From: Candidatus Parvarchaeota archaeon
GTDB lineage: Archaea; Nanobdellota; Nanobdellia; Parvarchaeales; Parvarchaeaceae
Assembly: GCA_023380585.1 (NCBI GenBank)
Contig: JAMCRN010000005.1
Span: 1 to 34,624 of the forward strand
Length of the DNA: 34,624 nucleotides
Reading direction: 5' to 3'
A program made the translations under genes and the position numbers. This document shows, piece by piece, positions 1 through 34,624 of the stretch. A model generated the notes under the pieces. The model did no database searches. It was not told where the DNA came from and saw nothing but the letters and a program-made list of their open reading frames with translations. Every line of letters starts with the position of its first letter. Position 1 is the stretch's first letter.

Positions 1-972
1 AGTGAGTATCGCCAAGTCGGCGACAAGGTTATGGCACAGACAAAAGAAGGACCGGTGGAAAACAAGGTCAAGGGAATAATGAAGCTTGCGCCGATGGAGG
101 AAAGCAGGGAGAACTTCGGAGAATATATAAGCGTCAAGAGGGCAGAAGCCTCTTCTCCGATAAGACTGACACTTCAGGAGCCAAATGCACTTATAGGCAC
201 TTCAGTTTCAGTCTTTAAAGACGAAGCAGAAAGACACGCAATAGTACAGGAAATGAAACACGTTTCCGAAGGGTTCAATGACGAGAATGCAAAGGGCTTG
301 GTCGTATGTGCTGATAGCTTCGGTAGCATAGACGCCATAAAGAAGATAGGTTTATCAAAAGGCATACAGATAGGAAAGACAAAGATAAGTCCGCCATCCA
401 AGGCGGAAATAATGACTGCAAAACTGAACCAATGCATTATACTATGTTTCAACACAAACGTCGAAAAGACGACGGAAGCACTCGCATCAGGAGAAAACGT
501 GGTAATCATAAAGAGCAACTCAATATACGACCTTTTCGAGAAATACGATGAATTCGCATCTGCAAAGAAGAAGAGCGAGCTGATGCTCAAGACGGAAAAT
601 ATACGCCTGCCTGGGAAGATGGTATTCCTTGAAAAGAACATTTTCAGAAGATCGGACCCGTGCGTCTTTGGAGTAGAAATCCTGGCAGGAGAGATACGGC
701 CGGGCTATGGTATAATGAACGACCAGGGGAAGCATATAGGAAAGATAATCTCGATGGAGGAGGATAAAAAGAAGCTAGACAGGGCGACATGCGGACAGAA
801 ACTCGCTATAAGCGTTGACGATGCAGTGTACGGGCGAAACATCGCCGATGGCGATGTTCTTTATACGGATCTAGACATATCAGACATAATAAAGCTGGGG
901 GACATGCAAGAGATTATGGGTCCGGATTATATGGAAGCTCTGTCTGAAATACAGAAGATAAAGCACTTCTAA
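1..972 (+). CDS. infB: Translation initiation factor aIF5B (IF-2 family), 3' part
   Basis: C-terminal part of the GTPase that joins ribosomal subunits and places initiator tRNA. The frame is open to the window edge, so the G domain lies upstream and the ATG at 31 is internal. The opening residues, VGDKV then EGPV and KVKGIM, match the start of domain II of aIF5B. A middle stretch, GLVVCADSFGSIDAI near residues 90-104 counted from the ATG, is the domain III signature. The end, with VFGVEILAGEIRPGYG and YGRNIADGDVLY, is domain IV. The stop codon overlaps the convergent transferase gene by 4 bp. Identity is clear from motif order; only the missing N-terminus limits the description. Confidence 0.93.
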   Translation, partial: SEYRQVGDKVMAQTKEGPVENKVKGIMKLAPMEESRENFGEYISVKRAEASSPIRLTLQEPNALIGTSVSVFKDEAERHAIVQEMKHVSEGFNDENAKGLVVCADSFGSIDAIKKIGLSKGIQIGKTKISPPSKAEIMTAKLNQCIILCFNTNVEKTTEALASGENVVIIKSNSIYDLFEKYDEFASAKKKSELMLKTENIRLPGKMVFLEKNIFRRSDPCVFGVEILAGEIRPGYGIMNDQGKHIGKIISMEEDKKKLDRATCGQKLAISVDDAVYGRNIADGDVLYTDLDISDIIKLGDMQEIMGPDYMEALSEIQKIKHF

Positions 973-1790
973 GGCCATCCTTTGAGGGCCTTTTCATAGA
1001 GCTGCATATTATCACATGGAAACCACTTTCCTGAACATACGAATCCGGTAAGCATGTTCTTCGCAGCTAATTTCTGGAAGAGCTCCGAGGTGTTTGAGAC
1101 TCCTTCTGGGAGAAGGGACAGTACACTTGGGTTAAGCACATAGACACCGGCGTTTACAAGATGGCTGTTCTGCTCCCCGCTTGGTTTTTCTACGAAGCTT
1201 ATTATCTTATTGCCGTTCATTTCCACCACGCCGAAGCTTGACGTGTCATTGGAATTAACCACGGCTATCGTCGCAGACGCCTTTTCCGCGCGGTGGAAAG
1301 CGTATATCTGCGATATGTCAAAATCGAATAGATTGTCTCCGTTCACTACTACTATAGTGTCATGGAAGAGATACTGAAACCTCTTAAGCGCTCCGCCAGT
1401 GCCAAGAGGCGTTTCTTCTCCAAGGTATTTTATCTTCACGCCAAAGGCGGAGCCGTCTCCGAAATATTTTTGAATCTTTTCCCCAAGATAGCCTATTGAG
1501 ATCATTATGTTCGATATCCCCGCGTCTTTAAGCCTCTGTATTATATATTCCAATATAGGCTTGCCTTTGACTGGTATCATGGACTTCGGCACTTCGTATG
1601 TTAGCGGCCTAAGTCTCGTTCCTTTCCCACCCGCTAAGACGACAGCTGAAAGCTCGGTTTTCGGGTTGAAATACTCCCTTAATATACGCTCTATCGCACT
1701 GGAACGATTTATTATTTGCTCTCGTGCTACTATGTCATCAACTTTTTTTATTATATCAGGCATCAATGTTATTGTCACTCTTGACTTCAT
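969..1790 (-). CDS. Sugar-phosphate nucleotidyltransferase with N-terminal RHH DNA-binding domain
   Basis: 273 residues in two domains. Residues 1-43 read as a ribbon-helix-helix (CopG/MetJ-like) fold: a strand (SRVTITL), helix A, the turn and helix B (NRSSAIERILREYF). Residues 47-273 are a nucleotidyl transferase of the glucose-1-phosphate thymidylyl/uridylyltransferase type, with AVVLAGGKGTRLRPLT, PKSMIPVKGKPILEY, GTGGAL, VVNGDNLFDFD and VEKP. The expected reaction is NTP plus sugar-1-phosphate to NDP-sugar and pyrophosphate. The protein is short for the family because no C-terminal left-handed helix domain follows. It lies 25 bp after a GT4 gene. A TATA-like box (about 1813-1822) sits 28 bases before the start, and a perfect palindrome (1795-1813) lies between them. 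The fusion suggests an enzyme that may also bind DNA; the sugar cannot be told from sequence. Confidence 0.9.
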   Translation of the reverse strand: MKSRVTITLMPDIIKKVDDIVAREQIINRSSAIERILREYFNPKTELSAVVLAGGKGTRLRPLTYEVPKSMIPVKGKPILEYIIQRLKDAGISNIMISIGYLGEKIQKYFGDGSAFGVKIKYLGEETPLGTGGALKRFQYLFHDTIVVVNGDNLFDFDISQIYAFHRAEKASATIAVVNSNDTSSFGVVEMNGNKIISFVEKPSGEQNSHLVNAGVYVLNPSVLSLLPEGVSNTSELFQKLAAKNMLTGFVCSGKWFPCDNMQLYEKALKGWP

Positions 1791-1794
1791 ACGG

Positions 1795-1813
1795 AGTATG
1801 ATTTTATCATACT
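1795..1813. promoter_or_regulatory. 19-bp palindrome, probable operator of the RHH-transferase gene
   Basis: AGTATGAT, a 3-base spacer TTT, then ATCATACT: two perfect 8-bp half sites. It starts 5 bases upstream of the ATG at 1790 and overlaps the expected transcription start, since the TATA-like sequence is at about 1813-1822. The downstream gene encodes an RHH domain, a fold that binds such short inverted half sites, so autoregulation is an obvious inference. Confidence 0.6.
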
Positions 1814-1815
1814 AT

Positions 1816-2970
1816 TTAAGCTTTTAACGGAGCCGAAACTATCTTTTTGATCGAAGAATCGAATTTTTTTATGAAACGCTTCTCATCATACCTTTTAGAC
1901 CTGGCTGCGCCCTTCCTCAATCTTGTATATACGTCTCCTTTTGTTACTTTTATAAGAGCAGACGCCACATCAACAGGGTCCGCTTTCACAAGGAGGCCGT
2001 TTACGCCGCTGCGTATGAATTCCCGCGGGCCTCCTTCGTCCGCTGCAATCACTGGCGTGCCGCATGACAGGGATTCCAAAGGCACTAGCCCTGTGTCTTC
2101 ATTTACAGGCAGGAAAAGAGTGACGTAAGACCTTGCATATAAGTCCCACAGTTCGTGCTCAGAAACGTTTGTCTTTATCACTATACTTTTGTCTCCTTCT
2201 GATAGGTCTTGTAGTTCTTGGAGATAAGACAGGTCCTCAACGAACCCAGCAAGCACTAGTCTGAATCCTTTTCTGGCGAGCCCGGCCCTTTTAAAGCTTA
2301 TTATCGCAAGTTCCTGCCTTTTGTATGTAGCGAAGCGGCTAGGATAAAAGATTATTTTTTCCCGCTTTTTATAGGTTTTTACGTTAGGTTTTTCTACCAC
2401 AGGCCCTAACCTAAGTATATTTTCCTGCTTTATCAGCCCGTATGATACAAGTCTCTGCTCTACTTCCTTGCTTAGGACCATGGCATAATCCAGCCGTTTC
2501 CACGCCATTTTTTCCAAAGATTTGTATACTTCTACCGCCAGCGGTACAAGTATCCTGTTAGCAAGCCTGCTTTTCTTGTAGTATTCATACATGCTATGCG
2601 CTGCCCTGAGTGGCGTATGGGATAGCACTACAGTCTTTTTTGCCCTGTTCCTCAGGGAGGCGAGCTCTGCCACGCCGCCGGATGATATTATAAGCACATC
2701 GTAATCTCCTATTCCAGGTATCTTGGAAAGAAGGAGCCTGGCCCCTAGGACAAGTCCTTTAAGGAAGAAACTCTTTCTAGGCAGATGGCTGGGTATCACA
2801 TGCACGTCGAAATCCTTGAATTCGAGGAAAGTCCTGTCCTTGTCATAAAGGAACGTATAAAGGTCTATATCGCACCTGGATCTTTTCAATATCTCCAATA
2901 TGACACGTTCTGCCCCGCCCCTGCTTTTTATCCATGGAGAAAATATCGCTATACGTGGCTTTGGTTCCAT
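1816..2970 (-). CDS. GT4-family glycosyltransferase
   Basis: 384 residues with the GT-B double Rossmann layout of glycosyltransferase family 4. The N-terminal domain begins IAIFSPWIKSRGGAERV, with the glycine-rich acceptor-side loop. The C-terminal donor domain has YPSRFATYKRQELAI, then NEDTGLVPLESLSCGTPVIA with the family's spaced acidic residues (E-x7-E), then EGGPREFI. It transfers a sugar from an activated donor, probably at the inner membrane face. It starts one base after the stop of a class III pilin gene and is followed 25 bp later by the NDP-sugar-forming transferase. That suggests glycosylation of pilin or another surface molecule. Donor and acceptor are unknown. Confidence 0.92.
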   Translation of the reverse strand: MEPKPRIAIFSPWIKSRGGAERVILEILKRSRCDIDLYTFLYDKDRTFLEFKDFDVHVIPSHLPRKSFFLKGLVLGARLLLSKIPGIGDYDVLIISSGGVAELASLRNRAKKTVVLSHTPLRAAHSMYEYYKKSRLANRILVPLAVEVYKSLEKMAWKRLDYAMVLSKEVEQRLVSYGLIKQENILRLGPVVEKPNVKTYKKREKIIFYPSRFATYKRQELAIISFKRAGLARKGFRLVLAGFVEDLSYLQELQDLSEGDKSIVIKTNVSEHELWDLYARSYVTLFLPVNEDTGLVPLESLSCGTPVIAADEGGPREFIRSGVNGLLVKADPVDVASALIKVTKGDVYTRLRKGAARSKRYDEKRFIKKFDSSIKKIVSAPLKA

Positions 2971-2971
2971 A

Positions 2972-3661
2972 TCATGGGCTGAAACATGAGGACTCGAACA
3001 TATTATACCCGAGTGGATATATCTTTATAAGATATTCCGGTAGGTTTTGCGGGAGGTAGATCTCGCCAGATGCATATCCGCTTGGTGTAGTGCCGATCGT
3101 ACTGTTAAGATAAGACCCTCCCACAGAGAATACGCTTATGTTGAAGGAAGTCGACTTGGCCAGAAGACCTATCTGGTTGTAGAAATCTATGCCGTATCCA
3201 AGATAGCTTCCGCTTATGTTGTAAGTCGTATTCACATAAGAGAGTCCGGCTTGCAGTCCAACATATATAGAACCATTTGATGTGTAATAAGCATATGCGG
3301 AATAGCTGCCGGCGGTGGTGGGAAGTATGCCCTGCATATTAAAATCCGATTTGGAGAGATAAGAGTAACCTGCTGACGATACCTTGACATAGTCTCCACA
3401 GAAGAAGGAATCAGCTTTATCCAACGCCGGGAAGTACTGTGTGAATATCGACTTGGAACCTATGCCCGCAGAACCTACATACTGAGCCTGTTGGGTTATT
3501 GATACTGCAGCGTTTTGGACCTGTTGGTATCCCGCGCCGTTGTTGTATGAAGAGTAGTAAACGAACGCATACACAAGGAAGATGGCTATCAGCCCAAAGG
3601 CTATCCCTATTATTATTAGATATTCGGTCGTGAATTGGGCTTTCCTCTGGATAGTATCCAT
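2972..3661 (-). CDS. Type IV pilin-like protein with class III signal peptide
   Basis: 229 residues. The N-terminus RKAQFTTEYLIIIGIAFG is a class III signal: a short basic leader, a predicted cut before Gln9, a Glu five residues into the mature part, and one hydrophobic helix to about residue 36. The rest is a Tyr/Ser/Gly-rich extracytoplasmic domain with several N-glycosylation sequons (NGS, NTT, NIS, NST) and exactly two cysteines (FFCGD and SSCFS), probably one disulfide. A TATA-like sequence near 3686-3696 lies about 29 bases before the ATG. The stop is 1 base from the GT4 start, so the two are likely co-transcribed. It may be a minor pilin or adhesin; pilin-like is firm, the role is not. 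Confidence 0.82.
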   Translation of the reverse strand: MDTIQRKAQFTTEYLIIIGIAFGLIAIFLVYAFVYYSSYNNGAGYQQVQNAAVSITQQAQYVGSAGIGSKSIFTQYFPALDKADSFFCGDYVKVSSAGYSYLSKSDFNMQGILPTTAGSYSAYAYYTSNGSIYVGLQAGLSYVNTTYNISGSYLGYGIDFYNQIGLLAKSTSFNISVFSVGGSYLNSTIGTTPSGYASGEIYLPQNLPEYLIKIYPLGYNMFESSCFSP

Positions 3662-3699
3662 AGAACTCTTTAGTATGCCGAAGGATTTAACTATTTATC

Positions 3700-4101
3700 C
3701 TATTTCTCCAGGAATCGGATCACCCGTGTGAGGCTCTTCACCCTGGAAAGGTAAAGCAGGCCGAAGAAAAGCCCGAGTTCGATTATCGTCCCAGCGAAAT
3801 AGGAAAAATAGCTTGCGTGCATCCCAAGGCCTAGATTCAGCGGGAACCTCAACTGGTTCGTGGCTCTCGCCATGACTCCCCATATTAGATTCCAGAAACC
3901 GTATATGCCGAAGAACAGAGCAAAGCTGAGGAATATGTTCTTCTGCTTGTATGTGAATGATATTATTATACTAACTATCAGCAGATTCAGCCCTATGTAG
4001 TAAGATATTTGGCCCAACACGCTCCTTAGGTCTATCAGGGCTATTATGAACCCATAAACAACTGCTAATAAAATTATGTACCGCTCGTACGTCTTTGCCA
4101 T
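3700..4101 (-). CDS. Four-helix integral membrane protein of unknown function
   Basis: 133 residues, mostly hydrophobic, with four likely transmembrane segments at about residues 7-24, 33-49, 55-75 and 96-118. Basic residues in the first loop and at the C-terminus (SRVKSLTRVIRFLEK) fit cytoplasmic ends. I recognise no family. It shares a promoter region with tfb, divergently transcribed, and lies 38 bp upstream of the pilin gene on its own strand. That places it with the pilin and glycosyltransferase genes without proving a link. Confidence 0.7.
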   Translation of the reverse strand: MAKTYERYIILLAVVYGFIIALIDLRSVLGQISYYIGLNLLIVSIIISFTYKQKNIFLSFALFFGIYGFWNLIWGVMARATNQLRFPLNLGLGMHASYFSYFAGTIIELGLFFGLLYLSRVKSLTRVIRFLEK

Positions 4102-4118
4102 ACCCCCATAAAAAGATA

Positions 4119-4132
4119 GATTTATATATAAG
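4119..4132. promoter_or_regulatory. Shared divergent TATA box for tfb and the membrane-protein gene
   Basis: The sequence TTTATATATAA is nearly symmetric. It lies about 25 bases before the ATG at 4101 on the minus strand and about 34 bases before the GTG at 4160 on the plus strand. One box may serve both directions, giving a leaderless transcript on the minus strand and a leader of a few bases for tfb. Confidence 0.55.
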
Positions 4133-4159
4133 TTTCATCATTAGTTTATAAAGATTACT

Positions 4160-5083
4160 GTGAAAGTCGTATCTCATAAGAATAACGTAAAATGCCCTTC
4201 CTGTGGGAAGAATACAGTGACATATGACAAGACTACTGGGGAATCTGTCTGCCAGAACTGTGGGTATGTCCTAGAAACGGATGTAATAGACTATGGGCGG
4301 GAATGGAGGTCTTTCGAAGACGAAAGGGACGAAGGAAAAGGAAGGATGGGCTCGCCTCTTAGCTATTCAAAATACGACAAAGGCACCAGTACCGTCATAG
4401 GTAAAGCAAGCGAGTCCATAAAGCTTTCTAACCAGAACCGGAGAACATTCTACAAGCTGAGGAAATGGCAGCCGAGGATATCCACTGCATTCGAGAGAAA
4501 CCTTAAGTTCGCGCTGACAGAATTAAGGCATGCAAGCAACCGGCTTCACGTATCAAATGTGATACAGGAAGAGGCGGCTAAGATGTATAGGGAGGCGATA
4601 ACACGAAGGCTAGTGCGCGGGAGGTCTATGGAAAGTGTGATCGCCGGTGCACTTTATGCTTCCGCAAGGAAATATTCTAGACCGATAACACTTGACGAGA
4701 TATCCGAGACTTTTAATGTGGAGAGGAAGGAGGTAGGCAAGGCCTACAGGCTTCTGTGCAGGGAATTAGGCATAAAGATATTGCCTACTTCGCCAAACGA
4801 TTATATATACAAATTCGCCTCAACATTAGGAGTCTCGCATAAGACTGTGTCAGACGCGATCAAACTACTAAACGAGGCGGAAGAGAAAGGACTCACGAGC
4901 GGTAAAGGCCCGATGGGAATAGCCGCAGCCGTACTATACGTTGCAACGCTTATAAACAAGGAGAAGAAGACGCAGAGGGATGCTGCAAAGGCAGCAGGCA
5001 TAACTGAAGTCACGATAAGGAACAGGTACAAGGAACTTTACAATGCTTTAAATCTGAAGGAAAGATTCAAGATAGAAGACTAG
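4160..5083 (+). CDS. tfb: Transcription initiation factor B (TFB, archaeal TFIIB)
   Basis: 307 residues, the normal archaeal length. The N-terminal zinc ribbon uses C12, C15, C31 and C34 (CPSC, CQNC). The B-reader region follows with REWRSF and GSPLSYSKYDKGTSTVIG. Two cyclin folds fill residues of about 105-195 and 205-300, including ESVIAGALYASARKY and GPMGIAAAVLYVATL. It bridges TBP-bound promoter DNA and RNA polymerase. The start is a GTG; no in-frame ATG lies between it and the zinc ribbon, and the TATA box spacing supports it. trm1 follows 6 bp downstream. Confidence 0.96.
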   Translation: MKVVSHKNNVKCPSCGKNTVTYDKTTGESVCQNCGYVLETDVIDYGREWRSFEDERDEGKGRMGSPLSYSKYDKGTSTVIGKASESIKLSNQNRRTFYKLRKWQPRISTAFERNLKFALTELRHASNRLHVSNVIQEEAAKMYREAITRRLVRGRSMESVIAGALYASARKYSRPITLDEISETFNVERKEVGKAYRLLCRELGIKILPTSPNDYIYKFASTLGVSHKTVSDAIKLLNEAEEKGLTSGKGPMGIAAAVLYVATLINKEKKTQRDAAKAAGITEVTIRNRYKELYNALNLKERFKIED

Positions 5084-5089
5084 ACTTCT

Positions 5090-6118
5090 ATGCAGCGTTT
5101 CAAAGAAGGCGACATAGTCTTCTTTGCAGAGGACAATCAAACCAGGAAATCCAGCGTTTTCTTTAATCCGGAGAGGAAATGGGATAGAGATCTGAACGTC
5201 CTTTTAGCGGAGTCTATAGGTGCAAAGGAAATGGATGGGATAGACCTCTTCTCCTCAAGCGGCATACGAGGCCTTAGGCTCGCTTCAGAGACCGGCGTGT
5301 TCCGGTCCATGCTGCTTAATGACATAAAGACCCACAAGATACTCACAAGGAACGTAAGACTGAACAAGGACAGGATCAGATGTGCCTTAAAGATAAGCAG
5401 CTTCAACGCCTCCAGGTTAAGGTGCATAGACGGAGTGTATGATTACATAGACATAGACCCTTTCGGTTCTCCGGTCAGGTATATACTAGACGCTGTGTGC
5501 AAGCTTAGGTTAGGAGGGATAATGGCGATTACTGCCACTGACACTGCCGCGCTTTACGGGAAGGCGAAAAAGGCATGCATGCTCAGGTACGGCTCAACGT
5601 CCATGAAAACATCATATTTCAACGAGTTAGGGCTGCGTATACTCATAAAACGCTCTGAAGAACTGGCGAATATACAGGAAAGGTCAGTGGAACCAGTCTT
5701 CTTCGATGTAAGAAGACATTACATAAGGGTCTACCTAAGGATCTGCAAACCGAGATCAGGCGTACAGACAGGCTTCTTTTACCAGTGCAGCAGATGCCCT
5801 AACCGTTCGCGCGAATTAATGGAAAAATGCGACGTATGCGGTAAGAAGATGGTGCAGATAGGACCGATATGGTTGGGAGGACTCCTAGACAAGCAGGTCT
5901 TGAGGAAAATGTCCGTTATAGCAGAAGAAGACGCTGTAAAAAGACACCTTGGAAGGCTTTTATCAGAGAAAGACAAGATAGTCTCTTATTATACCACGAC
6001 GGAGTTAGCTTCTTACAAAAGAAAACCTGAGCGCCCTGTATCGTATTTCTACGACCGTACAATTTTTAATCCAAAAGGATTCAAGACGAACAAAAGCCTT
6101 AAAGAACTCTCCTACTGA
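5090..6118 (+). CDS. trm1: tRNA (guanine26-N2)-dimethyltransferase Trm1
   Basis: 342 residues. It methylates G26 of tRNA using S-adenosylmethionine. Visible motifs are FFNPERKWDRDLNVLLAE near the N-terminus, the SAM-binding GIDLFSSSGIRGLRLASE (about residues 49-66), the catalytic-type DIDPFGSPVRYILDA (about 120-134), and ITATDTAALYG. A C-terminal zinc ribbon (CSRCPN then CDVCGKKM) precedes PIWLGGL, typical of archaeal Trm1. It is slightly shorter than many archaeal homologues. Start at 5090 is 6 bp after tfb, so the two are probably one transcript. The stop overlaps the convergent L35Ae gene by 7 bp. Confidence 0.95.
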   Translation: MQRFKEGDIVFFAEDNQTRKSSVFFNPERKWDRDLNVLLAESIGAKEMDGIDLFSSSGIRGLRLASETGVFRSMLLNDIKTHKILTRNVRLNKDRIRCALKISSFNASRLRCIDGVYDYIDIDPFGSPVRYILDAVCKLRLGGIMAITATDTAALYGKAKKACMLRYGSTSMKTSYFNELGLRILIKRSEELANIQERSVEPVFFDVRRHYIRVYLRICKPRSGVQTGFFYQCSRCPNRSRELMEKCDVCGKKMVQIGPIWLGGLLDKQVLRKMSVIAEEDAVKRHLGRLLSEKDKIVSYYTTTELASYKRKPERPVSYFYDRTIFNPKGFKTNKSLKELSY

Positions 6119-6384
6119 GGCTTGTCCAGTTCTTTAGTCAATGCCTGTCCAGGCAGTCCGCGTCTGAATCTGGCCACGACCTTACCATTATCTCCATGAA
6201 GCCTTGTTATGACACCGACTATCCTACTTTCCGGTCGTTTCGAGAAGCTTATGCTTACTTTCTTACCGATGAACTTTTTTGCGGCTTCCCTGTCGGCCAC
6301 GTCCTGTATCTTTATTATGGCTTGGTTGCTGCGCTGAGTCTTTCTTCCCCTTCTGAACGAGACTATCTTCATTTCCATGCTCAT
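6112..6384 (-). CDS. rpl35ae: Large-subunit ribosomal protein eL33 (L35Ae)
   Basis: 90 residues. The C-terminal half, GVITRLHGDNGKVVARF then RRGLPGQAL, is the L35Ae signature: a small beta barrel that binds 23S rRNA. A basic N-terminal tract (FRRGRKTQRSNQ) fits rRNA contact. Its ATG overlaps the TGA of the upstream nucleotidyltransferase gene by 4 bp, so it is probably translationally coupled to it. Family assignment is clear from the HG..G...A.F core. Confidence 0.9.
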   Translation of the reverse strand: MSMEMKIVSFRRGRKTQRSNQAIIKIQDVADREAAKKFIGKKVSISFSKRPESRIVGVITRLHGDNGKVVARFRRGLPGQALTKELDKPQ

Positions 6385-7466
6385 TTGTCCTTTTGTGAAT
6401 AAGAGCTATGAAGCGTGCTCTCAGTCTGTTTAAGCAGGTCCTTGTCTATCACAGGCTTAGGAAGGCCTTTCTTCTCTCTCAGTCTTTCTATAACTACAAA
6501 TATCTTTTCGACCACATATTTTGTGCTTTGGCGCATCCTTTCGAATTCATCCCCGTTTACGGTTTTAAGCTCTCCATGGTCTATCTTTTTGAACCACGAT
6601 ATTATCGCATTGACTTTCTCCACGTCGTCTTTCGTGAGCACTTTCTCCTTCTCCACTGCCACAAGCATCAGCTCCCTGCTCACTTCCTTGGGCACAGGGG
6701 GCAGATAGCCATACTCCATCAGAAGTGCCTGCCCAGCAGAAACTACAGCATTAAACAAGTCAAGCGTGAGTTTTGTTGTAAGGACGTTCTCCACTAGCAT
6801 CAGATAACCTTCCGCGCTTTCGATGTTGCTATCTATAGATTCTTGAGTAGGGATTATCTTACCCGTCTTGTAAAGCAGCTGTATAGGTATAAAGAAGCCT
6901 GTATCATAAACAGCAACTCCATCCCTCAGTATTGTGAGTATAACTGGGTTCGGCTTTATTATAGAGGACCAGAATTCAGATAGAGGGTAAGCCTGTGCGT
7001 GTATCTTATCAGAGAAATCCCTAGCTATCTCAGCCATCTTAACGAACAGCCTGTCTTTTAGCTGCTGCAGCGTGAACTTCTGAATGTCCGTGTCGTCCAC
7101 TATGAACGCCACGTCTATGTCAGATGTGTTAGATAATCCTGTCTTTGTCTTGGAGCTGCCAAACATAACTATAGCCTTTATGTATTTCCTAAAAAGGCTA
7201 AGGACCCTTAGAAAATAAGCTCTTAGGCTGTTTGCGTCTTTAGCCGGGATTATCTTGCTTATTACATCGAATGATAGCCCTGCAAGCTGGCCTGGCGGCT
7301 CTGCCTTCTGCGCGTCTTCTCCCTCGCCTATTTCCAGGCCTATGAAAGAGCTCATAAAATCCACTCTCTCGTTAAGCTCGTCTATCTTCGATGACAGCAT
7401 CTCTATCGTGGAGAAAAGCCTGTCCAGCGCGTTTTCAGGCGCATTCGGATTTTCTGTTTGGTGCAT
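6381..7466 (-). CDS. MNT-type nucleotidyltransferase-domain protein with C-terminal helical region
   Basis: 361 residues. Residues 12-45 look like a coiled coil. The minimal nucleotidyltransferase (KNTase/Pol beta-like) motif follows: GS at 103-104, TGLSNTSDIDVAF with D116 and D118. The third acidic residue expected on a later strand is not obvious (the stretch reads KIHAQAYPL), so catalysis is uncertain. Residues from about 200 to the end are helical and may be HEPN-like. It is not a compact toxin-antitoxin pair; it is long, single, and overlaps the L35Ae gene by 4 bp. Function unknown; a role linked to ribosomes or RNA is only suggested by the operon. Confidence 0.72.
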   Translation of the reverse strand: MHQTENPNAPENALDRLFSTIEMLSSKIDELNERVDFMSSFIGLEIGEGEDAQKAEPPGQLAGLSFDVISKIIPAKDANSLRAYFLRVLSLFRKYIKAIVMFGSSKTKTGLSNTSDIDVAFIVDDTDIQKFTLQQLKDRLFVKMAEIARDFSDKIHAQAYPLSEFWSSIIKPNPVILTILRDGVAVYDTGFFIPIQLLYKTGKIIPTQESIDSNIESAEGYLMLVENVLTTKLTLDLFNAVVSAGQALLMEYGYLPPVPKEVSRELMLVAVEKEKVLTKDDVEKVNAIISWFKKIDHGELKTVNGDEFERMRQSTKYVVEKIFVVIERLREKKGLPKPVIDKDLLKQTESTLHSSYSQKDK

Positions 7467-7490
7467 AGATTATTCTTATTCCAATCTATG
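7464..7490. promoter_or_regulatory. Inverted repeat covering the start codon of the nucleotidyltransferase gene
   Basis: CATAGATT (7464-7471) and AATCTATG (7483-7490) are perfect 8-bp inverted repeats 11 bases apart. The first arm contains the start codon on the minus strand. The likely TATA box (CTTATAAATAG, 7497-7507) lies just outside. A repressor bound here would block transcription start; if a transcript spans both arms, a hairpin would hide the start codon. Confidence 0.45.
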
Positions 7491-7496
7491 AAAGCC

Positions 7497-7507
7497 CCTA
7501 TTTATAA
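7497..7507 (-). promoter_or_regulatory. TATA box of the nucleotidyltransferase-L35Ae operon
   Basis: Minus-strand CTTATAAATAG, about 36 bases before the ATG at 7466. Confidence 0.45.
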
Positions 7508-7612
7508 GTCTTTTTATACATACACATTAAATTGGGGCATTCCCACCGCTAAAGAGAGCCGGCTCCCCGTGCGCATGCATATAGCCAAAACGATCCGTGT
7601 TTTCATTTCGTT

Positions 7613-7624
7613 AAAATATTTAAA
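7613..7624 (+). promoter_or_regulatory. TATA box supporting the start at 7653
   Basis: AAAATATTTAAA lies about 33 bases before the ATG at 7653. It falls inside the longer open frame that begins at 7458, which argues that the upstream ATG codons are not used. Confidence 0.5.
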
Positions 7625-7652
7625 CCCGGTTCCTTCTATAGATTTATGTGGT

Positions 7653-8456
7653 ATGGCATACACCCAAAGGAACTTATTTAACGCGGTAAATATCGAGAGA
7701 GAAGACCAATACTCCTTCGACACGGAAAAGACCCAGAGAATATACGACAATATAATCAAGGCTTTCAATAAATGGGACTGGTTTTATGTAAAGTTAAAGG
7801 ACAAGATGGGTAATGTAATAGGAGAAACCGCCGTGAAGAGGGTTGATTCAGGAAGAAACGATTTTAAGATATACATCGAAGATGACAGGGCCAATAAGAC
7901 CATATTCGAGATAGATAGATCAGGTAATGTAGAAAAGATAATCGGTCATAGAGGCTTCCATAAGCGGCTAAACGAAATTATATCAGGTCTCGAGTGTACC
8001 CTTTCATCTGAAAAAACACTAAAGGAAGACACCGGCATAAAAAATAGCGTAACGTCATTCCAGATGTACTGCGACACCGCAGAGGCCGGTGTACCCGGCG
8101 GGCTTTTGGCGCAAAAAAGCAAGAAAATATTTGATTATGTCCGCTCAGAGCAGGAAAAGAACGGGCATTTTAGCCTTTCACTCTCGGCCGCCAGCGTAAA
8201 AGTCGGACCTAAAGGCGTCATGGTCATAGATATGGAATCTATAGAGCATAAAGGGAACATGGAGTCGGTCTTTATAGGATACTATATAGAAGACGTGGAT
8301 AAAAGGATATTGTTAGACTGGCTGGACATCGACAAAAATTATAAAACAAGGCACTGGAAAAATCTACATCCAGCAATGCTTGAATATATGCTCGCTACGG
8401 TAATAGAGACATTTATGCCTGAAGACGGCGAAAAAGGTATTTTTAAGCAGCCTTGA
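7653..8456 (+). CDS. Unknown cytosolic protein, 267 residues
   Basis: The frame is open from 7458, but I chose the ATG at 7653 (MAYTQRNLF) because a TATA-like box precedes it and the upstream 65 codons cross the divergent promoter region. No signal peptide or membrane segment is visible. The protein has an N-terminal charged mixed region, a middle with TSFQMYCDTAEAGVPGGLL, a strand-rich part (FSLSLSAASVKVGPKGVMV) and a C-terminal helical stretch (HPAMLEYMLATVIETFM). I recognise no family or catalytic motif. It stands alone between a divergent and a downstream promoter. The gene is supported by its length, coding-like sequence and promoter. Confidence 0.68.
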   Translation: MAYTQRNLFNAVNIEREDQYSFDTEKTQRIYDNIIKAFNKWDWFYVKLKDKMGNVIGETAVKRVDSGRNDFKIYIEDDRANKTIFEIDRSGNVEKIIGHRGFHKRLNEIISGLECTLSSEKTLKEDTGIKNSVTSFQMYCDTAEAGVPGGLLAQKSKKIFDYVRSEQEKNGHFSLSLSAASVKVGPKGVMVIDMESIEHKGNMESVFIGYYIEDVDKRILLDWLDIDKNYKTRHWKNLHPAMLEYMLATVIETFMPEDGEKGIFKQP

Positions 8457-8554
8457 CTAAAGACACCAAAGGACGGCAAATGCACAAATGCGTGTAGAGG
8501 GCAAAAACCGGCATCAGTTTCCTTCTAGAGCATCTAATATCGTGATATCATTTA

Positions 8555-8570
8555 TTTATATTTATATACT
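8555..8570 (+). promoter_or_regulatory. TATA box of the 568-residue protein operon
   Basis: TTATTTATATTTATATA lies about 25 bases before the ATG at 8585, implying a leaderless transcript. The gap 8457-8554 holds no gene that I can see. Confidence 0.55.
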
Positions 8571-8584
8571 TCATAACTAAGCTT

Positions 8585-10291
8585 ATGGATATAGGCTTGG
8601 AATCAAAGGCGATAGAAGCCTCGAAAACGTCTGCAGATGCAGACAAATGGGTGATGGAACTGAAAGCCCGCGCTTCCGGCATAAAGTCACATTACAAAGG
8701 CAGGATAGATTTCAGATTCGCCGGGGACACGGAGCTTCCTGAACTAGGCTTTCTTGGAAATCCGAAAGGATTCTACCTGTCCAGGGACGTCGAGAAGAGA
8801 TACCAATTCATATCGGAGTACGCAAGCGTCAGCCAGGAGCTGTCATATTTCAACTACAGCAAGATAAAGATGATGGAGTCCGTGGAGCCTACCGCTCTGT
8901 CTTCCTTGATGACCATGGTGCTGGAGAAAAGGAAGGCGCTGGAAGACAGGACGATGCAGCTTCTTGGCAGTGTTTACACAGTCCTTAAGTCTATAATATC
9001 CATAATCTACGAGCTTAAAGAGATGGACAGGAACCTCTCCTTCTATGATATCGCTAAATCCCACGATCCCGACAAGGCATCTGCGGCGGAATTAGGGCTG
9101 AAAAGGATATTCGTGGACAACATAGATTCAAGGAAGGGCGGCGCAAGCATGCTCTCTCTATCGAAATCTGCCACTCAGGGACAGGGCGCCGGTTATATCG
9201 ATATCGTAGCAGTTTTCTACAGCGTAAAAAGCCTACGCGACATAAACAGCATGAACAGGAACAAACAGTTCATAGACACAATAAAGAACAGGTATCTAGA
9301 ATATGAAGAGTGGAAAAAACTGAACGAGAAAGATCTCCGCACAAGAAGGGAGCTTCTCCTCCAGTATCTACGCAGCCAGGTCGCTTCCTTCCAGCTTTAT
9401 GTCGAGTGGACGTCGCAGTATCTGTCGATACTTAGGAGGATAAACCTTAAGACGATACGTGACGCAAAGTCTTACAAGCAGTATACCAAGCTAGCTGACG
9501 TCTCAGAGGCTGCAATGTTCTATGTGACCATAATGGGCTTTAAATACCTCTATAGGGGAGAATACGATGCCGAGTACTCAAAGATATTCGGGAGCAGAGG
9601 TCCTGAGATACCAGTGGCCGCAAAGCTCAAGTCTCCTGTCTCTTCTCTATTGTCCCGCGCGCCGCGCGAGGAAAGCAGGTCTTTCATATACAACAGGATA
9701 CGGAAATACGGGCCGGTAGTCGTACCTGCAATAGAGATATCCTTCGCATTCAAGGAGAAGCAGATGTTCACAAAGGAAGACGTCTTGCAGCAGAAGTCCC
9801 AGTACGAAGGCACATTGGACCTTCAGATAAACAACTACTGCTTCTCTCTGGACGAATGGTATCTTTTCAACAAGGCTCTAGAAATGAGCATAAAGAGGAC
9901 AGTCTTCGATTCAGTCAGTCAGATATCATCTGTTTCTCTGAACGCGATACAGGAGGACCTGAACAAGTACATAAAAGAGGCGGAGAGCAGAGACAAGCCG
10001 AAAGAGAAGAAACAGTCACAGTTCGCGATACTTGACATATATCAGGCGTTTAAAGATGATTTCACCGGGATAAACAAGGCGATCTCCTCCGTCAGCAATT
10101 CAAACCCTAAAAAGCAGTTCGACAAGGATCTGTACGAGGTAATGGTGAATTCCAGGATGTGGGGCAAAAAGATGGAGGACACTCTCGCGCTCGGCCTGTT
10201 CGTTTCCCATGAGGACGCAAGCACGATATACGAAGAATTCAAGAGGCGTTCAAAGCTTCTGAACCCTCTTTCGAAGTTCGATTTGATGTGA
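8585..10291 (+). CDS. Large unknown alpha-helical cytosolic protein heading a tiny-membrane-protein operon
   Basis: 568 residues, strongly helical and charged, with no signal peptide, no transmembrane segment and no Walker A motif, so it is not a secretion ATPase. Long helices with coiled-coil character appear at about residues 85-170 and 230-330 (YLEYEEWKKLNEKDLRTRRE). A linker rich in Lys and Glu (RDKPKEKKQSQ) lies near 465-475. I recognise no family. It is the first gene of a five-gene chain: its TGA overlaps a GTG that starts the first of four tiny membrane proteins, and every later junction is the same 4-bp overlap. This tight coupling suggests a complex in which it is the cytoplasmic partner of the membrane subunits. 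Confidence 0.75.
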   Translation: MDIGLESKAIEASKTSADADKWVMELKARASGIKSHYKGRIDFRFAGDTELPELGFLGNPKGFYLSRDVEKRYQFISEYASVSQELSYFNYSKIKMMESVEPTALSSLMTMVLEKRKALEDRTMQLLGSVYTVLKSIISIIYELKEMDRNLSFYDIAKSHDPDKASAAELGLKRIFVDNIDSRKGGASMLSLSKSATQGQGAGYIDIVAVFYSVKSLRDINSMNRNKQFIDTIKNRYLEYEEWKKLNEKDLRTRRELLLQYLRSQVASFQLYVEWTSQYLSILRRINLKTIRDAKSYKQYTKLADVSEAAMFYVTIMGFKYLYRGEYDAEYSKIFGSRGPEIPVAAKLKSPVSSLLSRAPREESRSFIYNRIRKYGPVVVPAIEISFAFKEKQMFTKEDVLQQKSQYEGTLDLQINNYCFSLDEWYLFNKALEMSIKRTVFDSVSQISSVSLNAIQEDLNKYIKEAESRDKPKEKKQSQFAILDIYQAFKDDFTGINKAISSVSNSNPKKQFDKDLYEVMVNSRMWGKKMEDTLALGLFVSHEDASTIYEEFKRRSKLLNPLSKFDLM

Positions 10292-10470
10292 ATATGTCCG
10301 GATCCGTCAAGGCGCAGATGTCTATCGACCAGATAATAGCGATAATCCTGGCCATAGTCGCTATTCTGTTCGGGCTGGCGATAGCATTGTACTTCTCACA
10401 CGGCTCAAACAGCCTTGCCAATTCCATACTTAATGTGCTGTCTTTCAGCTGGTTGTTCGGTCATGTATGA
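10288..10470 (+). CDS. Tiny pilin-like single-helix membrane protein (1 of 4)
   Basis: 60 residues from the GTG at 10288 that overlaps the previous TGA; an ATG at 10294 is the alternative start (58 residues). The N-terminus VKAQMSIDQIIAIILAIVAI resembles a class III signal peptide, with Asp in place of the usual Glu after the Gln. A single hydrophobic helix runs to about residue 35, then a short tail with SHGSNSLANSI. The stop overlaps the next ATG by 4 bp. It could be a processed minor pilin or a small membrane subunit. Confidence 0.66.
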   Translation: MNMSGSVKAQMSIDQIIAIILAIVAILFGLAIALYFSHGSNSLANSILNVLSFSWLFGHV

Positions 10471-10640
10471 TTAACGGCAGGCTCGGCAGCATTGAAGGCA
10501 GCGTTCTTCTCTATATAATATTGATAGTCGTAGGGGTTTTGATACTTGTGGTGATACTGGAGATATTCACACCATACAAGATAACAGACCTTTTCAAGCC
10601 CATTTTCTCCACGAATGTGAACGTAGGCAACCTGATATGA
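10467..10640 (+). CDS. Tiny single-helix membrane protein (2 of 4)
   Basis: 57 residues: a short basic start (MINGRLGSIEGS), one long hydrophobic helix (LLYIILIVVGVLILVVIL, about residues 14-31), then a tail with FKPIFS. The Glu before the helix resembles the Glu of type IV pilin signals, but no clear cleavage site is seen. The ATGA overlaps on both sides support translational coupling and therefore a real gene. Confidence 0.68.
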   Translation: MINGRLGSIEGSVLLYIILIVVGVLILVVILEIFTPYKITDLFKPIFSTNVNVGNLI

Positions 10641-10780
10641 ACAGAAAAGCGGTCTCAGACTATGTGCTGCTGATGATAATAACGCTGATAATCCTGATAG
10701 TGATACTTATATTCTACCTTTTTGTATACTCTCCAGCTACTCTACATAAGATACTGCCGGTCATACCGACGCTTCCGTGA
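10637..10780 (+). CDS. Tiny single-helix membrane protein (3 of 4)
   Basis: 47 residues, basic start (MNRKAVSDYV), one hydrophobic helix (LLMIITLIILIVILIFYLFV) and a short proline-containing tail. It has an acidic residue (D8) just before the helix, like its neighbours. It overlaps both neighbouring genes by 4 bp (ATGA before, GTGA after). No family recognised. Confidence 0.66.
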   Translation: MNRKAVSDYVLLMIITLIILIVILIFYLFVYSPATLHKILPVIPTLP

Positions 10781-10968
10781 CGCATATGGGACTTGGCAGA
10801 TCGGCGGTTCTGGAGGCGACGTTCTTTTACATCCTAGCGATAGTACTTGGGGTCATAATAATAGTCATATACATAATATTCATAACGCACGGGTCTCTAT
10901 TCATAGACATAGAGAATTTCTTTTCAAACCTCTTCGGTACCATCTTTTCTGGGTTTGCCAAGGTCTGA
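10777..10968 (+). CDS. Tiny single-helix membrane protein (4 of 4)
   Basis: 63 residues from a GTG at 10777, which makes a GTGA overlap like the first junction of this operon; an ATG at 10786 would give 60 residues. A short basic leader (GLGRSAVLEATF) precedes one helix (ILAIVLGVIIIVIYIIFI), then THGSLFIDIENFFSNLFG and a hydrophobic end. The tail resembles that of the tiny protein at 16042-16200 (THGTSPFDFFRGIFGG) in the other surface cluster, which ties the two regions together. Confidence 0.66.
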   Translation: MTHMGLGRSAVLEATFFYILAIVLGVIIIVIYIIFITHGSLFIDIENFFSNLFGTIFSGFAKV

Positions 10969-11076
10969 CAGCGTGAATCACCACAGGATCCTGCATGGAT
11001 CTTCTCAATCATCTCGGAAGGGGCCTTCTTGTAGATTAAAGAATAAATATAACCATACTATACTATATCAAGATAT
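10969..11076. other. Intergenic gap with possible terminator and TATA box of the GINS gene
   Basis: A short perfect stem GAAGG-GG-CCTTC near 11017-11028 could help end the upstream operon, though no long T run follows. AAATATAAC at about 11045-11053 sits 28 bases before the ATG at 11077. No gene is seen. Confidence 0.35.
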
Positions 11077-11652
11077 ATGATAACGTACAGTGAATTCGTA
11101 AAGATAAGAAGGCTAGAGCAGGAAGATTCCAGGACGCTTACAAAATTAACTGATGAGACACTCGATGAGATGAAGGACTATATAGCCATCAACAAAAAAT
11201 CCTTGGAAGTCGCAAGGAACGCCAAGGACCAGAAGAAAATAGACGAGATATCATCCCAGATAAACAACGCGATAAGCACCCTCGAACAGATACTTCTTAT
11301 ACGCATGAAGAAGCTTTCCAACATAGCCATAATGGGGCTTAACACGCAGGTGCTGCAGGGCAACCTCCTTTCAAAGGAGATAATACTATTTGATAAGTTC
11401 AGGGAGGCAGTGGACGAGATGAAATCCAAGGTAATGACCGAAGTCAGCCAAGTAGAGCCGAAGGAGCCAGAGAAGCCGGAGGAGACGGAAGACAAGCAGG
11501 ACAAGATGGTGATAAAGATAATAGCAGACGTCCCGCAGTTCATATGGAAGAACAACAAGTCATACGGGCCTTTCAGTTTTTCTAATACCGTCGAGATAGA
11601 CCGCGAAGTCGCCGAGATACTCATAAAAAGCGGCAAGGCGGTAGGTGATTGA
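11077..11652 (+). CDS. GINS complex subunit, Gins51-type
   Basis: 191 residues. Residues 1-120 are the helical A domain, starting MITYSEFVKIRRLEQ with long amphipathic helices. An acidic, proline-rich linker (EPKEPEKPEETED) separates it from the small C-terminal B domain at about 143-191, which reads KIIADVPQFIWKNNKSYGPF and ends VAEILIKSGKAV. Order A then B is that of Gins51 (the Sld5/Psf1 side). GINS tethers MCM helicase to Cdc45/RecJ-like protein and primase at the replication fork. Its TGA overlaps the ATG of the helicase gene by one base. Confidence 0.86.
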   Translation: MITYSEFVKIRRLEQEDSRTLTKLTDETLDEMKDYIAINKKSLEVARNAKDQKKIDEISSQINNAISTLEQILLIRMKKLSNIAIMGLNTQVLQGNLLSKEIILFDKFREAVDEMKSKVMTEVSQVEPKEPEKPEETEDKQDKMVIKIIADVPQFIWKNNKSYGPFSFSNTVEIDREVAEILIKSGKAVGD

Positions 11653-13181
11653 TGTTCATATCTAAAGAAAAGATAGAAGAGAGAGAATACCAGAAGAACA
11701 TAGTCCAAAGCGCAAAAGACTCCAACACTCTGGTGGTTCTGCCTACAGGTCTGGGTAAGACCATGATAAGCGCATTGGTCATGGACCACAGGCTGTCGAA
11801 ATATGAAGGCTCGAAAGCACTGTTCCTAGCCCCTACCAGACCACTCGTGAACCAGCACCTGAAGACTTTCAGCGGGCTGTTTTCCATCCCATGCTCAGCG
11901 GTCAGCGGGAATACGGCGAAAAAAGACAGGGAATCCATATATAAGGACTACCAGGTGATATTCGCCACGCCGCAGACTATAGACCATGACCTAAAGTCGA
12001 ATGCAATAAACTTCAAGGATTTCAGTCTGCTGGTAGTAGACGAGGCGCACCATGCGATAGGCAACTATTCTTATGTAGAGATAGCCAAGAATTTCTTGGT
12101 TTCCTCGATGCATCCTCTTGTGCTGGCGCTTACTGCTTCCCCTGCATCGGACAGGGAAAAACTCAGGTTAATATGCTCAAATCTCGGGATATCGAACCTG
12201 GAGATACGCAGCGAAGACGATCCAGACGTTTCCCCATATATAAAGGCTAAATTGGTAGAGGAAAGGCGACTCGAAATGCCCGAGGAGCTTTCTCAGCTGG
12301 TGGACAGACTGGAGAGGTTGATATCGGCGCAGATAGACGGACTCCAAACGGCCGGCTTTTTTAAGAATACCCCAAAGACAAGGGTAAACAGGACGAGCAT
12401 CCTGATGCTGCAGAGGTCTCTGCAGAAGCAGGTAGCCATGGGACGCAGGAGCTTCTATAACTTTCGTGGCATAGTCCTGGCGTCTAAGATACTTAAATTG
12501 TACCACGCGTTGTCTCTTCTTTCTACGCAAAGTGTACAGTCCTTCTTGAAGTTTTCAAGTTCTCTTCTTGAGGGCGAATCCAAAGCCGACAAGGACATAT
12601 CGAAATCAGCAGAATTCATAGACATAATCAAGAAAGCCGAAGAGCTTCAGTCCAGAGGCATTGAGCACCCAAAGCTGGAAGAGATAAAAAAGATACTGGC
12701 GCAGGAATCAGCTGAAGGCAAGAGGGCTATAATATTCGCGCAATACCGCGATACTGTGGACGCCATAGTGTCCAGTCTGAAGGGCCTGCCGAACGTGTCC
12801 CCAGTGAGGTTCATAGGGCACAGCAAGGACGGCCTGTCCCAGAAGGAACAGATAGAGATAATAAAGGATTTTGAAGCAGGAGTATATAACGTCCTTGTGT
12901 CCACAAGCGTCAGCGAAGAAGGCATCTCGATAAAGGGAGTAGACATAGCGATATTTTATGAGACTGTACCAAGCGCGATACGCTCCATACAGCGCCGTGG
13001 CAGGGTTGGCAGGTTCAACGTAGGAAGGATATTTATATTGATAACAAGACAGACATCAGACGAGAGCTATTACTGGGCCTCGAAGAGGAAGGAAAAAAGC
13101 ATGAAAAAGATAGTGAAAAGCGCAAAGATAGAGCCTATTATTTTCAGACAGGATGGGACCTTGAGGCCTTTCTACTCCTAA
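11652..13181 (+). CDS. hef: Hef/FANCM-type superfamily 2 helicase without nuclease domain
   Basis: 509 residues. I chose the ATG at 11652 rather than the TTG one codon earlier. Motifs in order: Q-motif-like REYQKNIV, Walker A LPTGLGKT (about 30-37), APTRPLV, TPQT, DEAH box VVDEAHH, LTASPAS, then the second RecA fold with IIFAQYRDTVDAI, VSTSVSEEGISI and QRRGRVGR. A helical insert between the folds (about 210-300) fits the Hef thumb-like domain. The family remodels stalled forks and branched DNA. Euryarchaeal Hef has a C-terminal XPF-type nuclease plus HhH; this protein stops after the helicase. Linkage to GINS agrees with a fork role. Confidence 0.9.
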   Translation: MFISKEKIEEREYQKNIVQSAKDSNTLVVLPTGLGKTMISALVMDHRLSKYEGSKALFLAPTRPLVNQHLKTFSGLFSIPCSAVSGNTAKKDRESIYKDYQVIFATPQTIDHDLKSNAINFKDFSLLVVDEAHHAIGNYSYVEIAKNFLVSSMHPLVLALTASPASDREKLRLICSNLGISNLEIRSEDDPDVSPYIKAKLVEERRLEMPEELSQLVDRLERLISAQIDGLQTAGFFKNTPKTRVNRTSILMLQRSLQKQVAMGRRSFYNFRGIVLASKILKLYHALSLLSTQSVQSFLKFSSSLLEGESKADKDISKSAEFIDIIKKAEELQSRGIEHPKLEEIKKILAQESAEGKRAIIFAQYRDTVDAIVSSLKGLPNVSPVRFIGHSKDGLSQKEQIEIIKDFEAGVYNVLVSTSVSEEGISIKGVDIAIFYETVPSAIRSIQRRGRVGRFNVGRIFILITRQTSDESYYWASKRKEKSMKKIVKSAKIEPIIFRQDGTLRPFYS

Positions 13182-13636
13182 TCCTTGATGGTTATTATGA
13201 ATTCTCCACCTGGCCCATATGTGTACTTGCCAGAGGAAGGAGATATCCCGGTGGTATTACATAAGAATTCCGTGGTGCCGGATTGGAGAGTAAGCGTCTT
13301 GTTAAAGGTATTTATCCCAACGGTATAATTCCCTATCTTGGAAGTGACTCCGCTATATATCATATAAACGTTATACAATACCCCAAGGCTGCCGTCATAA
13401 GCGGATATGGCAAACTCGTTGGGAGCGGATGACGTGCTTATATTATAAGGCGTTATCTGGCATTTTGCCGGGCTCTGGCTAAGTGATGGGACTGGACTGG
13501 ACAGCGGCAGTGACATGTGGTATACGAACACTGCTATAAGTATCACAAGCACAGAAAAAGCGACCACTATTATCACTATGACTATCGTCTCTATCGTAGT
13601 CGACCCCTTTCTCGAGCTCAAGTCGTTTCTACGCAT
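13178..13636 (-). CDS. Type IV pilin-like surface protein, last gene of the cysteine-rich cluster
   Basis: 152 residues. The frame extends further upstream, but the ATG at 13636 (MRRNDLSSRKG) places a class III-like signal at the N-terminus: RKG, then STTIE with Glu at mature position 5, then one long hydrophobic helix (IVIVIIVVAFSVLVILIAVF). The upstream extension reads as nonsense basic sequence lying over the 493-residue gene. The extracytoplasmic part has several sequons (NIS, NYT, NKT, NTT) and two cysteines. It overlaps the preceding gene by 19 bp and the convergent helicase gene by 4 bp. Confidence 0.76.
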   Translation of the reverse strand: MRRNDLSSRKGSTTIETIVIVIIVVAFSVLVILIAVFVYHMSLPLSSPVPSLSQSPAKCQITPYNISTSSAPNEFAISAYDGSLGVLYNVYMIYSGVTSKIGNYTVGINTFNKTLTLQSGTTEFLCNTTGISPSSGKYTYGPGGEFIITIKD

Positions 13637-15099
13637 ATGAATAGCTGATTCCTGCCAAGGAAGTTGCCGTTTGTCAGGTGAAGATAATACGGGATGCTCT
13701 CTATACTGCTGAGTATACCGGAAGCGCATTGTGAAAGCCCTGTAGTAGTAAGGGCGCCAGTGCTTACTACTTGTTCTAGATTGGAGGCTATGTACTGGTT
13801 GCATACCTTGTTGTTGGTACACTTTGCGTACAAGTATCCGCTTCCCAAAGAGCCAGCGTATATTTCGCCTGTAGTGACTATCCCTGGGTTTATGCTTCCT
13901 CCAACGAACGCCGACCCAAACACCAGAAGAGACCTGGAGCATTCATATTGCAACGCCTGCGTAGGGTAGTTGTTAAGGAAAGTCGCCGGAGCGCACTCGG
14001 TAGGCAGGCTTATAGTCTTGGGCGGGAAGCGGCTACCGGCAAAGGAATTAAGATAAACGTAATACACCTCCGAATGGCCTATGCTTAAGTTGCTGTACGG
14101 GGAGACGAATTCCGACTTTCCTGAGGTTATATTCTTGTAGCTGAATATGACGTTCACTCCTGGTTTTAGATAACTGAAGTAGGAAACATTTTCCACTGAT
14201 TTCGGGTTGACGGGCTCCGTTAATGTGCATGAATTAGGCACTTCGAAGCCGTTGGTAGTTGGATCATAACCAACGGTGCAGTTGTAACTTCCACTCTCTT
14301 TCTGGCAGAAGTCTGTGTATGTCTGTGTGCAGCTTATAGGGCTGCCAGTGGAATTTGTACATTCCGCGATTGCCTTGTTGAAAGAGCATCCCTGGGATTC
14401 TTCACAGAGGAATGCAGACATGTTGTTAGCAGCATTTGTGCTTTTTACAGAGCTGTTAAGCGGGATATACGTGGTATAATACCCAGGCGAAGTCGGGACA
14501 TAATTCGGCTGGTCCCGGCATAGGAAGTAATCGGACGTGCTATCAACGCATACAGAGGGAGCATTGACGTCGCATGAAAACCCTTCCTGGTAGTTTGCAC
14601 ACGACTGCGCAGCAGTGTGATTTAGACAGCTTACCTGTGTGGTATAAGCAGTGTCCTGCAGATAATTTGTCAGGTTCCTGAAAGTTATATTCCTGTTTGT
14701 ATCGAGGACAGACACACTGCACATCCCAGGAGAATTCGGGAGGACCAGCAACCCCTGGTTTGCACCGTACCTGTCCCAACAGCTTACCATCCCGGTGCTG
14801 AGAGAGGAGAATATCTGCCCGTTCGTGTCGCTCGAAGAGAATGAGGAAGCAGATGGCGAGCAACCTAGTAGAGGCGGCTCCAGGTGTAATGAAGCTAAAG
14901 AAGAGGAGATGCAAAGGTACTGCGTCGCACAGAGGTCATTGAAAAAAAAGTTCCTTACAAGAGAACTGGCATAGCAGGTGGTAGCGTCAGTGAAACCGAA
15001 GCCGAAAAAAACGAAGTAGGCGCCTATGATTATTATCACGGAGATGAATATTATACCAAGTATTATGAGCGCTATGTTCTCGCCTACGGTCTCAGCCAT
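13618..15099 (-). CDS. Large cysteine-rich, N-anchored surface protein
   Basis: 493 residues. One N-terminal hydrophobic helix follows a short acidic start (MAETVGEN, helix about 9-34); no cleavage site is clear, so it is probably a signal anchor. The remaining 455 residues should be extracytoplasmic: rich in Ser, Thr, Asn and Tyr, with many N-glycosylation sequons and 24 cysteines, none in the anchor. I recognise no domain. A TATA-like GTATAAAAAG at about 15121-15130 lies 27 bases before the ATG, so it may have its own leaderless promoter. It is the largest member of a five-gene surface cluster. Confidence 0.76.
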   Translation of the reverse strand: MAETVGENIALIILGIIFISVIIIIGAYFVFFGFGFTDATTCYASSLVRNFFFNDLCATQYLCISSSLASLHLEPPLLGCSPSASSFSSSDTNGQIFSSLSTGMVSCWDRYGANQGLLVLPNSPGMCSVSVLDTNRNITFRNLTNYLQDTAYTTQVSCLNHTAAQSCANYQEGFSCDVNAPSVCVDSTSDYFLCRDQPNYVPTSPGYYTTYIPLNSSVKSTNAANNMSAFLCEESQGCSFNKAIAECTNSTGSPISCTQTYTDFCQKESGSYNCTVGYDPTTNGFEVPNSCTLTEPVNPKSVENVSYFSYLKPGVNVIFSYKNITSGKSEFVSPYSNLSIGHSEVYYVYLNSFAGSRFPPKTISLPTECAPATFLNNYPTQALQYECSRSLLVFGSAFVGGSINPGIVTTGEIYAGSLGSGYLYAKCTNNKVCNQYIASNLEQVVSTGALTTTGLSQCASGILSSIESIPYYLHLTNGNFLGRNQLFICVETT

Positions 15100-15144
15100 A
15101 ATGATTATTAAGCAAGCGCTTCTTTTTATACGATTTTATGCCTC

Positions 15145-16041
15145 TTAGGACGTATTGTTAGTCAGACAAACGAAGACCCTGTCTTGGTGGTATACCATGG
15201 CATTTATCAGCCTGCCGCAGAAGCTCACATAAACGTCGCATCCATAGTTCAGGTTCGGGGGGGATGCAGTAGACGGATTACCATTCGACAGCGAACTGAC
15301 TGGATACGATACCTGTGATACCGTCTGATTAGAATAACCGCATTCGTATAATGGAAGGAAAGGCTGGCCATATGGGGAGACGTCAGTGCACTGCTGCTCG
15401 AAAGGGATGCTGCAGCCTTTTATCCCATTAGAGGGGTATCCGAAGTATTCTATTGTAAAGTAAGAATCGTTATAAACTTTCCAGTCAAGTCCTGGGTAGG
15501 TCGAATTCCCATCCGTCGAATTCGTTATAAACACGATACGCACTGGTCCGTTGGTTCTATTATAGTTTTGGTCTATATAATCTATAATAGCGGAATAGTT
15601 GCTCACATAAGCGGAAGACCTGTCTATTATTTTTCCATTGTAACAGTCAAACACATTCCCTAAGGAAGACGCGACCTGCTCTCCTGTGCCTGTATTAGAA
15701 CCCTGGAAAAGATTGAAACATGAAGAAGCCCTAGTGTAAAGCTGCGCGGATAATACAGAATTAGAAGTCGAACTTATGTCGGAAGTCTGCAAGCAAGCCG
15801 TTTGGAGCTGCGCCGCCGTTTCCGATATATATGGAGTGTTTATCCCGACATATGAGGATAGAACGTGTATTGGGTAAAGAAAGGAATTTATTATACCAAA
15901 ACCTGTGAAGGAAAAATAGCAGTTCACGCCGAAGCTTAAGGCGGGAGTGGACGTGACCAGGTTGAGCGAGAATATTAATATTAAAATCGCTGCTATAACG
16001 ACTATTATTATTTCTCCTAAAGTAAGATATATCCCTTCCAT
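15145..16041 (-). CDS. Cysteine-containing, N-anchored surface protein
   Basis: 298 residues. The start MEGIYLTLGEIIIVVIAAILILIF gives one anchor helix preceded by a Glu, pilin-like in layout but without a basic leader. The rest is extracytoplasmic in character, with sequons (NYS, NRT, NST, NDS, NQT, NNT) and ten cysteines. I recognise no domain. It begins at the base next to the stop of the 52-residue membrane protein, so the two are co-transcribed. Confidence 0.74.
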   Translation of the reverse strand: MEGIYLTLGEIIIVVIAAILILIFSLNLVTSTPALSFGVNCYFSFTGFGIINSFLYPIHVLSSYVGINTPYISETAAQLQTACLQTSDISSTSNSVLSAQLYTRASSCFNLFQGSNTGTGEQVASSLGNVFDCYNGKIIDRSSAYVSNYSAIIDYIDQNYNRTNGPVRIVFITNSTDGNSTYPGLDWKVYNDSYFTIEYFGYPSNGIKGCSIPFEQQCTDVSPYGQPFLPLYECGYSNQTVSQVSYPVSSLSNGNPSTASPPNLNYGCDVYVSFCGRLINAMVYHQDRVFVCLTNNTS

Positions 16042-16200
16042 TCAAATCCCTCCGAAAATACCACGGAAAAAGTCAAACGGGGAAGTCCCATGCGTGGAAG
16101 AGTAGAATAGGATGGCGACTACAGCTATAACAACAAGCGCTGTTATTATTGTGATAAGTATCCACATTATTCTCCATGGAACGCTCGCTTTTTTGTCCAT
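16042..16200 (-). CDS. Tiny single-helix membrane protein of the surface cluster
   Basis: 52 residues from the ATG at 16200 (MDKKASVPWRIMW), two bases after the preceding stop. GTG at 16227 or ATG at 16218 would lengthen it but overlap the upstream gene. One helix (about residues 10-35) is followed by STHGTSPFDFFRGIFGG. That His-Gly then Phe-rich tail resembles the tail of the tiny protein at 10777-10968, suggesting related membrane subunits in two clusters. Confidence 0.65.
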   Translation of the reverse strand: MDKKASVPWRIMWILITIITALVVIAVVAILFYSSTHGTSPFDFFRGIFGGI

Positions 16201-16202
16201 AT

Positions 16203-16721
16203 TCACTGCCCAGCGCATGCCGGACACTGTGGGCTATCACCTGGCAGACAGCTTGGTATGTTTATGTTACAGTTCTCTATCGTGGTGGAGTTGTCGGCTA
16301 TGATCGTGCTCCTGCTGCAGCTTTCCAAAGCTGCAGTATTGGATATTGATATGCTCTTGCAGTTGTTTGCCACGACAGGAAAGGCAGAAGGGTCGGATAT
16401 GCAGCTCTGGACCTGGGAATAGCTTCCCTGGCCGTTCTTCCAAAGAGTATAGTAGCACCAGTGGGTCACGCAAGTGTTGTAAGCAGTGGACTGTTGGTAG
16501 CATGCGTTTTCGTCATAACACCTGAAAAGAGGAGTCCCCTCAAGCCGGTTAGGCACGCCGTATTCTGCCTGGGTGAACTGGTTTTCAAGCACGTTGCTGT
16601 TGCTGTCGCACCCTACCGGGAATATTGATGAAAAAGAATTATAAAACGTAAGGAAGACCACTAAAGAAACTATTATGCCTAATAGGACCTCGAATACTAT
16701 GAACTCCTCTACGCTTGGCAT
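16203..16721 (-). CDS. Small cysteine-rich N-anchored surface protein, first gene of its cluster
   Basis: 172 residues. MPSVEEFIVFEVLLGIIVSLVVFL gives one anchor helix (about 7-30) with acidic residues before and inside it. The extracytoplasmic part has 12 cysteines, including RCYDENAC and the C-terminal CPGDSPQ-type and CPAC motifs, and sequons NST and NNC-like sites. No family recognised; the end resembles a small metal- or disulfide-stabilised knot. A TATA-like GGTTAAATCC at about 16744-16753 lies 28 bases before the ATG. Confidence 0.74.
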   Translation of the reverse strand: MPSVEEFIVFEVLLGIIVSLVVFLTFYNSFSSIFPVGCDSNSNVLENQFTQAEYGVPNRLEGTPLFRCYDENACYQQSTAYNTCVTHWCYYTLWKNGQGSYSQVQSCISDPSAFPVVANNCKSISISNTAALESCSRSTIIADNSTTIENCNINIPSCLPGDSPQCPACAGQ

Positions 16722-16760
16722 TTTATATTATAAGGAAACAAGGATTTAACCTTTTCTTGC

Positions 16761-17180
16761 CTACTTCTTTTGGGCAGACAATACTGGGTCCATCATTAGT
16801 ATCTCATACCATCTGTATTTACCGTCCTCAACGAGATAATAGCTTCCGATCAGTCTCATGTTCTTGTATGATTTGGATGCTCTCTCCTCTGCTATCCTCT
16901 GCTTGCTCTTGCTAAGGTTGAAGTACAGACCGGTCTTACTCGGGCGTCTTGCATGAACTGGTCTTGGACGTCTGAAGCCACCTTTCCCCACCCTTACCCT
17001 TAATACTATGAACCCAGGTTTGGCCTTGTATCCAAGCGTCTTGGCTTTTGAAAGCTTCGTAGGCCTGTCGACCCTTACTATCATAGGTACGTGCCTTGTC
17101 TCCGATAGGATACGTTTCTTTAGTTCTGGATCCTTAAGCATCTTCTTCTCGTTTTCTCTGATGTATTTGAAGGCGCCCAT
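16761..17180 (-). CDS. rpl15e: Large-subunit ribosomal protein eL15 (L15e)
   Basis: 139 residues, highly basic. The motifs KAKTLGYKAKPGFIVLRVRV, GKGGFRRPRP and RRPSKTG match L15e, a 23S rRNA-binding protein of archaea and eukaryotes. It is shorter than typical archaeal L15e (about 190 residues); the usual basic C-terminal extension is absent, and it ends after the DPVLSAQKK stretch. A TATA-like ATATTTATA (about 17207-17214) lies 30 bases before the ATG. Confidence 0.9.
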   Translation of the reverse strand: MGAFKYIRENEKKMLKDPELKKRILSETRHVPMIVRVDRPTKLSKAKTLGYKAKPGFIVLRVRVGKGGFRRPRPVHARRPSKTGLYFNLSKSKQRIAEERASKSYKNMRLIGSYYLVEDGKYRWYEILMMDPVLSAQKK

Positions 17181-17242
17181 AAGAAACCAGTATAAAATCT
17201 CTTGTATAAATATCTATGTGTGACCATGTCGACTATGGTATA

Positions 17243-17680
17243 TTAATTGGTAACATAGCCGGATATGCCTATAGTAGGGCTTACGGAAATGTTCGCAGGG
17301 TTATAATACACAAAGATCTGTGCAGAAAAGCTGCCGGATATCGGTATGCTGAGGTTGCACTCCGAGGTATAAAGGTTGGGGAGAAAAGTCTTTGTGCATG
17401 AGAATCCGGTGTATGTCACACTTCCATAGACCATCTCCAATAAGTTTATCTTTATATTTTCGTTCAGCGTGTTTTGAAAGGCTATGTAGAACACCCCTGC
17501 AGAAGCGTCGTATCCCTGTCCGAGGATCCTGAGCCCGGAAAAGCCGGAATAGCTCGGCGTCGAACTAAAACTAGCTATATTCGGATAAAACGTAAATAAC
17601 AGGCTCACGGATATGACTATTATCACTACCGCAAGACTATACCCTATAAGCAGCTCTAAGACTGCCTGCCCTCTTTTCAT
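17243..17680 (-). CDS. Type IV pilin-like protein with class III signal peptide
   Basis: 145 residues. MKRGQAVLELLIGYSLAV is a clear class III signal: basic leader, Gly-Gln cut site and Glu five residues in, then a helix to about residue 31. The mature domain has strand-rich sequence, sequons and two cysteines (FSCTK and SECNL). TATA-like CTTATAAATATC lies 28 bases before the ATG (around 17702-17713). Confidence 0.82.
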   Translation of the reverse strand: MKRGQAVLELLIGYSLAVVIIVISVSLLFTFYPNIASFSSTPSYSGFSGLRILGQGYDASAGVFYIAFQNTLNENIKINLLEMVYGSVTYTGFSCTKTFLPNLYTSECNLSIPISGSFSAQIFVYYNPANISVSPTIGISGYVTN

Positions 17681-17783
17681 ATCAAATGATTGTCTCCCCA
17701 GATATTTATAAGTCGTACGGATTCATGTCCATACTTCCCCGGGACTTTCTCTTCGAAGCGTTTCTCGATGCCGACAATAGGCA

Positions 17784-17855
17784 AGCCTTGGGTGGGGGTC
17801 GAACCCACGACCTCCTGCTTACGAAGCAGGCGCTCTGCCATTGAGCTACCAAGGC
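17784..17855 (-). tRNA. tRNA-Thr (anticodon CGT)
   Basis: 72 nt, a full cloverleaf on the minus strand: acceptor GCCTTGG pairs with CCAAGGC, D arm GCTC/GAGC, anticodon stem CCTGC/GCAGG around loop TTCGTAA, T arm GTGGG with loop TTCGACC. Anticodon CGT reads ACG. Discriminator is T, usual for archaeal tRNA-Thr. No CCA is encoded and no intron is seen. Its first base lies directly after the stop codon of the zinc-ribbon gene. A TATA box inside that gene (17889-17898) probably drives it. Confidence 0.95.
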
Positions 17856-18023
17856 TTATTTGAAACCTACTTCCCTGTCGATAGATCTCTTATATACGTT
17901 TTCGCTTACTACGTGCTGCCGCGCCTTGAAACTTCTACCGCATGCAAAACATTTCACGCTGTCTTCAGAGTCGGTTTTGCGGTATCTGCCGCATCTAGGA
18001 CATCGTACTATGAACCTTGCCAT
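17856..18023 (-). CDS. Small zinc-ribbon protein
   Basis: 55 residues. It starts MARFIVRCPRCGRYRK and has a second pair, CFACG, so four cysteines (C8, C11, C25, C28) form a zinc ribbon, followed by a basic helix-like end (SFKARQHVV). The ATG lies 2 bases after the MinD stop, so both are probably one transcript. Its TAA abuts the tRNA-Thr gene. No specific family; a nucleic-acid or protein-binding adaptor is likely. Confidence 0.8.
   Translation of the reverse strand: MARFIVRCPRCGRYRKTDSEDSVKCFACGRSFKARQHVVSENVYKRSIDREVGFK
17889..17898 (-). promoter_or_regulatory. Probable TATA box of tRNA-Thr, inside the zinc-ribbon gene
   Basis: Minus-strand CGTATATAAG lies about 38 bases before the tRNA 5' end, which would put transcription start about 12 bases upstream of the tRNA. 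It is within coding sequence of the zinc-ribbon protein. Confidence 0.45.
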
Positions 18024-18025
18024 GC

Positions 18026-18751
18026 TTACTTTGCAGACAGGTCCCTTGACAGTGTCTTGAACGCCTTGCTGAACAAAGTCCTCTTGTCTGTATAAACAGC
18101 AGGCATGCCGCGTCTCAGGGCTTCAAGGACTGTATAGTCTTCCGGTACCTCCCATATCGCCTTCACGTCCATCATCTTCCTGGCTTCGTCCTTGTCGATG
18201 GCGTTCCTCACTCTCTTATTCACTCTATTCAGTACCAGTCCCATTATTCTGACACCATATCTTTTCAGTTCCTCATTCATCTTCCTTGCCTCAAGAATCG
18301 AGGTTATCTCCGGTGCAGTCACTATGATTACTTCGATCCCCTCCACGAGCTTCACAAACTCCAGGTCATATGATGGTCTTGAGTCCAGTATTATAAAATC
18401 ATAGTCGTCCTTTACCTTCTTTATCTGGTGGAACAGGTTTACAAGTTTGTATTTAGCGTTGAGATCAGACTCTTTCTTGAAGACCCTGGATGGGAGTATG
18501 AATAAGTTCTCGTTTGCTGTCTGGTATATAGCCTCTTTCACGTTTACCGACCCGTTCAGCACGTCTTCAAGTGCCTTGGCATATCCGACCATGCCCATGT
18601 GCACGGCTACGTGAGAAGTTTCCAAGTTCGCGTCTATAAGGAGCACCCTTCTCCCGATCTCAGCTATCGAAGCCGCAAGGTTTATAGATACGGTCGTCTT
18701 ACCCACCCCCCCTTTAGGACTCATCACCGCTATCACTCTGGCCGCCATCAT
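18026..18751 (-). CDS. MinD/ParA-family P-loop ATPase
   Basis: 241 residues (240 from the second ATG at 18748). The deviant Walker A of the MinD/ParA group, SPKGGVGKTT with the extra signature lysine, is at 11-20. The switch regions LLIDANLE and DFIILDSRPS and the motif LVLNRVNKR follow. The C-terminus ends in a basic, possibly amphipathic stretch. Such ATPases position division, chemotaxis, pilus or chromosome machinery by ATP-dependent dimerisation. It is followed by the zinc-ribbon gene. The divergent promoter upstream carries a long-spaced inverted repeat. Confidence 0.9.
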   Translation of the reverse strand: MMAARVIAVMSPKGGVGKTTVSINLAASIAEIGRRVLLIDANLETSHVAVHMGMVGYAKALEDVLNGSVNVKEAIYQTANENLFILPSRVFKKESDLNAKYKLVNLFHQIKKVKDDYDFIILDSRPSYDLEFVKLVEGIEVIIVTAPEITSILEARKMNEELKRYGVRIMGLVLNRVNKRVRNAIDKDEARKMMDVKAIWEVPEDYTVLEALRRGMPAVYTDKRTLFSKAFKTLSRDLSAK

Positions 18752-18762
18752 TATTATAAACC

Positions 18763-18803
18763 ATCTGTATATAAAATATTGTTTATACTGGTATTATACA
18801 GAT
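18763..18803. promoter_or_regulatory. Divergent promoter framed by a perfect inverted repeat
   Basis: ATCTGTATA (18763-18771) and TATACAGAT (18795-18803) are perfect 9-bp inverted arms with 23 bases between. The second arm touches the ATG at 18804; the first lies 12 bases from the ATG at 18751. The TATA-like TATATAAAATA between or across them can serve both directions (about 21-31 bases from each start). Confidence 0.5.
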
Positions 18804-19319
18804 ATGGAAGGCAAGGATAAATGCTTTGAATGCGGCAGAGCCTCCTACATATTTTACCCGTATCTCAGGCAGAACCTGTGCAGGAAGCACTTTCAGCGTC
18901 TGCTCATGAAAAGAGTGAACGGGATCCTTGCCTCTAACGGCATACGCGGCGGGATAAAACCTTCCAAAGACAACAGGCTGGGTCGGCGTTTCCTGTCTTT
19001 TATGTCAAAAAGGGGCAGGACCATAACACCAGTGAGCAGCAACACTCTAGAGGACTTTGCGTTGGCAGTGGGGTTGTATTTCCTTTTCGATCGTATTCCT
19101 AAGATAAGAATAAAGGAAGTGAATGCATTTAGCCCACTTTATACCACGTCAGAAGATGAGATAATAAGCTTCTTCAAGAGCAAAGGCAGAGAGCCGAGGC
19201 CGTTGAAGAGAAACAAAGAAGAGGAGTACGTGCTTGATTTTCTCAGAGGGCTTGAAGGCAGGCGTCCCGGCGGCATGATATCCCTTGTAAAGATGGGGAT
19301 AAGACTTAAGATAATATAA
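18804..19319 (+). CDS. TtuA/Ncs6-like zinc-finger protein lacking a recognisable PP-loop
   Basis: 171 residues. Residues 1-44 (KCFECGRASYI, NLCRKHFQRLL) match the N-terminal zinc finger of the tRNA 2-thiolation enzymes TtuA/Ncs6: C-x2-C, then L-C-x2-H-F. Later, SSNTLEDFALAVGLYFL and SPLYTTSEDEIISFF resemble the GHNLDDEAQ region and the R-I-K-P-L...E-K-E-V region of that family. The SGGxDS PP-loop is missing; KPSKDN at about 52-57 may be its remnant, and the protein is about half the usual length. So it is probably not an active ATP-dependent thiolase; a derived or scaffold role is possible. The resemblance is by eye. Confidence 0.6.
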   Translation: MEGKDKCFECGRASYIFYPYLRQNLCRKHFQRLLMKRVNGILASNGIRGGIKPSKDNRLGRRFLSFMSKRGRTITPVSSNTLEDFALAVGLYFLFDRIPKIRIKEVNAFSPLYTTSEDEIISFFKSKGREPRPLKRNKEEEYVLDFLRGLEGRRPGGMISLVKMGIRLKII

Positions 19320-19323
19320 GAGC

Positions 19324-19572
19324 CTACTTGTTGAGGCTGTAATATTTTTTCTCTGCTGTGCTTCCCCAGCTGAAGTTGCCGCTCTCGGAGACTTTCTCAA
19401 CCTTCAGGTAACCCTTTTCCATACCCATATAAAGATAGTGATAAACGAGCCTGCTAGAGAGTCTAGGATGTTTGTCCTTCAGAAGCTTGAATATTTGGTA
19501 TCCAGTCAGCCTCCTACCCTCCAGGATGAGAAGGATGTCATCAATTATTTCCTGGTTGATGGGTTTTGCCAT
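19324..19572 (-). CDS. Winged-helix DNA-binding protein, PadR-like
   Basis: 82 residues. The pattern EIIDDILLILEGRRLTGYQIFKLL, then a recognition-helix region RLSSRLVYHYLYMGMEKGYL, is a compact PadR-like winged helix-turn-helix. No effector domain follows. It starts one base after the stop of the thioredoxin-like gene and is the last gene of the secFD operon, so it may regulate that operon or other surface genes. Confidence 0.74.
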   Translation of the reverse strand: MAKPINQEIIDDILLILEGRRLTGYQIFKLLKDKHPRLSSRLVYHYLYMGMEKGYLKVEKVSESGNFSWGSTAEKKYYSLNK

Positions 19573-19573
19573 A

Positions 19574-20089
19574 TCAACTACACTGGCCTGTGGTACTGTT
19601 TATCGATAGGCAGACATACTTCAATATCTCTGAATCCGCATCCGCTGAACTTTGGAACCCGCCTATCTTGTAGTACCTGCCCCCGAACACTATGAACGGC
19701 ACTCTGCTTCCGGAATACGCATCAAATATGGATATGCTTTCCGGCGGAGCGAAAACATCCGAGGAATTCACAGCGTACTGGCTCATGTTGACCGAATAAG
19801 CGCAGAAGTATTGGCTGTAAAACCTGTCTCCGCTCCATAGTCCGAAGAGGGACGTTGTGTTCCTAAATGCGGAATACTCTGTTTTGCACGACTGGCAGTT
19901 GTCAGAATAGAAAAAAAGCATAGATGTCTTGTTTGCAGTACATAGACCGCTCACGTTTATGTTCGCTGTGTGTACGGAGTAAAGACCGTTATAAAACTCT
20001 ACTTGAAAGAACAGGAAAACGCTCAGGCCTACGAGAACTGCTATCAGTATAACGTAAGGGTAGACGTATTTCTTAGCTTTGTTGTACAT
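19574..20089 (-). CDS. Membrane-anchored thioredoxin-like thiol-disulfide protein
   Basis: 171 residues from the ATG at 20089 (MYNKAKKYVY); a TTG at 20104 would add five. An N-terminal anchor helix (about 10-30) is followed by an extracytoplasmic thioredoxin-like fold: MLFFYSDNCQSCKTEY with a CxxC pair (C65, C68), and later RVPFIVFGG with the cis-proline loop, then YYKIGGFQ. Four more cysteines may form structural disulfides. It probably oxidises or isomerises exported proteins. It overlaps the upstream gene by 17 bp. A good companion for the cysteine-rich surface proteins in this window. Confidence 0.78.
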   Translation of the reverse strand: MYNKAKKYVYPYVILIAVLVGLSVFLFFQVEFYNGLYSVHTANINVSGLCTANKTSMLFFYSDNCQSCKTEYSAFRNTTSLFGLWSGDRFYSQYFCAYSVNMSQYAVNSSDVFAPPESISIFDAYSGSRVPFIVFGGRYYKIGGFQSSADADSEILKYVCLSINSTTGQCS

Positions 20090-20996
20090 AGAAGGAGAAA
20101 CCAAGTTTTTTCATCACGCTCTGATCGCATTCATTTGCGGAGCTGTTTATGCATATGTTCGTTATATTTGCCGGTAGGCCGTAAGTCATAGCACTATAAT
20201 AAGGCTGCCCAAACTCGGTGGAATTAGACACGAGATTGAATATGTCCAATGGAGTCCCGCAGCTGTTTATCTCCGGGAAAATCGCAGTCTGTAGTTGAAA
20301 CGGAGGGGTAAAGAACACAGTGCTCGTGGCGACTGTACCGTTCTGCGCAGGTATCACGTACTGTGGCAAGCCCGTCACGTTCAAGACTGATTCCAGCATG
20401 CTATATACAGAATCTGCACTGGAGTTCAATACTGTGAGGTCACGGTTTAAGGTGGAGGAAAAAAGAGGAAAACTGCCGTTTTCGTAAAGGCTGTAGTAAA
20501 GCTTCACTTCGTCTTTTGTGCTGTTGAAAATACGCTCTATGGCAGTAGAATTATACGCGGTGTGGTTGATTATTATGCTTGATAGGTTGTGGATTGCTTC
20601 CTGACACCCAGGATAGTCATATAATCCGCACAGGGTCACTAAGAATTCGTCCTTCGTAGCCTGGTCTATCATATTCTGAGAGTCACTGACGTTTTCTGAT
20701 ACTAGGGGAAGTGGGGTAAGACCCTGTGGATATATCCCGTATCTGCAGTTTACTATAATCGTGTTCTCGATAGGCATTCCGTACGCCGTATAAACGCTCG
20801 TATAACCGGATATCCCGTGGTCTTTCAGAAAGGATGCTTCCAGTCCGGCCTGCACCGATGCTGCAGTTACATTGGAACCACTGTGCACCAAGCCAGTGTG
20901 ATACGCGCCCTGCAGCACATATGTGATAGATATACCGGCAGCCAGCGCCATTATAAGGACTACTATCCCGATCCTAAACAGGTTTCTACCGCTCAT
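20073..20996 (-). CDS. N-anchored extracytoplasmic protein of unknown function
   Basis: 307 residues: a basic start (MSGRNLFR), an anchor or signal helix (IGIVVLIMALAAGISITYVL), then an extracytoplasmic domain with numerous sequons (NVT, NVS, NLS, NHT, NST, NGS) and six cysteines. No family recognised. It overlaps the GalT-like gene before it by 4 bp (ATGA) and the thioredoxin-like gene after it by 17 bp. It may be a partner or substrate of that thioredoxin-like protein. Confidence 0.72.
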   Translation of the reverse strand: MSGRNLFRIGIVVLIMALAAGISITYVLQGAYHTGLVHSGSNVTAASVQAGLEASFLKDHGISGYTSVYTAYGMPIENTIIVNCRYGIYPQGLTPLPLVSENVSDSQNMIDQATKDEFLVTLCGLYDYPGCQEAIHNLSSIIINHTAYNSTAIERIFNSTKDEVKLYYSLYENGSFPLFSSTLNRDLTVLNSSADSVYSMLESVLNVTGLPQYVIPAQNGTVATSTVFFTPPFQLQTAIFPEINSCGTPLDIFNLVSNSTEFGQPYYSAMTYGLPANITNICINSSANECDQSVMKKLGFSFYVQQS

Positions 20997-21784
20997 TTTA
21001 GTTTTTTCCTCAGTTCCTTGCTGATTTCTTCAGGATCTGTATGTACATGATGCATCCCTAGGGACTCGAAAGGGCCGGATGCGCCAGAGCAGATCTTTAT
21101 CTTCATATGGCCATCGCCGGCTTCCATCAAGGAAAGAGTCGCATCTTCGCCCAGCACGCCTATAAGTTTTTTAGTTATATCGGCTAGGCCGAACAACACT
21201 ACTGGATCGGAGCCAGCCATAGAAACATGGGCCTTCGGCGCTATGCATATATCTACTTCGTGTGCAGGCGCGAAGGATGCATATGCGCATATGTGGTCGT
21301 CGCTGTAGATCTCCCTATTACCGGAGTTTTTTATGTACCCGCATTCTTTGCAGGCGCCTGTGCTGTTCCATGGGATGTCTAGCATCACCATGTCAAAGTA
21401 ACCGTGGCCTTTTAGATAGGACGATGCCGCAATATTCCCGCCAAAACCGTATTTTTCTAGTTGCTTGACACGGTCGGCTATCACTGAGAATATGTTCTCT
21501 AAGGCCTCCTTATCCATGTCCTTCAGCCTTGTCTTTCCGTGTTCTCTCGAGAAGACCAAAAGTTCTTCGTATCCGTCCGCTTCCGATTTTTTGAAGAAGT
21601 CCCCTGAGAGTTCGTATTTAGACGGCTGTACGTAATCCTTCATCTCATATATCTTTATCAGAGAATTCCCAAATGGCACAGACGACGACTCTTTAATATC
21701 TAGCAAGCATGCCCTGCATCCTTCTTTTGATCTTGATATGAGGCTGAAGGAAAGAGTTTCAGGGTCCAGTCTGAATTCGTTCAT
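20993..21784 (-). CDS. Degenerate GalT/HIT-superfamily protein
   Basis: 263 residues. Galactose-1-phosphate uridylyltransferase-like features: EELLVFSREHGKTRLKDM (about 73-90; compare the family's H-E-V...S-P-E-H), a helix with IADRVKQLEKYG, then later FAPAHEVDICIAPKAHVSM and MHHVHTDP at the end. A zinc site is possible from CRAC (23-26) and CKEC (145-148). The active-site HPHxQ motif is not present; the matching region reads YLKGHGYFDM. A transferase that has lost or changed its activity is likely. It overlaps secD by 4 bp, an unusual partner. Confidence 0.62.
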   Translation of the reverse strand: MNEFRLDPETLSFSLISRSKEGCRACLLDIKESSSVPFGNSLIKIYEMKDYVQPSKYELSGDFFKKSEADGYEELLVFSREHGKTRLKDMDKEALENIFSVIADRVKQLEKYGFGGNIAASSYLKGHGYFDMVMLDIPWNSTGACKECGYIKNSGNREIYSDDHICAYASFAPAHEVDICIAPKAHVSMAGSDPVVLFGLADITKKLIGVLGEDATLSLMEAGDGHMKIKICSGASGPFESLGMHHVHTDPEEISKELRKKLK

Positions 21785-23391
21785 ACGCCGCCACTCCCGA
21801 ACATCCCGGCCACTATCCTGGCGTAGGCCGGCCTGGTTATTATCAGCCCGACCAGAGATGCGAGTATCGTCGTCAATGCGAACCCCGTGAAGAGGGAAGC
21901 GCTGGAGAAAAGAAGCGGGAACATTATGGCCGAGAAGGAGAAAAACGATACGAATATGATGAAGAAAGCCCTCTTTATCCTCTTGCTCGTCACTGTGTAC
22001 TCTTCTTTCGCGGATCCGCGTTTTATCTCATCGGTTATTATTATCTGGTCGTCGACAGATATCCCTATGCTGGCGATTATCCCGGCCATGCTTGGGATAT
22101 CCAATGTCCATTTTATCAGTGCGGCTATCCCGAACACTATGATTATCTCGGCTATGCTGGTCAATAGTATTACAGACGCTATCCTATAGTCCTTATAACG
22201 CAGGAAGACCATCAGGCTGACCCCGATGAAAGCGGCGAGAAGAAGTATATATATTTGCTGTACGAATTCAGAGCCTGCAGTGGGAGACACAGACTGGATC
22301 GACACTATTTTCACAGGTACTGGAAGGCTTCCGCTTTCAAGCACGGATTGAAGAGTCTTCATTGACGCCAGCGCCTGCTGCTGCGTCGTGCCGCCTCCCG
22401 TTATTATTATGTCCTGGGTAAACTGCCCTTTAAGTGCGGATGATATCTCCAGACTTGATATCTGTTTGCCGTTGAGATACATCACTATCGGTTTGCTCAG
22501 GAACCCGGCATTCGAACCGGCCGATATGACACTGAGGTTTCGCGTTGCTGCCTGGAAATTTAAGGCAGCCTGCTTGCTTGTCTCTATTCCGAACGAGAAG
22601 CTGTAAACGCCGTTTGATGGGTAAACGCCGTAGGGTTCGCCAGGATTATTGAAAGGACAACCTGCGCTCAGGCAAACCGTCAATATTTTCTCGGTCTTGT
22701 TTGTGCTGTTGAATATCGTCTGGTTGCCTATCTTGGCGTAGAATATCCCTTGATTTTGTATCAGCGACAGCGCCTGTGCCTCTCCCACGTTTGGCATGCT
22801 TACAAGTATGAAAGACTTGCCGGATATAGCCTGTATCTGGCTTATCGATATCCCGCTTATACCATATGTATTGAGCCTTGTCTGGAGCACGCTTTCTATG
22901 TTGGACAGTACCGTGCCGTTGTATGACGTCTCGTTAGGCACTATGGTTATCTGGGTGCCACCTATGATATCAAGCCCGTAATTCAATTGTGTGGACGGTA
23001 TCCCCTCTACTCTCATGTAAGTAGAATTAAGCGGAGACTGATTAGTTACTGACACGTCGACGCTCGAATAAGAATAAACGAACGGGAATATCTCGTTCCC
23101 GTAATGTATAACCACGGTGGAGCCGGGCACTGCTGTCTTGTTGAGAGCCGAGTAGAATCCGCTCGGGTTAGAGACTGGTATACCGTCTATTCCGGTTATT
23201 ATGGAACCAGTGGTAAGGGAAGTCAACCCTCTTGCGCTCAGATTCCCCAAAAAGGAATTCGGAGACAAATATATCAATTGGACTCCCTTGAGGCCTATTA
23301 TATTCGGCTGTATCGCGAGGAAAGACACGACTATCGCTAGCAGCACGAGAATCACTCTCCAATCCTTAAAAATCGTTTTTGCGCTGGTCAT
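21781..23391 (-). CDS. secD: Protein translocation subunit SecD
   Basis: 536 residues. One N-terminal helix, a large extracytoplasmic region (with a PDZ-like GSIITGIDGIPVSN stretch and the repeat part GLDIIGGTQITI), then five C-terminal helices. The RND-type motif GISVDDQIIITDEIKRG is in a transmembrane helix loop, as in SecD. It uses the proton gradient to help pull exported proteins out of the Sec channel. Only two cysteines (VCLSAGC), both in the outer domain. It starts 1 base after SecF, the normal archaeal order. Confidence 0.93.
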   Translation of the reverse strand: MTSAKTIFKDWRVILVLLAIVVSFLAIQPNIIGLKGVQLIYLSPNSFLGNLSARGLTSLTTGSIITGIDGIPVSNPSGFYSALNKTAVPGSTVVIHYGNEIFPFVYSYSSVDVSVTNQSPLNSTYMRVEGIPSTQLNYGLDIIGGTQITIVPNETSYNGTVLSNIESVLQTRLNTYGISGISISQIQAISGKSFILVSMPNVGEAQALSLIQNQGIFYAKIGNQTIFNSTNKTEKILTVCLSAGCPFNNPGEPYGVYPSNGVYSFSFGIETSKQAALNFQAATRNLSVISAGSNAGFLSKPIVMYLNGKQISSLEISSALKGQFTQDIIITGGGTTQQQALASMKTLQSVLESGSLPVPVKIVSIQSVSPTAGSEFVQQIYILLLAAFIGVSLMVFLRYKDYRIASVILLTSIAEIIIVFGIAALIKWTLDIPSMAGIIASIGISVDDQIIITDEIKRGSAKEEYTVTSKRIKRAFFIIFVSFFSFSAIMFPLLFSSASLFTGFALTTILASLVGLIITRPAYARIVAGMFGSGGV

Positions 23392-23392
23392 A

Positions 23393-24322
23393 TCATGCAG
23401 CCGCCTCCGCGATGGGATTGTAATGTATACCTGCTAGTTGTATAGAGCCGTTTAATATCCATACTGTAAAGTCGTCGAAAAGCACCCCTATTATCAATAC
23501 TGTCGCTATGCTTATTATCGTCGAGTTCGTGCTGCCGATTATCAATATAAGGAAAGTGACGAAAGCCGCAGCGTCCATTGTCAGGGAAGTCTTTATGGTG
23601 TGGGCAAGCCTGTATTTCACTGTCGCATCCTTTCTCTTGAGTATGTTGGTAGCTAGTATTATATTCCTGTCGGCGGAATACCCCATTATCATCAGTATAC
23701 CGGCGATGGACGCCGTCGAGAACCTCAATCCTAGAATGTCCACCACGGCTATTATATTGATCACGTCGCTGATTATGCTTATAACGTTCGAGAAAGCCTG
23801 TACCCCGTTCCTGAAATAGAAAAAGGAGACCAAAGCTACAAGCCCGAATGCTATTATCAGAAGATATATCGCGCTGTCTAGAGAGCTCTGCGCCAGGCTA
23901 GCCGCGACCAGAGTCATGCTTATGCTGCTGCTGTCCGGGGATATATGGAATATGGAAGCAACATCTTGCCTGAACACAGTGGAATTAACACTGTCAGTCG
24001 TAGTTATCGTGTATCCTATCACAGAGTTTGACAGAGGAGCATGAAGTACGGAGACTTCCACAGGCTGTTTTATGGCAGAACTTAGGCTTGATATTATAAA
24101 GGAAGGCGAGACGGATTGAGATGTGCTTACGCTAGCGGACAGGCCGCCTGAAAGCGATATGTCCGGGTTTATTGGACTGCCATAGACATAATAATGGTAT
24201 GCCACTACGCTTGAGAGAAGTATCAGGACGGCTATTGGTATGAATACCATCTTCCTGTAGTTCACCAAATAATAGGATACTACTGAATTTATAGATTTGT
24301 TCAATTTCTGCCTTAAACCCAT
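23393..24322 (-). CDS. secF: Protein translocation subunit SecF
   Basis: 309 residues: one N-terminal helix, a short extracytoplasmic domain, then five helices including the family motif ASIAGILMIMGYSADRNIIL, a derived form of the SecF GYS-x-D loop. It forms the SecDF complex with the next gene. A TATA-like GTTTTAAAACG (about 24341-24352) lies about 24 bases before the ATG. It heads the secF, secD, GalT-like, surface, thioredoxin-like and winged-helix operon. Confidence 0.92.
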   Translation of the reverse strand: MGLRQKLNKSINSVVSYYLVNYRKMVFIPIAVLILLSSVVAYHYYVYGSPINPDISLSGGLSASVSTSQSVSPSFIISSLSSAIKQPVEVSVLHAPLSNSVIGYTITTTDSVNSTVFRQDVASIFHISPDSSSISMTLVAASLAQSSLDSAIYLLIIAFGLVALVSFFYFRNGVQAFSNVISIISDVINIIAVVDILGLRFSTASIAGILMIMGYSADRNIILATNILKRKDATVKYRLAHTIKTSLTMDAAAFVTFLILIIGSTNSTIISIATVLIIGVLFDDFTVWILNGSIQLAGIHYNPIAEAAA

Positions 24323-24384
24323 ATGGAAAAATGATTTCGCGTTTTAAAACAATACGATGCCTTTACTTAAATATCTTCACTGCG

Positions 24385-25092
24385 TCACCTTATCCTTACC
24401 TCTGAGTAGAGTGAATCAAGCTCAGCGTGGTTCTTGTATAAGGAAAGATATATCTTACGCAGCCCTGCCCTGAGAGCGCTCTTCCACTGGCCTTTGACGC
24501 CCAAAGATGAGTCGAGTATACTAGAGTTAATGTCAGTAGGGCAGTAATTGTAAAGGTTCTTCTTCAGCACGTACAAGTTGTAAGGCACGACTCTCAAGTG
24601 GTGTCTCTGCCACTGGAAATCGTTAGAAAAGCCGCGTATCAGCACGTCCATGAGCTCTTTTTTCATATCCTGACAGTTAACAGCGATGGAAAACCTTATC
24701 TCGTCAGCGTCCTGCAGTACTCTGTTTTCATCTTTGTCGGCAGCTATCTTCTCCACTATCTCGTATTTGTTGTTTATCCGGTCTATCCTCATCCAATATT
24801 CCATGAGGTTTATCGTCTCGGTCTCTATTATCTCCGCTATGTTCTTTCCGTTCTCTCTATATTTTAGCAGGATGTCGGCGCTCCATCTTATATTGTTGTC
24901 ATTTCTTAAGCCCGGTTCAGTGTATCTTAGGTCCTGCTCCATGGAAGCAAAGTATACATTCTTTCTGCTGTCAACGAAAGCAAATGCGGATATCTGCATT
25001 ATCTTGTGAAGTATGGAAGGTCCGCTGCCCCTTTTGTCCAAGAGTCCTGATATCAGTATGTCATCCAGTCTTCTTTTATTATGTCTGCTCAT
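24385..25092 (-). CDS. Unknown soluble protein, 235 residues
   Basis: A basic, charged protein without a signal peptide or membrane segment. Short recognisable pieces (GSGPSILHKIMQISAFAFVDS, with DENRVLQDADEIRF later) match no family I know. It lies upstream of secF with a 62-base gap. Its likely TATA box (GTATATAAAACA, about 25143-25153) is about 55 bases before the ATG, so a leader of about 30 bases is expected, with GGGGAG 14-20 bases before the start. Confidence 0.66.
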   Translation of the reverse strand: MSRHNKRRLDDILISGLLDKRGSGPSILHKIMQISAFAFVDSRKNVYFASMEQDLRYTEPGLRNDNNIRWSADILLKYRENGKNIAEIIETETINLMEYWMRIDRINNKYEIVEKIAADKDENRVLQDADEIRFSIAVNCQDMKKELMDVLIRGFSNDFQWQRHHLRVVPYNLYVLKKNLYNYCPTDINSSILDSSLGVKGQWKSALRAGLRKIYLSLYKNHAELDSLYSEVRIR

Positions 25093-25240
25093 TTCGTCCG
25101 GCTCTCCCCATCTTTCAGTGACAACAATGGTGTTTTCCCAGTGTTTTATATACTTTGTTTGTTTATATTTATTCTAGGCTGCAGCATGTATCGGAACGGA
25201 CATCCGCCCGCCTTCATCGTCGCTTGTGTATGATTAAAAT

Positions 25241-25903
25241 ATGAAGTCACAGTTTTCAGTCGAGTTTTTGATAGATGTCAGTATAGTGCTCGTCCTGGTC
25301 GCGTTCCTTGCGGCATTTTTCCTTTCTTTGTCCAACACACAGCAGAACGCGGTATACATGAACGGAGTCTGCAGCGTGATAGCACAGGCGATAAACTCTG
25401 TTTCCAATTCGGTCTCCCCATACACTGCTGTGAATCTTCCTATTTCCAGCATAAGCACTTCAAACAACCTGAACGTCACAATATCCAACGGCATAATAAT
25501 AACCTTCCTTCTCATCAACGGGAAACCGGCTTCTAATCTACTAGCCAATACAAACGTCGTTTCATGCGGGGCTGATACAAGGCTTACGGCCAACGAGTCT
25601 TTCCTGCTATCCAGCCTCTATATATACAAAAACAGTGACATTATAGACCTAGCTTATCTGTACGCTAATTATTCCACGTCACTAGAGCCACAGGAGATTT
25701 TCGGTGGGGGTTTCTCATCTAATGTGACTCTGTTCCTTGATTATCCGAACGGCACTGCTTCAAATATAGGCAATGAATATCCTACATTTTCCTACAATGC
25801 TACCTCTATAGTACAGACCCTGAATCCCGGGGTTTATGCCTTTTCCGCTAAGCAGGTCTCTGATCCAAACGTGATGGTAGAGCTACTGTTTTCAGTGAAA
25901 TAA
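25241..25903 (+). CDS. Type IV pilin-like protein with class III signal peptide
   Basis: 220 residues. MKSQFSVEFLIDVSIVLVL is a short class III signal (cut before Gln4, Glu8 five residues into the mature part) with one hydrophobic helix to about residue 30. The mature domain is Ser/Asn-rich, with sequons and two cysteines (GVCSV, VSCGA). It lies 50 bp upstream of the probable major pilin. A TATA-like GTTTATATTTATT near 25160-25171 implies a leader of about 50 bases. Confidence 0.8.
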   Translation: MKSQFSVEFLIDVSIVLVLVAFLAAFFLSLSNTQQNAVYMNGVCSVIAQAINSVSNSVSPYTAVNLPISSISTSNNLNVTISNGIIITFLLINGKPASNLLANTNVVSCGADTRLTANESFLLSSLYIYKNSDIIDLAYLYANYSTSLEPQEIFGGGFSSNVTLFLDYPNGTASNIGNEYPTFSYNATSIVQTLNPGVYAFSAKQVSDPNVMVELLFSVK

Positions 25904-25921
25904 GAAAAAAAAACAATAGTA

Positions 25922-25932
25922 AGGTTTAAATA
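25922..25932 (+). promoter_or_regulatory. Strong TATA box of the probable major pilin
   Basis: GGTTTAAATAG, preceded by an A-rich tract (25907-25916), lies about 27 bases before the ATG at 25954. This is the arrangement of a strong leaderless archaeal promoter. Confidence 0.6.
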
Positions 25933-25953
25933 GTAGGGTATTATACAAATAAT

Positions 25954-26454
25954 ATGAAAACAAAAGCACAGTCAGCTTTGGAATACATGATGACTTATGG
26001 CTGGGCCATATTGATCATCGTTATCGTAGCGGCTGTACTTTATTCGTTGGGAATCTTTAGTCCATCGAGCAGTGTAGGTGCTGTGCAGACAGGGTTCGCT
26101 CCGTTCACGGCCACGGCCTCAAGTTGCACACCTGGTTATTTTGCGGTGGCATTTAGTACTGGTGGTCTTCCAGCAGGGTCTTCGGATGCTACCATAACTG
26201 CTGCCACAACTGAAATTACGTCTGATACTGGTTTGCCTGCTACTACTCTTCCAGCTCAAGCAACCGGCCTACCCGCAGCAACAACAATTACAGTAACACC
26301 AGGTAGCACATTTGTAGTGAACTGGTCAAGTGTTAAGTGTTCAACACCTGGAGTGCACTACAGTGCTTCTATAACGATGAACTACACCTATACTTCAGCA
26401 GGACTTACGTCTGTTGTTCCAGCGAAAGGTACAGTTTCAGGTACTTCAAGCTAA
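25954..26454 (+). CDS. Probable major type IV pilin
   Basis: 166 residues. KAQSALEYMMTYGWAILI is the canonical archaeal class III signal of the EYMMTYGWA type, cut before Gln6. One helix runs to about residue 34. The mature domain is dominated by Ala, Thr, Ser, Gly and Pro, with repeats such as LPATTLPAQATGLPAAT, and two cysteines (SSCTPG, VKCSTPG). Codon use differs from its neighbours (more GCA, ACT, CCA and ATT). A strong promoter and an intrinsic-type terminator frame it as a single gene. High expression is likely. Confidence 0.85.
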   Translation: MKTKAQSALEYMMTYGWAILIIVIVAAVLYSLGIFSPSSSVGAVQTGFAPFTATASSCTPGYFAVAFSTGGLPAGSSDATITAATTEITSDTGLPATTLPAQATGLPAATTITVTPGSTFVVNWSSVKCSTPGVHYSASITMNYTYTSAGLTSVVPAKGTVSGTSS

Positions 26455-26472
26455 AGGATTAATTTTTGTTTT

Positions 26473-26510
26473 GCCTTCGTTTATTTCAAGAAGGCTTTTC
26501 AGTTTTTCTT
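26473..26510 (+). terminator. Intrinsic-like terminator after the major pilin
   Basis: GCCTTC (26473-26478) and GAAGGC (26490-26495) form a 6-bp stem with an 11-base loop, followed by TTTTCAGTTTTTCTT. A further T-rich run precedes it. Confidence 0.6.
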
Positions 26511-26554
26511 AGTGTAATAAATGTTAATATTGATAATGATGACAAAGGGATAAG

Positions 26555-26857
26555 ATGATAAATATAGGCTTATACTACAAAGTGAAGAAAGGAAGTGAGG
26601 CAGAATTCGAATCAATCTTCAATGACGTGGTGTCGCATCTCAAGAAAAACGTGCAGGGATTCCAGGACGCGAAAATATACAGAAAAGTGGGAGAAGACGA
26701 AAAAACCACGGAATACATGCTTTATAGCGAATGGAGTGACTTAGACGCCTTCAGGGAATTCACCAACAGCGACGCATTTAGAAATACGACTTCGCACGGA
26801 AAGAGCATAATTGAGGGAAGGCCTTACCATAAGATATTCAAGGAAATAATGGAGTGA
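26555..26857 (+). CDS. ABM-domain protein (antibiotic-biosynthesis-monooxygenase fold), heme-linked
   Basis: 100 residues, a single ferredoxin-like ABM fold: GLYYKVKKGSEAEFESIF, then GFQDAKIYRKV, then YMLYSEWSDLDAFREF and SDAFRNTTSHGKSIIEGRPYH. The ending, W...F...SDAF...I..GRP.H, is like the ABM half of the haloarchaeal Cld-ABM fusion (PitA). The Asn-Trp-His set of IsdG heme oxygenases is not clear. It converges with the HemQ-like gene, 5 bp apart, and lies next to the heme operon, so a heme-binding or heme-handling role is likely. Confidence 0.68.
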   Translation: MINIGLYYKVKKGSEAEFESIFNDVVSHLKKNVQGFQDAKIYRKVGEDEKTTEYMLYSEWSDLDAFREFTNSDAFRNTTSHGKSIIEGRPYHKIFKEIME

Positions 26858-26862
26858 TCTGT

Positions 26863-27492
26863 TTACAGCATCAAATTATACCCTGCAAAGACCGGCTCTT
26901 CTTTTGTGACCCATTTTCTCGCTTCAGCCTTTCTCAGGTCCATCGCAGTCTTCATCCAGTTCAGGATAGAATCGGTCTCATAGAAAAGTAGGAATTCCAG
27001 GTCGTCTATACCGAATGAGTACATTGTGTAAGAACGTATATCTGTGTTGTTTTCGTCTTTAAGTGCCATATCCACGTGCTGTTTTGTTATCCTTTGCTTC
27101 TCGGATTCAGGAAGCAGATACCAGCTAACATCTTTTTTTAGCGGATACGCTATCATATACTTAAATTTTTTATCATGTTTTAGATACTCCTTGTTCGGAT
27201 GGGTATAAACAGCGAAAAAACTATGGGTTTCTGTTAGCAAAAACGGCTTTATATCATATAGAGCTCCTTTGAAACTGAGAAGGTCCTCGAATGAGTCGGC
27301 GATGTTCCATACCAACAGATCAGCGTCGTATCTGAAAGAGGAATATAGCCTTGAAACAAAGCCATCTTTAAAGGCAGCCTTAGATACTGTTTTTTTAAGT
27401 TTATCAAGGAAAGACCTGCGTATACTTTTACTAGACTTAAACCAATCATCCGAAAACTTAAAGCAGTGCAGGGAAGATAACTTCTCGTCCAT
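26863..27492 (-). CDS. Chlorite dismutase-family protein, HemQ/ChdC-like (coproheme decarboxylase)
   Basis: 209 residues of the Cld/HemQ family. The C-terminal part has KYMIAYPLKK then WYLLPESEKQ, then KQHVDMA, and SFGIDDLEFLLFYE. By comparison with bacterial ChdC, Y116 and K120 match the catalytic tyrosine and the following lysine, and H139 matches the proximal heme ligand. The distal Gln of firmicute ChdC falls near S154 (with R153 beside it), so chlorite dismutase chemistry cannot be fully excluded by eye. Location beside hemC-D, hemE and hemH favours decarboxylation of coproheme to heme b. A 20-bp palindrome overlaps its promoter. Confidence 0.8.
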   Translation of the reverse strand: MDEKLSSLHCFKFSDDWFKSSKSIRRSFLDKLKKTVSKAAFKDGFVSRLYSSFRYDADLLVWNIADSFEDLLSFKGALYDIKPFLLTETHSFFAVYTHPNKEYLKHDKKFKYMIAYPLKKDVSWYLLPESEKQRITKQHVDMALKDENNTDIRSYTMYSFGIDDLEFLLFYETDSILNWMKTAMDLRKAEARKWVTKEEPVFAGYNLML

Positions 27493-27512
27493 CTTATCTC
27501 ATCTATGCGATG

Positions 27513-27532
27513 GGATTTAAGTTTTTAAATCC
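27513..27532. promoter_or_regulatory. 20-bp palindrome over the chdC promoter
   Basis: GGATTTAA, spacer GTTT, then TTAAATCC: perfect 8-bp arms. It lies 21-40 bases before the ATG at 27492 and includes the TATA-like TTTAAA. The hemC-D TATA box is about 30 bases away on the other side, so one factor could affect both. Confidence 0.5.
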
Positions 27533-27558
27533 AGTAGACTTGGCGCAGTATCAGATTA

Positions 27559-27568
27559 ATCTTTATAA
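27559..27568 (+). promoter_or_regulatory. TATA box of the hem operon and leader of about 60 bases
   Basis: ATCTTTATAA predicts a start near 27590. The transcript would carry about 60 bases before the ATG at 27653, including the purine-rich AGGGAGGAGAA (27590-27600) and a possible CGGC/GCCG hairpin. Most genes here are leaderless. Confidence 0.45.
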
Positions 27569-27652
27569 GCAGAAAACTCAAGGATATGTAGGGAGGAGAA
27601 AACGGAAGACGCGGCGTTAACAACTTGCCGTCAGCAATGGTCCGTGATTTCT

Positions 27653-29323
27653 ATGAATGAGATGACTATAGGGACTAGAGGAAGCAGGTTAAGCCTCGTC
27701 CAGACGGAAATAGTAAAGAAAAAACTAGAGGAGAAATCGCCGGGAATAAAAATAAAGGTAAAGACGATAAAGACTGAAGGCGATTTGAGACAGAAGGAAC
27801 CGCTCGATAAGATAAGCGGGAGCGGCGTCTTCGCAAAGGAGATCGAAAAAGCTCTCCTTAGACATGAAATAGACATGGCTGTACACAGCCTTAAGGATCT
27901 TCCAACAGACCTACCTATCGGACTGACCATAGGGGCTGTCCTTGACAGAGGTGACACAAGGGACGTACTTATATCGAATAATGGCTTGTCTCTTCAAGAA
28001 CTGCCAAAAGCGGCAGTAGTAGGGACGAGCAGTCTAAGGAGAAAAAGCCAGATTCTTAACCTAAGACCAGATCTCACAGTAAAAGAAATAAGAGGAAATG
28101 TAGATACTAGATTGGAAAAACTCGACGCGGGAGAATACGATGCGGTAGTTTTGGCTTCAGCCGGTATATCAAGGTCTGGTCTTATCGGCAGAATAACGGA
28201 GTATCTGCCAATAAGCAAGATGCTTCCAGCTCCTGGGCAGGCCGCATTAGCAGTCGAATTGAGAGAAGGAGACGCTGAAATGGAAGACCTGGCAAGAAAG
28301 ATAAACGACATAGACGCACAGAGAGCAGTTTCTGTCGAAAGAAGGTTCTTAAGTCAGCTTGGTGGCGGTTGCAAAGTACCGATAGCCGCTTATGCAGATG
28401 TTAACAGCGGCAGAACCGTTCTTTATGGTGCGGTGATGGATAAAGAAGGAAAGAAGATAATAAGGGGCAGCATGAGCGCCAGCTTATCTTCAAACATAGA
28501 TATAGGCTCAGAATTGGCGATGGAGCTTCTTGAGAAAGGCGGAGCAGAGACGCTGTCCTCCGAAGACACTCCATTAAAAGGGAAAAGGATCCTTCTGACA
28601 ATGTCAGAAGACTCAGCTAAGGAGGTCAGAAATGAATGTCTGGAACTCGGTATGATTCCATTCGGTCTGCCCATGATAAAGATAGAACCTTGCAGCGATT
28701 ATTCAGAACTAGATAAGGCAATAATCGGCATAGAGAATTACGATTGGATAGTCTTTACTAGCCAGAACTCTTTGAGATATTTCTTTTTCAGGCTCTCAGC
28801 GAACAAGATAAGTCCGCAGAAAGCCCTTGGGAAGATAAAGATAGCAGCCAGCGGAAAGGTTGCGGACTCTATCAAGAACTGCGGCATTAAGATAGACGCT
28901 TTTCCAAAAGAACATACTCCAGAGAAGTTCTTAGAGCTGATGGGGGACTTAGACGGCAAGAGAATATTGATACCAGAATCTAATATCTCTATCGGGAGCA
29001 TAGCTAAAGCCGCAGGGAAGAGAGGAGCGTCATGTGATGAAATAGTATCTTATATGACCCTGCCGATGGTTTACAGCAGCAGACATATACTGGATATCTT
29101 AGAGAAAGGGATCGATTTTATAATCTTCGCAAGCCCATCGGGTGTAAAGAGCTTAGCGGAGTCTGTCGGCAATGATAATATAGGATACATAAACAGGTCA
29201 AAACTGGCATATATCGGCGGTGTGACAGCTGAGGAGGGCAGGAGATGCGGCTTGAACGTCGATATGATACCGCGAGAGAGCAGTACAGAAGGACTTATGA
29301 AGGCGATAAGGCAGCATGGTTAA
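27653..29323 (+). CDS. hemC: Hydroxymethylbilane synthase fused to uroporphyrinogen III synthase (HemC-HemD)
   Basis: 556 residues from the ATG at 27653; a GTG at 27644 or ATG at 27662 are alternatives. Residues 1-300 are HemC: IGTRGSRLSLVQTEIV, HSLKDLPTDL with the catalytic Asp at 82, GTSSLRRK, LPAPGQAALAVE, and the dipyrromethane-cofactor site GGGCKVPIAAY with C240. Residues of about 305-556 are HemD (uroporphyrinogen III synthase): GKRILLTMSE, NYDWIVFTSQNS, IIFASPSGVKSL and STEGLMKA. Together they convert four porphobilinogen molecules to uroporphyrinogen III. The stop overlaps hemE by 8 bp. HemB, HemL and HemA are not in the window. Confidence 0.94.
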   Translation: MNEMTIGTRGSRLSLVQTEIVKKKLEEKSPGIKIKVKTIKTEGDLRQKEPLDKISGSGVFAKEIEKALLRHEIDMAVHSLKDLPTDLPIGLTIGAVLDRGDTRDVLISNNGLSLQELPKAAVVGTSSLRRKSQILNLRPDLTVKEIRGNVDTRLEKLDAGEYDAVVLASAGISRSGLIGRITEYLPISKMLPAPGQAALAVELREGDAEMEDLARKINDIDAQRAVSVERRFLSQLGGGCKVPIAAYADVNSGRTVLYGAVMDKEGKKIIRGSMSASLSSNIDIGSELAMELLEKGGAETLSSEDTPLKGKRILLTMSEDSAKEVRNECLELGMIPFGLPMIKIEPCSDYSELDKAIIGIENYDWIVFTSQNSLRYFFFRLSANKISPQKALGKIKIAASGKVADSIKNCGIKIDAFPKEHTPEKFLELMGDLDGKRILIPESNISIGSIAKAAGKRGASCDEIVSYMTLPMVYSSRHILDILEKGIDFIIFASPSGVKSLAESVGNDNIGYINRSKLAYIGGVTAEEGRRCGLNVDMIPRESSTEGLMKAIRQHG

Positions 29324-30347
29324 AAACGACTCGTTTCTGAAAGTATGCAGGAAACAGGAAGCAGAGCATGTTCCTGTATGGTTCATGAGGCAGGCAGGCC
29401 GCTATCTAAAGAGGTATCTAGAGATAAAGCGCGGCAGGAATGTGCTAGAAGTAGCGAAGGACCCTGATAGCTCGTCAGAAGCTGCTGTTTCCGCAGCCAG
29501 AGAACTTGGCGTTGACGCTGCAATAATATTCGCTGATATAATACTGCCTATAGAAAGTGTCGGTTTTCCGATACGGATAGAAGAAAACATTGGACCTGTC
29601 ACACAGAAAAGGATAAAAAATACAGAAGATGTATCACTCTTCTCAGATTTTGACGCGGAAAAACACGTTCCATACGTTTTGGACGGCATAAAACTAGCCA
29701 AGCAGAAGTTGGATGATGAGATACCATTGATAGGTTTCTCCGCAGCCCCGTTTACTCTTTCAACTTACCTTCTGAACGGGAGTCCAGACCGCGATGGGAT
29801 AAAAACAAGGTCCGTGATGTTCTCGGACGAAGAAACATGGACATGCCTGATGGAGAACCTTTCGACTCTGATAATAAGATACCTGAATGCGCAGATAAAA
29901 GCCGGGGTAGATGCTATACAGCTTTTCGACAGCTGGGTAGGATGCCTATCGCCGCAGGATTATGATCTCTACATAAGCAAATATACGAAAAAGATATTCT
30001 CAAGTCTTCCAAAAGATTTCCCTAAGATACACTTTTGCGCTGACTCTTCAGGACTTATAGAAAGCTTCTCATCAATAGGTGCAGATGTTTTGAGTGTTGA
30101 CTGGAGGACAAGCATGGTAGACGCATACAAGCGCTCTGGTGGCATTCCGATACAGGGGAATATGGACCCAGTTATACCATTAAGCGGCCTAAAAAAGGCT
30201 GAATCTGCAGCAAAATATATAATAGATCAAAATAAAGACATACCGTATATATTTAGCCTGGGTCATGGTATCATTGAAGGCACTGACCCTGACGTGCTGA
30301 AAAAGATTGTAGAGATAGTCCATACGGAGGGGAAACGGAAACGATGA
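29316..30347 (+). CDS. hemE: Uroporphyrinogen III decarboxylase
   Basis: 343 residues, normal length. Signature VPVWFMRQAGRYL (about residues 19-31) with the substrate-binding Arg25, IFADIILP with catalytic Asp74, GFSAAPFTLSTY, LFDSWVG and FSLGHGI near the end. It removes four acetate carboxyls from uroporphyrinogen III to give coproporphyrinogen III. Many archaea use siroheme instead and lack this enzyme. The ATG is inside the end of hemC-D, and the TGA overlaps the hemH ATG by 4 bp. Confidence 0.95.
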   Translation: MVKNDSFLKVCRKQEAEHVPVWFMRQAGRYLKRYLEIKRGRNVLEVAKDPDSSSEAAVSAARELGVDAAIIFADIILPIESVGFPIRIEENIGPVTQKRIKNTEDVSLFSDFDAEKHVPYVLDGIKLAKQKLDDEIPLIGFSAAPFTLSTYLLNGSPDRDGIKTRSVMFSDEETWTCLMENLSTLIIRYLNAQIKAGVDAIQLFDSWVGCLSPQDYDLYISKYTKKIFSSLPKDFPKIHFCADSSGLIESFSSIGADVLSVDWRTSMVDAYKRSGGIPIQGNMDPVIPLSGLKKAESAAKYIIDQNKDIPYIFSLGHGIIEGTDPDVLKKIVEIVHTEGKRKR

Positions 30348-31234
30348 AAGCCGTATTATTGATGGCATATGGGAGTCCAGAGTCGCTTGACCAGGTAGAA
30401 GAGTATTACACAAACGTAAGAGGGATGATACCTCCATCTGCAGAGCAGTTAGCAGAGTTAAAATCAAGGTACTCTGCCATAGGAAACAAGTCTCCGCTTA
30501 TAGACATAACACGATCGCAAGCAAGGCTGCTCAGGTCTATGCTAGAAAAAGCAGGCTCAGAAACGCGCGTATACATCGGAATGAAGCACTCACATCCATT
30601 CATCGCCGAAGCTGCGGAAGCCGCTAAAGCCGATGGGATAGACCATATCCTTTGTATCCCTATGGCTCCGCATTATTCTAGCTTAGGGATAGAAACGTAT
30701 GTTAAACGAGCGAGAGACGCATTCGACCCAATCGAGATAAAGCAGAGATTCGTATTATCATGGAACAAGAACATGAAGCTTATAGAAGTGTGGACAGACA
30801 GCATAAAAGAAGCGGCAAAAAAAGTAAACGGCGATTATCGTCTTCTCTTTACAGCACATAGTCTCCCAAGGAAGGTAGTCGACACTAGCCCTTACAGGGC
30901 TCAGCTTCTGGAGACGGCAGAGCTTATATCTGCGAATATCGGTATCACTGACTGCGACTTGTGTTTTCAAAGCGCCGGTAGGACATCAGAAGAATGGGCA
31001 GGTCCAAGCCTAACGCAGGCAATAAAAGACTATGACTATAAAGAAAAGAGTATAATAATCGCTCCCATAGGTTTCGTATCAGACAATCTAGAGATACTTT
31101 ATGATATAGACATAGAAGCTATGGATCTAGCGAGAAGCGGGGGAATAAAACTAGTGCGTTGTAGGATGCCAAACGATTCTCATAAACTGATAGAAGCGCT
31201 TTTTTCATTAGTAGAGCAGGAAGGATTTATCTGA
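30344..31234 (+). CDS. hemH: Ferrochelatase, CpfC (coproporphyrin) type
   Basis: 296 residues. Motifs: VLLMAYGSPESL (Y9 at the conserved AYG), YYTNVRG, SAIGNKSPLIDIT, APHYSSLGIETYVKRA, TAHSLP with catalytic His172, QSAGRTSEEWAGP, and IGFVSDNLEILYDID with Glu250. The sequence reads closest to the monomeric ferrochelatases of Firmicutes, which insert iron into coproporphyrin III. With the ChdC-like gene nearby, coproheme is the likely product. No Fe-S cluster cysteines are present. A T-run (31275-31288) follows. Confidence 0.94.
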   Translation: MKAVLLMAYGSPESLDQVEEYYTNVRGMIPPSAEQLAELKSRYSAIGNKSPLIDITRSQARLLRSMLEKAGSETRVYIGMKHSHPFIAEAAEAAKADGIDHILCIPMAPHYSSLGIETYVKRARDAFDPIEIKQRFVLSWNKNMKLIEVWTDSIKEAAKKVNGDYRLLFTAHSLPRKVVDTSPYRAQLLETAELISANIGITDCDLCFQSAGRTSEEWAGPSLTQAIKDYDYKEKSIIIAPIGFVSDNLEILYDIDIEAMDLARSGGIKLVRCRMPNDSHKLIEALFSLVEQEGFI

Positions 31235-31274
31235 AAATAATTCTGGTTTATATTATAACTGTAAGATGTTTGTT

Positions 31275-31288
31275 CTCTTTTTTCTTTG
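31275..31288 (+). terminator. T-rich terminator after hemH
   Basis: CTCTTTTTTCTTTG, 40 bases after the hemH stop, fits an archaeal T-run terminator. The gap 31235-31359 holds nothing else I recognise. Confidence 0.45.
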
Positions 31289-31359
31289 TCTGTCTAATAA
31301 GAACCATATAGAGAACTAGCATAGGAATAGACACGATCAAGTCTTTGTATACGATTGTT

Positions 31360-32013
31360 CTATTTTTTAGATAACATGTCTCGGTAATCCTTCATAACTT
31401 CCTGGTAGCCGCCGTCGACTTTCTTTAATTCTGTGCGATATGGCGTGTCGTAACAGTCACCATTGCGCTCTATTTGCACGGCTTCATAAGCCGTATTAAC
31501 CCTCCTCTTATATTCGTCTTTTATGTCGAACAGCGTCCCTACAATGCCATCGATTATCCATTCGTTCTTAGGATCAGTCTCCATGCGGTTTATATCCAAG
31601 GCGGATCTGGTCAGTGCACCGACAGTCTGTGCATATACCCAGTATCTGAAAGGCTCCTTCCATTCTCCTTTCTCCACCATTTTTTTAGGCACTGTCTGGA
31701 TCAATCTTGTGATGGAATAATTCAATTCTCCATCGAAGTCGGCTTTATAACCATAGCTATCTGCCACCTGCACTATCTTCGCCCCCATAATCTCGGCAGG
31801 ATCATTCTTAGAGTCATACATGGCTTTTCTCTGTTCTAAAGGCGTCTTTTCCAGTTCCAATATAGTATTTGCCATCTTCTTTATGGTATGTCTATAGACT
31901 ATAGAAATTTCCGCGGTCTTTTTTCCTTTGGTTAGTTCTGAAATAATATACTCAGAAAGTTTGTCTATGAAATTATCTAATATCTCCCTGTCCTTTTTAG
32001 CTACATAAGGCAT
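31360..32013 (-). CDS. Unknown soluble protein, 217 residues
   Basis: Helical, charged, without membrane segments. It begins MPYVAKKDREILDNFI and has GELNYSITRLIQTVP in the middle. Short phage- and bacterial-type proteins with a similar opening and G-(E/D)-L-N-Y-x-I-T-R-L motif exist as a family of unknown function, so it may be a long relative; the match is weak. A C-terminal helical part includes EYKRRVNTAYEAVQIE. It lies alone on the minus strand between hemH and a divergent unknown gene. Confidence 0.62.
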   Translation of the reverse strand: MPYVAKKDREILDNFIDKLSEYIISELTKGKKTAEISIVYRHTIKKMANTILELEKTPLEQRKAMYDSKNDPAEIMGAKIVQVADSYGYKADFDGELNYSITRLIQTVPKKMVEKGEWKEPFRYWVYAQTVGALTRSALDINRMETDPKNEWIIDGIVGTLFDIKDEYKRRVNTAYEAVQIERNGDCYDTPYRTELKKVDGGYQEVMKDYRDMLSKK

Positions 32014-32080
32014 TTATGACCACCACATCATCTTGCTTACTATTGTATTAAGGCGCCCTGTATTAATCTTTTTCTAAACA

Positions 32081-32090
32081 CATTTATATA
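32081..32090 (+). promoter_or_regulatory. TATA box for the gene at 32115
   Basis: CATTTATATA lies about 29 bases before the ATG at 32115. A leaderless or nearly leaderless transcript is expected. Confidence 0.5.
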
Positions 32091-32114
32091 TTCTGTCGAC
32101 TATAACCATATTTG

Positions 32115-32783
32115 ATGGAAGACGAAGCCAGGAAGCGCATGAAAGAAGCCGCTGCGGCTCTTGAAAATGCACTCGACGGCGCAAAGATACCAGAGCACCT
32201 GAATGATGGATGCGGCAACACGTTTTCTCTGAATTCTATATTAAAAGCGGTGACATACTCCCGGCATAAGCCTGGCATAGAAACGCTAAAGGGTATGGAT
32301 ATAATAGGCACGAAAGAAGACGAAGCGACATACTATAGGTATAAGCCTGGCACAGAAATGGCAAAAACTTTTCATATAGAACTCGAATATTCTGAAAACG
32401 GCTCCGCTGGAGAAGAAGCGGAAATAGGGTGCTATAAACACAAATGGGGGAAAAATATAGTACTAGGGCTAAGCGAGATCACAAGGGAAGATCTTGATGT
32501 AAGAGAGTCAATGGATTCTGTCGGGAAAGGATACTCGCTCAATATCAGTAGCCTTAAAAATACCAACAATCATCTGCATATAAATTGTCTTGAGGGGGCG
32601 AGAGACGCTTCCTGGCAGGTGATGCATAGCCCTGCCAGATATCTTTTAGCTCCGAGTTATGTTCTTACCTGGAGGACAAAAGACCTGGCTTATCCAGCCG
32701 GACAGAGCGCTATTTATCTGACTTTGGAAGGCGATGCAGACTTCATAAAGAAGACATTTACCGTTTTGAACGCGCCCCTGTAA
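32115..32783 (+). CDS. Unknown soluble protein, 222 residues, with an internal repeat
   Basis: The ATG at 32115 follows the TATA box at the right distance; an in-frame TTG one codon before it is unlikely to be used. The N-terminus is a charged helix (EDEARKRMKEAAAALENAL). A motif occurs twice: YSRHKPGIETLKGMDIIGT and YYRYKPGTEMAKT, separated by a short acidic stretch. The C-terminal half is strand-rich (SYVLTWRTKDLAYPAGQ) with no recognised family. No signal peptide or membrane helix. Confidence 0.63.
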   Translation: MEDEARKRMKEAAAALENALDGAKIPEHLNDGCGNTFSLNSILKAVTYSRHKPGIETLKGMDIIGTKEDEATYYRYKPGTEMAKTFHIELEYSENGSAGEEAEIGCYKHKWGKNIVLGLSEITREDLDVRESMDSVGKGYSLNISSLKNTNNHLHINCLEGARDASWQVMHSPARYLLAPSYVLTWRTKDLAYPAGQSAIYLTLEGDADFIKKTFTVLNAPL

Positions 32784-32816
32784 TCACGGTTTGCTCGTTC
32801 CTTTTTAGAAACGCAT

Positions 32817-32828
32817 GCTATAAATAGG
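32817..32828 (+). promoter_or_regulatory. TATA box of the candidate RNA at 32845
   Basis: GCTATAAATAGG is one of the best TATA matches in the window, yet no open frame begins downstream at the expected distance. It points to an RNA starting near 32845-32849. Confidence 0.5.
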
Positions 32829-32844
32829 AAATCTCTTTTGTGCA

Positions 32845-32925
32845 GGCCAGTCTCGTGCGATATAAACCGAATGAGGATTCAGTTGCTCAGGAACTGGAAG
32901 ATATGCGGTATAACGGCCTTTTTTT
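32845..32925 (+). ncRNA. Candidate structured small RNA, about 80 nt
   Basis: The segment opens with GGCC (32845-32848) and ends with GGCC (32915-32918) followed by seven T (32919-32925), so its ends can pair before a T-run terminator. Inside, TATA-AA-CCG (32861-32869) pairs with CGGTATA (32906-32912) with a two-base bulge. A terminal hairpin forms from TTCAGTT (32878-32884) and AACTGGA (32892-32898) around loop GCTCAGG. No C/D or H/ACA boxes are convincing, so class is unknown. It precedes the AbiE-like pair. Confidence 0.45.
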
Positions 32926-32976
32926 GAGAAGCGCGGCATCCCAGATTTTGTGTCATCAAGTATATCAAAAATGATG

Positions 32977-32989
32977 GTTTTATATACAT
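32977..32989 (+). promoter_or_regulatory. TATA box of the AbiE-like operon
   Basis: GTTTTATATACAT lies about 26 bases before the ATG at 33009. Confidence 0.5.
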
Positions 32990-33008
32990 AAAATGCTTAA
33001 AACATCAC

Positions 33009-33614
33009 ATGAAAAGTGAAAATCTGCTGGCGACGTTTCAAAACGCACGAATGATAGTATTTACGTCGAAAGATATAGAGAGATTAACGAGCAAAGGCAT
33101 AGCTTATACTTCGTTATATATCTCTAGACTCGTTAAAAAAAATAAACTTGTAAGGGTAGAAAAAGGGAAGTATTGCTTATCCAATGCCGATATATATGAG
33201 ATAGCCTCGAACATAATCTTTCCATCCTATGTCAGCCTCTTTGCGTCATTCAACCTTTACGGTCTTACAACGCAGGGACAGATAATGACAATAGATGTTA
33301 TGACGGCAAACCGCCACAAAAGAATAAACTTCAGAGGCTACTCGATAAGATTCATAACTCTCACTAGAAAGAGATTATTCGGGTTCCAGCGCATTAATAA
33401 CACTGCTATAATCGCAGCGCTGCCAGAGAAAGCGATAGTCGATGCTCTGTATCTTGGCAACCCAAACGAAGTCTATGTATTTGAGGCACTCAAAGCAGGT
33501 TTAAGCAAAGATGTATTAAACGAAGATAGGTTAATCGATTTCGCAAAAAAGATGCAGTCAAAGAAGACGCTAGAGAAGTTGAAATTGCTGATTGCTGAAA
33601 TTAAAAGGGGGTAA
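33009..33614 (+). CDS. AbiEi-like antitoxin / transcriptional regulator
   Basis: 201 residues. An N-terminal winged helix (FTSKDIERLTSKGIAYTSLY, then VRVEKGKYCLS) is followed by the AbiEi core: FPSYVSLFASFNLYGLTTQ, RGYSIRFITLTRKRLFGF and LPEKAIVDALYLG. This is the layout of AbiEi-type proteins, which bind their own promoter and counter the AbiEii nucleotidyltransferase. The partner starts 5 bp downstream. The family is common in archaeal and bacterial abortive infection and toxin-antitoxin pairs. Confidence 0.82.
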   Translation: MKSENLLATFQNARMIVFTSKDIERLTSKGIAYTSLYISRLVKKNKLVRVEKGKYCLSNADIYEIASNIIFPSYVSLFASFNLYGLTTQGQIMTIDVMTANRHKRINFRGYSIRFITLTRKRLFGFQRINNTAIIAALPEKAIVDALYLGNPNEVYVFEALKAGLSKDVLNEDRLIDFAKKMQSKKTLEKLKLLIAEIKRG

Positions 33615-33619
33615 AAATC

Positions 33620-34426
33620 ATGTATTCGATCGATGACATGAGAGTTTATGCAGAGCGGTTGGGGTTTAAGGAAGCATATATGGCAGAGAAGGACTATATG
33701 CAAGAACTGTTGCTTAGAGAAATATTTTCGAGAGTGTCTGGAGACAGACTCGTTTTCAGAGGCGGCACGGCATTGGCTAAGATATATGGCTCAGGAAGAT
33801 TTTCGAATGACCTAGATTTCGTAACTTACAAGCTAATAGACAAGAGCGCATTGTTAAAGAATATAGAGCATGCGATCAAGTCCATAAACGACTTATATGA
33901 GACTACCTTTACTGGACCCGAAACGTACAAAGAAATGGTGGGCTACGAGATAAAGATAAACGGACCCATTTTCATCTCTTCCAAGCACGAAGCCAGCAGA
34001 CAGACTGTCTCCATAGACATAAACATGTATGAAAAGCCGATTCTCGCGCCGATGAGTCTGATAAGGACGCCCATCTACAACGATATTCCACCCTATTCTT
34101 TGAGCGTAAAGCAGCTAGAAGAATTGCTATTGGATAAAGTCGCTGCGCTTCTTGAGAGGAAGAGGCTGCCAGCGAGAGACCTATATGATATCTGGATAAT
34201 ACTTCGAAAAAATCCCTCTAATCTAGACAAGGGCAAAATCAAGAAAGCATACGACGCATATTGTGAGAGGTGCGGTAAAATCGATTATCCTACGCTGGCA
34301 GCTAGAATAGACATGGTAGAGAAAGTATGGAAGGACGAGATTAGCTCGCTCATAAATGTCCCGATAAGTTTCGATATCGTATCTGCAGAAACAAAATCGC
34401 GTCTAAAAAAGATCTTTGGCTTATAA
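33620..34426 (+). CDS. AbiEii-like nucleotidyltransferase toxin
   Basis: 268 residues. The KNTase-type motif FRGGTALAKIYGSGRFSNDLDF (about residues 47-68) holds the GG-x-A-L and D-L-D of AbiEii proteins. ARDLYDIWIILRK at about 188-200 is the second family motif. Such enzymes transfer nucleotides, in studied relatives to tRNA 3' ends. A GGGGGT purine tract 11 bases before the ATG is a Shine-Dalgarno-like site, uncommon here, and fits its position as second gene of an operon. Confidence 0.85.
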   Translation: MYSIDDMRVYAERLGFKEAYMAEKDYMQELLLREIFSRVSGDRLVFRGGTALAKIYGSGRFSNDLDFVTYKLIDKSALLKNIEHAIKSINDLYETTFTGPETYKEMVGYEIKINGPIFISSKHEASRQTVSIDINMYEKPILAPMSLIRTPIYNDIPPYSLSVKQLEELLLDKVAALLERKRLPARDLYDIWIILRKNPSNLDKGKIKKAYDAYCERCGKIDYPTLAARIDMVEKVWKDEISSLINVPISFDIVSAETKSRLKKIFGL

Positions 34427-34497
34427 GTTCTTTCACGTGTTGATATGTCCCGCTCGAGATCCTGTCAAAATAGGCAGGGAATAGAACTCCTACCCTT

Positions 34498-34570
34498 TGC
34501 CCCGACCGGGATTTGAACCCGGGTTTCTGCCTCGAAAGGGCAATGTCCTTGGCCTCTAGACTATCGGGGC
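34498..34570 (-). tRNA. tRNA-Glu (anticodon TTC)
   Basis: 73 nt on the minus strand: acceptor GCCCCGA pairs with TCGGGGC; anticodon stem TTGCC/GGCAG (one T-G pair) holds loop CTTTCGA with anticodon TTC; T arm CCGGG/CCCGG with loop TTCAAAT. Discriminator A; CCA is not encoded; no intron. A TATTTAAC at about 34604-34611, inside the palindrome GGTTAA-ATACA-TTAACC (34601-34617), lies about 37 bases upstream and is probably its promoter. The gap 34427-34497 holds no other gene. Confidence 0.94.
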
Positions 34571-34624
34571 TTTAGTTCAAGTATATAACTGGTCAATAAA
34601 GGTTAAATACATTAACCAGCTTGA

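Follow-up and report, generated by a model that had tools for sequence, protein, structure and literature searches.

Tiny genes of a Parvarchaeum-like archaeon most likely encode minimal, single-helix pilin-like parts of a class-wide type IV pilus-type machine

Four tiny membrane proteins encoded behind a 568-aa protein in a DPANN archaeon most likely serve as minimal pilin-like components of a class-wide type IV pilus-type surface machine, and the larger protein appears to have become their neighbour through a DNA inversion. The window, by which we mean the whole stretch of 34,624 nucleotides analysed, is one entire contig of a draft genome of 702 kb and 83% completeness. This genome is that of a Parvarchaeum-like archaeon, whose relatives in the collection used are named as ‘Candidatus Parvarchaeota’ and ‘Nanoarchaeota’ MAGs and Candidatus Acidifodinimicrobium mancum. 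The class concerned consists of tiny archaea that are mostly host-dependent. We have called the 568-aa protein BIG and the four small membrane proteins downstream of it in the window tiny1-4; these and the other genes discussed here are the following.

BIG, 8585..10291, + strand: 568 aa, soluble; co-directional neighbour, probably no machine component
tiny1, 10294..10470, + strand: 58 aa (60 aa if started at the GTG at 10288), pilin-like helix; leader SVKA, then QMSIDQIIAI
tiny2, 10467..10640, + strand: 57 aa, pilin-like helix; leader GRLG, then SIEGSVLLY
tiny3, 10637..10780, + strand: 47 aa, pilin-like helix; leader NRKA, then VSDYVLLM
tiny4, 10786..10968, + strand: 60 aa (63 aa if started at the GTG at 10777), pilin-like helix; leader GRSA, then VLEATFFY
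GINS51, 11077-11652, + strand: replication/repair gene with a Gins51_C Pfam match, no machine part
Hef-like helicase, 11649-13181, + strand: replication/repair gene, no machine part; the name is a reading of the sequence
pil13178, 13178..13636, - strand: about 152 aa, N-anchored, leader SSRKG; directly upstream of tiny1 in the ancestral order
CYS13618, 13618..15099, - strand: 493 aa, Cys-rich; N-terminal helix 5-32 and a predicted extracytoplasmic alpha/beta domain
CYS15145, 15145..16041, - strand: 298 aa, N-anchored, Cys-containing; in the same position behind PilB-PilC in genomes G053 and G056
tiny5, 16042..16200, - strand: about 52 aa, pilin-like helix (MDKKASVPWRIMWILI); conserved in the family and in G053
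CYS16203, 16203..16721, - strand: 172 aa, N-anchored, Cys-containing; first gene after PilC in G053, G056 and G043

An earlier note on this DNA had read BIG and the four small frames as a chain of five genes. All five frames are indeed open (8585-10291, 10288-10470, 10467-10640, 10637-10780 and 10777-10968, giving 568, 60, 57, 47 and 63 aa as first called), and each small product has, as claimed, one strong hydrophobic helix (Kyte-Doolittle 19-window values of 3.3-3.6). We found tiny1-4 in the same order in 28/28 genomes of Parvarchaeum, 3/3 of genus g3 and 1/1 of genus g2. Given this constant order in all 32 family genomes checked and median dN/dS values of about 0.04-0.09 (0.043, 0.094, 0.072 and 0.051 for tiny1, tiny2, tiny3 and tiny4, respectively, over 26 Parvarchaeum loci), tiny1-4 are genuine genes. 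In the same 26 loci, their lengths are nearly constant and third codon positions hold 50-56% of the differences, so the lack of coding conservation that the note had named as a ground for doubt does not apply to these frames. Searches of Pfam, NCBIfam and PHROGs gave nothing credible for the tiny proteins.

All four junctions had been described as overlaps of the form GTGA or ATGA. Two of these depend on GTG starts that find no support in relatives, where tiny1 and leader-bearing tiny4 start at an ATG a few residues ahead of the leader site. The equivalent ATGs lie in the window at 10294 and 10786, and with them the gaps become +2, -4, -4 and +5. Among 26 relatives, a -4 overlap was present at the four successive junctions in 0/26, 15/26, 1/26 and 0/26 cases, so that only the tiny1/tiny2 junction often shows it. 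The proposal that coupled translation sets the ratio of the products is thus unsupported, as the -4 spacing is not conserved and is frequent elsewhere in the window (5/26 other co-directional gene pairs). Translational coupling by 4-bp overlaps as a conserved feature was rejected on the spacing in the 26 relatives.

BIG was identified in 54 of 55 relatives across the class. In other families its cluster is conserved and comprises a DUF63 membrane protein, a TIM barrel of xylose isomerase-like type and a nucleotidyltransferase, with no tiny genes behind BIG, and the window retains the nucleotidyltransferase adjoining BIG (6381-7466, - strand). The class-wide BIG cluster is often found beside ABCE1. 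When we asked, following the earlier note, whether tiny helices always follow the 568-aa protein, they did so only in most Parvarchaeum genomes, and BIG occurs in relatives without any downstream tiny frames, the very observation that was to refute its role as a partner. The tiny block is away from BIG, behind Cys-rich N-anchored proteins, in G023, G027, G028 and G029-G031. Since gene order places BIG in a class-wide, unrelated cluster without tiny genes, it is probably not a partner of tiny1-4; as a scaffold for membrane helices it was also rejected on gene order. The statement that BIG has no known motif or ATPase site stands: we detected no P-loop and no Pfam, NCBIfam, PHROG or convincing PDB match, the PDB profile search giving only marginal proteasome alpha matches (E 0.004) that we do not believe, and a Foldseek search of its model against the PDB giving nothing below E 0.1. 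It is a large protein, as had been said, but not a purely helical one, for its model (of modest confidence, pLDDT 69) contains about seven strands in a mixed alpha/beta arrangement. Being near-universal in the class, BIG is of interest as a dark-matter core protein.

How the tiny genes came to lie behind BIG can be read from the relatives. In G023, G027, G028 and the g3 genomes, the tiny block directly follows pil13178 and CYS13618 and precedes GINS51, and in most of them CYS15145 and tiny5 also precede it on the same strand. The ancestral order obtained from these genomes is (tiny5-CYS15145-)CYS13618-pil13178-tiny1-2-3-4-GINS51. In the window, the N-anchored and mostly Cys-rich run occupies 13178-16721 on the strand opposite to tiny1-4, and a single inversion of [tiny1-4, GINS51, Hef] explains this order; it is because of this inversion that tiny1 is found behind BIG. 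GINS51 and the Hef-like helicase moved with the tiny block and are not parts of the machine. In two genomes (G014 and G021) the tiny block is still behind BIG, with GINS51, Hef and the Cys-rich genes located elsewhere. Hence, tightly overlapping operon neighbours can be recent accidents of inversion.

To place the tiny genes in the wider class, we searched 378 class genomes with a CYS13618 profile and found homologues in 50, which outside the family mostly adjoin PilB/PilC. There, long one-strand runs open with an assembly ATPase of about 760 aa and a platform protein of about 690 aa, followed by 10-20 N-anchored proteins that are tiny (45-75 aa), medium (MKAQGLPxNTIV type, often with 6-10 Cys) or large and Cys-rich. 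In G053, G043, G056 and others, PilB-PilC is followed on one strand by CYS16203, tiny5, CYS15145, CYS13618, tiny1 and tiny4, with some members missing or unrecognised in each locus. The order CYS16203, (tiny5), CYS15145, CYS13618, tiny1, tiny4 of G053 and G056 agrees with the ancestral Parvarchaeum order. When loci were selected by PilC alone, tiny helices likewise followed the platform gene in many families; the PilC loci of G037 and G049 carry no tiny genes, which counts against the machine reading. As distant matches to tiny profiles score low owing to their shortness and hydrophobic composition, we relied on control loci and gene position. Tiny hydrophobic frames numbered 45 in 264 kb of loci picked by CYS13618 and 23 in 264 kb of those picked by PilC, compared with 1 in 271 kb of controls, and tiny-profile matches with E<0.01 numbered 44 in the system loci (some frames being matched by several profiles) compared with 1 in the controls. 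It speaks against the assignment that distant tiny matches depend on position as much as on score. According to gene order, the membership of the tiny genes in the machine is well supported.

The genome of the window has the corresponding machine genes on another contig, C26, which encodes orthologous PilB (746 aa) and PilC (703 aa), 53% and 37% identical to those of G053. PilB matches PF00437 above cut-off, as expected for a T2SSE/VirB11-type assembly ATPase, and resembles the type II secretion ATPase 2oap, CpaF and FlaI. The platform frame paired with it gives 18.2 bits with PF00482 (cut-off 25.2) and has a homologue in 26/26 high-quality relatives. No recognised pilin genes are found beside the C26 pair, a result that counts against the machine reading. 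Contig C9 encodes a separate Tad/Epd-like ATPase with two platform genes, with PF00482 above cut-off, and the genome thus carries two separate pilus-type machines. Two typical archaeal pilin-like proteins of the window, at 25954-26454 and 2972-3661 (N-termini KAQSALEYMMTYGWAIL and KAQFTTEYLI, respectively), are perhaps subunits of the C9 system. A prepilin peptidase (A24) was found on contig C28, with PF01478 above cut-off and a FlaK-like match below the NCBIfam cut-off. In two g3 genomes, a prepilin peptidase-like gene is located about 3.5 kb from the tiny block. At L122 1248-4698 and L128 1839-6850, the neighbours of the peptidase gene are a divergent gene resembling diphthine synthase and genes for two N-anchored pilin-like proteins; in genus g3 these genes adjoin GINS51 and the tiny block.

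The proteins themselves show several features of pilins. A [KR][GA] motif directly before the helix is present in 130/200 N-anchored proteins of the system loci compared with 4/31 in control loci. The class III-like leader that had been proposed for the first tiny protein was confirmed as a prediction, with the relaxed motif [KRHQN][GA] occurring in tiny1-3 in 26/26 loci and in tiny4 in 9/26; in relatives, tiny1 has the leader consensus [KR][KR][GA] followed by [QE]MPITEIIAI. In the other 17/26 loci, tiny4 lacks the motif and its frame mostly begins, with Met-Glu, where the mature N-terminus would lie (MESVWFY.. type). Part of the genus has lost the prepilin leader of tiny4, which offers a natural test of the purpose of the leader but weighs against the machine reading. 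An acidic residue near the helix, likened before to that of type IV pilins, is present in most of the tiny proteins but not at the classical +5: it is mostly at +6 in tiny1, at +2/+3 in tiny3 and at +3 in leader-bearing tiny4, and it is absent in most tiny2 relatives. The +5 acidic residue is variable among archaeal pilins, and so the lack of Glu at +5 of the mature protein lowers the likelihood of pilin identity without excluding it. The model of CYS13618 (of modest confidence, pLDDT 66) has the N-terminal helix followed by the alpha/beta domain, a predicted layout that would correspond to the usual pilin plan; Foldseek found no match to it in the PDB below E 0.1. Among the machine genes, no candidate major pilin stands out, which again counts against the machine reading.

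Taking these results together, we consider it quite probable that a type IV filament machine present in many families of the class has tiny1-5 and the N-anchored, mostly Cys-rich proteins of 13178-16721 as pilin-like subunits, and we infer the processing, assembly and formation of a filament and its role in adhesion. Most subunits would first carry a short basic leader that ends in [KR][GA] and may be removed by a FlaK/PibD-type peptidase encoded elsewhere in the genome, leaving a hydrophobic helix with a tail of 15-25 residues. PilB and the polytopic PilC would then draw the helices from the membrane and assemble a short pilus or pseudopilus from them. Its core or initiation complex may consist of the helix-only subunits, and its exposed part, probably used to contact a host or a surface, of the large Cys-rich ones, presumably stabilised by disulphides outside the cell. 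BIG would not be required, as an operon neighbour brought in through one inversion. We propose more tentatively, with odds clearly below even, that this class-wide DPANN machine of helix-only and Cys-rich subunits supplies the missing cognate pilins of nanoarchaeal pilus ATPases and serves these symbionts for attachment to their hosts, host attachment being suggested by the lifestyle.

One could argue that the five genes encode one dedicated complex unrelated to type IV pili, with BIG as a cytoplasmic scaffold or adaptor of the four helices, given that they lie on one strand with tight spacing in 26/28 Parvarchaeum genomes. We regard this as very improbable, since BIG is found class-wide in another conserved cluster and two Parvarchaeum genomes, as well as genera g2 and g3, carry the tiny block at a different place; gene order largely refutes it. 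Of the two options left by the earlier note, an undescribed membrane complex or a minimal pilus-like assembly, the pilus-like one is favoured by the order of the genes around PilB/PilC, and the five-gene complex with BIG is not.

Two other explanations keep the tiny genes within the machine. The tiny proteins might be accessory single-helix subunits that do not polymerise and act around the ATPase-platform or the base of the machine, with a stator-like or anchoring role. Several points would fit such a role: the tiny families are distinct and each present in one copy, they leave little space for a domain exposed at the surface, tiny4 is leaderless in part of the genus, and the genes lie within the operon of the machine. 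We nevertheless find it unlikely: most of these proteins have a leader of prepilin type and, close to the mature N-terminus, an acidic residue; Tad pili are polymers of helix-only pilins (PMC11067988), and in M. maripaludis the major pilin has just 62 residues when mature (PMC3875500). The system could also be a short secretion or uptake pseudopilus (T2SS-, competence- or bindosome-like) instead of a pilus for adhesion, a compatible variant of the pilin-like reading that we hold to be a real, if minority, prospect. The many different pilin-like proteins with no obvious abundant major pilin, and the large Cys-rich proteins predicted to be extracytoplasmic, agree with it; in an unsystematic look at the loci, we recognised no substrate-binding domain, nuclease or DNA-channel gene, which argues against it. 

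The conserved order provides a concrete parts list, many of whose genes have 45-75 codons and are easily missed in annotation, and it bears on how DPANN archaea hold their hosts and on the nanoarchaeal pilus ATPases reported without recognisable pilins (PMC4858521). In that study, Makarova et al. (2016) described nanoarchaeal type IV pilus ATPases of clade 4F without identifiable cognate pilins; our system likewise has an assembly ATPase with a platform protein and, in contrast, offers candidate pilins. Makarova et al. (2019; PMC6393860, Fig. 2A) described islands of type IV pilus genes in DPANN archaea, with ‘dark matter’ pilins. These are similar in that genes for a type IV pilus ATPase and a TadC-type protein precede unrecognised proteins with signal peptides, which the authors took for diverse pilins. 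They differ, as far as a comparison of loci by description goes, in that the text and legend make no mention of tiny helices of 45-60 residues, of a constant order or of the inversion. Two T4P systems have been reported for ARMAN-2 Mia14 (PMC5498576), and pilA-type pilins with unspecified other structural genes for Parvarchaeales (PMC10134863).

Regarding small pilins, the EppA-dependent pilins of M. maripaludis (MMP1685, MMP1283) are made as prepilins of 67-76 aa, 54-63 aa when mature, with a major pilin of 74 aa (PMC3875500). They are also very small class III prepilins and work in multi-subunit pili, although the Q+1 and E+5 conserved among them are mostly missing from our proteins. In Epd-like and Tad systems the platform is split over two genes, each with a single T2SSF domain (PMC6668835), whereas the PilC linked to our genes is a single protein of about 700 aa, so the platform is not split. 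The Tad/Flp pilus of Caulobacter shares with our system pilins without a globular domain (PMC11067988), but it is bacterial and has its own accessory genes, while here several different helix-only proteins are accompanied by large Cys-rich ones. Our literature search, which covered mainly the text of openly available papers, returned no description of tiny-helix cassettes, and the parts list with several helix-only subunits is more specific than the published accounts that we found.
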